A DNA stretch of 64,000 nucleotides from Affinundibacterium nitidum. GTDB lineage: Bacteria; Pseudomonadota; Gammaproteobacteria; Burkholderiales; Burkholderiaceae_D. The stretch lies in contig NZ_JACOFZ010000002.1 of the NCBI RefSeq assembly GCF_014284155.1, positions 514,469 to 578,468 of the forward strand, read 5' to 3'. The notes beneath the pieces are model-generated. The model worked only from the letters and a program-made list of their open reading frames with translations, did not search any database and had not been told where the DNA came from. The translations under genes were made by a program, and so were the position numbers. Shown one piece after another: positions 1 through 64,000 of this stretch; position 1 is the stretch's first letter, and each line of letters opens with the position of its first letter.

Positions 1-922
1 TCCAGCCGAAACGCTTGACGAAATCTTTGACGCGCTTCTTACGGTCCTCTTCGCTTAAAACGTCAAGCTTATTCAAGACTAACCAGCGAGGTTTATCTGC
101 GAGTGTTTCATCGTATTTTTGCAATTCTTTGATCAAAGCTTTCGCATCTTTGACTGGATCTGCACCTTCATCGAACGGTGCCAAATCGACGATGTGCAAC
201 AGCAAACCAGTACGCTGCAAATGCTTCAAGAACTGTACGCCGAGACCAATACCATCAGCTGCACCTTCAATCAAACCAGGAATATCGGCAATCACAAAAC
301 TCTTCTCGTGACTAACGCGAACCATGCCCAAGTTAGGGTGCAAAGTCGTAAATGGGTAATCAGCAATCTTTGGACGCGCATTCGACACTGCAGTGATGAA
401 TGTTGATTTGCCCGCATTCGGCAAACCCAACAAACCGACGTCAGCCAAAACTTTCAGTTCGAGTTTCAGTTCGCGACGTTCGCCCTCTTTACCATCGCTA
501 CGTTGGCGAGGTGCTCGATTCGTCGAAGATTTGAAATGGATATTACCCCAACCGCCTTCGCCACCGCGCGCCAACAAGACTTCTTGTCCATGCTCGGTGA
601 TATCAGCAATCACTTCGTCCGTATTGCGATCAATAATCAGGGTACCGACTGGCATACGCAAACGAATGTCATCCGCGCCTTTGCCATAGCAGTCAGCGCC
701 ACGGCCATTTTCACCGTCTTTTGCTTTATGTAATTTGGAATAACGAAAATCCACCAAGGTGTTGATGTTGCGATCGCCCACGGCATAAATGCTACCGCCT
801 TTGCCACCATCGCCGCCGTCAGGGCCGCCAAATGGACGGAACTTCTCACGACAGAATGAGGCAACACCATTGCCCCCATCACCTGCAATGACTTCGATTC
901 TTGCTTCGTCAATAAATTTCAT
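1..922 (-). CDS. obgE: Obg family GTPase (C-terminal part outside the window)
   Basis: This is an essential P-loop GTPase that binds the large ribosomal subunit and couples ribosome assembly to growth. The start is the ATG at 922 ([19 protein letters not shown]). It opens the glycine-rich Obg fold with its repeated GG turns and the family segment [12 protein letters not shown] near residue 35. The G1 loop GLPNAGKST lies around residue 165, followed by the switch region [12 protein letters not shown], the G3 motif DIPGLIEGA and the G4 motif NKLD close to the window edge. The reading frame runs off position 1, so the gene is cut by the window and not broken. It lies downstream of rplU-rpmA as in most bacteria. 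Here a terminator separates it from rpmA, and it has a good promoter of its own about 220 bp upstream. Confidence 0.96.
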
Positions 923-1147
923 GTTTGCCGCCTAAACGAAAGGGCTTTTCAGCCTTGAGTCCCAGTCTTTCTTTTGGTGGCATCCTGATTGAGACGCGCT
1001 TAACACCGAACACTGGGCGATTACGAATGGAGAGTCTGAACGGGCTATTGTGCGGCTTTATTTCACCGGCAGCAATAGACATTGTTCTAAGACAAAATAA
1101 GCCAATGGGAAATGCCATCGGCATGATGCTCATTCCGAGCATCGCGT

Positions 1148-1176
1148 TTTATAGAATGTATCGCAGAGTCAATCAA
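1148..1176 (-). promoter_or_regulatory. Promoter for obg
   Basis: Read on the minus strand, TTGATT (1176-1171) and TATAAA (1153-1148) are separated by 17 bp, close to the sigma-70 consensus. Transcription would start near 1141 and give obg a leader of about 220 nt. The rest of the gap between obg and rpmA (923-1227) holds no convincing gene. Confidence 0.6.
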
Positions 1177-1227
1177 AGATCGAGGCGCAACACATTTGCC
1201 TGCATCTATACCTACACGCTGAAAACT

Positions 1228-1254
1228 AAAAAGGCTCTACCTATGGCAGAGCCT
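1228..1254 (-). terminator. Rho-independent terminator after rpmA
   Basis: On the minus strand the stem AGGCTCT/AGAGCCT (1254-1248 and 1238-1232) is followed by a run of T. It lies 31 bp past the rpmA stop codon and should end the rplU-rpmA transcript before obg. Confidence 0.8.
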
Positions 1255-1284
1255 CTCTATCGAATAAATTGTCGGCTTAAAGAA

Positions 1285-1542
1285 TTAAGCAGCAACAACC
1301 ATTACTGTTTGACGCTTCAACGCGCCTTTGATCGCAAACTGTACTTTGCCTGTTACCAAAGCGTACAAAGTGTGATCTTTACCCATACCAACGCCTTCAC
1401 CAGCGTGTACTTTTGTACCGCGTTGACGAACGATGATACCGCCAGCATTGATAGCTTGGCCGCCGTAAACTTTAACGCCTAAGCGTTTTGACTCTGAGTC
1501 ACGGCCGTTGCGCGTGGTGCCGCCGCCTTTTTTATGTGCCAT
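1285..1542 (-). CDS. rpmA: 50S ribosomal protein L27
   Basis: This 85-residue basic protein of the large ribosomal subunit has an N-terminal tail that reaches the peptidyl transferase centre. It starts [20 protein letters not shown], the family signature, and continues GVKVYGGQ and [21 protein letters not shown]. The length is normal for the family. The N-terminus begins directly with MAHKK, so there is no Firmicutes-type cleaved leader. It is the second gene of the rplU-rpmA pair, 50 bp after rplU, and is followed by a clear terminator. Confidence 0.98.
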
Positions 1543-1592
1543 TTAATAGCTCCTTGAAATCTAATGAATTTGCTTTATTTCTTAACGGTGAA

Positions 1593-1904
1593 TTAACCGT
1601 TGATAGAAACGATTTGCAGTTCAGTGTAGTTTTGGCGATGACCTTGGCGCTTTTGGTAATGCTTACGACGACGCATTTTGAAAATGCGAACTTTGTCGTG
1701 ACGACCGTGGTCGATTACCTTAGCCAGCACCGTAGCACCTGCGACCAATGGAGCACCAAACTTAATGGTTTCTCCAGCACCCAATGCGAGTACTTGATCA
1801 ATGGTGATTTCGGAGCCAATGTCTGCAGGTATCTGTTCTACTTTAAGTTTTTCACCAGCGACAACTTTATATTGTTTGCCACCGGTTTTTATGACCGCGT
1901 ACAT
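1593..1904 (-). CDS. rplU: 50S ribosomal protein L21
   Basis: This 103-residue large-subunit protein binds 23S rRNA. The start chosen is the ATG at 1904, which gives [14 protein letters not shown]. It is preceded by the ribosome binding site GATGAGG about 6 nt upstream. An upstream in-frame start would add five residues not found in the family. Conserved segments include [14 protein letters not shown] and the basic C-terminal [17 protein letters not shown]. It is the first gene of the ribosomal pair and is served by the consensus-like promoter at 1998-2026. Confidence 0.98.
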
Positions 1905-1997
1905 GTGAAACCTCATCAAATGAATAATAGGGATTTCCCCGAGGATGCTAGCAAGACCCGAAGATCGTTGCCAAACAAAAAATCAAGGGAACTGCGA

Positions 1998-2026
1998 ATT
2001 ATACACAGGAAGGCAGCATCGGTCAA
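1998..2026 (-). promoter_or_regulatory. Promoter for rplU-rpmA
   Basis: On the minus strand, TTGACC (2026-2021) and TATAAT (2003-1998) are separated by exactly 17 bp, a near-perfect sigma-70 promoter. It lies 94 bp upstream of the rplU start codon, as expected for a strongly expressed ribosomal protein operon. Confidence 0.75.
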
Positions 2027-2118
2027 AGCCTATTTGCACATTTTTTCAGCAATAATCGGAGAAAAAACCCTTTAGATTTAAGCTTTTAGCAAGCTTAAGC
2101 AATCATTTATCGGTCGGC

Positions 2119-3111
2119 CTACTTTGCCCGCAAATCGCGAATCGCACGCCAAGTCTCACTTTGACGCCAAGCCTTGCCCTCTAACTGTAAATCCCAAAGC
2201 GCGACACCAACACTTAATTGTTTTGCTTCTTGGATATGATTCAGAACACTAGGTCCCGCTCCGCCCTCGCCCCAATGGTCTAGCCATGTTGGCATTCCCA
2301 TCACAATTTGATCGGCTCGATAACCCGCTTTGACGCCATATTGCAGTTGCCAACTGTACTTAAACATCGCCGCACCGTTTTCGCAGACGTTCCCGCCCTC
2401 GGGTGTAAAACTGGCGGTGCTGCCCTCATACAAATCCTGATAGCCCATACTGTGAATGGCGTCGACTTGACCGCGCCAATCCACCCACCACGACATATTT
2501 GGCGCATTGGTGCAAGGACTGTGGAAACTATCTACCGTCAACAACTTCCCGCGTTTTTTCAGTTCTTTTGATAATTGCGCAACGAAATGGGCATAGGCTT
2601 GACGGTCATGATCGAGCGCCCCCTCACCTTCCAAATCCAAATCAATGCCATCTAAGTCGAACTTCTGCATTTCATTGAGCAAGGCGCGCGAAAATGATTT
2701 CGGCTGCTGTGCGAAAGCATTACGTGCTAATTCCCAGTCCCATTTTTTCATCACTTGAGAGTTGTTATACACCGTCAAAACAACTTGAATTCCTCGTTGT
2801 TTCGCCCACGCGACAAGCGCACGCACTTGAGCTTCGGTGACCAACTTACCTTGTTCATTGACAGGCGCGAACACGAGTGATTTACCATCTTTAGACGGAT
2901 TCCAAAATTGCAGACCAATTCGTGTCAGGCCTTTTGCGATATCAGGATTTGATTCCAAGGCCGGCAACGAAGTATCGATGCCATACGCTGGGACCCAGCC
3001 AATCACTTGAATCGATGGCGCGTTCTTGGATGGCGCATTAGTTGCCCGAGACGAAGGAACCATACACAAGGTGGCGATAGAAAAACCAAGGGCAAAAAGA
3101 AATAAGCGCAT
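2119..3111 (-). CDS. Secreted glycoside hydrolase family 18 protein (chitinase-like)
   Basis: This is a probable exported GH18 hydrolase acting on chitin-type beta-1,4-N-acetylglucosamine chains or a related glycan. The start at 3111 gives MRLFLFALGFSIATLC, a typical signal peptide. A start 57 bp further upstream exists but would put extra residues before the signal. The GH18 active-site motif DxxDxDxE is present as DGIDLDLE at residues 154-161, where the last glutamate is the catalytic acid in this family. The barrel strand motifs QVIGWVPAYG, VVLTVYNN and the late MGMPTWLDHWG also fit. At 330 residues it is a single catalytic domain with no carbohydrate-binding module. It lies between rplU and ispB, genes that are adjacent in many proteobacteria, so it looks inserted. 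The exact substrate cannot be read from the sequence. Confidence 0.88.
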   Translation of the reverse strand: MRLFLFALGFSIATLCMVPSSRATNAPSKNAPSIQVIGWVPAYGIDTSLPALESNPDIAKGLTRIGLQFWNPSKDGKSLVFAPVNEQGKLVTEAQVRALVAWAKQRGIQVVLTVYNNSQVMKKWDWELARNAFAQQPKSFSRALLNEMQKFDLDGIDLDLEGEGALDHDRQAYAHFVAQLSKELKKRGKLLTVDSFHSPCTNAPNMSWWVDWRGQVDAIHSMGYQDLYEGSTASFTPEGGNVCENGAAMFKYSWQLQYGVKAGYRADQIVMGMPTWLDHWGEGGAGPSVLNHIQEAKQLSVGVALWDLQLEGKAWRQSETWRAIRDLRAK

Positions 3112-3339
3112 GATTCCAGCTTTGACAGATAAAAGTAGTATTGTTAAGCGGATTAAAGAAAGTCGCAATTGGTATTTTACTGGTATTCATAAACAAGCCA
3201 CCCTCGAGAGCATCGATATGTGCTAGTGGTATCAATCGTAGATGGCTCAGAAAACTCTGCCGCAACGATTTTTGGTTATCTAAAAAACAAATTCAGTCAA
3301 CAATATGCGGGGCAAAATAGGCGAATTGACGGTGTTTTT

Positions 3340-3367
3340 TTGCAAGATCGCCATCACATCGTATAAT
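3340..3367 (+). promoter_or_regulatory. Promoter for ispB
   Basis: TTGCAA (3340-3345) and TATAAT (3362-3367) are separated by 16 bp, 58 bp upstream of the ispB TTG start codon. The rest of the 3112-3424 gap shows no gene. Confidence 0.65.
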
Positions 3368-3424
3368 CTCGACCTACAACAGCTACTCTAGCTCCTTACC
3401 TATTGGATTTTTGCAGGATTCCCC

Positions 3425-4405
3425 TTGTCTGCCACAGCAAACCAAAACACCATCAACCAACTGATCGCGCCAGACATGGCCGCAGTCAATCAGGTTATTC
3501 GCGAACAACTTCATTCCGATGTTGCCTTAGTTAGCCAGATTTCTGAATACATTATCAATGCCGGTGGCAAACGCATTCGTCCTGTACTCGTGTTACTCAT
3601 GGCCAATGCTTACGCGTATCAAGGTAAACATCATTACGATTTAGCGGCGATCGTCGAATTTATCCACACAGCGACGCTGTTACACGACGATGTCGTGGAC
3701 GAGTCTTCGATGCGTCGTGGTCGTCAAACAGCCAACGCATTATTCGGCAATGCAGCATCAGTCCTCGTCGGCGACTTCTTGTATTCACGTGCATTTCAGA
3801 TGATGGTCAACATCGATAGCATGCAGGTGATGCGCATCTTGGCCGACGCGACAAATGTTATCGCCGAAGGTGAAGTGCTACAGCTCTTGAATATGCATGA
3901 TCCCGATGTCACAGAAGAACGCTACCTCGAAGTAATCCGCTGCAAGACCGCAAAACTATTTGAAGCGGCGGCCGAAATTGGCGCCTTAATTAGTGGTGCA
4001 ACGACCGAACAAATCGCGGCAGCTGGCGAGTATGGACGCTCTCTCGGCACAGCCTTCCAATTGATCGACGACGTGCTCGATTACTCAGGTAAGGCAGAAG
4101 AAATTGGCAAAAATGTCGGTGACGATCTACGCGAAGGTAAACCCACCTTGCCGTTGATCTATTTAATGAAACATGGCACCGAAGACGAACGAGCACTGGT
4201 GAAAGCGTGCATTGAAGAAGGTGATGAGTCAAAATTTGATGCAATTTTGTCAGCAATTACTCAGTCTGGGGCGCTCGCCTATACCAAGGAACAAGCAGAT
4301 CATGCTGCCGCCCGCGCAGCGAATGCGATCGTCGCCCTTCCCGAAAGCTCCTATAAACAAGCCCTATTAGACTTGGCTTATCTCGCCGTTAATCGCAATC
4401 ATTAA
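3425..4405 (+). CDS. ispB: Polyprenyl diphosphate synthase (octaprenyl type)
   Basis: This trans-prenyltransferase extends farnesyl diphosphate with isopentenyl units to make the ubiquinone side chain. The substrate-binding GGKRIRP is at residues 47-53. The first aspartate-rich motif DDVVD is at 88-92, followed by SSMRRG, and the second DDVLD is at 215-219. All are intact. The 326-residue length fits long-chain synthases. The start is a TTG codon preceded by AGGA about 8 nt upstream; the next ATG (residue 18) would remove the conserved N-terminal helix. As in E. coli it is divergent from rplU, although a GH18 gene sits between. The chain length (C40) is inferred from the lineage. Confidence 0.95.
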   Translation: MSATANQNTINQLIAPDMAAVNQVIREQLHSDVALVSQISEYIINAGGKRIRPVLVLLMANAYAYQGKHHYDLAAIVEFIHTATLLHDDVVDESSMRRGRQTANALFGNAASVLVGDFLYSRAFQMMVNIDSMQVMRILADATNVIAEGEVLQLLNMHDPDVTEERYLEVIRCKTAKLFEAAAEIGALISGATTEQIAAAGEYGRSLGTAFQLIDDVLDYSGKAEEIGKNVGDDLREGKPTLPLIYLMKHGTEDERALVKACIEEGDESKFDAILSAITQSGALAYTKEQADHAAARAANAIVALPESSYKQALLDLAYLAVNRNH

Positions 4406-4433
4406 GTCAAGTGCAAGCAACTTGCAGCATGTG

Positions 4434-4468
4434 AAAGCCACTTTCAGTCAAACTAAAGTGGCTTTTTT
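4434..4468 (+). terminator. Terminator after ispB
   Basis: An 11-bp perfect stem AAAGCCACTTT/AAAGTGGCTTT (4434-4444 and 4455-4465) is followed by T residues, 28 bp after the ispB stop codon. Confidence 0.85.
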
Positions 4469-4972
4469 CATTTTTAGCGCGAGTTCGCGTCAAAATTGCC
4501 GCCAATAGTGCAGACGTCTCGAATGAAAGACCGACGTATTTACAACACCAAGGGGACGGCCAGATTTTGTATCCGGTTCATCAAATAAGCCAGAATTCTC
4601 AACTTAGGTCCGACACAGGAGAAGCACCCTTACGATCCATTCGCCTGCAGAACTCAGGCATTTTGAGAGCGCGCATTACACAGATTGGCAACCTCAATCT
4701 ACGGCCTTATCGTCTTAGCTTCGAGGCGCAATTTGTAAAAACCAGTATCCTCCCCACCGACCAAGGTCTGAGCTCGCTCATAAACAATGTCCGTGGAATC
4801 ATGGCAAAAATTGCTTTTGGCTTGCTTTTGAAAGTATCATAAACGCTTCAAAAACAATAACTAAAAGTTCATTTCTCAACTGATGCCTGAGATAGATCAC
4901 TGTTTACAAAAGTCTTACTTAGCTGCATTATCACAAAGCAATCAACGATTATCCTTTTTCTAGACAAAAACT
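4469..4972. other. Gene-free stretch upstream of pilB
   Basis: About 500 bp lie between the ispB terminator and pilB. I see no tRNA, no family-recognisable protein and no repeat. A 91-codon frame starting with TTG at 4567 lacks a ribosome binding site and resembles nothing I know. The only regulatory-looking element is TGAGATAGATCA at 4888-4899, a TGA-N6-TCA core of the CRP/FNR type. pilB itself starts at 4973 without an obvious Shine-Dalgarno sequence. Confidence 0.4.
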
Positions 4973-6703
4973 ATGTCCGCTGTCCCTCCCAATGCTGCTG
5001 CCAATTTGCCCGTTTCTGGACTGGCTCGCGCCTTAGCACAGGCAAATTTGGTGACAAATGCGCAAATCGAGACTGCACAGAAGAAAAGTCAGATTGAAAA
5101 GTCGCACTTTCTCGACGCCTTGATTCACGGTGGTGCCATCAACACCCGTGACTTAGCGACTTTTTGCTCTGAGACATTTGGATATCCACAAGTTGACTTA
5201 AGCCTGGTCGACGAAGCGCAGTTACCCGAGAAGGTCATTGACCACAAAATGATGTTGGGTCAACGTGTGTTGGCTCTATCGAAAAAGGGTAACAAGGTTT
5301 CTATCGCGATCTCCGATCCAACAAACACGGTTGCGATCGACCAAATCAAATTCCAAACTGGGCTAAGTGTCGACATCGTCATTGTGCAGCATGACGTACT
5401 GATCAAACTCGTCGATAAACTAAGCAAGACGTCAGAACAATCGATTACGGACCTGGCATCAGACGACTACGAGCTCGAATTCTCCGAGGAAGATCTTAAT
5501 TCAGGCGTTGCCGATAATCAGGCCGCCGCTGAAATCGACGATGCTCCAGTCGTCAAATTTTTGCAGAAAATGCTGATCGACGCGATCAACATGGGTGCTT
5601 CCGATCTTCACTTTGAGCCCTTCGAAAAATTCTATCGTATCCGCTTCCGTATTGACGGCGAATTGCGTGAAATCGCCCAACCACCGTTAGCGATTAAAGA
5701 CAAATTGGTATCTCGTATCAAAGTTATTTCAAAACTTGATATTTCTGAGAAACGGGTCCCTCAAGATGGACGTATGAAGTTGGTGCTATCGCCGACCAAA
5801 GCCATCGATTTTCGTGTGAGCACCTTGCCTACCTTGTTTGGCGAGAAAATTGTTATGCGTATTTTGGACGGTTCACAGGCACAGATGGGTATCGATGCCC
5901 TCGGCTATGATCCAGACCAAAAAGAAATTCTAATGGATGCGATCCATCGCCCCTACGGCATGGTCTTGGTTACCGGGCCAACTGGTTCTGGTAAAACGGT
6001 TTCTTTGTACACATGCCTTAACGTCATCAATAAACCAGGCATCAATATCTCGACCGCAGAAGATCCAGCTGAGATTAACTTGCCAGGCGTGAATCAGGTG
6101 AACGTCAATGATAAAGCCGGTCTAACTTTCCCGGTCGCATTGAAAGCCTTCTTGCGTCAAGATCCTGACATCATCATGGTCGGTGAGATTCGTGACTTAG
6201 AAACTGCCGACATCGCTATTAAAGCAGCGCAAACAGGTCATATGGTGTTTTCCACACTGCATACCAACGATGCGCCATCAACATTGACACGTTTAATGAA
6301 CATGGGCGTTGCCCCTTTCAATATCGCTTCCTCGGTGATTTTGATTACTGCACAACGTTTGACACGTCGTTTATGTACTTGCAAAAAACAAGTTGAAATC
6401 CTTGACGACGTTTTATTACAAGCAGGTTTTTTAGATGAAGAACTTGATGGGACATGGAAACCATATGGCCCAGTTGGTTGCGAACGCTGCAACGGTTCAG
6501 GCTATAAAGGTCGCGTCGGTATCTACCAAATCATGCCGATCACCGAAGCACTCGAGAAAATCATTTTAGCGAATGGAAGCGCGCTCGAAATACGTAAGCA
6601 ATCAGAAGCGGACGGCGTCAAAGGACTGCGTCGCTCTGGCCTACAAAAAGTGCGTCAAGGACTCACCAGCCTAGAAGAAGTCCTCGGCTGCACTAACGAA
6701 TAA
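4973..6703 (+). CDS. pilB: Type IV pilus assembly ATPase PilB
   Basis: This cytoplasmic hexameric ATPase powers pilus extension together with the membrane protein PilC. The N-terminal about 160 residues form the MshEN/GspE-N type domain (SETFGYPQVDLS). The secretion ATPase core follows: an arginine finger region (RIDGELREIAQPP), Walker A GPTGSGKT at 335-342, the Asp box TAEDPAEI, the Walker B region DIIMVGEIRD near 400, and the His box STLHTNDAPS. A zinc-binding tetracysteine site is present (CTC and CERC near the C-terminus). The 576-residue length is normal. It is followed 18 bp later by pilC and then pilD, the standard pilBCD order. No pilin gene is in the window. Confidence 0.97.
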   Translation: MSAVPPNAAANLPVSGLARALAQANLVTNAQIETAQKKSQIEKSHFLDALIHGGAINTRDLATFCSETFGYPQVDLSLVDEAQLPEKVIDHKMMLGQRVLALSKKGNKVSIAISDPTNTVAIDQIKFQTGLSVDIVIVQHDVLIKLVDKLSKTSEQSITDLASDDYELEFSEEDLNSGVADNQAAAEIDDAPVVKFLQKMLIDAINMGASDLHFEPFEKFYRIRFRIDGELREIAQPPLAIKDKLVSRIKVISKLDISEKRVPQDGRMKLVLSPTKAIDFRVSTLPTLFGEKIVMRILDGSQAQMGIDALGYDPDQKEILMDAIHRPYGMVLVTGPTGSGKTVSLYTCLNVINKPGINISTAEDPAEINLPGVNQVNVNDKAGLTFPVALKAFLRQDPDIIMVGEIRDLETADIAIKAAQTGHMVFSTLHTNDAPSTLTRLMNMGVAPFNIASSVILITAQRLTRRLCTCKKQVEILDDVLLQAGFLDEELDGTWKPYGPVGCERCNGSGYKGRVGIYQIMPITEALEKIILANGSALEIRKQSEADGVKGLRRSGLQKVRQGLTSLEEVLGCTNE

Positions 6704-6721
6704 CGAATCAGGATCAAGTAG

Positions 6722-7954
6722 ATGGCAACTCCGCAGAATAAAGCCGCAAAGCCCTCGCAAACTAAAGAGATTTTGTATGCGTGGGAAGGCAAAGATAAAC
6801 AAGGTAAAGCCGTACGCGGAGAAATGCGTGCGCGTGGTGAGGCCGTGGTTAACGCTAGCCTAAGACGCCAAGGCGTTATTGTCACTAAGGTCAAAAAGAA
6901 GAAATACAGCTCAGGTCGTGGGATTACTGACAAGGACATTACGCTCTTCACCCGCCAATTGGCGACCATGATGAAAGCGGGTGTACCGCTCTTACAATCG
7001 TTCGATATCGTAGGTAAAGGTCATTCAAACCCTGCCGTTGCCAAGCTGTTGATGGACATTCGCGGAGACATCGAAACCGGTACTAGTTTGAATCAAGCCT
7101 TCCGTAAGTATCCCCTGTATTTCGACGCGCTGTTTTGCAACTTAGTCGGTGCGGGTGAGCAGGCAGGTATCTTGGAAGACTTGCTGACGCGTTTGGCGAT
7201 CTATAAAGAAAAGACACTGGCGATCAAAGCCAAGATTAAGTCAGCACTTACCTACCCTATCGCGATCTTGGTCATTGCCTTTGTAGTCACCGCCGTGATT
7301 ATGATTTGGGTTGTTCCTGCCTTTAAAGAAGTGTTTACCAGCTTCGGTGCCGATTTGCCAGCACCAACGCTGATCGTCATGGGGATTTCCGACTTTTTTG
7401 TCAAAAATTGGTATTTCATTTTTGGCGGCATTTTCGGCGTGGTTTATTTCTTTTTCCAAGCATGGCGGCGTTCATTGGAAATGCAGCGCTTCATGGATAG
7501 AGCACTTCTGCAGGCACCCATTTTTGGCGAAGTGATTCGTAAAGCGACCATTGCCCGTTGGACTCGTACATTAGCAACTATGTTTGCTGCAGGTGTACCG
7601 TTGGTTGAAGCGCTCGATTCCGTTGGTGGTGCCTCAGGCAACGCCGTGTATCTTGACGCTACAATTAAAATTCAAACTGAAATTACGACCGGTACTAGCT
7701 TGACGGTCGCAATGCAAAATGCGAATGTATTCCCACCGATGGTGACACAGATGGTGGCAATTGGTGAAGAATCTGGTGCTTTAGATGCGATGTTAGGCAA
7801 AGTTGCTGATTTCTATGAGGAAGAAGTGAATGAGGCAGTAGCGTCACTTTCCAGCCTCATGGAACCAATGATTATGGCGATCTTAGGTATCGTCATCGGT
7901 GGCTTGGTTGTAGCGATGTACTTACCAATTTTCAAATTGGGGTCGGTGGTGTAA
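6722..7954 (+). CDS. pilC: Type IV pilus inner-membrane platform protein PilC
   Basis: This polytopic inner-membrane protein forms the platform on which PilB drives pilin polymerisation. Two homologous T2SS-F domains are visible. The first has TRQLATMMKAGVPLLQSFDI and the second has TRTLATMFAAGVPLVEALDS, each followed by a hydrophobic segment. Strong membrane helices occur near residues 180-205, 220-240 and at the C-terminus (MIMAILGIVIGGLVVAMYLP). The 410-residue length matches the family. Its stop codon overlaps the pilD ATG by one base (TAATG), which indicates translational coupling. Confidence 0.97.
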   Translation: MATPQNKAAKPSQTKEILYAWEGKDKQGKAVRGEMRARGEAVVNASLRRQGVIVTKVKKKKYSSGRGITDKDITLFTRQLATMMKAGVPLLQSFDIVGKGHSNPAVAKLLMDIRGDIETGTSLNQAFRKYPLYFDALFCNLVGAGEQAGILEDLLTRLAIYKEKTLAIKAKIKSALTYPIAILVIAFVVTAVIMIWVVPAFKEVFTSFGADLPAPTLIVMGISDFFVKNWYFIFGGIFGVVYFFFQAWRRSLEMQRFMDRALLQAPIFGEVIRKATIARWTRTLATMFAAGVPLVEALDSVGGASGNAVYLDATIKIQTEITTGTSLTVAMQNANVFPPMVTQMVAIGEESGALDAMLGKVADFYEEEVNEAVASLSSLMEPMIMAILGIVIGGLVVAMYLPIFKLGSVV

Positions 7955-8820
7955 TGCAAGATTTGTTTTTTTTCGCGCCACCACACACACTTATTAGTAC
8001 TGTATTTATCGGCATTCTGGGGCTGCTCATCGGCAGCTTCCTGAATGTCGTGATTCACCGCATCCCGAAAATGATGCAACGTGCAGAAGACAACGACGTT
8101 GCAGAAATCACAGGCAAAGAACGCCCCCATCAGGACAAATACAACCTGATGCTACCGCGCTCTGCTTGTCCACATTGCCAACACCAAATTACAGCAGCGG
8201 AAAACATTCCTGTGCTGAGCTACCTATTCCTAGGTGGAAAATGCAGTCAGTGCAAGACACGCATATCAGTCCGCTATCCTATCGTTGAGGCAGTTACTGG
8301 TTTGTTAAGTGCCTATGCGATTTGGCATTTTGGCAGCGGCATTGAAGGGCTATCTGCGGTGGTGTGCATTTGGTTCTTGGTGGCGTTAACTGGAATCGAC
8401 TTTGATACCCAACTTCTCCCCGATCAACTGACCCTACCACTGCTTTGGATTGGGCTCTTGATTAATACCCGTTACACTTTTACTAGTCTAGAACAAGCGG
8501 TGCTTGGTGCTGCTTTAGGCTATATGTCCTTGTGGACTGTCAACGCCGCCTATCGCCTTTGGCGTGGTCATGACGGCATGGGCTACGGAGATTTCAAGCT
8601 TCTTGCTGCACTTGGCGCATGGTTGGGAGCAATGAATTTACCCTTCATTATCCTAGCTGCTTCGATGGTCGGCTCCGTGTTCGGCATATTGATGTTGCTC
8701 GGGAAACGATTAGGCTGGAATCTTCCTTTCGCTTTTGGTCCTTTCTTAGCTGGCGCCGGACTGATTGCCCTGTTCTGGGGCAAACAAATTACTTCTCAAT
8801 ACCTGGGCTTATTCTCTTAA
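7954..8820 (+). CDS. pilD: Prepilin peptidase / N-methyltransferase PilD
   Basis: This integral membrane aspartic protease cleaves the short leader of type IV prepilins and methylates the new N-terminus. The methylase-associated zinc motif is complete, with one CxxC in SACPHCQH and another in KCSQCKTR. The two catalytic aspartates lie in the segments GIDFDTQLLPDQ and GMGYGDFKLL, the latter being the GxGD motif. About eight hydrophobic helices are visible over 288 residues, normal for the family. It is the third gene of the pilBCD operon, and coaE begins directly after its stop codon. Confidence 0.97.
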   Translation: MQDLFFFAPPHTLISTVFIGILGLLIGSFLNVVIHRIPKMMQRAEDNDVAEITGKERPHQDKYNLMLPRSACPHCQHQITAAENIPVLSYLFLGGKCSQCKTRISVRYPIVEAVTGLLSAYAIWHFGSGIEGLSAVVCIWFLVALTGIDFDTQLLPDQLTLPLLWIGLLINTRYTFTSLEQAVLGAALGYMSLWTVNAAYRLWRGHDGMGYGDFKLLAALGAWLGAMNLPFIILAASMVGSVFGILMLLGKRLGWNLPFAFGPFLAGAGLIALFWGKQITSQYLGLFS

Positions 8821-9435
8821 ATGCAGTCGACTTTATTTAGCATTGGGCTGACCGGTGGTATTGGCAGTGGCAAGACAACCGTGAGCGATATGTTTGCAAA
8901 GTTGGGCGCACATATCATTGATACCGACCTCATCGCACACCAGTTGACCGCCCCCAATGGCAAAGCCATAGAACCCATCATCGCTGCGTTTGGTGAGGAT
9001 ATTGTCGATAGTTCTGGCGCCATGGACCGTCAAAAAATGCGTAGACTTGTCTTCAAAGAGCCTACTGCTAAGCGTCAATTAGAAGCTATCTTGCACCCTA
9101 TGATCCGCTCGGAGTGTGAACAGCTTGCCGCCTCCGGGGCTGGTAGCTACCCCATTTTCGTAGTACCGCTGCTGGTTGAATCGGGAAACTGGCACGAACG
9201 TGTCACTCGCATTTTGGTCATCGACTGCGATGAGCAAACCCAAATCAAACGGGTAATGATGAGAAATGGTTTCCCAAGAGAGCAAGTTGAAGACATTATG
9301 CAAGTTCAAGCCTCTCGCGATGAACGCCTTGGGGTCGCCGATGACGTCATTAATTCCGATGAAAATCTCGACCAGATCTGGCAGCAGGTAAATGATCTGC
9401 ATCAAAAATACCTAAAATTAGCACAGGCATGCTAA
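8821..9435 (+). CDS. coaE: Dephospho-CoA kinase
   Basis: This enzyme catalyses the last step of coenzyme A biosynthesis, the ATP-dependent phosphorylation of the ribose 3'-hydroxyl of dephospho-CoA. The P-loop GLTGGIGSGKTT is at residues 9-20, followed by the family motif IDTDLIAHQL. FVVPLLVESGNW and the late ASRDERLGVADDVI complete the signature. At 204 residues it is full length. It starts immediately after the pilD stop codon, so it is probably co-transcribed with the pilus genes; pilD-coaE-zapD is a common order in this lineage. Confidence 0.97.
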   Translation: MQSTLFSIGLTGGIGSGKTTVSDMFAKLGAHIIDTDLIAHQLTAPNGKAIEPIIAAFGEDIVDSSGAMDRQKMRRLVFKEPTAKRQLEAILHPMIRSECEQLAASGAGSYPIFVVPLLVESGNWHERVTRILVIDCDEQTQIKRVMMRNGFPREQVEDIMQVQASRDERLGVADDVINSDENLDQIWQQVNDLHQKYLKLAQAC

Positions 9436-9537
9436 ACAATTGCACGCAATGTTTGTATTTTTTCTCCGCTTGGTTCAGAATCACGTGAAGCCGAAAAATA
9501 AGAAGAATCCGGCAACATCATTTACAGGGATTTTATT

Positions 9538-10293
9538 TTGATTGTTTACGAATACCCTTTCAACGAGCGTATTCGCACGTTATTGCGGTTAGAAGACCTG
9601 TTTGAAAAGTTTTCATTTTTCTTACACCAGTCAGACCCACTGCAACACCACGTCGCTATCGCCACTATTTTCGAGATGCTCGAGGTAGCAGGTCGTGCTG
9701 ACTTAAAATCTGACTTGCTACAAGAGTTAGACCGTCAAAAAAACACACTGATCGGCTTCAAATCCAATCCTAACGTACAAGCAGAAATGCTCGATCAAGT
9801 GATCAACGATGTCGAGCGTGCAAGTGTCAATCTCATGGCATGCACCGGCAAGACTGGTCAAAATATCCGTGATAACGAATGGTTGATGAGTATCCGTGGT
9901 CGTACCATCATTCCTGGTGGGGCTTGCGAATTCGATTTACCGAGCTACCACGCTTGGAAAAAACTACCTACCGAGAAGCGGTTCGCTGATATTTCCAACT
10001 GGTTTTCTCCACTCGCACCTTTATTTGATGCGATCAACGTTGTACTGCGTTTACTCCGTGAATCCGGCGGCACAACCAAAGTGATCGCTCAGGGCGGGAG
10101 TTATCAACAAATGCTGCAAGGCAAAGTCTACCAACTGCTGCGCGTGACTTTGCCACGCGAAATGGGCGCTATTCCTGAGATCTCTGCCAATAAATACATG
10201 CTATGGATACGTATCATGTCGCAAGATGGCGATATGAAACCAAAACCATTTGAGGGCGATGTACCTTTCGACCTCACTCTTTGTAACTTCTGA
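9538..10293 (+). CDS. zapD: Cell division protein ZapD
   Basis: This cytoplasmic protein cross-links FtsZ protofilaments at the division ring. It carries the DUF1342 signature throughout: [21 protein letters not shown] at the start, [21 protein letters not shown], then YHAWKKLP and [11 protein letters not shown]. The 251-residue length is normal. The start is a TTG codon preceded by ACAGGGA about 8 nt upstream. The N-terminal conserved segment begins right after it, so no shorter ATG start is credible. It lies between coaE and yacG as in many proteobacteria. Confidence 0.95.
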
Positions 10294-10302
10294 TTTATCG
10301 CC

Positions 10303-10494
10303 ATGGCTACTGTTGTCGACTGCCCAACCTGTGGGACCAAAGTCACTTGGGTACCGGAAAATGCTTTCCGCCCCTTCTGTTCTGAACGCTGTAAACAAAT
10401 TGATCTCGGCGCTTGGGCCGAAGAGAAATACACCATTCCCGCCGTCAATCTTCCCGAAGATCCAGATAATCCGGACCTCGATAAGCTCAACTAA
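10303..10494 (+). CDS. yacG: DNA gyrase inhibitor YacG (zinc protein)
   Basis: This small zinc-finger protein, in E. coli, binds GyrB and blocks DNA gyrase. The four zinc ligands are visible as CPTC (residues 7-10) and CSERC (26-30), followed by [12 protein letters not shown], the family signature. At 63 residues it is full length. It sits 9 bp after zapD and its stop codon is 3 bp from the convergent stop of the TyrR-like gene, so there is no room for a terminator between them. Confidence 0.93.
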
Positions 10495-10497
10495 GAC

Positions 10498-12057
10498 CTA
10501 TTTTTTAGGGATGCCATGTTTGCGTAACTTCGACGCAATCATGGAATGGGAGGTATCGAGTCTGGCCGCTAGTTTGCGGCTCGACGGAAACTCTTGATAT
10601 AGTTTAGACAATAAAGCAGCTTCGAACTGATTGACCGACTCTTCCCAAGTTTCGGCTTCTTGAAACACCACGGCATCAGCCTGCATGGAATCTTCAGCCC
10701 AATCAAGGTCGGCGGCATCAAGCACACGTTGATCAGCCATCGTGATCGCCCGGAACACCACATTTTGCAATTGCCGCACATTTCCCGGCCAACGATTGTT
10801 CAACATTGCCGTCGTTGCAGCTTGATTCAGGCGAGAAATTGGTTTCTGCGCTTGAGTACAGGCGCGCTCAATGAAATGACGTGCCAACAGCAAAATATCA
10901 TCGGAACGCTCACGCAATGGCGGCATTTCCAGATGCAATACGTTTAAACGATAAAACAAATCTTCACGGAAGTTACCTTCTTGCACCATCTTGCGTAGAT
11001 TGCGATGGGTGGCGCTAATGATGCGGACATCGACCTGAATTTCTTTGTCGCCACCGATACGGCGGAACTTACCATCGTTTAAGAAGCGCAAAAGCTTGGC
11101 CTGCAGGTACAAAGACATCTCGCCAACTTCATCCAAAAATACCGTGCCGCCATCGGCCATCTCGAACAAGCCTGGCTTACCGCCACGATTAGCCCCCGTG
11201 AAAGCGCCCGCCATATAACCAAAGAGTTCACTCTCTGCCAAACTCTCTGGCAAGGCGGCACAATTGAGTTCCAAAAACGGCGCACTGCGACGCGCACTGA
11301 CGCCGTGACAAGCTTGTGCCAATAACTCTTTGCCCGTGCCCGTCTCACCTGTAATCAACAAAGGTGCATCAACCACAGCGACACGCGCGGCGCGTTTTTT
11401 CAAGACACGAATTTGTTCAGATTCACCAATGATCGCTTCAAAACCACCGACTTCAGCATGGGAAATCGCATGCAGGCGTTCGCCGATACGCTTAGGTGCC
11501 GTTAATGTGAGTAGCGCACCTACCGCTTTGCCATCATTGCTCGTACCCGCTGCCGACAAAGGCTCGAATACGGGTGTGACGTCCATCATGAAAGGTTCGC
11601 CGTTCAGCAAAACTTCGCGCGTCGGAGCGCAGAATTCATTCGCAATCAACTCATGCTGAACCGTATGGTCTTGTAAGACTTGGTACAGAGACTTCTGACA
11701 CAATTCTTTCTCAGTGCAACGGGCCACTTCGGCCGCCGCTGCATTCGCGATCACGATGCGCCCTAGGGCGTCAATCGCAATCACTGGATCTTCCATCACT
11801 GCCATGATGGTATCGAGATTTAAACTACGACGCATACCCGGCAAAATATCGACCACCTCAATCGTGCCCACGCCAGGCACTTGATCGCAATCCGCTTGCA
11901 ACGCAGGCAGCATCGTTTGCTTGAGTTCGGGAATATCAATATAAATATTGGGCGGATCAACCTCCACCGCTTGCACGTTTAAGCCTTGACGTGCCAATAC
12001 CGCCAGAATCTCGTGCGCGATACCGACGCGATCTTCAAAGGGAATATTGACACGCAT
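10498..12057 (-). CDS. TyrR-like sigma-54-type transcriptional activator
   Basis: This is a probable regulator of aromatic or D-amino acid metabolism in the TyrR/PhhR family. Domains in order: an ACT-like N-terminus (1-75, RVNIPFEDRVGIAHEIL), a PAS domain (about 80-190), an AAA+ domain with Walker A GETGTGKE (237-244), GAFTGA (284-289) and Walker B GGTVFLDE (303-310), and a C-terminal Fis-type helix-turn-helix (RKLAARLDTSHSMIASKLRKHG). E. coli TyrR lacks a working sigma-54 loop, whereas this protein keeps GAFTGA, so it may activate sigma-54 promoters as PhhR does. It is 48 bp downstream of dadA on the same strand, which suggests it shares a transcript with or regulates dadA. The effector amino acid is not known from sequence. 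Confidence 0.88.
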   Translation of the reverse strand: MRVNIPFEDRVGIAHEILAVLARQGLNVQAVEVDPPNIYIDIPELKQTMLPALQADCDQVPGVGTIEVVDILPGMRRSLNLDTIMAVMEDPVIAIDALGRIVIANAAAAEVARCTEKELCQKSLYQVLQDHTVQHELIANEFCAPTREVLLNGEPFMMDVTPVFEPLSAAGTSNDGKAVGALLTLTAPKRIGERLHAISHAEVGGFEAIIGESEQIRVLKKRAARVAVVDAPLLITGETGTGKELLAQACHGVSARRSAPFLELNCAALPESLAESELFGYMAGAFTGANRGGKPGLFEMADGGTVFLDEVGEMSLYLQAKLLRFLNDGKFRRIGGDKEIQVDVRIISATHRNLRKMVQEGNFREDLFYRLNVLHLEMPPLRERSDDILLLARHFIERACTQAQKPISRLNQAATTAMLNNRWPGNVRQLQNVVFRAITMADQRVLDAADLDWAEDSMQADAVVFQEAETWEESVNQFEAALLSKLYQEFPSSRKLAARLDTSHSMIASKLRKHGIPKK

Positions 12058-12105
12058 TGTTTTCTCTCGGGTGCAGGTTCAATTCAAGCGGACAGCGGAC
12101 GCGAC

Positions 12106-13383
12106 TTACACTGCGATCGGACGGTTCACGCGCCCATAACGGTCCATGTACAAACCGTCTGTCGCAATCGCTGGCTTCTTGCCGGAAATCAAATCGGCTA
12201 AGAATTGACCAGAACCGCAAGCCATAGTCCAACCGAGTGTGCCGTGTCCCGTGTTCAAGAACAAATTGCGATACGGTGTTGGCCCAATCACTGGCGTGCC
12301 GTCTGGTGTCATCGGGCGCAAGCCAGTCCAGAATTCAGCTTTGCTAACATCGCCACCTTGTGGGAATAAATCTGTCACGGAATGCACTAAAGTCTTGCGA
12401 CGTGATTCGCGCAAACGCAAATCGTAACCTGTAATCTCAGCCGTACCACCAACACGAATACGATCGCCTAAACGTGTAATCGCCACTTTGTAGGTTTCAT
12501 CCATCACCGTTGATTCTGGTGCGCCTGTCGCGTCGGTGATTGGCACTGTGATCGAATAACCTTTGATTGGATACACAGGAATTTTGATGCCCAATTCACG
12601 CAACAGAATTGGTGAGTAACTACCGAGTGCCAAGACAAATTGATCCGCAGTAAAACTGCCTTTCGACGTTTGCACGCTCTTGACTTGATCACCTTCTGCG
12701 ATCACGCGTTCGATACTGACACCATATTCAAACTTCACGCCCAAGCCTTCAGCCAGTTTCGCTAAGTTCTGTGTGAACTTGAAGCAGTCACCCGTTTCAT
12801 CGCCAGGTAAGCGCAACGCACCGACGAATTTTTCACGCACGTTTTTCAGTGCTGGTTCAACACGTAAGCACTCATCACCGCTCAAGGTTTCATATGGCAC
12901 ACCATAGCGTTTCAAAATGTCGATATCGGCTTGTGAAGCATCGAGTTGTTGCTGGTTGCGGAACAATTGCAATGTCCCTTGAGTGCGCTCGTCATAGGAG
13001 ATGCCAGTATCTTCACGCAACTGCTGCAATACATCACGGCTATATTGCGCCATACGCAGCATACGACCTTTATTGATCTCGTAGCGTTTCGTTGTGCAGT
13101 TCATCAGCATTTGAAACACCCAACGCCACATGGCAGGATCCGTGCTTGGACGAATCGCTAATGGACTGTGCTCCATCATCAACCATTTGATCGCTTTCAT
13201 TGGCACACCTGGGCCCGCCCATGGTGCGGAATAGCCTGGAGAGACCTCGCCCGCATTGGCAAAACTTGTTTCCAAGGCGGCACCTGCTTGGCGCTCAATC
13301 ACAGTCACTTCATGTCCGGCTTTGGCTAAGTAGTAAGCGGTGGCTGTGCCGATAACACCGGCGCCTAAGATCACGATTTTCAT
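12106..13383 (-). CDS. dadA: D-amino acid dehydrogenase small subunit
   Basis: This FAD flavoprotein oxidises D-alanine and other D-amino acids to 2-oxo acids and feeds electrons to the respiratory chain at the inner membrane. The N-terminal Rossmann motif GAGVIG is at residues 7-12, followed by [16 protein letters not shown]. Further DadA signatures are [45 protein letters not shown] and [16 protein letters not shown]. At 425 residues it is full length. It lies between the alanine racemase and the TyrR-like regulator, all on the minus strand, matching the dad pathway L-Ala to D-Ala to pyruvate. Confidence 0.96.
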
Positions 13384-13441
13384 ATGAGTATTTCCGTAAA
13401 GTTTAAATCTAAGATTAGTGAGAGCTGCGTTCTAGATAGCA

Positions 13442-14560
13442 TTAAGCGTCAATGTAATGACGTTGATAGCGTGGGCCTAAGCTCGTCAAAATTTCGTAAC
13501 CGATGGTGCCGGCCTGTTTCGCAACTTGATCCACCGTGTTGTCTGGGCAAATCAAATCGACCAATGCGCCAGGGTATAAGAGATGCGGGTCAACATGGCT
13601 AACGTTCAAGGTGATGGTATCCATTGAGACATTACCGACCATTGGCACTTCATTGCCAGCGATGTGCGCCACGCCGCAATTACTCAAACTGCGTAACCAA
13701 CCATCGGCATAACCGACAGACACAGTGGCAATGCGTGAAGGCTGGGTCGCGCGCCAAGTCTTGCTATAGCCTACGCTCGCACCCATAGGAATTTCACGTG
13801 TTTGGATAATCCGGCCTTGTAATTGCACAACCGATTTCATCGGGCTCTCTTGTCCAGCGACAGGCGCTACGCCGTACAAAGCCGCACCTGGACGTGCCAA
13901 ATCAAAATGATAATCTGGGCCGAGGAAAATACCGGAAGAGTTGGAGAAACTCGCTTGTAAACCCACATAACGTTGGCGCAGCGTTTTCAAAAGGTTTTGG
14001 AATGCTTGCAACTGCATCGCGTTCATCGGATCTAACTGATCTTCAGCACAGGCTAAATGACTCATCACATAAGTGAGATCGATCCCATCCGTGATACTGA
14101 AATCACGCAACCACGCCATCACTTCCGCTTGTGACAAACCCATGCGCGCCATACCGGTGTCAATTTGGATGATCGCAGGCAAAGCTTGATTACGCTCTTG
14201 CGCAAGTTTGCGCCAAGCCGTGATTTGATCGAGGCTATTCAACACTGGAGTGCAGCCGTACTCGATAAACTCGGCTTCATAGCCAACGGGCGAGCCATGC
14301 ATGACATAAATATTGGTATCGCGAGGGATATGCGCACGCAGGCTAATGGCTTCTTCGAGCTGAGCCACGAACAAATGACGACAACCTTCGGCCACCAAGG
14401 CTTTCGATACGGGAATAGCACCCAGTCCGTAAGCATCGGCCTTCACAGCCGCACCACATTGCGCGATACCTAAACGGTTTTGCAAATAACGATAATTTGC
14501 CCGCAATGCCTTTAAGTCTATCGTGAGAAGCGCACCCGCGCGCCCGGCTTCTTGTTGCAT
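13442..14560 (-). CDS. alr: Alanine racemase
   Basis: This PLP enzyme interconverts L- and D-alanine, either for peptidoglycan or, as a DadX-type catabolic racemase, for alanine breakdown. The start at 14560 (MQQEAGRAGALLTIDL) is preceded by GAGG 6 nt upstream; a start 72 bp upstream would add residues not seen in the family. The PLP lysine is in AAVKADAYGLG (K40) and the second catalytic base, a tyrosine, is in SVGYSKTW. At 372 residues it is full length. Location 58 bp upstream of dadA on the same strand favours the catabolic dadX role, but the sequence alone cannot tell whether it is the only racemase. Confidence 0.95.
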   Translation of the reverse strand: MQQEAGRAGALLTIDLKALRANYRYLQNRLGIAQCGAAVKADAYGLGAIPVSKALVAEGCRHLFVAQLEEAISLRAHIPRDTNIYVMHGSPVGYEAEFIEYGCTPVLNSLDQITAWRKLAQERNQALPAIIQIDTGMARMGLSQAEVMAWLRDFSITDGIDLTYVMSHLACAEDQLDPMNAMQLQAFQNLLKTLRQRYVGLQASFSNSSGIFLGPDYHFDLARPGAALYGVAPVAGQESPMKSVVQLQGRIIQTREIPMGASVGYSKTWRATQPSRIATVSVGYADGWLRSLSNCGVAHIAGNEVPMVGNVSMDTITLNVSHVDPHLLYPGALVDLICPDNTVDQVAKQAGTIGYEILTSLGPRYQRHYIDA

Positions 14561-14712
14561 GTTAACCTCGAAAAATCTAGAACTGCTGTGGGTATAGCAA
14601 ATGCCATGCCAAACAGTGAAAATGCGGTGCAAGGGGCTAAATCAAGGACTTAGCCACCGATCGTGGCATTCTAACAGAATAGACTGTATCGAAATAAATA
14701 CAAGAAGGAAGA

Positions 14713-14741
14713 AGAGAGAATTAGAAAATAAAATTCTCTCT
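14713..14741. other. Hairpin between ruvB and alr
   Basis: A perfect 10-bp inverted repeat AGAGAGAATT/AATTCTCTCT encloses 9 nt. It lies downstream of ruvB and upstream of alr. It has no T-run in the minus direction, so it could be a weak terminator or an mRNA end stabiliser. The remainder of 14561-14829 is AT-rich and shows no gene. Confidence 0.4.
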
Positions 14742-14829
14742 ATGACAAAGCAGAAAAAATCGTTTGTGTATCGAAAACAATACGATGTATTAAATTAAAT
14801 ACATAAACCATGGTCGTCGATGAGAGGAA

Positions 14830-15897
14830 CTACCCACCCCACAAATCGCCATTCGGATTCGTACGCGGCGCTGTCAAGCCGAAATGCTCGTATGCGCTAG
14901 CGGTGGCAATCCGTCCACGTGGTGTTCTTTGCAAATAACCTTGCTGAATCAAGTACGGTTCCAGCACGTCTTCTATCGTGTCGCGCTCCTCACCGATGGC
15001 AGCAGCAACGTTATCCAAGCCAACAGGACCGCCACCAAATTTAAACAAGATCGCTTCGAGTAGTTTTCTATCCATCAAATCGAAACCAACCGCATCGACA
15101 TCGAGCATTTTCAATGCCGCATCAGCCATCGGTTTCGTGATTTCGCCATTACCTTTGACCTGCACATAATCACGCACGCGACGCAATAAGCGATTGGCGA
15201 TACGCGGTGTACCGCGTGCACGCTTGGCAATCTCGAAGGCGCCATCTTGTTTGATCGGCACTTCCAACAACGAGGCCGAACGCGTCACAATACGTGCCAA
15301 CTCTTCCGAGGTATAAAACTCCAAACGCGCCACGATACCGAAACGATCGCGCAGTGGATTGGTCAACATCCCTGCCCGCGTGGTCGCGCCCACCAAAGTG
15401 AAAGGCTGCAAATCGAGCTTCACCGAACGAGCAGCCGGACCCTCACCAATCATGATATCGATTTGATAGTCTTCTAAGGCTGGGTACAGAATTTCTTCCA
15501 CCACAGGCGACAAGCGGTGAATTTCATCGATAAACAGAACATCGTTGGCTTCCAAATTCGTCAGCAAAGCGGCTAAGTCGCCGGCTCGCTCTAATACTGG
15601 CCCCGAAGTCTGGCGCAAATTCACACCCATTTCACGCGCGATGATATGCGCCAAAGTCGTCTTACCCAAACCCGGTGGGCCGAACAGCAACGTATGATCA
15701 AGCGCTTCTTTACGCTGACGCGCAGCACCAATAAAGATCTCGAGCTGATCACGAATCTTCTCTTGTCCCACATACTCGTCGAGCTGCTTAGGACGCAAAG
15801 CACGCTCTATCGCCTCTTCATTTGGCGATGAAGGCGTGGCCGCGATGATGCGCGTATCAACGAGTTGCGAGGTGAGGTTATCGGTTTGTATGCTCAT
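14830..15897 (-). CDS. ruvB: Holliday junction branch-migration helicase RuvB
   Basis: This AAA+ hexameric motor drives branch migration of Holliday junctions together with RuvA. The N-terminal signature [16 protein letters not shown]-like segment is present ([15 protein letters not shown]). Walker A is GPPGLGKTT at 73-81, Walker B is [11 protein letters not shown], sensor 1 is GATTRAG, and the winged-helix C-terminus ends with [12 protein letters not shown]. The 355-residue length is normal. It is normally directly after ruvA, but here a 162-residue secreted-type protein gene lies between them on the same strand. Confidence 0.98.
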
Positions 15898-15962
15898 GCA
15901 AATTTACTTTTTCAAAAAATTCGTTAGTTGGCAAGTTAAGTTTTGCTACTAGCAAAGAAACA

Positions 15963-16451
15963 TCATTTGTTCTCTACGAACTTCATCTCACGAACATAAT
16001 TTTCAATCATCTGCAGTTTAGGTCTCAAATCCACACCAATAGTAAACCTTTGGCTCAACATCGGTCGAACAACTGCATTTCCATCAACGGGCAACGCTAC
16101 CACCAGCCAACGCTCCCCTTCATGCATCTCAACATCAAAGGTTCGCTCGCAACTAGTGCCCACCATACCGCCGTAGAAAGCCTTCACAACAACTATTTCA
16201 TTCGATGCGCCAAGCAAATTTTTCTCAACACGAAGAGTGACTGATTGTTCGATCAATCCATCTGCTTGCTTGAGCTCTTGCACTTTCAATACCTTTGCCT
16301 CAAGAATCAACACATTTGGTTGATTTAAGGACAAAAAAGCAGTTAAATCATAGGCCTCTTTCGCTGGCTTACAAGCATGGGAATTAGCCACGACCAGAGC
16401 CAAGAACAGAAGCACAAAAAACTTCTCAATACAAAATTTCACGACCGCCAC
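15963..16451 (-). CDS. Hypothetical secreted protein, possibly TIMP/NTR-like fold
   Basis: I do not recognise this protein with certainty. It starts with GTG directly after the ruvA stop codon (a second GTG nine bases later is also possible). It has a hydrophobic signal sequence (FFVLLFLALVVANSHA) and 162 residues. After the signal come a cysteine, a beta-rich stretch LILEAKVLKVQEL, TLRVEKNLLG, a second cysteine in GTSCERTFD and GERWLVVALP. That spacing resembles small secreted OB-fold (NTR/TIMP-like) proteins with the pattern CG-F--G--YLVY; this is inference only. Its abutment to ruvA and its position before ruvB suggest co-transcription with DNA-repair genes to which it has no evident link. 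Confidence 0.65.
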   Translation of the reverse strand: MAVVKFCIEKFFVLLFLALVVANSHACKPAKEAYDLTAFLSLNQPNVLILEAKVLKVQELKQADGLIEQSVTLRVEKNLLGASNEIVVVKAFYGGMVGTSCERTFDVEMHEGERWLVVALPVDGNAVVRPMLSQRFTIGVDLRPKLQMIENYVREMKFVENK

Positions 16452-17033
16452 TCAACTCTTAGACAGAGCTTTAAGGGCCGCTTTAATACCATCCGAAACG
16501 CCAGAGCCAGCAGGCACCAGTTTCAATGCAGCCAATGCTTCTTTGTCGGAGTAGCCCAAGGCCAGCAAGGCATTCAAAATATCGGAACTATGGTCACCCG
16601 CAATCGCAGCCGCGCCAGCCGCTCCCAAATCTGCCCCGAGCTTACCTTTCAACTCTAATAGCAAACGTTCGGCCGTCTTCTTACCAATGCCAGGCACCCG
16701 CGTTAAACGCCCTGCCTCTTGCAAAGTAATCGCTTGCGCCAAATCGGCCACTGACATCCCAGACAAAATCGACAAAGCGGTACGCGCCCCAACACCGCTA
16801 ATCTTAATCAACTGCCGAAACGTGGCCCGTTCTTCTGCTGTACCAAAGCCAAACAAGACATGCGCATCTTCGCGGATTGCCAAATGCGTCAATAAAGCCA
16901 CCTTTTCACCCAAAGCAGGCAAGTTATAAAAAGTACTCATCGGCACATCGATCTCATAGCCAACGCCTTGGCAATCAACCATGATTTGAGGGGGATTCTT
17001 TTCAATTAAGGTTCCGGCGATACGACCTATCAT
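16452..17033 (-). CDS. ruvA: Holliday junction-binding protein RuvA
   Basis: This tetrameric protein binds four-way junctions and loads RuvB. It starts [16 protein letters not shown], the invariant family start. It contains two helix-hairpin-helix DNA-binding motifs ([18 protein letters not shown] and [19 protein letters not shown]) and a C-terminal domain III that contacts RuvB ([17 protein letters not shown]). At 193 residues it is full length. Upstream lie a repeat-rich non-coding region and a membrane protein gene, which separate it from ruvC. Confidence 0.98.
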
Positions 17034-17179
17034 GCTGGGCTTTCATACTGTATAAATAAGCAGTAATAGTAAACTATTCTGGTGGGGTTGTGGGGAGCTT
17101 GTGGATGGTTTGCAAAGCTAAACCACGATTTCAAGACGCTTGAAACAAAATTGAGTTTTTGTCTATCGAGCCGCTGTAG

Positions 17180-17352
17180 GTCGGGGGTGGCCTGACAGTC
17201 TTTACCTTTTTTGCTTCGCCAAAAAAGGCGACCGCACTAAATCGCCCTTCGGGTGCCCAATGCTGCACAACGAAAAATGGGAAAGTGTTGAAACTCGCCT
17301 TCGGCTCAAACAGCAACACTTTCTTTTTCCATTTTCTGTCGCGCATCATTGG
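17180..17352 (-). repeat. Structured repeat copy A (inverted relative to copy B)
   Basis: On the minus strand this element reads, in order: an outer stem of about 12 bp (17352-17341 with 17268-17257), an inner stem made of AAAATGG, an A5 bulge and GAAAGTGTTG pairing with CAACACTTTC and CCATTTT (arms at 17335-17314 and 17290-17274), then the small hairpin core ACCCGAAGGGC, then hairpin CCTTTTTTG/CAAAAAAGG with loop GCGAAG (17228-17205), and a GC-rich tail near 17180-17200. It matches copy B in layout and sequence, with stem bases changed in pairs. Open frames across it are not genes. Confidence 0.85.
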
Positions 17353-17492
17353 CTATTTAGAAGCGGAACGGCGAAACCCACCGCTCAACCTCAGGCCGTT
17401 GAAATACGCTTAACCTTAGCTACTTTCTTTCGCAATTTCATTTGCTTACGGCCTTTGAGTGCGTATGTTTTGACTTGCCCGCGTCTGGCACT

Positions 17493-17682
17493 GCCATTTG
17501 TGCAGGGCAGAAAATGGAAAAAGAAAGCTTTGTTGTCTGAGCGAACCGAGTTTCAAAGCTTTCCCATTTTTTGTCCTGCACAAATGGGAACCCGAAGGGC
17601 AGTGACGGTTGCGTCGCCTTTCTTTGCTTACTTTCTTTGGCGAAGCAAAGAAAGTGAGTGGCCGCCGGGCCACACCCGGCCA
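17493..17682 (+). repeat. Structured repeat copy B
   Basis: The element opens with a perfect 13-bp outer stem CCATTTGTGCAGG (17494-17506) with CCTGCACAAATGG (17575-17587). Inside it is AAAATGG, an A5 bulge and GAAAGCTTTG (17511-17532) pairing with CAAAGCTTTC and CCATTTT (17554-17570). Next come CCCGAAGGGC, a hairpin ACTTTCTTTG/CAAAGAAAGT with loop GCGAAG (17630-17655), and a GC-rich palindromic tail ending CACACCCGGCC. It is the head-to-head partner of copy A, 141 bp away. The 141-bp spacer holds no gene, and a fragment near 17370-17385 faintly resembles the copy B tail. Confidence 0.85.
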
Positions 17683-17750
17683 GCGAAACAAACCGCAATC
17701 AAGGACCGATGTAAGTACGCAGCCGAATACGACCAATCAAAAGATAAAGA

Positions 17751-18269
17751 TCAAAGAGCAAACACGACAAAGTATTTAACAGCGAGAAAATCGTACCACT
17801 TACGCTCAAAACCACGAGCCCTCTCCATTTCCATTTGATCAATTGGAAAAAATACCTCCAACCGCTCCAATAAACCCGTTCTACGCAAATCTTTCTCAAA
17901 AACAATCACCATAGAGTTCTCGGTAGAAATCTTCAACATGATGTCTCGCTCACCGGTCTCCGAAGATTCAAAGCTACTTGCCTCAATCATTGAAATATCC
18001 TGAAATCGCATAACCTTTTGAACCTTGAATGTCTGAGCATATTCAAAAGCATCATCAAGAATTCGAATACCGCGCTTAGACCTTTCAGGGAAAATGACAA
18101 CAAATAGAAAAAATAGTCCCGTGATCAGAAAAAAAGCACCCGCGAGTAATGTACAGAAATTCGCCTCTAGGACTGAAAAGGCAACAAATGCGATAGATAG
18201 GCACAAGTAAAAATACGCATCGCTAGTTGAAATTATTGGTTCAATTGTCGAAAGCACTTTCCAGCTCAT
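17751..18269 (-). CDS. Hypothetical membrane protein
   Basis: I do not recognise this 172-residue protein. It has two clear hydrophobic segments near the N-terminus (about residues 20-37 and 40-63, LLAGAFFLITGLFFLFVVIF). They are followed by a soluble region with alternating beta-like strands (VQKVMRFQDISMIEASSF, IMLKISTENSMVIVFEKDL). This resembles small membrane proteins with a PH-like cytoplasmic domain, but that is only a guess. It starts 28 bp after the ruvC stop on the same strand and ends beside the structured repeat pair that separates it from ruvA. Codon use looks like its neighbours, so I treat it as real. Confidence 0.6.
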   Translation of the reverse strand: MSWKVLSTIEPIISTSDAYFYLCLSIAFVAFSVLEANFCTLLAGAFFLITGLFFLFVVIFPERSKRGIRILDDAFEYAQTFKVQKVMRFQDISMIEASSFESSETGERDIMLKISTENSMVIVFEKDLRRTGLLERLEVFFPIDQMEMERARGFERKWYDFLAVKYFVVFAL

Positions 18270-18297
18270 TTCAATTGCCTTTCAATTTAGAATTGGC

Positions 18298-18840
18298 TCA
18301 CCCAATCAACCTCCCCCCCTTAACCCGCAAACCCTTCTTCGCCAACTCAGGCGCAATAGCGCCGAGGGTCTTCAAAGTATCTCCACTATGCGCATGACAA
18401 ATCGCCACGCCCAAAGCGTCGGCCGCATCGGAACTGGGTGTTCCAGATAGCGACAACAATCGCTGTACCATATCCTGCACTTGTTCTTTTTTTGCTTTAC
18501 CGTGTCCAACCACACCTTGCTTTACTTGCAGCGCCGTGTATTCAGCGACGAGAAGGTTGGCTTGAACCAAAGCGCAGATCGCTGCACCACGAGCTTGGCC
18601 AAGCAAGAGTGTAGATTGTGGATTGACGTTGACGAACACCTTCTCAATTGCAGCGCAATCGGGTTGGTAGGTTTGGATGATTTCGGTGACGCCCAAAAGA
18701 ATGGTTTTTAGACGTTCTGGCAGAGAGCCTTCTACCGTCTTGATCGTGCCGGAAGCGATATAACTCAGTTTGCTTCCCTGCTTGAAGATGACACCGAAAC
18801 CTGTGGTGCGTAAGCCGGGATCGATGCCTAGGATTTTCAT
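18298..18840 (-). CDS. ruvC: Holliday junction resolvase RuvC
   Basis: This dimeric endonuclease cuts Holliday junctions after RuvAB migration. All four metal-binding catalytic residues known from E. coli RuvC are at the same positions: D7 (GIDPG), E66 (AAIEKVFV), D138 and D141 ([11 protein letters not shown]). The 180-residue length is normal. It is the first of the ruv genes on the minus strand, but a membrane protein gene and about 700 bp of repeat DNA separate it from ruvA. Confidence 0.98.
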
Positions 18841-18946
18841 GGGTGTTTGCTGTTGATGAATGTATCGTTAGCAAATTATACGCAGATCCGATGCTTTCGC
18901 GTATGGATTCGTAGGTGAGAGTTGCTGTTATCGTTACTCGACGAAA

Positions 18947-18977
18947 GCCACTGGGTTCCTGCCTTCGCAGGAACGAC
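18947..18977 (+). repeat. REP-like palindromic element, copy 1
   Basis: This 31-bp unit contains the hairpin TTCCTGC-cttc-GCAGGAA flanked by GCCACTGGG and CGAC. It is repeated in inverted orientation at 19059-19089 and differs there by a paired T-A to C-G change at the outer end of the stem. Confidence 0.85.
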
Positions 18978-19058
18978 GGTAAGGAGTTTATCGTTGCTCA
19001 AGAGTTTGAAAGAAATCGAAGCCTGCCACTCCAGAAAAGCCACCGCGGCTTATTAACT

Positions 19059-19089
19059 GTCGCTCCTGCGAAGGCAGGAGCCCAGTGGC
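19059..19089 (-). repeat. REP-like palindromic element, copy 2 (inverted)
   Basis: Read on the minus strand it is GCCACTGGG, then the hairpin CTCCTGC-cttc-GCAGGAG, then CGAC, matching copy 1 at 29 of 31 positions. Both differences fall in the same stem base pair. The 81 bp between the copies contain a short AAGCC/GGCTT hairpin and no gene. Together they form a BIME-like unit between ruvC and the GIY-YIG gene. Confidence 0.85.
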
Positions 19090-19128
19090 GTTCAACTCAG
19101 AACCGCGAAGACTCAATAAGAGATCAAA

Positions 19129-19410
19129 CTAAACGATCGAAGGATACAAATCATTCCAATACGGATTCGTCTCCTCAATCAAGCGAATCTTCCACTCACG
19201 CTTCCACTTCTTAATTTGCTTCTCACGGATGATGGCACTTTCTATCGAATCGCAGGCTTCAAACCAAACAAGTTTGTCCACGCCATACTTTTCAGTAAAG
19301 CTTGGTACAAACTTGTTTTTGTGTTGGTAGATTCGCTGAATTAAATCACTGGTTACACCGACATACAATGTGCCATTGCGATCACTAGCGAGAATATAGA
19401 CGAACGCCAT
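19129..19410 (-). CDS. GIY-YIG domain nuclease-like protein
   Basis: This 93-residue single-domain protein belongs to the GIY-YIG superfamily, related to the small YhbQ/UPF0213-type group. The first motif is FVYILASDRNGTLYVGVTSDL (YIL and YVG in place of GIY and YIG), followed by the conserved arginine and histidine in LIQRIYQHKN. Then come LVWFEACDSIESAIIREKQIKKWKR and a C-terminal NPYWNDLY. This type often carries a conserved glutamate in EKQIK. Its cellular role is not established. It is located 40 bp beside the REP-like pair and downstream of purH on the same strand. Confidence 0.85.
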   Translation of the reverse strand: MAFVYILASDRNGTLYVGVTSDLIQRIYQHKNKFVPSFTEKYGVDKLVWFEACDSIESAIIREKQIKKWKREWKIRLIEETNPYWNDLYPSIV

Positions 19411-19436
19411 AAACTGAATGACGTTCGATGATTCAA

Positions 19437-21002
19437 TTAATGACGGAAGTGACGCACACCTGTGTACAACATCACGACACCACGCTCATCCGCCGCATCA
19501 ATCACTTCTTGATCACGCATAGAACCACCTGGGTGGATTACACATGTCGCGCCAGCATCGACGACGACATCCAAACCATCGCGGAATGGGAAGAAGGCAT
19601 CAGACGCTACTGCAGAGCCTTGCAAACTCAAACCCGCATTTTGTGCTTTGATGGAAGCGATACGTGCGGAGTCGATACGACTCATTTGGCCAGCACCTAC
19701 ACCTAAAGTCATGCCATTACCGCAGAACACGATCGCATTAGATTTCACGTATTTAGCGACGCGCCATGCGAACATCAAGTCTGCCATTTGTTGTGGTGTT
19801 GGTTGCAATTTGCTGACCACGCGCACATCGGCTGGCAATACGTTCTTCGCATCTGGCGCTTGCACTAACAAACCACCGCCTACGCGTTTCACGTCGTATT
19901 GATTGACGCCAGCGCCCAACGGAATTTCTAGCAAACGTACGTTTTGTTTTGCTGCGAAAATTTGCTTCGCTTCTGCTGTGAATGAAGGAGCGATCAACAC
20001 TTCGACGAATTGTTTCGCTACTGCTTCAGCTGCTGCGCCATCACATACCGTATTGAAAGCGATGATGCCACCAAACGCGGATGTTGGATCTGTTTGCAAT
20101 GCTTTGCTGTAGGCTTCTAATGCTGTCGCGCCAATTGCCACGCCACATGGGTTCGCATGCTTCACGATCACGCATGCACCCGTATCGAAAGACTTAACAC
20201 ATTCCCATGCCGCATCGGCATCGGCGATGTTGTTGTAGGAGAGTTCTTTACCTTGCAACTGTGTGTAGTTCGCCAATGCGCCTGCGACAGGTACTAAGTC
20301 GCGATAGAAAGAAGCACTTTGATGCGGATTTTCACCGTAACGCATTTCTTGTACTTTTTCGAAATGCATATTCAAAGTTTGTGGATAGGCGCTGCGTGTT
20401 GCGTGCGCTTTATCTTCGCCCAAACTGGTCAAATAGTTAGTAATGGCGCCATCGTATTGCGCAGTGTGCGCAAATACTTTTTTCGCCAACATAAACTTGG
20501 TGTCATACGACACTACGTTATTGCCGGACTTCATTTCTGCCAATACAGTCGCGTAATCGCTAGGATCGCAAATCACGACCACGTCTTTATGATTTTTTGC
20601 AGAAGAGCGCAACATCGTTGGACCACCGATATCGATATTTTCAATCGCATCTTCCAAAGAGCATTCTGCTTTCGCGACAGTCGCTTGGAATGGGTACAAG
20701 TTCACGACCACCATATCGATGGTTGGGATGCCGTATTTTTCCAGAGCTGCTTGGTGTTCAGGGAAATCACGACGCGCCAAAATGCCGCCATGTACTTTTG
20801 GGTGCAAAGTTTTTACACGACCATCAAGCATCTCTGGGAAGCCGGTGTAATCGGCTACTTCTGTCACAGCTAAACCATTGTCAGCCAACAATTTTGCGGT
20901 GCCGCCAGTTGATAAAATTTTGACGCCCATACCAGCCAATTCACGCGCAAATTCGAGCACGCCAGTTTTGTCTGAAACGGAAATGAGAGCTTGTTTGATC
21001 AT
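19437..21002 (-). CDS. purH: Bifunctional AICAR transformylase / IMP cyclohydrolase
   Basis: This enzyme carries out the last two steps of de novo IMP synthesis: formyl transfer from 10-formyl-THF to AICAR, then ring closure. The N-terminal methylglyoxal-synthase-like cyclohydrolase domain (about 1-195) begins [20 protein letters not shown] and contains STGGTAKLL and [16 protein letters not shown]. The transformylase domain follows with [25 protein letters not shown] and the C-terminal [17 protein letters not shown]. At 521 residues it is full length. It is 21 bp after fis, giving dusB-fis-purH on one strand, a betaproteobacterial arrangement. Confidence 0.98.
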
Positions 21003-21023
21003 AATAATTGTAAAAAGGAAGGA

Positions 21024-21257
21024 TTAAAGAAGACCGTGTTGCTGCAACTTCTTGCGCAAGGTATTACGGTTAATACCAAGCATGTCTGCAGCTTGAGATT
21101 GATTGCTATCAGTGCGCGTCATGACCATTTCTAACATCGGTTTTTCAACCGCCAAGACGACCATATCGTAAATATTGGAAGCAGGTTGTTCGCCCAAATC
21201 ACGGAAATACTTTTCGAGATTTTTGTGAACTGCCTCTTGGATGCTTTCTTTGCTCAT
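21024..21257 (-). CDS. fis: Nucleoid-associated regulator Fis
   Basis: This is a small homodimeric DNA-bending protein of 77 residues. The C-terminal helix-turn-helix NQSQAADMLGINRNTLRKKL is intact, and the N-terminal part is the shortened form typical of betaproteobacteria. It lies between dusB and purH. In E. coli dusB and fis form one operon, and the same pair is kept here with a gap of about 115 bp. The short intergenic region shows no terminator. Confidence 0.96.
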   Translation of the reverse strand: MSKESIQEAVHKNLEKYFRDLGEQPASNIYDMVVLAVEKPMLEMVMTRTDSNQSQAADMLGINRNTLRKKLQQHGLL

Positions 21258-21371
21258 ACTGAATTTTCTTTTTATTGATGAAATCTATGTTGAATAGAAT
21301 TTCTGGTTTTAACTAAAACGGTGTAAATTTTTTCGACACTGCTCTTTTGTGTGGAGACTAGAAAATGCAGC

Positions 21372-22382
21372 TTAAGCTGCCATCCTAGTCTCGGAGGGGC
21401 GGTATTGTAACCGTTCTGTCGGTCGGCTATCAAAAAACATTTTAACTGCCGCCAATTGCTCCTCACAGCTTTCAATTTTATTCATACGCTGTCGGAACTC
21501 TTCGCCATCAATCAGATCTTCAACATACCAACCGATATGCTTTCGTGCCGTTCGTACTCCCATGAACTCGCCGTAAAAAGCGTAGTGTTCACGCAGGTGT
21601 CGATCTAGGAGCCCACTGACTTCAGAGACCAATGGCGGCGGCAGATGCTGCCCCGTTTTGAGAAAATGTTCGACCTCGCGAAATATCCAGGGTCGGCCTT
21701 GTGCTGCGCGGCCGATCATGATGGCATCTGCGCCAGTCACTTCTAATACATACTTCGCTTTTTCTGGAGTAGTGATATCGCCATTCGCCACCACAGGGAT
21801 GCCGGCTTGTGCTTTCACTGCTGCAATGGTCTCGTATTCGGCAGCGCCTTTGTAGCCATCTGCACGAGTACGACCATGTAGAGTCAACATCGCGATCCCT
21901 GCGGCCTCGGCAATGCGCGCGATACGCAAAGCATTCTTGTGTTCTCGATCCCAGCCAGTGCGGAATTTTAAAGTGACCGGTACATCAACCGCTGCCACTA
22001 CGGCATCAAGAATTTGCGCGACCAATTTCTCATCTTGCAATAAAGCTGAACCACACCAAGCGTTGCATACTTTTTTGACTGGGCAGCCCATATTAATGTC
22101 AATAATTTGCGCACCTTTATCGACATTAAACTTCGCGCAATCAGCTAACATTTGTGGATCGGCACCGGCGATTTGTACTGCTTTCGGCTCCATCTCGCCT
22201 TCGTGATTCGTGCGGCGTGAGGATTTTTCCGTCTCCCATAATTTCGGATTCGAGGCTGCCATTTCGGACACCGCGTACCCTGCGCCCAAGTCTTTGCACA
22301 ACTGGCGGAATGGCCTATCCGTCACACCTGCCATAGGCGCGACGAAAATATTATTCCTGAGCTGATAAGAACCTATCTGCAC
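21372..22382 (-). CDS. dusB: tRNA-dihydrouridine synthase B
   Basis: This FMN enzyme reduces specific uridines of tRNA to dihydrouridine. It starts with GTG (MQIGSYQLRNNIFVAPMAGVTD), with AAGG upstream. The signature SEMAASNPKLW, the catalytic cysteine in GCPVKKVCNAWCGSAL, the flavin-binding VANGDITT and GRAAQGRPWIF, and the RNA-binding C-terminus are all present over 336 residues. It heads the dusB-fis-purH group. Confidence 0.97.
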   Translation of the reverse strand: MQIGSYQLRNNIFVAPMAGVTDRPFRQLCKDLGAGYAVSEMAASNPKLWETEKSSRRTNHEGEMEPKAVQIAGADPQMLADCAKFNVDKGAQIIDINMGCPVKKVCNAWCGSALLQDEKLVAQILDAVVAAVDVPVTLKFRTGWDREHKNALRIARIAEAAGIAMLTLHGRTRADGYKGAAEYETIAAVKAQAGIPVVANGDITTPEKAKYVLEVTGADAIMIGRAAQGRPWIFREVEHFLKTGQHLPPPLVSEVSGLLDRHLREHYAFYGEFMGVRTARKHIGWYVEDLIDGEEFRQRMNKIESCEEQLAAVKMFFDSRPTERLQYRPSETRMAA

Positions 22383-22634
22383 GATGCTTGACCTTGGGGG
22401 ATGAAAGAAGAATTTCGAAGAAGCGCTATTCTACCTGAAAAGCTGCCTAAATAATTAGCAATCGCAGCGGTTTTCAGGAACAATATTTTTTAATTTGCGG
22501 CGGATTTTCAATAGACTTTTTTGCGAAGTGTTGTTCAATTAGGCCTTAAAGGATCGACATAATTCTAGGCGAAGACCATGCACACTTCGATTTGGCGGAT
22601 ATTAACTACAGATGCTGCTAGAAGCCATCAACAC

Positions 22635-23168
22635 TTAAGAAGCACTTAACTCTTTACCGATAATTTCTTCTAATTCATCAAACGATGGTTTGCCGACATA
22701 TCGCTTGATAATGCGACCTTGTTTGTCGATCAAGAATGTCGTTGGTGTTAATTTCACATCACCAAAGGCCTCTGCCAGTTTCCCTTCGACATCTAAAGCG
22801 ACATGAAATGGTAAAGCACGTGTTTCGGTGAAGTTGATCACATAATTGGGAGGGTCGTAGCGCATAGCGACCGCTACAAACTCAAGTCCTTTGCTATGAA
22901 ACTTGTCATAGGTGCCAATCATCTCTGGCATTTCGGCCACGCAAGTGGTGCAAGAAGTCGCCCAAAAGTTCACCATATAAACTTTGCCGCGCAAACTGGT
23001 TGACGTGATTTTCTCGCCTTTAAGATTGACATAGGTCAAATCTGGCGCGGCTTGGCGGCCACTTGAGTCCTTCGTTAAAAAGAGGGCGCCAGCGCCCACA
23101 AGAATAGCGAGGAGAATAATGATCAGCGTTTTATTAGCAGACAGCATAGACGGGCTTCTAGATGGCAT
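22635..23168 (-). CDS. TlpA-family membrane-anchored thioredoxin
   Basis: This is a periplasm-facing thiol-disulfide protein tethered by an N-terminal membrane helix (residues 13-31, LIIILLAILVGAGALFL). The thioredoxin active site is CTTC at residues 73-76 (NFWATSCTTC), followed by AEMPEM, and the cis-proline region is TPTTFLIDKQGRI. Length 177 is usual for TlpA/ResA proteins. The chosen start has GGAGG upstream with a long spacer, and an ATG seven codons later is an alternative. No cytochrome maturation genes are nearby, so the partner is unknown. Confidence 0.9.
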   Translation of the reverse strand: MPSRSPSMLSANKTLIIILLAILVGAGALFLTKDSSGRQAAPDLTYVNLKGEKITSTSLRGKVYMVNFWATSCTTCVAEMPEMIGTYDKFHSKGLEFVAVAMRYDPPNYVINFTETRALPFHVALDVEGKLAEAFGDVKLTPTTFLIDKQGRIIKRYVGKPSFDELEEIIGKELSAS

Positions 23169-23237
23169 TGAACTTCAATACCTCCATTATACTTTCTTTC
23201 GAAATTCTTTCATTAAAGGGCAATTACTGAGAGTAAA

Positions 23238-25568
23238 TTAGGGAGCCGAGCCTTGTTTGACGAGCCAGTCTTGGAACGAAGCCGGCCTAGAGAATAAGAA
23301 ACCTTGCATGCAATCACAGGCATTTTCTGTGAGATAGGCAGCTTGTTCTGGCGTTTCCACACCCTCCGCTACGACGCGCAACCCTAGATGTTTTGCCATC
23401 GATAAGATCAAACGTACAATCGCCGTGTCGTTTGCATCACCTGGAATATCTTGCACAAAGCTCTTATCAATCTTTAATTCGTACAACGGCAGACGCTTCA
23501 AGTAGAACAAACTGGAATAGCCAGTTCCGAAATCATCAATCGAGAAACGAATACCCAAAGCTGCGAGCGCATTCATACGCGCGATAGTTTCTTGCATGTC
23601 GTTGATGAACAATCCTTCCGTGACTTCGAAAACAAACTCTTCACCACTTAAGTGATGCGCTGCCAAAATATCTCTCACCTTCTCAACGAAATCTTGTTGG
23701 CGGAATTGTTTTGGACTAACGTTCACAGAAACCGGAAACATCCAGCCATGTGTGCGGAGTTGATTGACGATTTCACAGGCCTGATGCAATACCCAATCGC
23801 CTAATTTTAAGATCAACCCTGACTCTTCCGCTAAAGGAATAAAGACAGCCGGTGACACAAACTCGCCATTCGTTTTCGTCCAACGCATCAACAGTTCGGC
23901 ACCCACAGGCGTACCATCTTGGTCAACCTGTGCCTGCATCACCATACGAAGCTCACATAAATCAAGTGCCCGTGACAAATCTCTTTCCAAAGTAAGACGC
24001 TGCTCGACTTCGGCTTGCATCGCACCTTCGAAGAAAGCAATTTGGTTGCGCCCAGCACTCTTGGCACGATACATGGCCGTATCAGATTCACGCAATAAGT
24101 CATCAACAGTTTGCGTAGCCTTAGGCAATAGGGTCACCCCAATACTGCATGCAGAACTATAGATTTGATCCTCGATTTCAAAAGGCATTGCTAAAGCGTT
24201 GCGGATTTTCTCAGCGACAGTCAAAGCGATGCGACTGGCGTTCTCCATATTCAAATCAAGGTGATCGATTAGCACCACGAACTCATCACCGCCAATACGA
24301 GCAACGGTATCGACCTCACGCAAGATACTCGTGAGGCGGTTGGCAACCTCCACCAACAACGCGTCACCAATAGCATGCCCGCGCGCATCATTAATCGTTT
24401 TAAAGTGATCAAGATCGATGAACAGCACCGCACTAAAGATGCCAGTGCGCTGCGCAGTCGCCAGCAAAATACTAAGGCGATCGCGCAGTAAGCGACGGTT
24501 CGGCAAACCCGTTAACACATCGAAGAAAGCGAGTCGATAGATATCGGACTCAGCACGCTTACGATCAGTGATATCACGCTCAACCGCAACATAGTGTGTG
24601 CAATGCCCGTCTCTATCGATAATTGGTTGAATATCAGCTTCCAACCAAAACTCATCACCACTCTTGGTGTAGTTGATGAACTCAGCACGTACCGATTTCT
24701 GACTCGCAATCGCTTCTCGGATGCGACCTAAGTCATCTGTTTCACTGGCGTCACCTTGCAACATGCGCGGATTAAGTCCGACCGTCTCGTTGCGGCTGTA
24801 ACCTGTTGTACGCTCAAAGGCTTTATTCACGAACACGATATGTGGCCCACCGTTATTGAGATCACTATCGGTAATCATCACGATGTCGTTCAAATTTTCA
24901 ACAGCAGCTGAAATCAAACGCAATTCTTCATTGGCCTTCTTTAACGAGGCCTGCTCCTTTTGCAAACTTAAACTAATCTGCAGCTGAGATTTTAATGAAG
25001 CCTCAAGTCGGCGTAACAACACCCCGCAACTCACGGTGATCACCGCAGAGATAAAGGTAAAGTTAAGTGTGATAATCACCCAGCGCACAAATGGCTGATC
25101 TTGAAAACGATCGAACTGCAGATTGACGTTAAAGATATAGCCAAGGGTTAATAGTGTGACCGCATTGAGAACCAACGCGTAGACTGCTGGTCGCAAGCCC
25201 AATAGCAGCGCACCCAATACAGGCACCGCCATCAAATAGATTTGACTAACTGGACCGATCTTAAAGAAGAAAAACAGACCAATCAAGTAGATGATCAGCA
25301 ATAAGTTCCAACTACGAGCAACAAAGGAGAGTGATTTCAAGCGCCAGATGGCAGCTGCCCACAAAATGGCAAGCGTGTCGATGATCGCCACCGATACCAT
25401 ATCGTCTCGCAATGCCATAATCACGCTCGGCACCGCAGTGATTACACCCAAAACGAGCGCCCACAATAGAATCGACGATAACAGTTCATTGCGCCATGAT
25501 TGCAAATCCATGGACTGAATATCTGACGTAGGCGCCAAATCCGCAATGAAACCACGATTTATCTGCAA
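23238..25568 (-). CDS. Membrane PAS-GGDEF-EAL protein (cyclic-di-GMP turnover)
   Basis: This 776-residue sensor starts with TTG, preceded by GGAGG about 8 nt upstream. The N-terminal 190 residues hold about six hydrophobic helices. A short coiled stretch (QISLSLQKEQASLKKANEEL) leads to a PAS/PAC domain (about 215-330, YVAVERDITDRKRAE). The GGDEF domain keeps RIGGDEF near 425 and a putative inhibitory RxxD site (REVD, ending five residues before GGDEF). The EAL domain carries ELL in place of EAL (GAELLMRW) plus NVSPKQF, the loop-6 motif DDFGTGYSS, KIDKSFV and VAEGVETPEQ. Both activities are possible; which dominates cannot be told. It is not in an operon with the flanking genes. Confidence 0.93.
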   Translation of the reverse strand: MQINRGFIADLAPTSDIQSMDLQSWRNELLSSILLWALVLGVITAVPSVIMALRDDMVSVAIIDTLAILWAAAIWRLKSLSFVARSWNLLLIIYLIGLFFFFKIGPVSQIYLMAVPVLGALLLGLRPAVYALVLNAVTLLTLGYIFNVNLQFDRFQDQPFVRWVIITLNFTFISAVITVSCGVLLRRLEASLKSQLQISLSLQKEQASLKKANEELRLISAAVENLNDIVMITDSDLNNGGPHIVFVNKAFERTTGYSRNETVGLNPRMLQGDASETDDLGRIREAIASQKSVRAEFINYTKSGDEFWLEADIQPIIDRDGHCTHYVAVERDITDRKRAESDIYRLAFFDVLTGLPNRRLLRDRLSILLATAQRTGIFSAVLFIDLDHFKTINDARGHAIGDALLVEVANRLTSILREVDTVARIGGDEFVVLIDHLDLNMENASRIALTVAEKIRNALAMPFEIEDQIYSSACSIGVTLLPKATQTVDDLLRESDTAMYRAKSAGRNQIAFFEGAMQAEVEQRLTLERDLSRALDLCELRMVMQAQVDQDGTPVGAELLMRWTKTNGEFVSPAVFIPLAEESGLILKLGDWVLHQACEIVNQLRTHGWMFPVSVNVSPKQFRQQDFVEKVRDILAAHHLSGEEFVFEVTEGLFINDMQETIARMNALAALGIRFSIDDFGTGYSSLFYLKRLPLYELKIDKSFVQDIPGDANDTAIVRLILSMAKHLGLRVVAEGVETPEQAAYLTENACDCMQGFLFSRPASFQDWLVKQGSAP

Positions 25569-25704
25569 TTACTAACCTCCAAGGCTGCCGAGAACAGGAT
25601 TAAGGCCGTACGATTGATATGTAAGCTTCTTTTATACGTGGAAACACCGAGGAAGAAAAGTGATTTTTAAAACTTGGTGGTTATTTAACACTTTTTCGAT
25701 TTGA

Positions 25705-26607
25705 TTATGGAATATCCACTCCAGTACTTGCGCGCCACAAATCAAACCAATGCTCGCGGCTAAGCTGCAAATGACTTGCCTGAACCGCCTCTTGCAAGGC
25801 CTGTACTCGACTTGAACCGGTCAATACAAGCGGATGAACCGGGTGCCTGAAGATCCAAGCCAAGGCGATGGTCGAAGTACTCACTTCGAGCTCAACCGCG
25901 ATCTTTTCAAGAGCCAACAAGACGCGACGACTTTGCTCTGTTTTACCCTCAAATAAAGCACCTCCACCCAATGCAGACCAAATCATTGGTGAGATACGCA
26001 GTTGCTGACATTGATCAAAACTACCGTCGTATATCGGCGCCATCTGCAACAAAGAACATTCAACTTGATTGGTCACCAAAGGGAAGCGGCTATGCAATAG
26101 ACTAAATTGCGAAGGCGTGAAATTCGATACGCCAAAATGTTGAACCTTGCCCCTTGAACGTAAATGCGTAAAGGCCTCTGCAATTTCATCTGCGTCCATT
26201 AAAGGATCAGGTCGATGGATCAACAAAAGATCGAGACTATCAAGCTGCATATTCCGCAACGAGTTTTCTGCCGAACCAATGATATGTGCAGCGCTAGTTT
26301 CGTAAATATGCGAAGTTTGCAAAGGCTTCTGCGCTGACGGAAATTGAATGCCGCATTTACTAACAATTTGGAATTGTTGACGCAAATGCGGTGCTAACGC
26401 GAATGCTTCACCAAGAAGTGCCTCGCTCGTGTAATCACCATAGATATCTGCTTCGTCTATCGTAGTAATACCAAGCTCCAGCGCTTGTTCGAGAAAACTG
26501 ACGCGCTCTTGCGCGCTCATTTGCCACGATGAGAGGCGCCACAAGCCAAGTACAATTTGTGAGAATTCTGGACCTTGGGGTACGATACTTAAACGGGGAC
26601 TTAGCAT
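25705..26607 (-). CDS. Aldo/keto reductase family oxidoreductase
   Basis: This NADPH-dependent oxidoreductase has a TIM-barrel fold and is related to the E. coli YdhF group. The tetrad aspartate and tyrosine are in TIDEADIYGDYTSEALLGEA, the lysine in IVSKCG and the histidine in LLIHRPDPLMDADEIA. The C-terminal cofactor region VLTGSSRVQALQEAVQA is also typical. At 300 residues it is full length. AAGGAA lies upstream of the chosen ATG. The substrate is unknown, and it stands alone between a cyclic-di-GMP protein and a lipoprotein gene. Confidence 0.92.
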   Translation of the reverse strand: MLSPRLSIVPQGPEFSQIVLGLWRLSSWQMSAQERVSFLEQALELGITTIDEADIYGDYTSEALLGEAFALAPHLRQQFQIVSKCGIQFPSAQKPLQTSHIYETSAAHIIGSAENSLRNMQLDSLDLLLIHRPDPLMDADEIAEAFTHLRSRGKVQHFGVSNFTPSQFSLLHSRFPLVTNQVECSLLQMAPIYDGSFDQCQQLRISPMIWSALGGGALFEGKTEQSRRVLLALEKIAVELEVSTSTIALAWIFRHPVHPLVLTGSSRVQALQEAVQASHLQLSREHWFDLWRASTGVDIP

Positions 26608-26673
26608 TCAATAATTTCCTTCTTTATTATCATATTTTGAGAATGACAGGACATCAGTTTTAATATCAGACGA

Positions 26674-27225
26674 TTACTCACTTTCTCGTATCACCTCCAA
26701 TTTCTTGAGTGCTTGATTTTTCTCGATTGGATAAATGAAGAAGAATCCTTTACATGCTTTAAGATCGAAAGTGGGGCCTGACGGTGTTACTCCAGCTGCA
26801 CCATATTTTCCCGTTGCACTAAAGCCAGCGGCGACACCTGCAGAAATAGCATGTGATAGAACTAGGTCTGAATTTGGTTTAATCTCAAAATAATAATCTT
26901 CTTTGCTTTCAATAAGGTTCGCATCAAGTTCGCACGCACGATTATCACCATTTAGTCGGACTGAAATCGAATATTTTGCGGGAACCACATCCAAAATTAC
27001 AAAGCCACCATTCGATACAAATCGCTTTTCTTTTTCACCGACGAACAAATATGCGGCGCGCCCTCCGGCTGCAAACTCATTCGGACGAAGTACAACAACT
27101 CTTGATACACCATCGACCTTAGGGGGTTTAACTTGCACGACCTCTTTGTAAAGCTTGCCTGAAGCTGCGCAACCACTAAGAGCCAACACCACAATTCCTA
27201 ACATAGGAAAAACAATTTCTTTCAT
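26674..27225 (-). CDS. Putative lipoprotein (DUF2846-like)
   Basis: This 183-residue protein has a lipoprotein signal ending in LSGC (cysteine 19). The mature part has VVVLRPNEFAAGGRAAYLFVGEKEKRFVSNGGFVILDV and YFEIKP. That is the beta-rich pattern of proteins grouped as DUF2846, in which a ligand-like residue string follows an all-beta sandwich; the assignment is from memory and tentative. A glycine/alanine-rich hydrophobic stretch (AISAGVAAGFSATGKYGAAG) near residue 130 is unusual for a soluble lipoprotein. Function unknown. Confidence 0.75.
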   Translation of the reverse strand: MKEIVFPMLGIVVLALSGCAASGKLYKEVVQVKPPKVDGVSRVVVLRPNEFAAGGRAAYLFVGEKEKRFVSNGGFVILDVVPAKYSISVRLNGDNRACELDANLIESKEDYYFEIKPNSDLVLSHAISAGVAAGFSATGKYGAAGVTPSGPTFDLKACKGFFFIYPIEKNQALKKLEVIRESE

Positions 27226-27278
27226 TATTTCTTCTCTTTATTCACGTTCTAAATCAAAAGCAAAGTAGCAGGTTCATC

Positions 27279-27932
27279 TCAAACAGATTTTTCTAAGTCC
27301 TTGAGTGCCTGCTGCAAATTCTCTAGCTTGGTGTACCCAGAAGCAATCATGTGCAAGCCGTTTTCTTTAACCACACAGAGAACTGGGTACCCTCGAATTC
27401 CCCAACGTTGTATCTGCTCAAAATGCTGCCGTGTTTCGTCATGTGTTGATGGTGATTGTAAAGTTTCGAGGTAGCTCTCAATATCATAGGCGCCTGCACC
27501 GTCTTGATTCAACGCTTCGACGCAAATCTCAGCCAATACTGTTTCATTGGTCACATCTTTAGCTTCTGCGTAGAAAGCATGCTGAATCGCGCGAAATACC
27601 CTGAGCAAGTCACCGGCATCGCCATCATCAGCCAATAATTTGGCGGTAACTACAGCTCGACATGCAGGCTCGGTATTGTAGATAAAACCTGGCTTATTCA
27701 TGCCTGTCATGTCGAATGGCAAACCACTGACATCAGCGACTTTCTGCCAATGCGACAAGATCATCTGACGCGTATCATCGTCCATCACTTCCGTGTTATA
27801 CGCACGTAAGCCACCAAGTACGATATCAAGTTGCGCGCCAGGTAGTGTCTCCAATAATTTACTCAGTTCAAGGCTAAATCCATAGCACCATGAACACATG
27901 GGGTCAGCGATATACAAAAATTTATTCGACAT
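27279..27932 (-). CDS. DsbA-family (FrnE-like) thioredoxin-fold protein
   Basis: This is a cytoplasmic-type DsbA superfamily protein with no signal peptide. The CxxC motif is CSWC at residues 13-16, in ADPMCSWCYGFS. An all-alpha insertion follows, and the cis-proline region is RGYPVLCVV. The 217-residue length fits the family. GAGGAA is upstream of the ATG. Proteins of this kind act as thiol oxidoreductases or isomerases, but the partner here is unknown. It is 44 bp upstream of the anmK stop codon on the same strand and may be part of its transcript. Confidence 0.88.
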   Translation of the reverse strand: MSNKFLYIADPMCSWCYGFSLELSKLLETLPGAQLDIVLGGLRAYNTEVMDDDTRQMILSHWQKVADVSGLPFDMTGMNKPGFIYNTEPACRAVVTAKLLADDGDAGDLLRVFRAIQHAFYAEAKDVTNETVLAEICVEALNQDGAGAYDIESYLETLQSPSTHDETRQHFEQIQRWGIRGYPVLCVVKENGLHMIASGYTKLENLQQALKDLEKSV

Positions 27933-27976
27933 AATTCCTCTTTAACGATACTTTGACGCAATGCATTGATCCGCAG

Positions 27977-29089
27977 TTATGCGGGATACAATGCACCTAA
28001 AATTCGCTCACCACGAGCACCAGTGACTTCCGCCAAGTTACCTGGGCGTCTCTGCACAAAACATTGTGCGAGCCATGCAAAGGCAAGTGCCTCCACTTGC
28101 TCAGGGGCGACGCCTAATTCCGCTGTCGATTTCACCGGCACCGGCGATAGCTCTTGTCCTAAGTTGCGCATGAGGGTGGCATTGAATACACCGCCGCCAC
28201 AAACATAGATTTCAGAAACACCACCAGCATGGTGACGAATTTGATCCGCAATTGTTTTTGCAGTAAAGGCGCACAAAGTAGCCTGCACATCGACTGGCGA
28301 AACACTTGCAAATTCTTGCAAAATTTGATCGAGCCAATGCATGCGAAAAAGATCTCGTCCGGTGCTTTTTGGTGGTGGCAGTTGTAGAAAAGGTTCATCA
28401 TAAAGCCGCACGAGCAAAGCGTCATGGACCGCACCTTGGTTCGCCCATACACCGTCAGCGTCATAGGTTTGCCCTTGATGTCGCTCTATCCACCCATCCA
28501 TCAATACGTTACCTGGACCAGTATCAAAACCGACGGTCGAGCCGTCTGCACGTAAAACGCTGATATTACTGATGCCGCCGATATTCACCACGACTCTGCA
28601 TTTTCCAAGACTTCCAAAAATAGCACGATGAAAAGCAGGTACAAGAGGCGCTCCTTGACCTCCCGCGGCCACGTCGCGACTACGGAAATCAGCGATAACA
28701 TCAATGCAAGTGAGTTCAGCCAACAAGGCAGGATTATTCGTTTGACGTGTATATCCGAGCTCGGGTCTGTGGCGTATGGTTTGACCATGAACCCCGATCG
28801 CACTTACCTTACTTCCGCTAGCATTCTGCATTAATTGACGAACACATTGCGCGTATATTTGCGTCACCGCATTAGCGAGAAGTGCTTCGCGATGAATTTC
28901 ATCTTCACCATTTTGTTGCAAGGCTAAGGCTTGCGATCTTATTCCACTGTGAAAGGGGATGTGTGCGTTGGCGATGATTTCCATCGGCGCGCCAGCTTGC
29001 TCGGGCAATTGTACTAGCACCCCATCGACACCATCCAAGCTCGTGCCCGACATTAAGCCTATATAAATAGAAGAAGTAAGCTCACTCAC
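27977..29089 (-). CDS. anmK: Anhydro-N-acetylmuramic acid kinase
   Basis: This enzyme of peptidoglycan recycling phosphorylates and opens 1,6-anhydro-MurNAc to MurNAc-6-phosphate. It begins IYIGLMSGTSLDGVDGVLVQ, and VNIGGISNISVL, FDTGPGNVLMDGWIE and VYVCGGGVFN-like segments (IYVCGGGVFN) complete the ATP and sugar sites. The start chosen is GTG at 29089, which gives 370 residues, like E. coli AnmK. A GTG 36 bp upstream lies inside the terminator hairpin of the preceding gene and is unlikely. Its neighbour is an M23 peptidase, so the locus handles cell-wall turnover. Confidence 0.95.
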   Translation of the reverse strand: MSELTSSIYIGLMSGTSLDGVDGVLVQLPEQAGAPMEIIANAHIPFHSGIRSQALALQQNGEDEIHREALLANAVTQIYAQCVRQLMQNASGSKVSAIGVHGQTIRHRPELGYTRQTNNPALLAELTCIDVIADFRSRDVAAGGQGAPLVPAFHRAIFGSLGKCRVVVNIGGISNISVLRADGSTVGFDTGPGNVLMDGWIERHQGQTYDADGVWANQGAVHDALLVRLYDEPFLQLPPPKSTGRDLFRMHWLDQILQEFASVSPVDVQATLCAFTAKTIADQIRHHAGGVSEIYVCGGGVFNATLMRNLGQELSPVPVKSTAELGVAPEQVEALAFAWLAQCFVQRRPGNLAEVTGARGERILGALYPA

Positions 29090-29106
29090 AGAATTCTCAA
29101 TTTCGA

Positions 29107-29136
29107 ATAAAAAAGCCGAACACACGGTTCGGCTTT
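29107..29136 (-). terminator. Terminator after the M23 peptidase gene
   Basis: On the minus strand the 10-bp perfect stem AAAGCCGAAC/GTTCGGCTTT with a 5-nt loop is followed by T residues. It lies 24 bp past the peptidase stop and 18 bp before the anmK start, and helps reject an upstream anmK start. Confidence 0.88.
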
Positions 29137-29159
29137 GTTGATGTGTTTCTCAGTTTACC

Positions 29160-30557
29160 TCAGCGTGCTGCCACTCGTGCAGCAGAGCCGCGCTCTGGAC
29201 GCAATAATGCAAAACGATGTTCCATATCTGCCGCAACCGTGCGGAAGCGCGGCATTTCGTTCGCTGCCAAAGCCGCCGCACTTTGAACGCTGATCGAGTT
29301 CGGATCACGCGCTTCGTTATTGACACGGAATTCGTAATGCAAGTGCGGCCCGGTTGACCAGCCAGTGGAACCAACGTAACCGATGACTTCACCTTGCATT
29401 ACACGCGCACCTTTACGCATACTCGGTGCGATGCGACTCATGTGGCCATACGCAGTGCTATAGCCATTCCAGTGTTTAATAATCACCATGTTGCCGTAAC
29501 CGCCTTGCACACCAGCGTGGTCGATAGTGCCATCAGCAGACGCCCGAATTGGTGTGCCAGTAACTGCTGCGAAATCAATCCCCTTGTGTTGCTTCCACTT
29601 ACCAGAGATTGGATGCAAGCGCATCGAGAAACCAGAGGAAATACGAGAGAACTCCAATGGTGACTTCAAGAAAGCCTTCTTGAGTGATTTACCATCGAAG
29701 CTGTAGTAACCGCCCTCACCCGCACCTTCGTCAAACCAAACGGCTTGGAATAATTTACCGGCATTTCTAAACTCGCCAGACAATAAACGGCCTGTTTTCA
29801 CCATTTCGCCGTTTTGCCAGAAAGTTTCGTAGACAATATTGAAGTAATCCCCACGTTGCAATTTGTAGAAATCGATATTCGTCTCAAACATTTTGACGAT
29901 TTGATCAGCCACAGCACCTGGGATCAATGCCTTGTCAGTCGCGACATACAAAGAAGATTGAATATCACCAGAACGCATTTCAATGCGGCGCTCAAATTGT
30001 TCCGTGATTTCTTCTGCTTTAAATTCGCCATGCTCATCACGTGCGATCAACAAAGTTTTATTGCCTTTATTGCCATCATCTTGCACGCTAACGCGTAACC
30101 ATTCCAACAAACCGTCATCGGTGGTTTTAGCGCGAACCGATTTACCTGCGCGGGCTTGCATTAAGCCACGAGCGATAGAGTCGCTTTTGATAAAGCCTGT
30201 TGCCTTTGCATCATCAACACCAAGACGCTGCAGCAGTGAAGCTAAGCTATCACCGCGCTGAATCTTTTCTTCTTTAATGAAGTGTTGTTGTTGCAAGATG
30301 ATTTTCGCCATTTGCTCTTCGAGTGAAGGTAATGGCAATTCTTGCAAGATGGTTTTGACAGGGAGATTAGAGGCATCTGGTGCCAATGGCGCAACACCTA
30401 CCGCGCCGACTGCACAAACGGCAAAGAACAAAGCTGTAAAGGAAATCACGCGAGATGGACGCATACTGCGTACATTTTGCACTGCTGAATGAATCACTTC
30501 CTGGGCTTTAACTTGCGTAGTTGCAGCTAGATGACGGAATTTATCGGATAAACGCAT
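29160..30557 (-). CDS. M23 family metallopeptidase (MepM-like murein endopeptidase)
   Basis: This is a probable membrane-anchored peptidoglycan endopeptidase. One membrane helix lies at about residues 37-57 (VISFTALFFAVCAVGAVGV), followed by an OapA/LysM-like N-terminal region (GDSLASLLQRLGV). The LytM/M23 domain in the C-terminal third has the zinc ligands in KQHKGIDFA and in GPHLHYEFRVN. Length is 465. It is divergent from tyrS and next to anmK, an order seen across betaproteobacteria. I see no convincing Shine-Dalgarno before the ATG. Confidence 0.93.
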   Translation of the reverse strand: MRLSDKFRHLAATTQVKAQEVIHSAVQNVRSMRPSRVISFTALFFAVCAVGAVGVAPLAPDASNLPVKTILQELPLPSLEEQMAKIILQQQHFIKEEKIQRGDSLASLLQRLGVDDAKATGFIKSDSIARGLMQARAGKSVRAKTTDDGLLEWLRVSVQDDGNKGNKTLLIARDEHGEFKAEEITEQFERRIEMRSGDIQSSLYVATDKALIPGAVADQIVKMFETNIDFYKLQRGDYFNIVYETFWQNGEMVKTGRLLSGEFRNAGKLFQAVWFDEGAGEGGYYSFDGKSLKKAFLKSPLEFSRISSGFSMRLHPISGKWKQHKGIDFAAVTGTPIRASADGTIDHAGVQGGYGNMVIIKHWNGYSTAYGHMSRIAPSMRKGARVMQGEVIGYVGSTGWSTGPHLHYEFRVNNEARDPNSISVQSAAALAANEMPRFRTVAADMEHRFALLRPERGSAARVAAR

Positions 30558-30838
30558 GCAATAAGTTAAAATTAGGGTTTCGCAGCCAGCTCTTGGTGGA
30601 GCGCTACGAACAGAGTGTTAGCAAACCCACTCCTTTTTATTTTTTATTAACTTAAGGTGGGGCTTCAATTTGGTCGCCTGATTGTAAAGCAAATGGCGAA
30701 TAATGCAAGCAACCGATTATGGTTGCAGGCATCAAAGAATGCCACTCCTGTTACACAATATTTAGAATTAAGTTGATTTAACATAAACTTACTTTGTTGA
30801 TAGCACCGCATACGTAAACACTTTATAGAAACATCATC

Positions 30839-32098
30839 ATGACTTCGCCACAATCTACAGAAAAAGCGCCAACCGCCTCCAAACTCTTGCCACTCTCCGA
30901 CGCAGTACAGCACGCACTCGCTGTCACCAAACGTGGAGTGGACGAACTCTTGATCGAATCTGAGTTCGCACAAAAATTGGCGCGCAGTGAACAAAGTGGC
31001 AAACCTTTGCGTATCAAACTCGGTTTAGATCCCACTGCGCCTGACTTGCACTTAGGCCATACCGTGGTGCTCAACAAAATGCGCCAACTACAAGATCTTG
31101 GCCATACGGTGATTTTCTTGATCGGCGACTTCACGTCCATGATCGGTGACCCATCAGGTCGCAATGCAACGCGCCCACCGTTGACTCGCGAAAAAATCGA
31201 AGAGAACGCGCAGACTTATTTCAAACAAGCGTCTTTAGTATTAGATGCTAGCAAAACAGAGATTCGCTACAACTCCGAATGGTGCGACGCGCTGGGTTCA
31301 CGCGGCATGATTCAATTGGCGTCTCGCTACACAGTGGCGCGTATGATGGAACGTGATGATTTCACGAAACGCTTCAAAGCTGGCACACCGATTTCCGTGC
31401 ATGAGTTCCTCTATCCATTGATGCAAGGCTATGATTCTGTGGCTTTGCATGCCGATCTCGAACTCGGTGGCACTGATCAAAAATTTAACTTGTTAGTGGG
31501 TCGTGAATTACAAAAAGACTTCGGCCAAGAGCAGCAATGTATCTTGACCATGCCTCTGCTCGAAGGTTTGGATGGCGTGGAGAAGATGTCGAAGTCCAAG
31601 AACAACTACATCGCGATTACTGAACCCGCAAATACCATGTTCGCAAAAGTCATGAGTATTTCGGATGAAATGATGTGGCGTTACTACGACCTCTTGTCTT
31701 TCTGCTCGCTCGAGCAAATCGCGCAGTACAAAAAATCGGCTGCAGAAGGTCAAAATCCACGCGACATCAAAGTGGCCATCGCACAAGAAATCGTCACACG
31801 CTTCCACAGTAAACAAGCGGCGGATGATGCCTTAACGGATTTCGTCAATCGTTCTAAAGGCGGCATCCCAGATGATATCCCTGAGATCAGTCTCAGTGGT
31901 GCTCCTATCGGTATCGCTCAATTATTAAAGCAAGCCAACCTCTGCGCCTCTACTTCCGAAGCAATGCGCATGGTCGACCAAGGTGGCGTGCGTATCGATG
32001 GATCCGTCATAAGCGATAAAGCATTGCAAGTACAAGCAGGTACCGTGGTGCTGCAAGTAGGGAAACGTAAATTCGCTAAAGTTAACCTATCAGCATGA
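30839..32098 (+). CDS. tyrS: Tyrosyl-tRNA synthetase
   Basis: This class I aminoacyl-tRNA synthetase charges tRNA-Tyr. The HIGH motif is HLGH at residues 71-74 ([14 protein letters not shown]) and the KMSKS loop is at about 249-253 ([12 protein letters not shown]). The C-terminal S4-like RNA-binding domain includes [13 protein letters not shown]. The 419 residues form the TyrRS type with the long insertion common in this lineage. Its stop overlaps the dtd start by 4 bp (ATGA), so tyrS, dtd and the phosphatase gene are translationally coupled. Confidence 0.98.
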
Positions 32099-32550
32099 TC
32101 GCTCTGCTACAACGGGTTACCTGTGCCAAAGTCGAAGTCGATGGCGCCTTAGTGGGTGCGATCGACAAAGGCTTAATGGTCTTGGTTTGCGCTGAACGCG
32201 AAGACACGGAACAAGATGCGCAACAACTGTTGGGCAAGTTATTGAGCTACCGTGTGTTCAGTGATGATGCAGGAAAGATGAATCGCAGTGTCAAAGACGT
32301 GGCAGGTGGACTCTTATTGGTTCCTCAATTTACCTTGGCAGCCGATACGCAATCCGGAACTCGCCCATCTTTTACCCCAGCAGCACCGCCAGCCTTGGGG
32401 AAACAGTTGTTTGATTACTTCGTGGCGCAAGCAAGACTGCAGCATCCCCAAGTCGAAACCGGACAGTTCGGTGCCGACATGCAAGTGAGTTTGACCAATG
32501 ACGGACCAGTCACTTTTTGGCTGCAAACCAAAGCAAAGAAAAACCAGTGA
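32095..32550 (+). CDS. dtd: D-aminoacyl-tRNA deacylase
   Basis: This enzyme removes D-amino acids wrongly attached to tRNA, for example D-Tyr-tRNA. Motifs are [49 protein letters not shown] and the trans-facing NDGPVTFWL with the GP dipeptide near the C-terminus. At 151 residues it is full length. Overlap with tyrS (ATGA) is functionally apt, because mischarged D-Tyr-tRNA is its classic substrate. Confidence 0.97.
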
Positions 32551-33200
32551 CTGACATTCTTTTGATTCGCCACGGCGAGACCGCATGGAATGCCGTCCGT
32601 AAATTGCAAGGCCACCTCGATATTCCTCTGAACGAAGAAGGACTACGCCAAGCCAAAGCATTGGCAAAGCATTTGCAAAACGAGAAACTCGATGCGATTA
32701 TTTCCAGCGATTTGCAAAGAGCCATGCAAACGGCGCAAGCGATCGCCGATCTACAAAACACATCGCTACAAATCAATCCGCAGCTTCGTGAACGCTGTTT
32801 CGGTGATTTCGAAGGTAAGCTGTACAGCGAGCTACCTGAACTCTATCCAGAAGCTTATGCGCAATGGCGTAGCCGCGATCCGGATTTTCACTTCCCCGCA
32901 AAGACAGATGGCAGCGACAACCACGGTGAAAGCATACGCGAATTTCACACGCGGACCATTTCCTGTATTCAGCATTACGCCCAACTATACGCGGGCAAAC
33001 GCATTGCCTTAGTCGCCCACGGAGGCGTACTTGAATGCGCATGGCGCGAAGCGACAGGCTTGCCTTTGAACGCAGAACGCACCGTCACCATTTATAACGC
33101 CAGCATCAATCGCTTTTGTTTCGAACAAGGTCCTCTCAAGTTGGTTCAATGGGGGCAAATCGAGCATCTCAGCGATGACATTATGGATGAGCTCAACTAA
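32547..33200 (+). CDS. Histidine phosphatase (phosphoglycerate mutase-like)
   Basis: This is a cytoplasmic phosphatase of the histidine acid superfamily. The catalytic RHG motif is in [11 protein letters not shown] and the second histidine is in [10 protein letters not shown]. The start chosen is GTG at 32547, overlapping the dtd stop codon by 3 bp, which gives [11 protein letters not shown]; a start 30 bp upstream would lie inside dtd and add unrelated residues. The 217-residue length fits the GpmB-like group. The substrate is unknown: names such as phosphoglycerate mutase or alpha-ribazole phosphatase cannot be separated by sequence alone. Confidence 0.93.
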
Positions 33201-33316
33201 GTCCCAATTCAAAACTGAGCGCGCTAACCACGCCATTCATTGATCAATAAAATTGACTAAATTGCATTTTCAATGGAAAATAATTAACTTTTTTTTAAAC
33301 ATTGATTTAATCTTTT

Positions 33317-35512
33317 ATGCACCATTTCACCAAAGGCACACTTAGCCTTTCTATCGCTTCCCTCTTTTCACTCGCCACCACAAGCGCTCTTGCGCAAGAA
33401 AATAGTACAAAACCAAACACGACGACTGCGCCTCAAACTGGAAAAAAAGAAGCCGAACCAGTCAAGACGCAGCAAGTTGAAATCAAAGCACAAACCGAAG
33501 TCGAACTTGGTCGCAAAGATGCGGCTGCGAAAACCGTCGTCAGCAATGCCGAGCTGACGCGTTACGGCGATACCAATGTCGCAGAAGCAATGAAGCGCGT
33601 ACCAGGCGTGACGGTAGTCAAGGGTGTAATGCAATTGCCGGGCATGGGTTCTGGCTACACGCAGGTGCTCGTCGATGGTGAGCCACCTCGTGGCATCAAT
33701 ATTAATGATATTCCGATGAGTACGATTGAACGCGTAGAGATCTATCGTCTTGGCAGCGCCGAGTTCAGTAGTCAGGCCATGGCAGGAACCATCAATATCG
33801 TGTTGAAGAAGGTACCGCGAGCTGCGCAACAACAGCTGAAATTAGGTTTGAGTCATGATGTCTCGACCTCGCCCCGCATTGAATGGACCAGCTCAGACAA
33901 GAAGGATAATCTTAGTTACTCCTTGTCTGTTTCAGCTGGAGAATATCGCTTTCAATTCCCCAATTCGGTGCTGACTTCCGAGTATGATCAGCGCCAACAG
34001 TTGATACGCCAAGATCTCCAAAGTTCCGCGGATTGGTCGAGCGCTAAACAGCTCTATATCAATCCTATCATTCAATATCGTGGCAAAGATGGCCTTAGCA
34101 TACGTTCAGCCACTTCTATAGCGAGTAACGATGCTGACAATCGATCAGAGCAAACTTACGACTTCCTGTTAGGACGCAGCCTTCCCATTCAGAGGATCGT
34201 TTCAAACAATACCTCACGCTCTAAAGGCGGCAATACATCAATAAAAATAAGTAGTCCATTCTTTATTGACGCAAAGCTAGATCTGACGATTGGTTTGAAC
34301 GGCAACACTTCGCGTGACCATGGCAATGAGGTGAACTATGCTAACTCGACACAAATTGACTATATCCGTAATACCGCTATCAATAACCGTAGCGGTGGTG
34401 CAAGTAGTACGTTAAAGGTCACGGCGCCTAGTAATGCCGAGCATGACATTGTTGGCGGTTGGAATTTTTCCACTCGTACCAACAACGACAGGCGTATTCA
34501 AAGCGACGTAGGACCAAGTTATAGCACGCCATTTCAAAGCCAAGAAGATACTCACTCAGTGGTTGATAACATCGCTTTCTTTGCACAAGACGAATGGAAA
34601 TTCCGCAAAGAGTCCTCTGCCTATTTCGGCCTACGGTGGGAGTCCGTACGCGTCAAGAGTGACGGTAGTAGTCAGACCAGCGTGACGAACAACTCAAGTG
34701 TATGGAGCCCTATCATTCAAACGCTGTGGCAACTCAATGACGAGAACACTGACCGTGTTCGTCTCGGGGTTTCACGCACCTATAAAGCTCCACCTAACTT
34801 TGCACTGACCTCACCGAAATTCATCGTTTCGAATAACTCGATTGATAATCCAAGCTTCCGCGGCAACCCACTGTTACGACCTGAGCTCGCTTGGTCTTTA
34901 CAAACATCCTACGAGCATAATGATAAAGAGGAATTCAGTTACAGTATTAAGGCCGTCGTCAGAAGAATTACCGACATCCATCGCAACCAAATCAGTTACT
35001 TTGACAACGCATGGTGGCAGCGTATCGTGAATGCGGGAGAAGGTAGCTCTAAAGTCCTAAGCTTTGAGACCCAATTCCCTTTGAAGCGCTTTATCAACGA
35101 CGCACCGAATATCGACTTCAGCTTTTACGTCGGCAGAACTTGGTCTTCAGTTTCCTACTTGCCGAAACCAGACAACCTACTGGTATCAGGCAAATTGAGC
35201 GCGAATTTTAGCATCGATTACAAAGCGAAAGACGTGCCTCTCACGCTGGGTACCAGTATGCGTTACCAAGATTCCAATCCTATCCGAATAAACGACGTGC
35301 GTCGCAACATTGGCCATTCCAGCGTCGACATGGATACTTACTCTTTGTGGAAAATATCGCCAAAGACATCCTTGCGCTTGTCTATTGATAATTTACTCAA
35401 ACGCAAGCGATCATTCTTAGGTGAGTACACCACAAAAGAAAGTGTGATCACACGAGATCTCACATCAAAATCTTATCGGAACGTCCGTCTAAATTTCGAA
35501 CATAGCTTCTAA
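33317..35512 (+). CDS. TonB-dependent outer membrane receptor
   Basis: This is an outer-membrane beta-barrel with an N-terminal plug that imports a ligand using TonB energy. A signal peptide (SLSIASLFSLATTSALA) is followed by a spacer rich in T, K and E. The TonB box may be near QQVEIKAQ. The plug domain contains VSNAELTRYGDTNVAEAMKR, VPGVTV and AGTINIVLKK. The barrel ends with the aromatic C-terminal signature LNFEHSF. Length 731 is usual. It stands convergent to a LacI-GH92 pair, which hints at glycan uptake, but siderophore receptors look similar and no SusD-like gene is present. Confidence 0.92.
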   Translation: MHHFTKGTLSLSIASLFSLATTSALAQENSTKPNTTTAPQTGKKEAEPVKTQQVEIKAQTEVELGRKDAAAKTVVSNAELTRYGDTNVAEAMKRVPGVTVVKGVMQLPGMGSGYTQVLVDGEPPRGININDIPMSTIERVEIYRLGSAEFSSQAMAGTINIVLKKVPRAAQQQLKLGLSHDVSTSPRIEWTSSDKKDNLSYSLSVSAGEYRFQFPNSVLTSEYDQRQQLIRQDLQSSADWSSAKQLYINPIIQYRGKDGLSIRSATSIASNDADNRSEQTYDFLLGRSLPIQRIVSNNTSRSKGGNTSIKISSPFFIDAKLDLTIGLNGNTSRDHGNEVNYANSTQIDYIRNTAINNRSGGASSTLKVTAPSNAEHDIVGGWNFSTRTNNDRRIQSDVGPSYSTPFQSQEDTHSVVDNIAFFAQDEWKFRKESSAYFGLRWESVRVKSDGSSQTSVTNNSSVWSPIIQTLWQLNDENTDRVRLGVSRTYKAPPNFALTSPKFIVSNNSIDNPSFRGNPLLRPELAWSLQTSYEHNDKEEFSYSIKAVVRRITDIHRNQISYFDNAWWQRIVNAGEGSSKVLSFETQFPLKRFINDAPNIDFSFYVGRTWSSVSYLPKPDNLLVSGKLSANFSIDYKAKDVPLTLGTSMRYQDSNPIRINDVRRNIGHSSVDMDTYSLWKISPKTSLRLSIDNLLKRKRSFLGEYTTKESVITRDLTSKSYRNVRLNFEHSF

Positions 35513-35532
35513 GTAAGTAAATAAGTAAGAAG

Positions 35533-35567
35533 AAGCGCCGTTCATGAATCCCATGACGGCGCTTTTG
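35533..35567 (+). terminator. Terminator after the TonB-dependent receptor
   Basis: The stem AAGCGCCGT/ACGGCGCTT (35533-35541 and 35556-35564) is extended by CATG/CATG after a one-base bulge and followed by TTTTG. It lies 21 bp past the receptor stop and separates it from the convergent GH92 gene. Confidence 0.85.
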
Positions 35568-35591
35568 TTTTACACAAAATCTCTTATCGGA

Positions 35592-37931
35592 TCATTGATA
35601 CGCCGTCTGTGTATACGGACGAGCATCTAACTTACTACCCCATTCCTTGTTCGGTTTGGACTGCATCACAAATACTAATTCACCACCTGCGGTGATCTGT
35701 TCATGCGTGATGAAATTACGATGCAAAGCTTGGCCATTTAAACGCACACTGCCCACATACATATTCGCCTTGCTCAGATTTTCTGCGCGTATCGTAAAGC
35801 GTTTTCCGTTTGGAAGATTCAATACAGTTTTATCGAGGAAAGGTCGCCCAATGATGTATTCGTTACTGCCAGGCGCCACAGGATAAAAACCAAAACTGGT
35901 GAACGCCAACCACGCTGACATCTGACCTAAGTCGTCGTTCCCAGATAAACCATCAGCTTTGGCTTGATACTGACTATCAACAATTTGCTGTAAACGGGCT
36001 TGAGTTTTCCATGGCGCGCCAAAGTAGTTGTAGAGATAAGCAACGTGATGTGAGGGCTCATTGCCGTGTGCATAATGACCGATCAAGCCCGAAATATCCT
36101 CCATGTGTGCGTAGATTTTCTCATCGACCTTGGCGTCAAATACTTGGTCGATCTTGGCAATCGCAGCAGCATCGCCGCCAAGCATAGCAATCAGGCCCGC
36201 ATTGTCGTGTGGCATATACCAAGAATACTGCCAAGCACTACCCTCCGTATAATCACTTCCAAAATTAGAGACCGCTGGGTCGAAAGGCACGCGGAATTCG
36301 CCATTGGCCTTGCGGGCACGAATGAAGCCCGTTCTCACATCAAACACATTGCGATAATTCTGTGCGCGCGCATAGAACTTTTTAGCGATATCGGCCTTGC
36401 CCATTTTCTCGGCCATGCGTGCAATCGTCCAATCATCAAAGGCGTATTCAACCGTTTTAGATGCCGCTTCCGGTTCAAGGTCGGTCGGCACGTAGCCGTA
36501 TTTCATATAATGTTGCAAGCCGCCGTACGGACCATATTCCGCGCTTTTCACCATGGCATTTAAGGCTGCATCGGCATCAAAGTCATTGATGCCTTTCATG
36601 TATAAATCCGCGATCACGGGCACTGCGTGATAACCAATCATGCACCAAGTCTCTAAACCATGGAACTGCCACACAGGTAGGATGCCATCTGGGCTATGCT
36701 GCTGCGAGGCGACTAAGGATTTCACAAAATCCGTATTACGTTGTGCGGGTTGAATCAAGCTTAGCAAAGGGTGCAATGCGCGGTAAGTGTCCCACAAAGA
36801 GAAGGTCGAGTGGAAGCGATACCCGTTAGCTTGATGAACTTGATTATCAGGGCCGCGATATTGGCCGTCGATATCCATGAACAAGCTTGGGCCCATCATA
36901 CTGTGATACAGCGCAGTGTAAGCCATCGTCCGCATCTCAGGCTTGGCTTCGATCTGAACAGCAGACAAAGCCTGATGCCAAGCATCGCTCGCCTTTTGTC
37001 TTTCCACTGCAAAATCCCAAGACGGCATTTCTTGAAGATTAGCGATCGCACCTTCTTCGCTGACTGCTGAGATCGCCACTTTAACCATCACAGTCTGATC
37101 CGTAGGCATCCCAAAGTCAAATGAAGCGACGATGGCTTTACCTTCTATTTTGACTTTATCCTTACCATTGCTGCCAGGCCCAGCGAAGCCACGGTACTCA
37201 ACGCCATCTTCTCGGTTCTGAATATCTCGACTCTGAAATGGCGTTGAGAATTGCATCGCAAAATACAGCTGACGACCAGGCGCCCAACCACGGGTCTCGC
37301 GCATACCGGTCACCAAGGTGTTACTGCGCACACGCATGCTCGACCACAAATTCTTTGTTTTGTAATCGTAAATACTGCTGCGCAAATCGACCATCATTCT
37401 GGCTTCTTCGCCCTTCGCGTAACGATAGCGATGCAAGCCAACACGATCACTGGCCGTCAATTCAGCATCGATCGCATGATCAAGCAACTTCACCGAATAG
37501 TAACCAGGCTCCGCCTTTTCTTGCTGATGACTAAAACGCGAACGATAACCGCTATAGGCACGTTCTGGATAGCCGGGCTCCCATTTCGTTTCGCCGCTAT
37601 AGGGCATCACCAAAATATCACCGAGATCGGAGTGACCAGTGCCCGAAAAATGCGTATGTGAAAAGCCCAGGATGGAGTCGTCTTCGTAACGATAACCCGC
37701 TGCCCATGGATAACTTTGTTTGAAGTGTCGCACTTGCGTATCGGGGCTCAACTGCACCATTCCAAACGGTCTCGTCGCACCAGGGAAAGTGTGCCCATCT
37801 CCACCAGTTCCGATGAATACATTCACCGCGGCGACTGGACTATTTTTATCGGCAGCGCAGGCGCTGAAAGTCATACCACCACTCACTATCACGGTGAGTG
37901 CCGCTAGCATAAATCGGGTTCGAGTTAACAT
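35592..37931 (-). CDS. GH92 alpha-mannosidase
   Basis: This exported calcium-dependent exo-alpha-mannosidase of glycoside hydrolase family 92 trims mannose from N-glycans or mannans. The start at 37931 has AAGGA 6 nt upstream and gives a signal sequence ending near FSACAAD; the cysteine may be lipidated but the lipobox is imperfect. Family motifs include NVFIGTGGDGHTFPGATRPFG, FSHTHFSGTGHSDLGD, a glutamate-bearing SKTVEYAFDDW, HGNEPSHHVAYLYNY and GNDDLGQMSAW (aspartates of the catalytic centre in known GH92 enzymes). Mature length is near 755, normal. A LacI regulator gene lies 48 bp upstream on the same strand. Confidence 0.95.
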   Translation of the reverse strand: MLTRTRFMLAALTVIVSGGMTFSACAADKNSPVAAVNVFIGTGGDGHTFPGATRPFGMVQLSPDTQVRHFKQSYPWAAGYRYEDDSILGFSHTHFSGTGHSDLGDILVMPYSGETKWEPGYPERAYSGYRSRFSHQQEKAEPGYYSVKLLDHAIDAELTASDRVGLHRYRYAKGEEARMMVDLRSSIYDYKTKNLWSSMRVRSNTLVTGMRETRGWAPGRQLYFAMQFSTPFQSRDIQNREDGVEYRGFAGPGSNGKDKVKIEGKAIVASFDFGMPTDQTVMVKVAISAVSEEGAIANLQEMPSWDFAVERQKASDAWHQALSAVQIEAKPEMRTMAYTALYHSMMGPSLFMDIDGQYRGPDNQVHQANGYRFHSTFSLWDTYRALHPLLSLIQPAQRNTDFVKSLVASQQHSPDGILPVWQFHGLETWCMIGYHAVPVIADLYMKGINDFDADAALNAMVKSAEYGPYGGLQHYMKYGYVPTDLEPEAASKTVEYAFDDWTIARMAEKMGKADIAKKFYARAQNYRNVFDVRTGFIRARKANGEFRVPFDPAVSNFGSDYTEGSAWQYSWYMPHDNAGLIAMLGGDAAAIAKIDQVFDAKVDEKIYAHMEDISGLIGHYAHGNEPSHHVAYLYNYFGAPWKTQARLQQIVDSQYQAKADGLSGNDDLGQMSAWLAFTSFGFYPVAPGSNEYIIGRPFLDKTVLNLPNGKRFTIRAENLSKANMYVGSVRLNGQALHRNFITHEQITAGGELVFVMQSKPNKEWGSKLDARPYTQTAYQ

Positions 37932-37979
37932 GGAAATCCTTGAAATAAGAAATGCATACGACACAGCCGCACGCTCAAA

Positions 37980-38966
37980 CTACAAGTCGTCAGTACTGCT
38001 TTCACGCACTATGAGTTGTACTGCTAAAGTTTTATCGATTGCTTCGTCCTGTGCCTTGCGCAGTAACATAGCGACGCCTTCTGCGCCGAGTGCTTCTTTA
38101 TCGACATGAATACTGGTCAAGGGTGGATTCGATTTGGCGGCGGCACTGATATTGTCAAAGCCGACGATCGCGATATCGTGTGGAATTTTGAGACCTGCTT
38201 CAAGGCAGGCCTGCATCGCTGTCAATGCCGTCGTATCGTTGTAGCAAAATACCGCATCGGGCGGTTGCGTCATGGCCAGCAGCTTTAACATCGCCTGTTT
38301 GACGCTGAGTTCTTCGTTGGCATGATGCGGTATCGCGATTTCTAATTCGGGGTTCGCCAAAATTTTGGCATCAAATAAGGCCTTACGAAAACCGTGCACC
38401 CGTTCTTGAATACTGTAATGAGCACTGGGACCACTCAACATCGCGATACGCTTACGTCCAGCTTGGATTAAATGCCGTGTCGCTAAATAACCGCCAAGTC
38501 GATTATCAGGATTAATCGAGGTGTAGTCTTGTAGGTGCATATCGATCAGCACCAAGGGTTTTCCTGCCGCGCGAATCGCATGCAAGATTTCAGGCTCAAA
38601 AAAACCGGCACACAGAATTGCATCGGGTTGATGCAGACGGATCTGCTCCATGATGGGCTCGGCTGGCCCTATCGCTACAAAGGATAGTGCAATACCTTCA
38701 CGGCGACATGCCGCTTCTGCGCCATGCAAGACTGGAGAAAAGAACGGGCTACTCGATAAAGTATTGTGTTGGCGATGCAATAGAAAAGCGATGCGGCGCA
38801 CTCGCCCCACTTTGAGCTTAGATAAATCATAACCAAGCTCACGTGCCACCGCGAACACACGAGCCCGCGTCGTTTCGGTCAAACCACTCTGATTCTTCAA
38901 AGCGCGCGATATCGTGCCCAAAGACAGACCTGTCGCTTTTGCAATATCGCGTATGGTGACACCCAT
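37980..38966 (-). CDS. LacI-family transcriptional regulator
   Basis: This is a probable sugar-responsive repressor of the adjacent GH92 mannosidase gene. The N-terminal helix-turn-helix is VTIRDIAKATGLSLGTISRALKN, with the hinge helix (residues about 45-58) ahead of a periplasmic-binding-like sensor domain (VRRIAFLLHR, ILCAGFFEPE, RKRIAMLSGPSAHYS, VFCYNDTTALTAMQACL, IAIVGFDNISAAAKSNPPLTS). At 328 residues it is complete. It precedes GH92 by 48 bp on the same strand, so the two are likely one transcript and perhaps autoregulated. Confidence 0.94.
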   Translation of the reverse strand: MGVTIRDIAKATGLSLGTISRALKNQSGLTETTRARVFAVARELGYDLSKLKVGRVRRIAFLLHRQHNTLSSSPFFSPVLHGAEAACRREGIALSFVAIGPAEPIMEQIRLHQPDAILCAGFFEPEILHAIRAAGKPLVLIDMHLQDYTSINPDNRLGGYLATRHLIQAGRKRIAMLSGPSAHYSIQERVHGFRKALFDAKILANPELEIAIPHHANEELSVKQAMLKLLAMTQPPDAVFCYNDTTALTAMQACLEAGLKIPHDIAIVGFDNISAAAKSNPPLTSIHVDKEALGAEGVAMLLRKAQDEAIDKTLAVQLIVRESSTDDL

Positions 38967-39156
38967 TCCAAACCACTTTCAACAAGACCGAGAGGAGCTA
39001 TTCTCCCTCATTTTAATAAACAAATGAAACGGCTTAAGATAAGCATTCAGAATGCCAAAGCCATAGCGGATATTAGTCTGAGCCGAATTTATGGGTCAAT
39101 CTATTGGATGGAGAAGTGATGCAGTTTAGCTGTTTTAGTAAACAACGTGCGATATT

Positions 39157-39193
39157 AAAAAAGCCCCAACACCTTTCGAAATGTTGGGGCTTT
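39157..39193 (-). terminator. Terminator after the tandem receiver gene
   Basis: On the minus strand the stem AAAGCCCCAAC/GTTGGGGCTTT is followed by T residues, 28 bp past the stop codon of the receiver protein. The remaining DNA between the LacI gene and this site shows no gene. Confidence 0.88.
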
Positions 39194-39220
39194 GCAGATA
39201 AACTCACCAAAACTTTGAAT

Positions 39221-40087
39221 CTAATCGCGTATGCTTTCCAATGCACTAGGCAAGAATTTGGCGATAGTTGCCAATAACTCGTCTTCTGCCACTGGCTTGC
39301 TGAGGTAAGCATTACAGCCAGACCAGCTGCCGCGGAACTTGTCGATCATGGATGACTTACTGGTCAACATGACGACCGCGGTAGATTTGGTCTTGGCGTT
39401 ACCCTTAATGCGTTTGCAAACTTCATAGCCATCGATGCCAGGCATCATGATGTCGAGGAAGATACAAGTGTATTTCTTGATGTTAGCTTTCTCGATTGCC
39501 TCTTCACCGGTCTCTGCGAAGTCGACATCGAATTGGAACGGCGACAGTTTGATGCGCATAAAAGCACGCACTGTCGCGCTATCATCGACGACGAGTACCG
39601 ATTCGCGATCTGCCAAGACCGTTGTTGCTGGCACTGGCTTGAGCTTTTGATCGGTTGAGCGACGCAGACTAGTACCATCCCATTGATTAGGATTTTGCGT
39701 GGAGCGACGATTGCGCTCTTGCAAAGCATCTTGCATCACTTCATCGAGTTTCTCGAAGAGGCGCATCCAATGAATGGGTTTTGGCACAAACGGCCACGGC
39801 GTTTCCACCGCAGTTCTGCCAATCACAACCGCTGGCGAATGGGCATTCGGCACGCCGATATCGCGGCGTGCGAGTTCCTCGAGCGCCTCTGGATTATCAG
39901 CATTAATCAAATATATATCGGCCCGAGAGTCTCCCATTTCAGGTTCGACATATGACATCTCGCGACGGCTCGTGAGTCGAAAGGTCGAGGTCAGCATACT
40001 TTTTTCTGCCTCGGTGAAACCGCGCATTTCTAATACAAAACGATGGCTGCCCTCAGGGGACGCCATCATGGGTGTGGATTGGGTCAT
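39221..40087 (-). CDS. Response regulator with tandem receiver-like domains
   Basis: The C-terminal 125 residues are a complete receiver domain. It has the acidic pair in SVLVVDDSATVRAFM, a phospho-acceptor aspartate in CIFLDIMMPGIDGYEVC, the threonine in VVMLTSKSS and the lysine in AYLSKPVAEDEL. It most resembles PilG/PilH-type single receivers. The N-terminal 125 residues also look receiver-like (ADIYLINADNPEA, PAVVIGRT, FVPKPIHWMRLFEKLDEVM), but without the clear acidic pocket, so this half may be a degenerate receiver. No output DNA-binding domain is present. No kinase or chemotaxis genes are close by. Confidence 0.85.
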   Translation of the reverse strand: MTQSTPMMASPEGSHRFVLEMRGFTEAEKSMLTSTFRLTSRREMSYVEPEMGDSRADIYLINADNPEALEELARRDIGVPNAHSPAVVIGRTAVETPWPFVPKPIHWMRLFEKLDEVMQDALQERNRRSTQNPNQWDGTSLRRSTDQKLKPVPATTVLADRESVLVVDDSATVRAFMRIKLSPFQFDVDFAETGEEAIEKANIKKYTCIFLDIMMPGIDGYEVCKRIKGNAKTKSTAVVMLTSKSSMIDKFRGSWSGCNAYLSKPVAEDELLATIAKFLPSALESIRD

Positions 40088-40192
40088 TGTGAACGTGTAA
40101 ACCTTATTTTCTCTCCCAATTTCTCATCGGAAATTTTCGGGAGCGATTCTTGCAATCAGTGACAAGATCATACAATAAAGCGAGAGGCTCAC

Positions 40193-40231
40193 AAAAAAAT
40201 CGCGCATAAAATCGCATGTTTTATGCGCGAA
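40193..40231 (-). terminator. Terminator of the thi operon
   Basis: A perfect 12-bp stem TCGCGCATAAAA/TTTTATGCGCGA (40200-40211 and 40219-40230), read on the minus strand, is followed by seven T residues. It lies 63 bp past the thiE stop codon. Confidence 0.92.
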
Positions 40232-40293
40232 TTATCTGGCTGCAACAGAATTACGCTTTTTTCACAACACACTAGTGGTCTTAGGGCTTAATT

Positions 40294-40920
40294 TTATTTA
40301 AATAAAGAAACAAATTCCCTAACGGCACTATGGGGGTCAAGCGAGTTATACACACTACTAATGGCAGCAACCATGTTAGCACCTCGATTAACTAGTGGTT
40401 GTGCTAACTCCGGCGTCATACCACCAATGACCACAATCGGAAGTGGTATTACCGCTTTCGCTCGCACAAGGATATCTGGCGGCGTGGTCACAGGGTATTG
40501 CTTCACGACAGAAGGATAGAATCCACCAAAAGCCACATAACTGGCCTGTTGCACATAGGCATTTTCAGCCAAGACCAGTTCACCATAACAAGAAGCGCCA
40601 ATGATCTTATTTTTACCTAATAAGACTCTGGCTTCTCCCACGCCCATATCAGTCCCACCGACATGCACGCCGTCTGCATCGAGCTCTGCGCACAGGCCAA
40701 TATGATCATTAATGATGAAAGGAACTTTATGAACCCGACACAGCTTCAACAAGGCTTGCGCTTGTTCAAATCGTTGTTCTGAAGATGCGGTTTTATGCCG
40801 GTACTGCAATACCGATACGCCGGCTTGCAATGCAACTTCAGTGACCGCCAGTAGTTCCTCGGTATCATCCCAATTTGGGGTGACCAAATACAAGCCAGAT
40901 TGTGGCAATTGCTCACTCAT
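40294..40920 (-). CDS. thiE: Thiamine phosphate synthase
   Basis: This enzyme joins hydroxymethylpyrimidine diphosphate and thiazole phosphate to form thiamine phosphate. Motifs are YLVTPNWDDTE, VLQYRHKTASSEQRF, FIINDHIGLCAELDADGVHVGGTD, KIIGASCYG and VVIGGMTPEL. The start is uncertain: the ATG at 40920 (MSEQLPQSGLYLVTP, 208 residues) has AGAGA upstream, while in-frame ATG and GTG codons 12 and 21 bp upstream also exist. It is the last gene of thiC-thiS-thiG-thiD-thiE. Confidence 0.95.
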   Translation of the reverse strand: MSEQLPQSGLYLVTPNWDDTEELLAVTEVALQAGVSVLQYRHKTASSEQRFEQAQALLKLCRVHKVPFIINDHIGLCAELDADGVHVGGTDMGVGEARVLLGKNKIIGASCYGELVLAENAYVQQASYVAFGGFYPSVVKQYPVTTPPDILVRAKAVIPLPIVVIGGMTPELAQPLVNRGANMVAAISSVYNSLDPHSAVREFVSLFK

Positions 40921-40942
40921 TTTCTCTCTCATTTTTCTCACT

Positions 40943-41770
40943 TTAAGCGACTTGCGAACGCTGCGGAATTAACTGTCCATCTGCAATTCGAAATGCAGAA
41001 AACAGCGCTGCTTGGGTATATTCTTGAGCAGCCAACAAACTTTGCTGCAGGGTCATGCCGAGTGCCAAATGCGCAGATATGGCAGCGGCTAAAGTACAAC
41101 CGCTGCCATGGAATTGCTCCTTCAGACGTGGCCAAGTCCATTGCACCTCTGGCTGCCCCTGTGTAGATGAAAACCAGCGATTGATCACCAACTCTTCATC
41201 CGCGTGCCCACCTTTGAGCAGCACATCACTGACTACCCCTCCGAGCAGCGATATCGCTTTTTGTGCGTTCGTCAGGCCGTGGGGTGCAAGCTTGACCAAT
41301 TCAGGCAAATTAGGCGTGATGAGACTGGCACGTTCTAATACAGGAGCGATCGCAATAGAAGCATCATCGACTGCCAAGGGATTACCCCGTCCACTACCCA
41401 ACACAGGGTCGACGATCACAGGCAGGCGACCACCCACGTGCACGCTAGTTTCCTGAATTTGATCGATGAGTTGTGCAATCACTTCTGCATTTTCTCGATT
41501 GCCGACAATACCAATCTTCACTGCACGAATCGGCATACATGAGATCAAGGCTCTTGTTTGTGCTCGAATCACCTCAGCAGCAACCGGATACACTGCATAC
41601 ACTTGATTATTATCCTGCACAGTCAGCGCAGTGATGATAGGCAAGGCATGAGCACCCTGCGCCGCAATCGCCTCAATATCGGCCTGAATACCAGCGCCAC
41701 CACTAGGATCATGTCCAGCGAAGACCAGCACACAAGGCCGTAACTTATGATGTGGCTGAGCTTCAAACAT
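40943..41770 (-). CDS. thiD: Hydroxymethylpyrimidine (phosphate) kinase
   Basis: This ribokinase-fold enzyme phosphorylates hydroxymethylpyrimidine and its phosphate on the way to thiamine. Motifs are VLVFAGHDPSGGAGIQADIE, ITALTVQDNNQV, IVDPVLGSGRGNPL, LITPNLPEL, LLKGGHADEE and the anion-hole HGSGCTLAAAISAHLALG. At 275 residues it is full length. The ATG at 41770 shares one base with the thiG stop (TGATG); a GTG one codon earlier is an alternative. The C-terminus is followed after 22 bp by the chosen thiE start. Confidence 0.96.
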   Translation of the reverse strand: MFEAQPHHKLRPCVLVFAGHDPSGGAGIQADIEAIAAQGAHALPIITALTVQDNNQVYAVYPVAAEVIRAQTRALISCMPIRAVKIGIVGNRENAEVIAQLIDQIQETSVHVGGRLPVIVDPVLGSGRGNPLAVDDASIAIAPVLERASLITPNLPELVKLAPHGLTNAQKAISLLGGVVSDVLLKGGHADEELVINRWFSSTQGQPEVQWTWPRLKEQFHGSGCTLAAAISAHLALGMTLQQSLLAAQEYTQAALFSAFRIADGQLIPQRSQVA

Positions 41771-42564
41771 CACACCACTCTGCCAGCCATAGGCGAAGAA
41801 GGCGACGCCACAAACTTTCGTGCGATGCGACCAGCCATGAAGGCTTCGCGCCCTGCTTCTACCGCCAATCCCATAGCACGCGCCATACGAATCGGGTCGC
41901 GCGCGCCAGCAATTGCCGTATTCATCAAAACGCCGTCACACCCAAGTTCCATCGCAATGGCCGCGTCAGAAGCCGTACCTACACCCGCATCGACTATGAT
42001 TGGCACGGTCGCTTGTTCAATGATGAGCGACAAATTCCACGGATTCAAAATCCCCATGCCAGAGCCAATCAGTGAAGCCAACGGCATTACTGCGACACAG
42101 CCAATGTCCTCCAACATGCGCGCTTGAATCGGATCATCGCTGCAATACACCATCACATCAAAACCATCCTTGACCAAGACCTTTGCAGCCTCCAAGGTCT
42201 CAGGCATGTTGGGGAACAACGTTTTTTCATCGCCCAATACTTCGAGCTTACAAAGTTTGTGTCCGCCCAATAATTCACGCCCCAGTTGCAAGGTATAGAT
42301 TGCATCTTTCGCGTTATAACATCCTGCTGTATTCGGCAAGATGGTGTATTTCGAAGGCGGAACGACATCGAGCAAACTAGGTGCATTCGGATCTTGACCG
42401 ATGTTCACACGACGAATCGCTACAGTGATAATTTCCGCACCACTCGCTTCAGTAGCCAGCTTGGTTTGCTCGAGATCTTTATACTTACCACTACCGACCA
42501 ACAAACGCGATTGATAGGTTTTGCCTGCAATCGTCAGGCTGCTTGTTTTTGTTTCTACTGTCAT
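41770..42564 (-). CDS. thiG: Thiazole synthase
   Basis: This enzyme builds the thiazole phosphate ring from deoxyxylulose phosphate, dehydroglycine and the sulfur carried on ThiS. Family motifs are [33 protein letters not shown] and the Schiff-base lysine in [12 protein letters not shown] (K106). The phosphate-binding loops are [18 protein letters not shown] and [12 protein letters not shown]. At 264 residues it is full length. It is 33 bp after thiS. No thiO or thiH, which would supply dehydroglycine, is in this operon. Confidence 0.97.
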
Positions 42565-42597
42565 GATTTTTCCTAATTAGTCTTGTCGAATCGGTAG

Positions 42598-42798
42598 CTA
42601 TCCTCCACCGATTGCCCTAACCACATCCACTTGATCACCATGGTTCAGCCTATGCTTGGACCACATGGATCGGCTAATTACTTGACGATTGACCGCCACC
42701 GCAATAGCTTGATTTCCAATATTGAGTTCGGTGATCAAATTTTGTAAGCATGCCTCGGGAGACAAGGTGCGAGGCTCACCATTGAGTTGTATTTCCAT
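42598..42798 (-). CDS. thiS: Sulfur carrier protein ThiS
   Basis: This is a ubiquitin-like sulfur carrier of 66 residues. It begins MEIQLNGEPRTL and ends VRAIGGG, with the terminal Gly-Gly needed for thiocarboxylate formation. IAVAVNRQVISRSMW and HGDQVDVVRAIGGG match the family. It lies 8 bp after thiC and 33 bp before thiG, the classic order. Confidence 0.95.
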   Translation of the reverse strand: MEIQLNGEPRTLSPEACLQNLITELNIGNQAIAVAVNRQVISRSMWSKHRLNHGDQVDVVRAIGGG

Positions 42799-42806
42799 AG
42801 CTCGAT

Positions 42807-44888
<2,082 letters not shown>

Positions 44889-44926
44889 TTTAAAAATACA
44901 CAGAACAATTACCACTGTGCGGGCGC

Positions 44927-44932
44927 ATTATA
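44927..44932 (-). promoter_or_regulatory. Putative -10 box of the thi operon promoter
   Basis: On the minus strand TATAAT (44932-44927) lies about 40 bp upstream of the aptamer. A plausible -35 (TTGCTT) is 19 bp further upstream, which is longer than ideal, so the -35 assignment is uncertain. Confidence 0.5.
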
Positions 44933-44982
44933 GCCGCCTACTGTAAAAAAAAGCAAAGCTTTATCAAAACAAGAATCCTGAT

Positions 44983-45015
44983 GAAAAAAACCCGTGACTC
45001 ACGCAATTGTGAGTC
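44983..45015 (-). terminator. Terminator after the TPR-GGDEF gene
   Basis: On the minus strand the stem GACTCAC/GTGAGTC (45015-45009 and 45002-44996) is followed by ACGGG and a run of T. It lies 57 bp past the stop codon of the TPR-GGDEF gene and before the thi promoter. Confidence 0.75.
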
Positions 45016-45071
45016 TTCAATGATGAGTTGGAGGCAGATCCGCCCCTTAAAGAGGCGACTGTGTGGTCGAC

Positions 45072-47192
45072 TTAATTAGCGACTTGCGGTGGGCCGAGTA
45101 CTTCAATTACTTCGACCATGTTTTGTTTGATGGCCGCAGCCAAATCGTGGGTCAATGTCGGGATTGCATCTTCATGTGGCACCAACAATCGAGCCAAACC
45201 ATAGGCACGATTGCGGCCATGCGTTTTACCAAGGTACAGGGCCATGTCGGCGATTTGCAAAGCACGTTCCCAATCGCACACATCTTCGGGCACATCTGAG
45301 AATGGCACAGAAATGAAACCTGCAGTTACGGTGACTGTGATTGCTTGTTCGCCATTCATAAACGGTGCTTCACCAATCGTACGTAAAACACGCTCGACCA
45401 AACTGGTAATTTGTTCGGGGTTTGATTTAGGTGAGAAGATCAAAAATTCCTCTCCACCCCAACGCATCAGCATATCTTCATCACGAACTACATTACGCAA
45501 ACGTGATGCCACTTCCTTTAAGACGATATCGCCTACCGCATGACCCCAGGTATCGTTAATATTCTTGAAGTGATCGATGTCGAGCAAGATCATGCAATCA
45601 GGGTTGGCATAAGCGCCTTCACGCCGTTCTGCTTCCACACGAACAACACGTGTTGACATCAAAGCGATAAAGGAACGACGGTTGTGCAACCCCGTGAGCG
45701 GGTCACGCACGGCATGAAACTCCAACTGCGAGTTCACTTCCTGTAACTGCAAATTCAATTTCTTACTGCGACGATACAGCATGTAGATAAAACAACCAGC
45801 CAATACCGCGACGACAGAGGCAAGCAAAGTCACCATTTGTTGCAAACGATGATTGCGAATATCCGCGTCTTTCAGTTCATTATTTTTCGCCAGTAATTCG
45901 ATTTGTTTTTCACGTTTTTCGGTATCAAAACTCTCGCGTAATTTAGCGGTCTCCTTGGCGACTTCTGCTTGATACACCTCCTCACTCAAGGTTTGCTTTT
46001 CGCGCATTAACACCAAGGCTTCTTTATACATACCGGCAGACTCATACATGGCCGCCAACTCACCATTGATTGATTCAAGGGCACTATTTGATTTTTCTTT
46101 TTTGAAGAATTCAATACTCTCCATGACAAGGTCAGAACCTTGTTTAACTTTGCCTTGATAGCCAAGCGCTAAGCCCAAATTGACTTGGGCACCGATCACA
46201 TTGAACTTATCATCTAACTTTTCATAGACAGCCATTGACTCACGTGCGCACTGTTCAGCGCGCTTGTAGTCTTTCAAGATCAAATATTGGTCGGCCAAAT
46301 TAAATAACGCTGCCCCCTGAGCAAAAGGAAGCCCTTCTTGTTTCGCGATATTCAGTGCAGTTTCGTATTCCTTCAGCGCTTCGACATTGCGCTTCATCTG
46401 GGATAAGGCGGCGCCACGCACGATCAAAATTTCAACATAAGCCTTCGGTACCGCAGTAGCGGATGAAACCGCCAGTGCTTCAGTGGTCGCTTCTAAGGCT
46501 TTCTTGGGGTCTTTGAGACCCAAGTACATACTCGAGATCCGTTCCCATGTGATCATTCGCGCTTGCAACTGACGCCGTGGCAACTTCTCGATCAGGTCGA
46601 GCATATAGATGTACTGCTTCAGGGCGAATTGAAATTTACCCTGCGCACTATAAAACTGCGACTTGATGGAAGCGTAACGAAATTTCAGCGACGGTGTCGC
46701 CTTTTCTATGGACGGTTCTAAGCTATCCAAATACGCATACGCAGCATCATAGCCCGACTTTTCGTAGACATCGAAGGCTTCGATAATCGAAAGAAAGAGT
46801 AAAGCATCTTTATCTTTCAACTCTTTGGAAAGACGTTTGAACTCATCTTGCAGCGCAGTGCCCTCTTTGACTCTACCTGCATCGAAATATAAGCCACTTA
46901 ACACGGCGACTAAATCAAGGCGCGCTTGGACACTGGCATCCGCCGGCATTTTCTTTTGCAATTCGAGTAACTGGCGAATGCCTTCCTCATTATTGCGGTC
47001 AGAGAGGTCTTGGATTTGATCGATACGGCGAACGATAGGATCATCTTCCGCATGAACAAAGGCAGGTACAGACAAGGCTGTCATTAGCGTCGCTAACGAC
47101 ACCAATTGCCTCAAAAGAATGCTTTTTTTGCCACTTTGGTGTTGTAGTCGCGATGGGCTGTGCGAAGCAGATCGTTCAAAGAAACCCATCAT
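45072..47192 (-). CDS. TPR-repeat diguanylate cyclase
   Basis: This 706-residue protein begins with a signal peptide or anchor (VSLATLMTALSVPAFVHA). About 380 residues of tetratricopeptide-like helices follow (ALKEYETALNIAKQEGLPFA, AALFNLADQYLILKDYKRAE, AQVNLGLALGYQGKVKQG). A coiled segment and one membrane helix (VTLLASVVAVLAGCFIYMLY) lead to a cytoplasmic GGDEF domain. The active-site motif is GGEEF (MRWGGEEFLIF) and the inhibitory RxxD site is RDED five residues before it. It should make cyclic-di-GMP in response to a periplasmic signal read by the TPR domain. The ligand is unknown, and it stands alone with its own terminator. Confidence 0.93.
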   Translation of the reverse strand: MMGFFERSASHSPSRLQHQSGKKSILLRQLVSLATLMTALSVPAFVHAEDDPIVRRIDQIQDLSDRNNEEGIRQLLELQKKMPADASVQARLDLVAVLSGLYFDAGRVKEGTALQDEFKRLSKELKDKDALLFLSIIEAFDVYEKSGYDAAYAYLDSLEPSIEKATPSLKFRYASIKSQFYSAQGKFQFALKQYIYMLDLIEKLPRRQLQARMITWERISSMYLGLKDPKKALEATTEALAVSSATAVPKAYVEILIVRGAALSQMKRNVEALKEYETALNIAKQEGLPFAQGAALFNLADQYLILKDYKRAEQCARESMAVYEKLDDKFNVIGAQVNLGLALGYQGKVKQGSDLVMESIEFFKKEKSNSALESINGELAAMYESAGMYKEALVLMREKQTLSEEVYQAEVAKETAKLRESFDTEKREKQIELLAKNNELKDADIRNHRLQQMVTLLASVVAVLAGCFIYMLYRRSKKLNLQLQEVNSQLEFHAVRDPLTGLHNRRSFIALMSTRVVRVEAERREGAYANPDCMILLDIDHFKNINDTWGHAVGDIVLKEVASRLRNVVRDEDMLMRWGGEEFLIFSPKSNPEQITSLVERVLRTIGEAPFMNGEQAITVTVTAGFISVPFSDVPEDVCDWERALQIADMALYLGKTHGRNRAYGLARLLVPHEDAIPTLTHDLAAAIKQNMVEVIEVLGPPQVAN

Positions 47193-47705
47193 GTCTCATT
47201 CACCTTTTGCTATGCATTTTTCAGAAATGCGGCGCCCATTTTTGCTTTTTATTGTGTGCTAACAAGCGCGCGTAGGAAATCTCCTGCTTAGTTTCGCCAA
47301 ATGTTTTATTTATTCTTTGACGATCTTAGGCCCTCCCAAAATGATTATTTTCTTACCAAAACATGGTAAGACTTTCATTCAAAAGGTTCTGTTATAAGGA
47401 ACTAAGCGATTTCGTATCCTAGCATTTTCCATATGGCATCAAGTAATTTTTTCACTGATGGAGCCGTTTTTTGTCCCCAAATTTTCACAAAGCTTTTCGA
47501 TTCTTTATAAAAGCATCACGAAAATGGGTTTTAATATATCTGTAATGCAAATTTCAGGCAGATAGTGTCAGTCTTGAAGCGATGCTCATTTATAATCGAG
47601 GGTTTCGTCGTTCAACATTAAGACTTCGTCATCACGAGTGAAAAAGTCGAGCAAGTAGAACGCGCAATGCCCGAATTTCAACTTACTTTTTAGTCAGACC
47701 ACATC
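47193..47705. other. Gene-free stretch between the GGDEF gene and valS
   Basis: These 513 bp must hold the divergent promoters of the TPR-GGDEF gene and valS. I see a TATAAT near 47590 that could serve valS but no good -35. A 7-bp inverted repeat TCTTACC/GGTAAGA lies at 47351-47371 with a 7-nt spacer. No coding sequence or RNA gene is evident. Confidence 0.4.
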
Positions 47706-50525
47706 ATGGAATTAGCCAAATCTTTTGAGCCCGCCAATATTGAATCGTTTTGGCGCACGGAATGGGAAAAACGCGGTTACTTTACAGCCACGACCGATGA
47801 GTCCAAACCATCGTTCAGTATCCAACTCCCACCACCAAACGTCACTGGCACTTTGCACATGGGTCATGCCTTCAACCAAACGATTATGGATGGCTTGACA
47901 CGTTATTACCGTATGCGTGGCCATAACACGGCATGGGTACCTGGCACAGATCACGCCGGTATCGCGACACAAATCGTGGTGGAACGCCAGCTCGATGCGC
48001 AAAAGATATCTCGCCACGATTTAGGTCGTGAAAAGTTCTTGGAAAAAGTCTGGGAGTGGAAAGAAAAATCTGGTTCCACCATCACGGGTCAAATGCGTCG
48101 TATGGGCGCGTCTGCCGATTGGAATCGTGAATACTTTACGATGGACGCAGAACGTTCAAAAGTCGTGACGGAAGTCTTCGTACGTTTGGTCGAACAAGGC
48201 TTAATCTATCGCGGCAAACGTTTGGTGAACTGGGACCCAGTATTGGGTACAGCGGTGTCTGATTTGGAAGTGGTATCGGAAGAAGAAGACGGTTCCATGT
48301 GGCATATCCGTTATCCATTTGCCGATGGCAGTGGTCACTTAACAGTAGCGACGACACGTCCGGAAACTTTGCTCGGTGACGTTGCTGTTGCGGTTGATCC
48401 AACCGACGAGCGCTATACTGCTTTCGTTGGCAAAATGTTGAAATTGCCTTTGACTGATCGTGAAATCCCAGTCATCGCAGATAGCTATGTCGACAAAGAG
48501 TTCGGCACTGGCTGCGTGAAAATTACACCAGCCCATGACTTCAACGATTACGCTGTTGGCCAACGTCATAACTTAGCCTTGATCAGTATCTTAACTTTGG
48601 ATGCCAAGATCAATGAAAACGGCCCAGCCGCCTACCAAGGCATGGACCGCTTTGTCGCTCGTAAGCAAATGGTGGCCGATCTTGATGCATTAGGTTTGCT
48701 CGAGTCGGTAAAGCCACACAAATTGATGGTGCCACGCGGCGACCGTACGAATGTCGTCATCGAACCGATGTTGACCGACCAATGGTTTATGGCGATGAGC
48801 AAAGCTGCGCCAGAAGGCACACACTTCCCAGGCAAATCGATTGCTGAAGTCGCGCTGGAAAAAGTAGCAAATGGTGAAGTGAAGTTCGTACCAGAAAACT
48901 GGAACACCACTTACAACCAATGGCTGAACAATATTCAAGACTGGTGTATTTCACGCCAGTTGTGGTGGGGTCATCAAATCCCAGCATGGTATGGTGAGAA
49001 CGGTGAAATTTTCGTCGCGCGTGATGAAGCCGAAGCCAAAGCAAAAGCTGCCGCGGCTGGTTACACAGGTGCCTTGAACCGTGATAACGATGTGCTAGAT
49101 ACCTGGTTCTCTTCTGCTTTGGTTCCCTTCTCGACGATGGGTTGGCCAGAGTTGACGGTGGACAGCAAATTGTTCTTGCCGTCTTCAGTATTGGTCACCG
49201 GCTTTGACATCATCTTCTTCTGGGTAGCGCGTATGGTCATGATGACCGCGCACTTCACTGGTAAGGTGCCATTCCATACAGTCTACGTACACGGCTTGGT
49301 GCGCGATTCTAGCGGCCAAAAAATGTCGAAGTCCAAAGGTAATACTCTAGACCCTATCGATTTAATCGATGGTATCAGCGTCGACGATTTAGTGGTTAAA
49401 CGCACTACCGGCCTGATGCGCGCAAGCGATGCACCGAAGATTGAAAAAGCCACACGCAAAGAATACGCTGACGGCATTCCAGCCTACGGCACAGACGCGT
49501 TGCGTTTCACGATGGCGAGCTATGCTTCACTTGGCCGCAACATCAACTTTGACTTAGGTCGTTGCGAAGGCTATCGCAACTTCTGCAATAAATTGTGGAA
49601 CGCCACACGCTTCGTCTTGATGAATACCGAAGGCAAAGACTGCGGCTTCACTGGCACAGCGAGCGACAATGATCTCGACTACTCCCAAGCCGACAAATGG
49701 ATCATCTCGACTTTGCAACGCACAGAAGCAGAACTCGAAAAGGGTTTTGCTGACTACCGCTTCGACAATATTGCCTCCGCCATCTACAAATTTGTGTGGG
49801 ACGAATACTGCGATTGGTATTTGGAAGTAGCCAAAGTCCAAGTACAACAAGGCAGCGAAGCACAACAACGCGCCACACGCCGCACTTTATTGCGTGTGTT
49901 GGAAGTGACCCTGCGCATGGCGCACCCAGTGATTCCATTCGTGACCGAAGCATTGTGGCAAACGGTAGCACCATTGGCCGGAAAAACGCTGAAAGCCGAA
50001 GGCGATTCCATCATGATGCAAGCCTACCCCTTGGTGAATGCAGAAGCGATCGACGAGGCTGCTGAAGGCTGGATGACTGGTCTCAAAGCCGCCACCGATG
50101 CTTGCCGCAACTTGCGTGGTGAAATGCAATTGTCACCAGCGGTACGCGTACCGCTGTTATTGCAACCAGCAAACGCAGCAGACAAATCACGCATGGAAAG
50201 CTACGCACCTTACATGGCAGCCTTGGCAAAATTGTCTGAAGTACAGATCGTCGATGTATTACCAGACTCACCAGCGCCAGTTTCCATCGTCGGTGAAACC
50301 AAGCTGATGTTGAAAGTAGAGATCGACGTCGCCGCAGAACGCGAACGCCTGTCAAAAGAAATGACCAAACTCGAAGCGGAAATCAACAAAGCCCAAGCAA
50401 AACTGAGCAACGAAAGTTTTGTGGCACGTGCGCCGGCAGCCGTTGTCGAACAAGAGAAAGAACGCGTATCGGGCTTCTCTGCGACATTGAGTAAAATGAA
50501 GGAGCAGTTTGCTAAGTTGGGCTAA
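47706..50525 (+). CDS. valS: Valyl-tRNA synthetase
   Basis: This class I synthetase charges tRNA-Val and edits mischarged threonine. The HIGH motif is HMGH in [15 protein letters not shown] and the KMSKS motif is in [14 protein letters not shown]. The editing domain includes [15 protein letters not shown] and [16 protein letters not shown]. The C-terminal coiled-coil arm ([22 protein letters not shown]) is complete. At 939 residues it is full length. A terminator follows at 50558. Confidence 0.98.
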
Positions 50526-50557
50526 GCCTTCTAAAGCTAACTCAGTAAATAAATAGT

Positions 50558-50591
50558 AAGTAGGGCGCAATCACTTGCGCCCTACTTTTTT
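50558..50591 (+). terminator. Terminator after valS
   Basis: A perfect 13-bp stem AAGTAGGGCGCAA/TTGCGCCCTACTT (50558-50570 and 50575-50587) with a 4-nt loop is followed by T residues, 32 bp after the valS stop. Confidence 0.92.
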
Positions 50592-50623
50592 ATATCGACG
50601 ATACTTTTTTCGGGAACCGCAAT

Positions 50624-51160
50624 ATGGCGTCCTTGCAAGATCAATTTTTAAAAGCAGGTTTAGTCAACAAGAACAAAGCCAAACAAGTTCACCAAGACAA
50701 AGTCAAACAGAAAAAGGTCGAGCGCCGCACTGGAACAGAAAGCGTAGACGAAGCGCGTTTAGCCGCACTCGAAGTACAAAAGAAAAATGCCGAGCGTGCA
50801 CGTGAACTGAATGCGCAACGTGATGCGGCCGCTGCTCAAAAAGCGGTGTTCGCACAGATTGTGCAAATGGTGCAAACCAATCGCCAAAGCAAAGGTAATG
50901 GTGACATCGCCTATCACTACACGCATGGCACCAAGATCGACAAGATCTACGTCTCAGAAGAAGTACAAAAACATCTAATTGCAGGCCGACTGATGATCGT
51001 TTGCGTCGACGGCAAAAGGGAATTACTGCCTCGCGTCATCGCAGAGAAAATCGAGGAACGCGATGCTTCGTTGGTGGTACGGGTGAAGAAAACATCAAAT
51101 GAAATTGATGCGGATGATCCTTATGCGGCCTACCAAATTCCTGATGACTTTACTTGGTAG
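50624..51160 (+). CDS. DUF2058 family protein (YaiL-like)
   Basis: This 178-residue protein belongs to the DUF2058 family, often described as nucleoprotein or polynucleotide-associated in annotations, with no proven role. It starts SLQDQFLKAGLVNKNKAKQ, then has a long charged alpha-helical or coiled region (residues about 20-85, rich in K, R, E and A). The compact C-terminal domain contains YHYTHGTKIDKIYVSEE, QKHLIAGRLMIV and YAAYQIPDDFTW. The ATG lies 33 bp after the valS terminator, so it probably has its own promoter. Confidence 0.88.
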   Translation: MASLQDQFLKAGLVNKNKAKQVHQDKVKQKKVERRTGTESVDEARLAALEVQKKNAERARELNAQRDAAAAQKAVFAQIVQMVQTNRQSKGNGDIAYHYTHGTKIDKIYVSEEVQKHLIAGRLMIVCVDGKRELLPRVIAEKIEERDASLVVRVKKTSNEIDADDPYAAYQIPDDFTW

Positions 51161-51167
51161 TACGTAA

Positions 51168-51193
51168 GTGCGATTAGCGCAGCGTAATCGCAC
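51168..51193. terminator. Hairpin between convergent genes
   Basis: A 9-bp stem GTGCGATTA/TAATCGCAC with an 8-nt loop lies between the stop codons of the DUF2058 gene and the convergent Sel1-repeat gene. It lacks a T-run, so it may be a weak bidirectional terminator. Confidence 0.5.
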
Positions 51194-51202
51194 CTAGAAT
51201 GC

Positions 51203-51877
51203 TCATTGTTTTTGTGCTGCTTCTGCCTTAGCCTCTTCAATTTCCTCTTTACTCAATTGCGACTCTACATATTTACGGTAAGTCACAGCATCATCATAGT
51301 CGCCTGCAAGAATAAGCCATTTCAACGCAGCGACTTTATCGATCGCTACACCTTTTCCTTTGAAGTACATAAGCCCGATTTGATATTGGGCACTAGCGTT
51401 CTTTTGTTCCGCGGCCTTTGAGAATAAATCACGCGCTCTATCATAGTCACGTGAGACGCCAATTCCACTCACATATAAAACGCCCAAACTATATTGCGCG
51501 TCAGCATATCCAAGCTCCACTGCCTTATTGAACCAATAAACCGCCATCCCGTAATTGGGTGCAACGCCCTTGGCTTTTGCGTACATGCGACCGAGATTGA
51601 CTTGTGCCCGCACATTATTCTGCTGTGCTGCCTTTTCAAACAGTGCTTTTGCTTCCACGTAATTCTGCGCAACACCTTCACCATTAAGGTACATCAGGCC
51701 AAGATTAAACTGCGCGTCAGATTTACCTTGATCGGCGGCTTTCTTAAATGCTGCAGCGGCGGCGGGAAAATCGCGCTGCTCATATAAAGCGACTCCATCT
51801 GAAAAATCATCGGCTTGAGCGAGCTGACTCGCTGTACTAAAACCCAAGCTTAACAATAACAATAAAAACGATTTCAT
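51203..51877 (-). CDS. Secreted Sel1-repeat protein
   Basis: This 224-residue exported protein begins with the signal MKSFLLLLLSLGFSTASQLAQA. AGGGA is 7 nt upstream of the chosen ATG at 51877, whereas a start 48 bp upstream would add a basic extension before the signal. The body has about four Sel1-like repeats of 36 residues, each with an A-x-x-x-LG-x-x-Y pattern (AQFNLGLMYLNGEGVAQNY, AQVNLGRMYAKAKGVAPNY, AQYSLGVLYVSGIGVSRDY, AQYQIGLMYFKGKGVAIDK). The tail is highly charged (EEIEEAKAEAAQKQ). Such proteins mediate protein contacts; no partner is evident here. Confidence 0.9.
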   Translation of the reverse strand: MKSFLLLLLSLGFSTASQLAQADDFSDGVALYEQRDFPAAAAAFKKAADQGKSDAQFNLGLMYLNGEGVAQNYVEAKALFEKAAQQNNVRAQVNLGRMYAKAKGVAPNYGMAVYWFNKAVELGYADAQYSLGVLYVSGIGVSRDYDRARDLFSKAAEQKNASAQYQIGLMYFKGKGVAIDKVAALKWLILAGDYDDAVTYRKYVESQLSKEEIEEAKAEAAQKQ

Positions 51878-51987
51878 ATTCGTCCCTCGCCTCATAGCTC
51901 GATGCTGCTTTATACTAAAAGTCACTCAACTTATACTTTAATCATAAGCGAGCAATGATATTCAGCCAATGAATTTATCGCTAGCAG

Positions 51988-52455
51988 CTAAGCACGAACT
52001 GCCGCTTCAATCTCAGCAATTTCAATCTTCTTCTGCTTCATCATCGCCGCCATCGCTTTGCGCGATATATCTTTGTCAGCATTCATGGTCAATTCCAGCA
52101 AACGCTTGGGATAAATTTGCCATGACACACCGAAACGATCTTTTAACCAGCCGCATGCGGTTTCCTCACCGCCATTACTCGTAAATGCCGCCCAGAGTCG
52201 GTCAGTTTCAGCCTGATTGTCTGTTGCAACTGCAATCGACACGGCCTCACTCAAAGTGAACATCGGCCCTGCGTCGAGAATTTGATAAGGTACTCCACCG
52301 AGGTTAAAGTCGATCACAGAAAAAATACCGTAGCCGTTGTCGCCGACGTAGGCATTTTCGACTCTGCTATTGGGAATCAAGGAACAATAGAGCTCTGCGG
52401 CTTCTTGTCCGCGGCCGTCACGGAACCAAAGGCAGGTACGAATGGAATTGCTCAT
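51988..52455 (-). CDS. VOC family protein (PhnB-like)
   Basis: This 155-residue protein has the glyoxalase/VOC fold of the PhnB type. It shows TCLWFRDGRGQEAAELYCSLIPNS, FNLGGVPYQILDAG, FTLSEAVSIAVATDNQAETDRLW and CGWLKDRFGVSWQIYP. This family has no known catalytic reaction and is often mislabelled as a demethylubiquinone methyltransferase. It lies alone on the minus strand, opposite the ArsR-AHSA1 pair. Confidence 0.92.
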   Translation of the reverse strand: MSNSIRTCLWFRDGRGQEAAELYCSLIPNSRVENAYVGDNGYGIFSVIDFNLGGVPYQILDAGPMFTLSEAVSIAVATDNQAETDRLWAAFTSNGGEETACGWLKDRFGVSWQIYPKRLLELTMNADKDISRKAMAAMMKQKKIEIAEIEAAVRA

Positions 52456-52709
52456 GGATTTGCTCCTCGAAGAGTCGTGTTAGACAAGGTAGTTCAGCCT
52501 ACATTCAAAAACCTGCAGCGATGAAAGAATGAAAGAATCAATCGCAAACCCAGTTGATCATAAACGAAGACGTGAAAAGATGAAATCAGAAGTATCAACA
52601 TCAGATTGCTTTTTTCTTGGTGTTCATCACACGCATCAAATATCACTTGACGCCATCGAAATCCCACAATACTATTAAACTATTAGGTTAATTAACCATT
52701 CGGTACACT

Positions 52710-53087
52710 ATGCAAGATCAACTGAGTTTAACGTTTTCCGCCCTCGCCGATCCTACGCGTCGTGCAATTTTGGCGCAACTTTCCCAAGGTGAGGCGAATG
52801 TATCCGATTTGGCACGCCCATTTCTGAATGACATGAGCCTACCTGCTGTCACTAAACATCTCAAGGTTCTTGAGACCGCAGGTCTTATTACCAAAACCCG
52901 CGATGCTCAATGTCGTCCATGCAAGCTCAATGGTGGAAACCTCAAACTGGCAGCAGACTGGGTCGATCAATATCGCGCTTTTTGGGAAGAAAGTTTCGAT
53001 CGCCTTGATCTCTATCTACAAACCGTCACCGCCGAAAAGAAAGGTAAGAAGAATGTCCGCAACAAAAACAAAACCACAAGCAAATGA
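52710..53087 (+). CDS. ArsR-family winged-helix regulator
   Basis: This is a small repressor-like DNA-binding protein of 125 residues. The winged helix is clear: LADPTRRAILAQLSQGEANVSDLARPF, then the recognition helix LPAVTKHLKVLETAGLITKT and a wing RDAQCRPCKLN. The metal-binding cysteine pair of true ArsR is missing, so this belongs to the subgroup paired with AHSA1/SRPBCC proteins. The end of this gene overlaps the AHSA1 gene by 35 bp in another frame, indicating tight co-expression. Confidence 0.92.
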   Translation: MQDQLSLTFSALADPTRRAILAQLSQGEANVSDLARPFLNDMSLPAVTKHLKVLETAGLITKTRDAQCRPCKLNGGNLKLAADWVDQYRAFWEESFDRLDLYLQTVTAEKKGKKNVRNKNKTTSK

Positions 53088-54012
53088 AATTTATCTCGAG
53101 CGGATCTACGATGCGCCGGTTGAAATCGTCTGGGATGCGTGGGTAGACCCAGTGCAAGCGGCACATTGGTGGGGGCCACGCGGCTTCACCTTGACCACCC
53201 ATAGCAAAGAATTGCGCGTGGGTGGTCAATGGCGTTACACCATGCATGGACCAGATGGCACTGATTATCCCAACATTGCGACTTACCACGAAATCGATGA
53301 GCACCGATCCTTGGTTTACGATCATGGTGCCACCGATGACACACCACCGCTTTTTCGTGTCACCGTCTACTTCACCGCGATCGGCAAAAAGACCTTGATG
53401 GAAATGACCATGAGTTTGGCGACAGCCGAGGCGGCCACACAAACGCGTCAGTTCATTAAACAAGCAGGTGGCGAATCAACTTGGGATCGTTTCGCAGAAT
53501 ACCTAGGAGCGCAGATTGAACACAAAGAACGCTTCGTCATTAACCGCAGCTTCGCAGCACCGATCGATCTGATGTATGACATGTGGACCAAGGCCGAACA
53601 TTTTTCTAAATGGTTACCGCCAACTGGTTTCACTATGTCTTTTATGCGCGCCGATTTGCATGAAGGTGGCAGCTCGTTTTATAAGATGACGAATGGCAGC
53701 AACATTACCATGTATGGACGCGCTTCTTATCTAGAGATGTCCAAGTCCAATCGACTCGTCTACACACAGCAGTTCTGCGATGAACATGAAAATATTTCGC
53801 GTCATCCTATGGCGCCGACCTGGCCAGAGACTATGCAGACGACGGTCGAGTTTACAGCTGAGGGCGACAGCCAGACCCGCGTGACGGTCACTTGGGAACC
53901 AGTCGGTGACTTCACCGATGCTGAACTACAAGCCTTCATCAACGAACGTCGTGGCATGACAATGGGATGGACAGGGTCATTCGACAAATTGGAAATTCTC
54001 TTAAACGCGTAA
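53053..54012 (+). CDS. Tandem AHSA1/SRPBCC domain protein
   Basis: This 319-residue protein carries two AHSA1-type SRPBCC domains in a row. The first (about 10-155) begins EIYLERIYDAPVEIVWDAW and has HWWGPRGFTL; the second (about 165-315) begins RFVINRSFAAPIDLMYDMW and has KWLPPTGFTMSFM. The SRPBCC fold is a ligand-binding barrel, and partners of ArsR regulators in this arrangement have no defined substrate. The start at 53053 is the first ATG giving a normal N-terminus; a longer frame inside arsR is rejected. Confidence 0.9.
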   Translation: MSATKTKPQANEIYLERIYDAPVEIVWDAWVDPVQAAHWWGPRGFTLTTHSKELRVGGQWRYTMHGPDGTDYPNIATYHEIDEHRSLVYDHGATDDTPPLFRVTVYFTAIGKKTLMEMTMSLATAEAATQTRQFIKQAGGESTWDRFAEYLGAQIEHKERFVINRSFAAPIDLMYDMWTKAEHFSKWLPPTGFTMSFMRADLHEGGSSFYKMTNGSNITMYGRASYLEMSKSNRLVYTQQFCDEHENISRHPMAPTWPETMQTTVEFTAEGDSQTRVTVTWEPVGDFTDAELQAFINERRGMTMGWTGSFDKLEILLNA

Positions 54013-54023
54013 AAAATTTTTTT

Positions 54024-54062
54024 ACTCCTCCCTAATAACAAGGTTCGGGTAGTTGGAGGAGT
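54024..54062. other. Hairpin after the AHSA1 gene
   Basis: An 8-bp inverted repeat ACTCCTCC/GGAGGAGT with a 23-nt spacer lies 12 bp past the AHSA1 stop codon. It is preceded by A6T7. The T-run is on the 5' side, so it is not a standard terminator in the plus direction. Confidence 0.35.
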
Positions 54063-54132
54063 TAATTACCGTTTTTCAAGTTGAGGAAATCATTACAATG
54101 TGGTTTCCTCTTTTTCTTACTATGCTCTAACA

Positions 54133-54399
54133 ATGGAATTTCTCATCCTTTCTTGTTTGGCTGCCGTCGCCATCATTATCCGCATCTTCCTCCACTACAT
54201 TGATATTGACGGGATACTTTCAGCTGCAAGAAAGAAAGGATGGAGAAATGTTAAAGTGGAGTGGGCACCCTTCGCTGCAGGAGCGTTTTTCGAAGACGGG
54301 GAGCGCTGCTACCGCGTATTTTATTTGGATGAGCAAGGCATTAAGAACATCGCACATTGTAAGACGTCAATCATGACCGGACTTTTCTGGCGAGAATAA
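54133..54399 (+). CDS. Hypothetical small membrane protein
   Basis: I do not recognise this protein. From the ATG at 54133 it has 88 residues; a GTG at 54100 would add 11. The N-terminus is one hydrophobic segment (FLILSCLAAVAIIIRIFLHYI) followed by a soluble part with ILSAARKKGWRNVKVEWAPFAAGAFFEDGERCYRVFYLDEQG. The soluble part has a plausible beta-meander composition and codon use looks coding. There is no Shine-Dalgarno at either start, so it may be translated weakly. The neighbouring VOC gene is convergent. Confidence 0.5.
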   Translation: MEFLILSCLAAVAIIIRIFLHYIDIDGILSAARKKGWRNVKVEWAPFAAGAFFEDGERCYRVFYLDEQGIKNIAHCKTSIMTGLFWRE

Positions 54400-54427
54400 T
54401 CGTTGAGCCTGTAGTCACGCTTTGCCA

Positions 54428-54814
54428 TTACTGCATAGAATGCAGACCGATCATATTGCCTTCAGTATCAACGACTAGCGCAATATATCCATTAACGCCA
54501 ATTGACTGTTTCCCCTTGAATACAGTGCCACCGTGCTTCAGCGCACGCTCGAGTTCCACTGCGCAGTCGTCACATGAGAAGTAAACCAATGTGCTGCCAC
54601 CGGAGGGGCACCCAGGCATTTTGATTAAGGCACCAGATGCGCCGTAATCTTGCATAGCCATAGGGAAAGTCCACATCTCCATATCCCCAAATTCAGACGG
54701 ATTAGGATTGGGCAGTTCCACTAATGTGGTTTCAAAAACCGCTTCATAAAATGCCTTAGCACGCGGGATGTCTTGCACATAAATTTCGAACCAGCCAACG
54801 GGATTTGCTTTCAT
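54428..54814 (-). CDS. VOC family protein
   Basis: This is a second glyoxalase-fold protein of 128 residues, not closely similar to the PhnB-like one at 52 kb. The start at 54814 has AAGGAGA upstream and gives MKANPVGWFEIYVQDIPRAKAFYEAVF; the earlier in-frame start lies before that site. Other motifs are GALIKMPGCPSGGSTLVYFSC and GYIALVVDTEGNMIGLHS. Members include dioxygenases, lyases and resistance proteins, and I cannot assign one. Confidence 0.9.
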   Translation of the reverse strand: MKANPVGWFEIYVQDIPRAKAFYEAVFETTLVELPNPNPSEFGDMEMWTFPMAMQDYGASGALIKMPGCPSGGSTLVYFSCDDCAVELERALKHGGTVFKGKQSIGVNGYIALVVDTEGNMIGLHSMQ

Positions 54815-54877
54815 CTTGATTCTCCTTGAAGTTATTTTCCACAACGATACGATATGGGTACGCTAAGACTATCTGCT

Positions 54878-55228
54878 CTACTGGCGCAATATTTTTTCAA
54901 GATTTTTACCCTTGGCCAATTCATCGATGAGCTTGTCGAGGCATCTAACTCTATATGTGATTGGATCTTGAAGATCTTCGACACGAACGCCGCACACAAG
55001 GCCTGTGATTAAGGAAATATTAGGATGTATTGAAGGTGCTTGACTAAAGAAGTCTTGAAAATTGATCTCAACCTTAGTGCGCTGACCAAGCTGCTCACGG
55101 CTATAACCCGTTAGCCAGCAGATGATAGTATTTACTTCTTCCTGCGTCCGGCCTTTTCGTTCAGCCTTTTGTACGTACAATGGATAAACCGCAGTGAAAA
55201 GTATTTTTGAAATATCTCGTGTCGCCAT
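54878..55228 (-). CDS. DUF2200 family protein
   Basis: This 116-residue protein matches the DUF2200 family from end to end. It begins ATRDISKILFTAVYPLYVQKAERKGR and contains ICWLTGYSREQL, VEINFQDFFSQAPSIHPN and GVRVEDLQDPITYRVRCLDKLIDELAKG. The ATG at 55228 has AAAGGAAAC upstream; upstream in-frame starts would add 25 unrelated residues. The function of the family is unknown. It has no obvious operon partner. Confidence 0.88.
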   Translation of the reverse strand: MATRDISKILFTAVYPLYVQKAERKGRTQEEVNTIICWLTGYSREQLGQRTKVEINFQDFFSQAPSIHPNISLITGLVCGVRVEDLQDPITYRVRCLDKLIDELAKGKNLEKILRQ

Positions 55229-55324
55229 ATTCGTTTCCTTTCTGGAGACTATATGATTGAACTTAAAATACACACAGGCGTAGAAACGATACTTGCAAGG
55301 CACTAGCGCCAGCGAAGTTATTTA

Positions 55325-55639
55325 TCATGGGGCGATTAGCCACAAAAATAAAGCTGTTATAAGAAACGAACTTACCAATAATAGAAAAACAATTTTCTCA
55401 ACACTAGCATTTTTTCGATAGCAATTTTCGCAAACCAGCGCTCGCACTGCACTCCCTTCTCCTCCGCCAACCGCTATCGTTGGAGAACTTGCCCCAATTA
55501 AATCTCGACACTTCGCACAGACACCCCTTTGATTTTTATGCCTGCTTCGTCGTACGATCAGATGATCTACAATCAGGATCCCCAGTGCCACGCAAACAAT
55601 TATTCCCAAGGTGATATAAGGACTTGATTCGTGTTGCAT
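55325..55639 (-). CDS. Hypothetical membrane protein with a zinc-ribbon-like domain
   Basis: This 104-residue protein has an N-terminal membrane helix (ITLGIIVCVALGILIVDHLIV) and a C-terminal one (IVFLLLVSSFLITALFLWLI). Between them lie two CxxC pairs (GVCAKCRDL and LVCENCYRK), spaced about 30 residues apart with a glycine-rich loop. These probably bind one zinc. I do not recognise a family. It is the last gene of a three-gene minus-strand set with a TFIIB-type zinc-ribbon protein (28 bp upstream) and an SPFH protein, which suggests a shared membrane role. Confidence 0.75.
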   Translation of the reverse strand: MQHESSPYITLGIIVCVALGILIVDHLIVRRSRHKNQRGVCAKCRDLIGASSPTIAVGGGEGSAVRALVCENCYRKNASVEKIVFLLLVSSFLITALFLWLIAP

Positions 55640-55667
55640 ATCTAATTCGAATCTAAAAGTTAATGCA

Positions 55668-56753
55668 TCAATGCTTCTGCGAAGCCCAAATTAAAGCGCC
55701 TATAACAACCAAGCCTAACGCCACCGCACCTACAATCTTCCAAACCGAGTACGGGCGCTCACCTTGTACTTTTCCAGTCTGCCCATTGACCAAGAAGCGA
55801 TAAACTTTATCGCCGTAACGGTAAGACGATAACCAAATCGGCAGCAGCACGTGTTTGAAATGAATATCACTATAGCGTGGGCTCATACTGCTGATGCGTT
55901 GATGATCGCCGCCAATATCGCGGCATATTTCTGCACGTATGACGTTTTCCATTTCATCACGAGCTGCATCGAAGCCTGGTTCTAAGCCAACTTGATAGGC
56001 TTCGACTGTGAATCCTGAAACATAGTCATCACGATAGGCTTGTAGTCGCTCTAATCGCCACGGTGCCAACTTTGCTGCGTATTCTGCAGGTAAAGTGCGT
56101 GAACCTAGAACCAGAACGTCATCGAAATCGACATGGACTTGGCCTGAGGCTGGGTACCATGCAGTGCGAGTGACACTGCGTGTTTTTGTTTCACCATTTT
56201 CGCGATAGGTTTCAGTTTCGGTGTAATCAACACCTCGCTCGCCATAGTACGGTGTATCGCTGGCAGCGTCATAAGTCCAATATGGAGTATAGATACCTTT
56301 CAAGCCACGCTCAGCTCGGTGTGCTTGCTTCAAGGCGTTGGGGGCAAACCAGAGGCCGCTGATCCAATCTGTGAACTTTTGCCGCGCTTCTGCTTCTTTG
56401 ATGTCAAAAGCAGCGATCGCTCTGGGTTGAATAATGCGCTGTGAATACGCTTCTGCTGCAATTAAAGGTGCCGCACAGAATGGGCAGCGGTCCGAAACTA
56501 TATTGGCGGAAAATTGCGATTGCGCGCCACAGGCTTTACATTTAACCGTTTGCGCAGCAATGCTCGGTTCGTTGCCTGCTTTTTCTGCCAAGTAGGCTGC
56601 GTAGTCTAATTCCTCTACCGCAGCTGCAGTAGCTTGAACATCAACCTCAATTGCGTTTTGATGGCCGCAATATGGGCACTTTAAGGCCGATTGGCCAGGC
56701 GCATATTCGAGTTTCGCACCGCATTGGGTGCACGGAAAAGTTTTGGTGCTCAC
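55668..56753 (-). CDS. TFIIB-type zinc-ribbon membrane protein
   Basis: This 361-residue protein begins with one zinc ribbon (FPCTQCGAKLEYAPG with KCPYCGHQN) and then a second (VKCKACGAQSQFSAN with RCPFCAAPLI). The middle is rich in beta strands and aromatic residues (IYTPYWTYDAASDTPYYGERG, HVLLPIWLSSYRYGDKVYRF, VNGQTGKVQGERPYSVWK). One C-terminal membrane helix follows (GAVALGLVVIGALIWA). Homologues are often misnamed primosomal or helicase proteins on the strength of the ribbon. It is commonly found beside SPFH/GYF proteins, as here, 104 bp downstream of one. Function unknown; a membrane quality-control role is only a guess. Confidence 0.85.
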   Translation of the reverse strand: MSTKTFPCTQCGAKLEYAPGQSALKCPYCGHQNAIEVDVQATAAAVEELDYAAYLAEKAGNEPSIAAQTVKCKACGAQSQFSANIVSDRCPFCAAPLIAAEAYSQRIIQPRAIAAFDIKEAEARQKFTDWISGLWFAPNALKQAHRAERGLKGIYTPYWTYDAASDTPYYGERGVDYTETETYRENGETKTRSVTRTAWYPASGQVHVDFDDVLVLGSRTLPAEYAAKLAPWRLERLQAYRDDYVSGFTVEAYQVGLEPGFDAARDEMENVIRAEICRDIGGDHQRISSMSPRYSDIHFKHVLLPIWLSSYRYGDKVYRFLVNGQTGKVQGERPYSVWKIVGAVALGLVVIGALIWASQKH

Positions 56754-56857
56754 CGACTATCCTGATTCAAATTAGAACAAAAGAGGCTATGCAAAATAGA
56801 CGCAGCGCTGAATCAATTCAGATGCGTCTTTGCGTGCTAATCAAACTACGATCGGGT

Positions 56858-57985
56858 TTAAGCTTGTGGTGGCAATGGTGGAGGCATCGATGCAAACAGT
56901 GACGCGAGATCTGCTTGGTCTGCTGCCGCTGCCCAAGCAGCCATACCTTGACGCCACACCAGAGTGTCACGACGCAAGGTGCCGCCTGCGACTTGTGCCT
57001 GCAATCCAGCCATATCGAACGGCCCCGTTTGTGTACCTTGGTGCGCCACGAAGTACGCAACCGCCCCAGGTAACGGTGGTGGTACGGCTGCACCAGGTGC
57101 CGCCGCGGGTGCTGCTTGATTTTGAAACAGATTACCCATGCCTTGCGTCAGCATCGAACCAACGCCAACGCCCATCATACCGCCGGCCATGCCTTGATTT
57201 TGCGCCGCGTCACGCAGAGCTTGTGCGCCTTGGTATTGAGCGAACTGATTCATATTGCCGATCACGCGCATTGCACCTTGTTGGTCAATCGCACGTTCCA
57301 CTTCTTCTGGCAAACCGATATCTTGTACTTGTACTTCGCACAGTTCTAAACCATATTGGGTGAAGTCGGCGGCGATACGTTCGCGTATGCGGTCCCCGAC
57401 CAAAGTGACTTTACTTTCAAGGTCAATGATAGGCACGCCAATTTCTGGCATAACTTCTTTAATGCGCAGACCGATTTTGCCACGTAAGTTTTCTTCGATA
57501 TCGTCTGTGGTGAAGTCGGCTTTTGTACCAACCAATTCGATCAATACCGTTTTCGCATCTTGAATGCGTAAAGTATAGATACCGAAAGCCGTGACGCGCA
57601 CCACGCCAAACTCTGGGTCGCGCATGGTCGCTGGGCCTGCGGTGCCCCACTTCAAGTTGGTGAAACGTGTGGTGTTGAAGAAGTAGACTTCGGCTTTGAA
57701 TGGGCTATCAAAACCATATTTCCAACCTTTGATGGTACTCAAGATCGGCATGTTTTGAGTGGTCAACTCGTACATGCCCGGCTGGAACACGTCAGCGATT
57801 TGACCTTTACCAAGCTGACCTTCATTGACGACTACCGCAACTTGGCCTTCACGCACGGTGAGCTTTGCGCCCATTTTGATCTCGTTTTGATAGCGCTCAA
57901 AACGATGCACCATAATGTTCGGACTATCATCTAACCATTCGATGATATCGATAAACTCGTGCTTCAACTTATCCCAAATACCCAT
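56858..57985 (-). CDS. SPFH domain protein with C-terminal GYF_2 domain
   Basis: This 375-residue protein starts MGIWDKLKHEFIDIIEW and has the SPFH (band-7-like) domain of the so-called virion core protein group (about 40-275: VREGQVAVVVNEGQ, VFQPGMYELTTQNMPIL, VTAFGIYTLRIQDAKT, YGLELCEVQVQDIGLPEEV). A low-complexity linker rich in G, M, Q, P and A follows (GGMMGVGVGSMLTQGMGN, PPPLPG). It ends in a GYF_2 domain (YFVAHQGTQTGPFDMAGLQ, LVWRQGMAAW) and a PPPLPP tail. SPFH proteins form rings at membranes, and GYF_2 domains bind proline-rich peptides. It heads the zinc-ribbon set. Confidence 0.93.
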   Translation of the reverse strand: MGIWDKLKHEFIDIIEWLDDSPNIMVHRFERYQNEIKMGAKLTVREGQVAVVVNEGQLGKGQIADVFQPGMYELTTQNMPILSTIKGWKYGFDSPFKAEVYFFNTTRFTNLKWGTAGPATMRDPEFGVVRVTAFGIYTLRIQDAKTVLIELVGTKADFTTDDIEENLRGKIGLRIKEVMPEIGVPIIDLESKVTLVGDRIRERIAADFTQYGLELCEVQVQDIGLPEEVERAIDQQGAMRVIGNMNQFAQYQGAQALRDAAQNQGMAGGMMGVGVGSMLTQGMGNLFQNQAAPAAAPGAAVPPPLPGAVAYFVAHQGTQTGPFDMAGLQAQVAGGTLRRDTLVWRQGMAAWAAAADQADLASLFASMPPPLPPQA

Positions 57986-58136
57986 GCCATACTCCTCGAA
58001 ACTGTGAAGAAAGTCGATACGTAAGCTAAGCGAAACTCAGCTTACGCAGATTGACGTTAAGTATTGCTGAAGATTGGTATTTGTACAAGGAAAATTCAAC
58101 AAGCAAAATTCTAGAAGCGAATTCGGCGAGTCCAGA

Positions 58137-58895
58137 TCAATCGAGGAAGTCGGCGTATTCCTTGTGAGTGTAGCCTTTGAGATTGGTCCATGGCAATTGT
58201 GTTTGCGTATTCGCTGCAATCTTGACTTCAACGCTTTGATAAAAAGTACCAGCACGGTCACCGCTTTCCACGATCAATGGGATTTGCTTCTGCGTATGCC
58301 ACAACACCTTTTGGAAAATGCCATTCTTTTCACGTTCATACCAGACAGCACCTTCAACGTTCGAAGCCTTAGCACTCTGCTTCATGCTCTTTAGAAGCTG
58401 AGGGTCAATCAGGTAGTAGCTATTTTCCCAAGAACCATCAAAGTTTACATTGTTGAATTCAGATGAGGGCACGCTAACGGTCATTTTTTCTGCTTTGTCG
58501 ATAAACTCAATGCGCGCCTTGCCGTTTTCCAGCTGCACATGACGCGGTATCAAAACAGGATTGAAATGCTTATGTTCGGTGAGCTTCTCATTTTGATGGT
58601 TATGAGACACCTTCTTGATCTCAGTCGCGTGACTCGCCTTCAACATCGTCTGCGGAACGATACGCTCTAACCAAACATGACCTGAACGGCGCAACATCTT
58701 ATCTTGATAACGGGCTTCACGACTGACGCCTTCGGCCGTCAACACTTTGCTGTAATAACTGATCTGTAAATCCAGATCTGGCGCTACCGTTTGCGTTTGT
58801 GTTTGCGCGAAGCTCGCTGCTGAAGACAAACTGACCGCCAACATGATTGAACCGAGACTGGCTCGAGAAATTAACTTCACAAACTTTTGCATCAT
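58137..58895 (-). CDS. Hypothetical secreted protein next to alkaline phosphatases
   Basis: I do not recognise this 252-residue protein. It carries a signal peptide ending near AASFAQ and has 11 histidines in the mature chain (KKVSHNHQNEKLTEHKHFNPV). It reads like a beta-rich periplasmic protein: SGHVWLERIVPQ, AVWYEREKNGIFQKVLWHTQKQIPLIVESGDRAG. The terminator of the preceding phosphatase gene ends just 11 bp upstream of its ATG. It therefore has either a promoter overlapping that hairpin or reads through. It may be part of the same phosphate response. Confidence 0.6.
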   Translation of the reverse strand: MMQKFVKLISRASLGSIMLAVSLSSAASFAQTQTQTVAPDLDLQISYYSKVLTAEGVSREARYQDKMLRRSGHVWLERIVPQTMLKASHATEIKKVSHNHQNEKLTEHKHFNPVLIPRHVQLENGKARIEFIDKAEKMTVSVPSSEFNNVNFDGSWENSYYLIDPQLLKSMKQSAKASNVEGAVWYEREKNGIFQKVLWHTQKQIPLIVESGDRAGTFYQSVEVKIAANTQTQLPWTNLKGYTHKEYADFLD

Positions 58896-58905
58896 CTACT
58901 CACTA

Positions 58906-58938
58906 CAAAAAAGCCCGATGTCATCGCTGACATCGGGT
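58906..58938 (-). terminator. Terminator after the downstream alkaline phosphatase
   Basis: On the minus strand the perfect 10-bp stem CCCGATGTCA/TGACATCGGG with a 4-nt loop (58937-58914) is followed by T residues, 71 bp past the phosphatase stop codon and 11 bp before the ATG of the next gene. Confidence 0.9.
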
Positions 58939-59008
58939 CAATCGGAAATTCACATTGCATTGATCTCAACGTGGCAGCCTAGACCGCCAACATCAAGACA
59001 ATAAACAC

Positions 59009-60409
59009 TTAGAAACCAAATGCTGTTTTCAATAAACTAAATACTTTAATGTTATCGATCGTGCCTTTGAACAGTTTCGCATTCACGCCTGTAGCGAACA
59101 ACTTAACGTCGCCACCGCCGTGAGTTTCACTCGACAAACGTACGCCTGTTTCTTGCAAATAGTTGTCCGCCAATACGGTCGTGCTGCTCAAATTCGCGCG
59201 ACGATCTGGACGGTTTGGACCATTACCAAACACCAAAGTGGTGTAGGTATTGCCATCTGCATCTTTAGACTCGAGGCCAGTTTTGTAATCGCGGTTAATG
59301 TCCAAAATTGGATTACCTTTTTTGCCGTAACCATTAAATGCCAAAGTATGGTCATGATCCGCTGTTACCACGATCAAGGTGTTGGCCAATGTAGGGTCTG
59401 TCAATTTTGCTTTATCTAATGCTGCTTTGATCGCATCATCAAATGCAATGGTGTCAGCCAAAGCGCGTTTAGCGTTCGTGCCATGCAAAGCGTGGTCGAT
59501 ACGGCCGCCTTCGACCATCAAGAAGTATCCATTACTATTTTGCGATAACAAGTCCATCGCTTTGACAGTCATTTCAGCCAAACTTGGTTGTGTCGCACCT
59601 TCACCTACTGGTGGATTTGCAACGCGATCAAGTTCGTATTCGAGATGGCTCTTGCTGCTGAACAAACCGATGAATTTCTTACTGTTTGGTGCTGCTGCCA
59701 TCTCTGCTTTTGTTGCAGCAACGGTGTAACCTTTTGCTGCCAATTCGGCTAACAAGTCACGGCCATCTGCACGACCTGTTTTATTGCTGGTAGCGTTAAA
59801 AGGTGTGAAGTGGTTACGACCACCACCCATCAAGACATCGACGCCATCACCCAAGGCTGTGTTGTAACCAGCGCCACCTGGAATCGCCTGTGCAGCGATA
59901 TGGTATTGCGCATTACGGTTACAAATATGGGAGAAAGTTGCAGCAGGTGTTGCATGTGTCAATTCAGTTGTTGTGATTGAACCGACTGCTTTGCCTTTTG
60001 CCTTCGCCAACTCCAAAATCGTTGGTACTGAAGTCCCGTTGCCAGTTGCCGCACAGTTATTCACGCCGAGATTGCCGTTCGCATCTTTGCTAGGTGGCGT
60101 TGCTACAGTTTCGGGCGACATCGACAAAACTTCATTATTCATCTTAACACCAGTCATGTACGCTGCCATGGATGGTGCACTGTCTGTCGTTTGTGCGTCG
60201 TAAGAATAAGTCTTGATGCGCGCTGTGCGCTCCAATTTATCCATCGTCAAACTACCATCTTCTCCGTATTTATAGATACGAGATGCAGTGATAGTCGATG
60301 GGCCCATGCCATCGCCAAGGAAAAAGATTACGTTTTTTGCCGTACTCTGCGCAGATGCCAATTGGGCGAAGCTCAATGCCAACAATGTGGCGATAATATG
60401 TCGTTTCAT
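59009..60409 (-). CDS. Alkaline phosphatase (secreted), second of two tandem genes
   Basis: This periplasmic metal-dependent phosphomonoesterase is of the PhoA superfamily. A signal peptide (HIIATLLALSFAQLASA) is followed by the metal-site start NVIFFLGDGMGPST. The nucleophile serine is in TTDSAPSMAAYMTGVKMN. Later ligands lie in VEGGRIDHALHG, VTADHDHTLAFNG and SSETHGGGDVKLFATG. Length 466. It is closely related to the upstream copy (54 bp away), which carries a lipoprotein signal, so the two are paralogues made by tandem duplication and likely share the Pho promoter upstream of the first copy. Confidence 0.95.
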   Translation of the reverse strand: MKRHIIATLLALSFAQLASAQSTAKNVIFFLGDGMGPSTITASRIYKYGEDGSLTMDKLERTARIKTYSYDAQTTDSAPSMAAYMTGVKMNNEVLSMSPETVATPPSKDANGNLGVNNCAATGNGTSVPTILELAKAKGKAVGSITTTELTHATPAATFSHICNRNAQYHIAAQAIPGGAGYNTALGDGVDVLMGGGRNHFTPFNATSNKTGRADGRDLLAELAAKGYTVAATKAEMAAAPNSKKFIGLFSSKSHLEYELDRVANPPVGEGATQPSLAEMTVKAMDLLSQNSNGYFLMVEGGRIDHALHGTNAKRALADTIAFDDAIKAALDKAKLTDPTLANTLIVVTADHDHTLAFNGYGKKGNPILDINRDYKTGLESKDADGNTYTTLVFGNGPNRPDRRANLSSTTVLADNYLQETGVRLSSETHGGGDVKLFATGVNAKLFKGTIDNIKVFSLLKTAFGF

Positions 60410-60463
60410 TTTGTATTCCGTGTAATGAGTTGGTTCAAAGTGAGAGGTTCAAATGACTGCGGA

Positions 60464-61927
60464 TTACAAACCGACAGCAGCTTTCACTAAGGTATAGACT
60501 TTGGTGTTATCGATCGTGCCCATGAAGGTATCTGCACCTTTACCAATTGCGCCAAGGAACACATCTGTACCGCCGTGCGTTTCACTACCAGCAGCAACGC
60601 GAACTACCGCCTCTTGGTGATAAGTATTTGCACTTGTAGCTGTTTCGTCGAAACCAACCAAAATAGAACGTGGGCCTTGCGTGCGATTTTCACCATTACC
60701 GAAACCGATGATGGAATAAGGCATACCATCCATATCTTTGTCTGGAACACCAGTCACATAATTTTTCACCACGCCCAATACGCCTGGATTCGTTGCTGAT
60801 GTTTTGCCTGTGCGCTTTGCATAACCGTTCAAGACGAGAGTGTGATCATGATCAGCAGTTACTACGATCAAGGTATTCTTCAACTCAGGATCTGTTACTT
60901 TTGCTTTCGCGATAGCTGCTTTGATTGCGTTATCGAATGCCACCATATCGTGCAAGGCTTTTTTCGCTGTTGTTTCATGCAAAGCGTGATCGATACGGCC
61001 GCCTTCGACCATCAAGAAGTAACCTTTAGAATTTTTGCCGAGTACGTCCATTGCTTTGGTCGTCATTTCAGCCAAGCTTGGTTCTTTTGCTGGGTCACGG
61101 TCGAGGTCGTAGCTCATGTGGCTCGATGTGAACAAGCCGAATAAACGATCTGTCTTGGTGCCATCAATTGCCGCCAATTCAGCTTGAGTACCAGCGTATG
61201 CATAGTTCTTCGCTTTCATTTCAGCCACGAGGTCACGACCGTCAGAACGCTTGCCACCATCTTTGAATGGGATGAAGAATTGCTTACCACCACCAAGCAA
61301 AACGTCGAGGCCTGTTGTACCCAATGCGTTGTTGTAGCCAGCACCGCCTGGTACCGCTGCCGCAGCGATGTCATTTTCCAAATCGCGATGGCAGATGTGG
61401 GAATACGTTGCTGCTGGTGTCGCATGGGTCACACGCGTTGTTGTGACGACGCCTGTCGACAAGCCTTTTGCTTTAGCCGCTTCCAACAAAGTTGGTGCCG
61501 CTGTTCCGTTACTTGTGCCGCAGTTATTCACCAACTTATTGCCGTTAGCGTCTACGCCAGGATCTTTAGCGATCGTGTCTGAAGACATCGAAATCACTTC
61601 ATTATTCATTTTAACGCCGGTCATATAGGCAGACATGGATGGAGCACTATCCGTCACCTGCGCATCATTTGAAAAAGTTTTTACAAATGCTGTCTCTGGC
61701 AAGGTGTCGACTGTCAACTCTCCATCTTCGCCCACCGCATAAATACGTGCCGCTGTCATGGTGGTCATACCCATGCCATCACCAAGGAAGAAGATCACAT
61801 TTTTTGGTGCTTCAGCCACTGGGGTCACAGGTACTGGATCGGCTGCTTTATCGCTTTTACCGCAGGCAGCGAGCGCCAAACTTACGGCAGCGGTCAGAGC
61901 TGCCAACACAAGCTTATTTGATTTCAT
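60464..61927 (-). CDS. Alkaline phosphatase (lipoprotein), first of two tandem genes
   Basis: This PhoA-superfamily phosphatase is the paralogue of the gene just downstream. The start at 61927 (MKSNKLVLAALTAAVSLALAAC) has AGGA 9 nt upstream; an ATG three codons earlier sits too close to that site. The lipobox is ALAAC and the mature chain begins GKSDKAADPVPVTP. The active-site segments are FFLGDGMGM, VTDSAPSMSAYMTG, VEGGRIDHALHE, VTADHDHTLVLNG and GSETHGGTDVFL. The mature part is 487 residues with the signal. A Pho box lies 47-64 bp upstream of the ATG. Confidence 0.95.
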   Translation of the reverse strand: MKSNKLVLAALTAAVSLALAACGKSDKAADPVPVTPVAEAPKNVIFFLGDGMGMTTMTAARIYAVGEDGELTVDTLPETAFVKTFSNDAQVTDSAPSMSAYMTGVKMNNEVISMSSDTIAKDPGVDANGNKLVNNCGTSNGTAAPTLLEAAKAKGLSTGVVTTTRVTHATPAATYSHICHRDLENDIAAAAVPGGAGYNNALGTTGLDVLLGGGKQFFIPFKDGGKRSDGRDLVAEMKAKNYAYAGTQAELAAIDGTKTDRLFGLFTSSHMSYDLDRDPAKEPSLAEMTTKAMDVLGKNSKGYFLMVEGGRIDHALHETTAKKALHDMVAFDNAIKAAIAKAKVTDPELKNTLIVVTADHDHTLVLNGYAKRTGKTSATNPGVLGVVKNYVTGVPDKDMDGMPYSIIGFGNGENRTQGPRSILVGFDETATSANTYHQEAVVRVAAGSETHGGTDVFLGAIGKGADTFMGTIDNTKVYTLVKAAVGL

Positions 61928-61958
61928 TTGTTTCATTCCTAGTGGACTAAAAGCCGAG

Positions 61959-61964
61959 AATGTA
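61959..61964 (-). promoter_or_regulatory. Putative -10 box downstream of the Pho box
   Basis: On the minus strand TACATT (61964-61959) lies 9 bp after the Pho box, about where PhoB-dependent promoters have their -10 element. No separate -35 is expected because PhoB binds there. Confidence 0.5.
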
Positions 61965-61973
61965 ACAATCTGA

Positions 61974-61991
61974 TGTGACACAAATGTGACG
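61974..61991 (-). promoter_or_regulatory. Pho box (PhoB binding site) upstream of the phosphatase genes
   Basis: Read on the minus strand, CGTCACA-TTTG-TGTCACA is two direct 7-bp repeats separated by 4 bp, an 11-bp period. This fits the PhoB consensus of CTGTCAT-type half sites. It places the tandem phosphatases under phosphate-starvation control. Confidence 0.75.
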
Positions 61992-62130
61992 CTCTATTCG
62001 GGCCTCAGAAATTAGATTAATCCTTCTAATTGCTAGATACCACCATTATTTTTTGTTATTCGCGCGCGATCTTCGTCGATCTTCAGGCAAGAGAGCTGGA
62101 TGACCATACTACAAAGCAACGTCTGAAATG

Positions 62131-62149
62131 TGCGACATGGCATGTCGCA
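62131..62149. promoter_or_regulatory. Perfect 19-bp palindrome, possible operator
   Basis: TGCGACATG-G-CATGTCGCA is a perfect inverted repeat with a single central base. It lies in the 374-bp gap between the divergent phosphatase and RpiR-type genes, 204 bp from the first and 153 bp from the second start codon. No T-run follows. It could be an operator for a dimeric regulator. The rest of this gap holds no gene. Confidence 0.5.
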
Positions 62150-62253
62150 TACCAGTCACGATATTTTGTTTGCATTGCTGAAAAAACATCGATGTGTTAT
62201 GTTTGATGTTGCCAATAAATCATATCCAGAAAACATCATGGCAGGCTGCCGAA

Positions 62254-62267
62254 ATGACATAGATCAT
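62254..62267 (+). promoter_or_regulatory. FNR/CRP-like half-symmetric site upstream of the RpiR-type gene
   Basis: ATGACATAGATCAT has a TGA-N6-TCA core with the ATCA half of an FNR box (consensus TTGAT-N4-ATCAA). It is 35 bp before the start codon, so it would overlap the transcription start rather than activate. The assignment is tentative. Confidence 0.3.
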
Positions 62268-62301
62268 AGGCACTAAACTCATCTTACATTTCAATAAAAA
62301 A

Positions 62302-63201
62302 ATGAGACATACCAATAGTACGACCCGGGGGGGGTCTATTAACGAAAGGATAGGTCACGTCTATAGCTCGTTGTCTAAGTCACATAAAAAGACAGCAGAC
62401 TATGTCGTCGCCAATGCTTTTCGCGCCGCTACCATGTCCATCGACGAACTTGCCCACGCGGTAGGGATTTCGAATGCGACAGCAAATCGCTTTGCTCGCG
62501 CACTCGGTTTCGATGGTTATCCACAATTTCGAGCTGAACTCGTTCACGGTTTTGAATCAATGATGGCTCCTGCCGAAAAGATTCAATTTGCATCAGATCG
62601 TCCGGTGACATGTGCCGACATTTTTGCGCGTTGTCTCGAGGAGGACATCAGCAATTTGGAAGCTACTCGCCGGATCATGAATCCAGAGAACTGCGAACGC
62701 GCCGTACGCTTAATTCTCAATGCTGAACGCATCTTTATCATTGGTTATGGTGCTAGCTCATTTCTCGGTGGTTTGATGGGGCACTCACTCGCTCCCTATT
62801 GCAAGAGCGTGCACTACAACTTAGGTTCAGGTGGTGCTGGGCATATTGCGAGCCAGCTTTTCAACTACAGTGAAAATGACTTAGTGATTGGGATTTCATT
62901 TCCCAAATATGCAACAGACACCATCACGTTATTGAAGCAGGTGCGGGAAAATCGCGTGCCGATTATTGCGTTGACCGATGCGCCAAGTTCACCGATCGCC
63001 CAGCTCGCCAATTTGACTTTATACGGGCAAACCCAAAGCAGTAGCTCAGCGAGTTCCGATGGCGCGGCACTGTGCCTGATCGAGGCTTTGTGCAATGCAG
63101 TAAAGCACCAAACCAAGCAAGTCAAAGAGGCCCCATCTGGCATTGATGAATTTGTGATGCCTTGGTTGCACCATACCAATGGGCACGCGAATCGACGTTA
63201 A
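62302..63201 (+). CDS. MurR/RpiR-family transcriptional regulator
   Basis: This 299-residue regulator has an N-terminal RpiR helix-turn-helix (about 15-90: GHVYSSLSKSHKKTADYV, MSIDELAHAVGISNATANRF, ALGFDGYPQFRAEL) and a C-terminal SIS sugar-phosphate-binding domain (about 125-265: IFIIGYGASSFLGGLM, NDLVIGISFPKYATDT, VPIIALTDAPSSPIAQLA). It probably senses a phosphosugar. The coding region contains a run of eight G (62327-62334) at codons 9-11, just before the conserved region; this makes the start uncertain and the gene prone to slippage. Its targets are not evident. Confidence 0.9.
   Translation: MRHTNSTTRGGSINERIGHVYSSLSKSHKKTADYVVANAFRAATMSIDELAHAVGISNATANRFARALGFDGYPQFRAELVHGFESMMAPAEKIQFASDRPVTCADIFARCLEEDISNLEATRRIMNPENCERAVRLILNAERIFIIGYGASSFLGGLMGHSLAPYCKSVHYNLGSGGAGHIASQLFNYSENDLVIGISFPKYATDTITLLKQVRENRVPIIALTDAPSSPIAQLANLTLYGQTQSSSSASSDGAALCLIEALCNAVKHQTKQVKEAPSGIDEFVMPWLHHTNGHANRR
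62327..62334 (+). repeat. Homopolymeric G8 tract in the RpiR-type gene
   Basis: Eight consecutive G residues lie 25 bp inside the gene. A change of one base would shift the frame before the DNA-binding domain. Tracts of this length can slip during replication and are also prone to sequencing error. Confidence 0.8.
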
Positions 63202-63262
63202 CTTAAATCTCTCCTCGCATCGGCCTCTCCATATTCAAATGTAGAGGCCTATTTGAGAAGTC

Positions 63263-63276
63263 TTGATGTAGATCAG
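63263..63276 (+). promoter_or_regulatory. FNR-type box upstream of the YdcH-like gene
   Basis: TTGATGTAGATCAG matches the FNR/Anr consensus TTGAT-N4-ATCAA at all but one position. Its centre is about 40 bp upstream of the start expected from the -10 TATGAT at 63298-63303, the classic spacing of an FNR-activated class II promoter. Confidence 0.65.
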
Positions 63277-63297
63277 TGAGGCAATTCTCGTTTCCCT

Positions 63298-63303
63298 TAT
63301 GAT
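63298..63303 (+). promoter_or_regulatory. -10 box of the YdcH-like gene
   Basis: TATGAT lies downstream of the FNR box and about 33 bp before the start codon. Transcription would begin near 63310, giving a short leader with the ribosome binding site GAGGAG at 63325-63330. Confidence 0.55.
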
Positions 63304-63335
63304 CAAAGTCAGCACTTTTTAAACGAGGAGAACAC

Positions 63336-63581
63336 ATGCAAGTTGAACATCATCCCCTAGCAGCAGAATTTCCAGAATTCAAAGAGAAAATTCACGCGTT
63401 GAAAATGACCAATGCACACTTCTCTAAATTGTTTGAGGAATATCAGGACGCTGACAAAGCAGTTAATCGTGCGGAAAATGGCGTTGAACATTTAGCAGAT
63501 GCAGCCTTAGAAAATTTGAAGAAAATTCGCATTTCTCTGAAAGATCAACTCTTTCAAATTCTGCAAACGGCTAGCGCTTAA
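63336..63581 (+). CDS. YdcH-family protein (DUF465)
   Basis: This 81-residue all-helical protein belongs to the YdcH/DUF465 family. It begins VEHHPLAAEFPEFKEKIHALKM and has the heptad-rich middle NAHFSKLFEEYQDADKAVNRAENG and the tail LKKIRISLKDQLFQILQ. GAGGAG is 5 nt upstream of the ATG. Small coiled-coil proteins like this have no established function, but the FNR-type site upstream predicts induction when oxygen is low. The IS3 element begins 35 bp past its stop codon. Confidence 0.92.
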   Translation: MQVEHHPLAAEFPEFKEKIHALKMTNAHFSKLFEEYQDADKAVNRAENGVEHLADAALENLKKIRISLKDQLFQILQTASA

Positions 63582-63616
63582 ATTGCGAATGACCGAATTA
63601 AAAAAAGCGAACCGAG

Positions 63617-64000
63617 TGAACTGACCCCAAATAGTTGGACAGTTTGTTAGTTATGCATAAGAGGGCTGATTTCTGTATTGAACAGGACTCAGCCCTTTTA
63701 GTTTTAGTTTGATTCGCTCGTGATTATAGTAGTGAATGTATTCTTTGATACCCTGGTCAAGTTGTTCGACGCTCGTGAATTTATTGAGATAAAAAAATTC
63801 CGTCTTTAAAACAGCAAAGAAACTCTCCATTGCAGCGTTGTCTAGGCAATTACCTTTGCGCGACATACTTTGCACAAGACCCCGTGATGCTAGTGATGTT
63901 TGATATGCTTGCATGCGATACTGCCATCCTTGGTCAGAGTGCAAAATCGGTTGATCTTTTGGCGATAGCCGTTTAAAAGCCTTTTTAAGCATCGTATCAA
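63617..64000 (-). mobile_element. IS3-family insertion sequence, 3' end (cut by the window edge)
   Basis: The sequence from about 63617 (TGAACTGACCCCAAATAG) resembles the terminal inverted repeat of IS150-type IS3 elements, which often end TGTACTGACCCC. The transposase stop is 34 bp inside. The element continues beyond the right edge, so the second inverted repeat and the duplicated target site cannot be seen. Confidence 0.75.
63651..64000 (-). CDS. IS3-family transposase OrfB, C-terminal part (partial)
   Basis: This is the C-terminal end of the DDE integrase-type transposase. The second catalytic aspartate is in ILHSDQGWQYRM and the glutamate in NAAMESFFAVLKTEF, followed by YIHYYNHERIKLKLKG and LSPVQYRNQ, all typical of the IS150 branch. 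The frame is open through the right window edge, and the visible part is intact, so the element could be active. The first aspartate and OrfA lie outside the window. Confidence 0.93.
   Translation of the reverse strand, partial: DTMLKKAFKRLSPKDQPILHSDQGWQYRMQAYQTSLASRGLVQSMSRKGNCLDNAAMESFFAVLKTEFFYLNKFTSVEQLDQGIKEYIHYYNHERIKLKLKGLSPVQYRNQPSYA

Follow-up and report, generated by a model that had tools for sequence, protein, structure and literature searches.

An inverted doublet of large structured repeats in a ruvC-ruvA gap and its family of units with a putative triple-helix pseudoknot tail

A REP is defined as a small palindrome with an invariant foot tetranucleotide, and bcr1 of the Bacillus cereus group is a mobile repeat with a structured sequence about 150 nt long. 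Telomerase RNA, SAM-II and preQ1-II are pseudoknots with major-groove triple helices, and the U.A-U and C+.G-C Hoogsteen triples need a third strand that runs parallel to the purine strand. Among interspersed repeats, the closest described systems are the REPINs, or REP doublets with RAYT (PMC3116915), and BOX, RUP and SPRITE of Streptococcus pneumoniae, some of which are transcribed according to the available part of the text (PMC3049150). The Rfam family TwoAYGGAY (RF01731), which enters the comparison below, was rated as probably an RNA in the original screen, as given in the accessible portion of that paper (PMC2864571).

The window analysed here (the whole stretch of 64,000 nucleotides) carries an inverted pair of diverged structured units with their tails outward (17179–17687). 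By sequence comparison we find in the family to which they belong a paired and a parallel sequence pattern, covariation, a strand preference, a large number of copies, a recurrent arrangement and empty sites. The putative triple-helix pseudoknot, the empty ruv sites, the pairs with cargo and the link to TwoAYGGAY are new beyond an earlier note on this DNA. No published description of the element was found in a search whose scope excluded most subscription papers and bioRxiv preprints, and a word look-up of betaproteobacterial names gave no match in the available text of PMC3733652 and PMC12306157.

The doublet at the ruv locus

The element lies between ruvA and an orphan ORF that is followed by ruvC, i.e., in the ruvC-ruvA gap (Table 1). 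The earlier note had described a copy A on the minus strand and a copy B on the plus strand at this place, and both are present there, although the element is slightly larger than was given and extends from 17179 to about 17687; the stems, the mini-hairpin, the GCGAAG loop and the GC-rich tail that it quoted are all exact in the window. A and B match each other in inverted orientation over 54 nt (83%) and 50 nt (80%), and of the quoted stems, A has GAAAGTGTTG/CAACACTTTC and B has GAAAGCTTTG/CAAAGCTTTC. When folded with DNA parameters, copy B has a z of −6.05 and copy A a z of −3.60 relative to shuffled sequences, and for each copy none of 200 shuffles was as good. Copy A is damaged: of the two pyrimidine tracts that an intact unit, such as the ortholog L074, has near its tail, it retains one, so a full tail, and with it a triple helix, is possible in B only.

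Table 1. Coordinates of the features at the ruv locus, in window positions. The ends of P1 in B, as written, overlap P2 and P3 by 1–2 bases.
Feature	Position	Strand
ruvA	16452–17033	minus
Copy A of structured unit, tail toward 17179	about 17179–17360	minus
Spacer between heads of A and B	17361–17488	none
Copy B of structured unit, intact, tail toward 17680	about 17489–17680	plus
P1 outer stem of B	17489–17495 with 17598–17604 (span 17489–17604)	plus
P2 of B, long hairpin with A-rich bulge	17494–17587	plus
Inner stem of P2 in B	17523–17532/17554–17563	plus
Conserved tip of P2 in B	17533–17553	plus
P3 mini-hairpin of B, CCCGAAGGG	17591–17599	plus
S1a of B, pairs with S1b (17639–17643) in hairpin loop (pseudoknot)	17614–17618	plus
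L1 of B, putative third strand of triple helix	17619–17627	plus
S2 hairpin of B (S2a 17628–17639, S2b 17646–17657)	17628–17657	plus
P5 and P6 of B, second pair of crossing stems, GTGG/CCAC and GCCGGG/CCCGGC	17658–17680	plus
Outer end past tail of B, partly conserved in Undibacterium copies	17681–17687	plus
Orphan ORF between ruvC and element	17751–18269	minus
ruvC	18298–18840	minus

Around the window copy (17000–17800) we found no promoter-like site and no intrinsic terminator 3' of the tail end; two intrinsic-terminator candidates (a GC hairpin and an immediate T run) are present, against 1.1 expected, one inside B before S1a ends and the other on the minus strand in the P5 region of B. This copy is enclosed in an operon that could ill afford a strong terminator, which, like the lack of a promoter-like site, speaks against the reading favoured below. 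A protein-coding nature of three overlapping ORFs was rejected (no Pfam or NCBIfam family over its cut-off), as were other Rfam identities: the 12 matches to the window element at E up to 5 are to eukaryotic miRNA models and U12 and are far below the gathering scores, and one more miRNA model that matched in L111 was rejected likewise. The one Rfam match over its gathering score in the window is a TPP riboswitch (RF00059, 62.6 bits, 44796–44894, minus strand). A small interspersed palindromic repeat, CCACTGG..TTCCTGCCTTCGCAGGAA, adjoins ruvC (18943–18980 and 19056–19093), and a stretch resembling it is also found beside the structured units in L074. Elsewhere in the window a 269-nt stretch occurs twice (59328–59596 and 60822–61090), 74% alike and 1494 bp apart; these are probably paralogous genes.

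A search of 40 congeneric genomes gave a RuvA in 38, and occupancy was examined at 30 ruvA loci, that of the window's own genome included. Units are present upstream of ruvA in six (the own genome among them) and a remnant in one, 18 are empty with ruvC adjacent, and five are unassignable, with no ruvC within reach. The RuvA proteins of the occupied set are 96–100% identical to that of the window, and the site of G008, whose RuvA is 96% identical, is empty; the ruv copy thus came or went inside the clade. At the same place as the orphan ORF of the window, G002 has a similar ORF and G031 a different one (by eye), so genes seem to turn over in the ruvC-ruvA gap of this clade.

Stems of the head and the tail pseudoknot

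From 5' to 3', a unit consists of P1, P2, P3, S1a, L1, S2a, S1b and S2b, followed by the crossing stems P5 and P6. P2 is a long hairpin with an A-rich bulge, and its stem varies freely while its tip is constant (TGTYTGAG-C(GNA)G-CGAGTT, present in 139 of 165 units). The inner P2 stem pairs at eight or nine of the nine best-placed positions in 133 of the 139 tip-bearing units, which among them have 60 distinct 5' arms; when arms were swapped between units with the same freedom of placement, 273 of 3000 combinations did so. The outer stem P1 is less strongly supported, with a helix of at least six in 74 of 114 units against 24.9% of 2000 swaps. The interior non-Watson-Crick cells of the inner P2 stem, read on the given strand in 138 units and counted as sequences, not events, comprise 30 G-U (from 18 distinct stems), 3 A-C (from 3 stems) and 21 other mismatches, of which 15 are G-A. 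This G-U excess favours RNA of the given strand. Tip loops of the C-GNA-G kind, which 133 of 139 units have, would be at home in single-stranded DNA as well. At two loci from different genomes (L119, about 3045–3140, and L150, about 4750–4855) the P2 tip loop is split by a similar nested GC-rich palindromic insert.

With both knots of the tail written out for 55 sequences, 97.5% of 1429 cells are paired and 12 of 26 pairs have changed on both sides. The covariation score is 0.268, as against 0.124 in shuffles in which relatedness is not kept and at most 0.091 with the partners slid, a comparison in which the structure is favoured by the mere fact that it was drawn on one of the 55 sequences; none of 500 shuffles reaches the observed value on four of five measures, and four of 500 do so on the fifth (further pair types). 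The crossing stem S1 is nearly constant in these 55 tails, where each of its four pairs is the commonest in at least 54. Elsewhere, other families of the order included, it takes 23 sequence types with G-U allowed, a few of which may be chance because S1 was placed to maximise pairing; by eye they include CGGCC/GGCCG, TGTCC/GGACA, CCGCC/GGCGG, TGCCC/GGGCA, GCGCA/TGCGT and TGGCA/TGCCA. At least four S1 pairs are formed by 172 of 213 real tails and by 1943 of 5000 swapped ones, a weak control since most loops are alike, and by eye a clear S1 is absent from at least two of 27 class-level tails (L279 and the plus tail of L292). S1 crosses and covaries in the manner of an H-type pseudoknot.

The first pyrimidine tract is a mirror, not a direct repeat, of a hairpin strand (TTCTTTT with AAGAAAA, TTTCTTTT with AAAGAAAA, TTTTCTTT with AAAAGAAA), and L1 would therefore run parallel to the S2 purines, the course that a third strand in the major groove must take. 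An S1 with four or more pairs accompanies 166 of 215 tracts (49 have no such S1); 79 of these 166 are uninformative, and the 87 informative ones divide into 79 mirror (fixed register), 4 direct (free offset) and 4 ties. With no S1 filter and a free offset, the 215 tracts give 58 mirror, 0 direct, 41 ties, 112 symmetric and 4 short. A cruder register rule gives 82 mirror, 21 direct, 18 ties and 92 uninformative among 213 tracts, its direct cases being partly unrelated C-rich hairpins and partly misplaced L1 starts. From these patterns we infer that the tail is an H-type pseudoknot with L1 as a major-groove third strand. The non-Watson-Crick cells of the tail are 37 G-U against 11 A-C, or 7 against 11 without one dominant column pair, and the foot tetranucleotide varies and covaries with the loop. 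The S2 loop GCGAAG is recurrently GCGAGA in several genera (L002, L003, L006, L022, L040, L049 and L058), where the change is confined to the last bases and spares the S1 half.

The earlier note had read the paired differences between A and B as selection on a folded structure. Imperfect palindromes can be corrected by template switching, and copies exchange parts, so two copies alone cannot prove this; stem pairing and covariation across the family do support it. On the choice between RNA and DNA, which the note left open, the excess of G-U over A-C, the pseudoknots and the Rfam link favour RNA of the given strand.

Copy number, arrangement and gene setting

In its own genome the element has 18 overlapping BLAST matches at about seven loci, and the tail covariance model R1, built from 55 tails, finds 12 tails at E ≤ 0.001, which form five head-to-head pairs, one single and one remnant. 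BLAST with a 571-bp region matched 33 of 40 Undibacterium genomes and 69 of 146 genomes of the family. At order level R1 tails were found in 69 of 200 genomes, which represent 43 of 109 genera, and at class level in 39 of 274, three of these 39 being from the own order; the levels are those of the genome collection, the NCBI order is Burkholderiales and the class we take to be Gammaproteobacteria in the GTDB sense. Copies within one genome are not independent of each other. Six BLAST-negative congeners searched with R1 gave nothing at E ≤ 1 in five cases and one chance-level match. The covariance-model search and copy count that the earlier note proposed have thus produced many further copies, in the own genome and in relatives, and their stems are not broken as often as unpaired positions change, the outcome that, like a lack of further copies, the note had named as speaking against it. 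Spread by phages or plasmids was rejected as the main route: 50,697 phage records gave no match, a 27-base exact core is absent from viral contigs, and the 7 matching records among 72,556 plasmid records are all predicted to be non-mobilizable.

Neighbouring units less than 1.6 kb apart are arranged head-to-head in 96 cases, in tandem in 21 and tail-to-tail in 3 when all loci are counted, which includes stretches fetched on suspicion of pairs; without these purposely chosen stretches the numbers are 74, 13 and 3 (n = 90). The head-to-head arrangement is also found outside the order. In L002, L003 and L019 the A and B halves are closer to the same-type half of the window copy than to the other type, so the doublet was copied whole. 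G065 has four doublets at four sites that are 84.8–96.0% alike over 745–880 bp; their similarity extends roughly 105–135 bp beyond the tails and breaks off close to T-rich stretches, some of which have what by eye are terminator-like hairpins. The two best (recent) of these copies, inspected by eye in the occupied sites themselves, show no target duplication. The outer end of a recent G065 doublet is split by an insert of ~860 bp that is IS5-like by eye (L247, about 1756–2612). At L020, L036, L075, L114 and L140 doublets grow outward to tandem arrays, minus-minus-plus or minus-plus-plus, whose spacing of about 360–600 bp resembles that of tandem REPIN clusters.

Taking ORFs of at least 150 codons as proxies for genes, 23 of 40 pairs from order and family loci are flanked by convergent genes, 14 by tandem genes and 3 by divergent ones, the last (L033, L035 and L039) looking like one shared site; the baseline for all adjacent ORF pairs of the loci is 64 convergent of 287. 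At class-level loci the convergent, tandem and divergent gaps hold 4, 2 and 1 pairs and 2, 1 and 1 singles, respectively. Mapping relative to genes, also proposed in the earlier note, thus places the pairs mostly between convergent or tandem genes, and of the singles 1 of 38 is in a divergent gap. An apparent sense bias of the singles (27 of 34 with the 5' gene on the same strand) was weakened, as convergent gaps are uninformative in this respect and without them the count is 14 to 7, or, in a recount, 13 sense to 9 antisense copies in tandem gaps. This lack of a clear orientation bias weakens a role in 3'-UTRs. The avoidance of divergent gaps is also expected from insertion tolerance alone; a similar gap preference of the pneumococcal repeats is read as tolerance of insertions in the part of that study at hand (PMC3049150).

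Readings of the doublet and its nearest relatives

The unit most likely acts as RNA, as far as its strand preference and crossing stems can tell. More fully, we favour a REPIN-like non-autonomous doublet of ~190-nt structured units that would act as RNA near gene ends, a reading in which our confidence and our doubt are about equal. The head would be a long hairpin with a variable stem and a conserved tip, and the 3' tail after it an H-type pseudoknot that a pyrimidine third strand, placed in the hairpin's major groove, would lock, plus a second pair of crossing stems. Mobilised in trans, the doublet would spread and settle where genes end. Doublets lie mostly in convergent or co-oriented gaps, where read-through transcripts, whichever side they come from, would contain the far unit in sense, and the folded tail may stall 3'–5' decay and/or read-through and so turn the doublet into a 3' boundary that does no harm or is of use. 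With this geometry the doublet could serve as a 3' shield in both directions, and its shape may be kept since the RNA fold matters to the element, to host transcripts or to both.

A possible, although unlikely, alternative is a giant REPIN-like DNA element that folds as single-stranded DNA only, for a Y1 or other transposase acting in trans, and has no RNA role. The terminal hairpin of the unit, which we take to resemble GTAG-type REPs, is reminiscent of such an element, and the C-GNA-G loops of its tips are very stable in DNA. The empty ruv sites and the Y1 genes found in 39 of 40 congeners would fit as well, as would the inverted doublets plus singles, which REPINs also have (PMC3116915). 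However, the Y1 genes are also present in congeners without units, and none of 30 Y1-transposase loci fetched, which are part of the Y1 matches listed, has a unit in its flanks of ~1.5 kb at E ≤ 0.001 (one chance-level match has an E of 0.1). Terminal inverted repeats are seen at the element ends, and no autonomous element sharing them was found (the test for a DDE-type MITE); the IS481-type transposase of L228, tried as an autonomous partner, is an insertion inside the right unit. A foot tetranucleotide that is not invariant and covaries with the loop, the 30 G-U over 3 A-C cells of the inner hairpin, and the pseudoknot with its parallel third strand, which is an RNA-type fold, all speak against a DNA-only element.

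It is rather improbable that the unit is a protein-binding RNA whose head titrates or recruits a regulator and whose tail merely stabilises the RNA, the regulator being CsrA/RsmA where GGA hairpins occur and another protein in Burkholderiales. The tip, sequence-conserved on a variable stem, would be expected of such a head, and the accessible text of a motif study predicts CsrA binding sites in the TwoAYGGAY family (PMC4333381). Among 20 loci scanned, three (L283, L288 and L293) have units with a TwoAYGGAY head, in five matches that end before the pseudoknot tail, and at 16 of 30 loci fetched with TwoAYGGAY an R1 tail lies on the same strand and 3' side within 100 nt (E ≤ 0.005), where the adjacency was read by eye and L341, counted among the 16, matches in part; the remaining 14 have no R1 tail next to TwoAYGGAY. 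Against this stand the tip in Burkholderiales, whose sequence has no GGA hairpin, the window element, which has no TwoAYGGAY match at E up to 5, and the many different intergenic places in which copies are found.

Quite improbable in our view is a new kind of mobile gene cassette, in which inverted triplex-ended units would bracket no gene or a small one, some of defence type, and the folded RNA tail would be both a transcript shield and the signal for a copying enzyme, perhaps a reverse transcriptase, that takes the cassette to new gene ends across the class. Units are more than 800 bp apart in 4 of 74 head-to-head pairs of the unchosen set and in 11 of 96 in all. Nine gene-bearing interiors were examined, four with some family match and five without: a bSEFIR protein (PADLOC, E of 3.6e-76; TIR_2 and SEFIR in Pfam), a DUF6988 protein or candidate defence PDC-S52 (1.8e-20), a protein whose 343-residue ORF, scanned over 303 residues, matches an RT-associated PD-(D/E)XK model (1.3e-6), and a weak FG-GAP match under its cut-off. 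A tenth interior holds an inserted IS481-type element. This cargo sample is small and was picked by size, so it says nothing on defence enrichment.

Very improbable, and already strained, is the idea that the paired changes are mostly mutational, in which case the fold would be under no selection, and template switching at hairpins together with gene conversion between copies would maintain perfect palindromes. In its favour, the minus unit of L002 is by eye chimeric and its stem is broken, and 60 stem arms surround a constant tip; however, template switching yields antiparallel palindromes and would give neither the parallel mirror tract (79 against 4) nor the crossing stems S1, P5 and P6 nor the G-U strand preference.

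If the RNA-acting doublet that we favour is right, this repeat family, of a kind that the earlier note knew from scattered annotations as short proteins, would be a class of large structured RNAs whose comparison gives strong evidence that bacteria maintain an RNA triple helix, and its units would be candidate exonuclease-resistance modules. The REPIN idea of inverted doublets as copying units would then hold for a 190-nt RNA-like unit as well as for small palindromes, and doublets with cargo could offer single genes, defence genes among them, a new way to move. If the TwoAYGGAY link is true, this unexplained Rfam family gains a partner module and a genomic setting.

Among known systems, bcr1, as generally described, shares with the present element that it is a structured mobile repeat. 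Telomerase RNA, SAM-II and preQ1-II have the same order S1a-L1-S2a-S1b-S2b, with L1 parallel to the S2b purines, but are single-copy RNAs or riboswitches and not an interspersed repeat. TwoAYGGAY serves as the head of units with this tail in some class-level genomes, whereas the window copy does not match it and units of Burkholderiales have a different type of head. BOX, RUP and SPRITE are likewise structured, interspersed, non-autonomous repeats with an excess in convergent gaps, but they belong to another phylum, and the available part of the text describes no head-to-head rule or triple-helix pseudoknot for them (PMC3049150). The REPINs, as presented in the accessible portion of their description (PMC3116915), are inverted, structured, intergenic doublets with many copies per genome, singles that are likely remnants, compensatory hairpin changes and tandem clusters. 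The present family shares the inverted doublet, with 74 of 90 neighbouring pairs (<1.6 kb) head-to-head, and differs in its units, which at ~190 nt and with a variable foot tetranucleotide are not REP palindromes and carry pseudoknots and a putative third strand, in its spacer, which sometimes holds a gene, and in its relation to RAYT, there being no Y1 gene flanked by copies among the 30 Y1 loci fetched.
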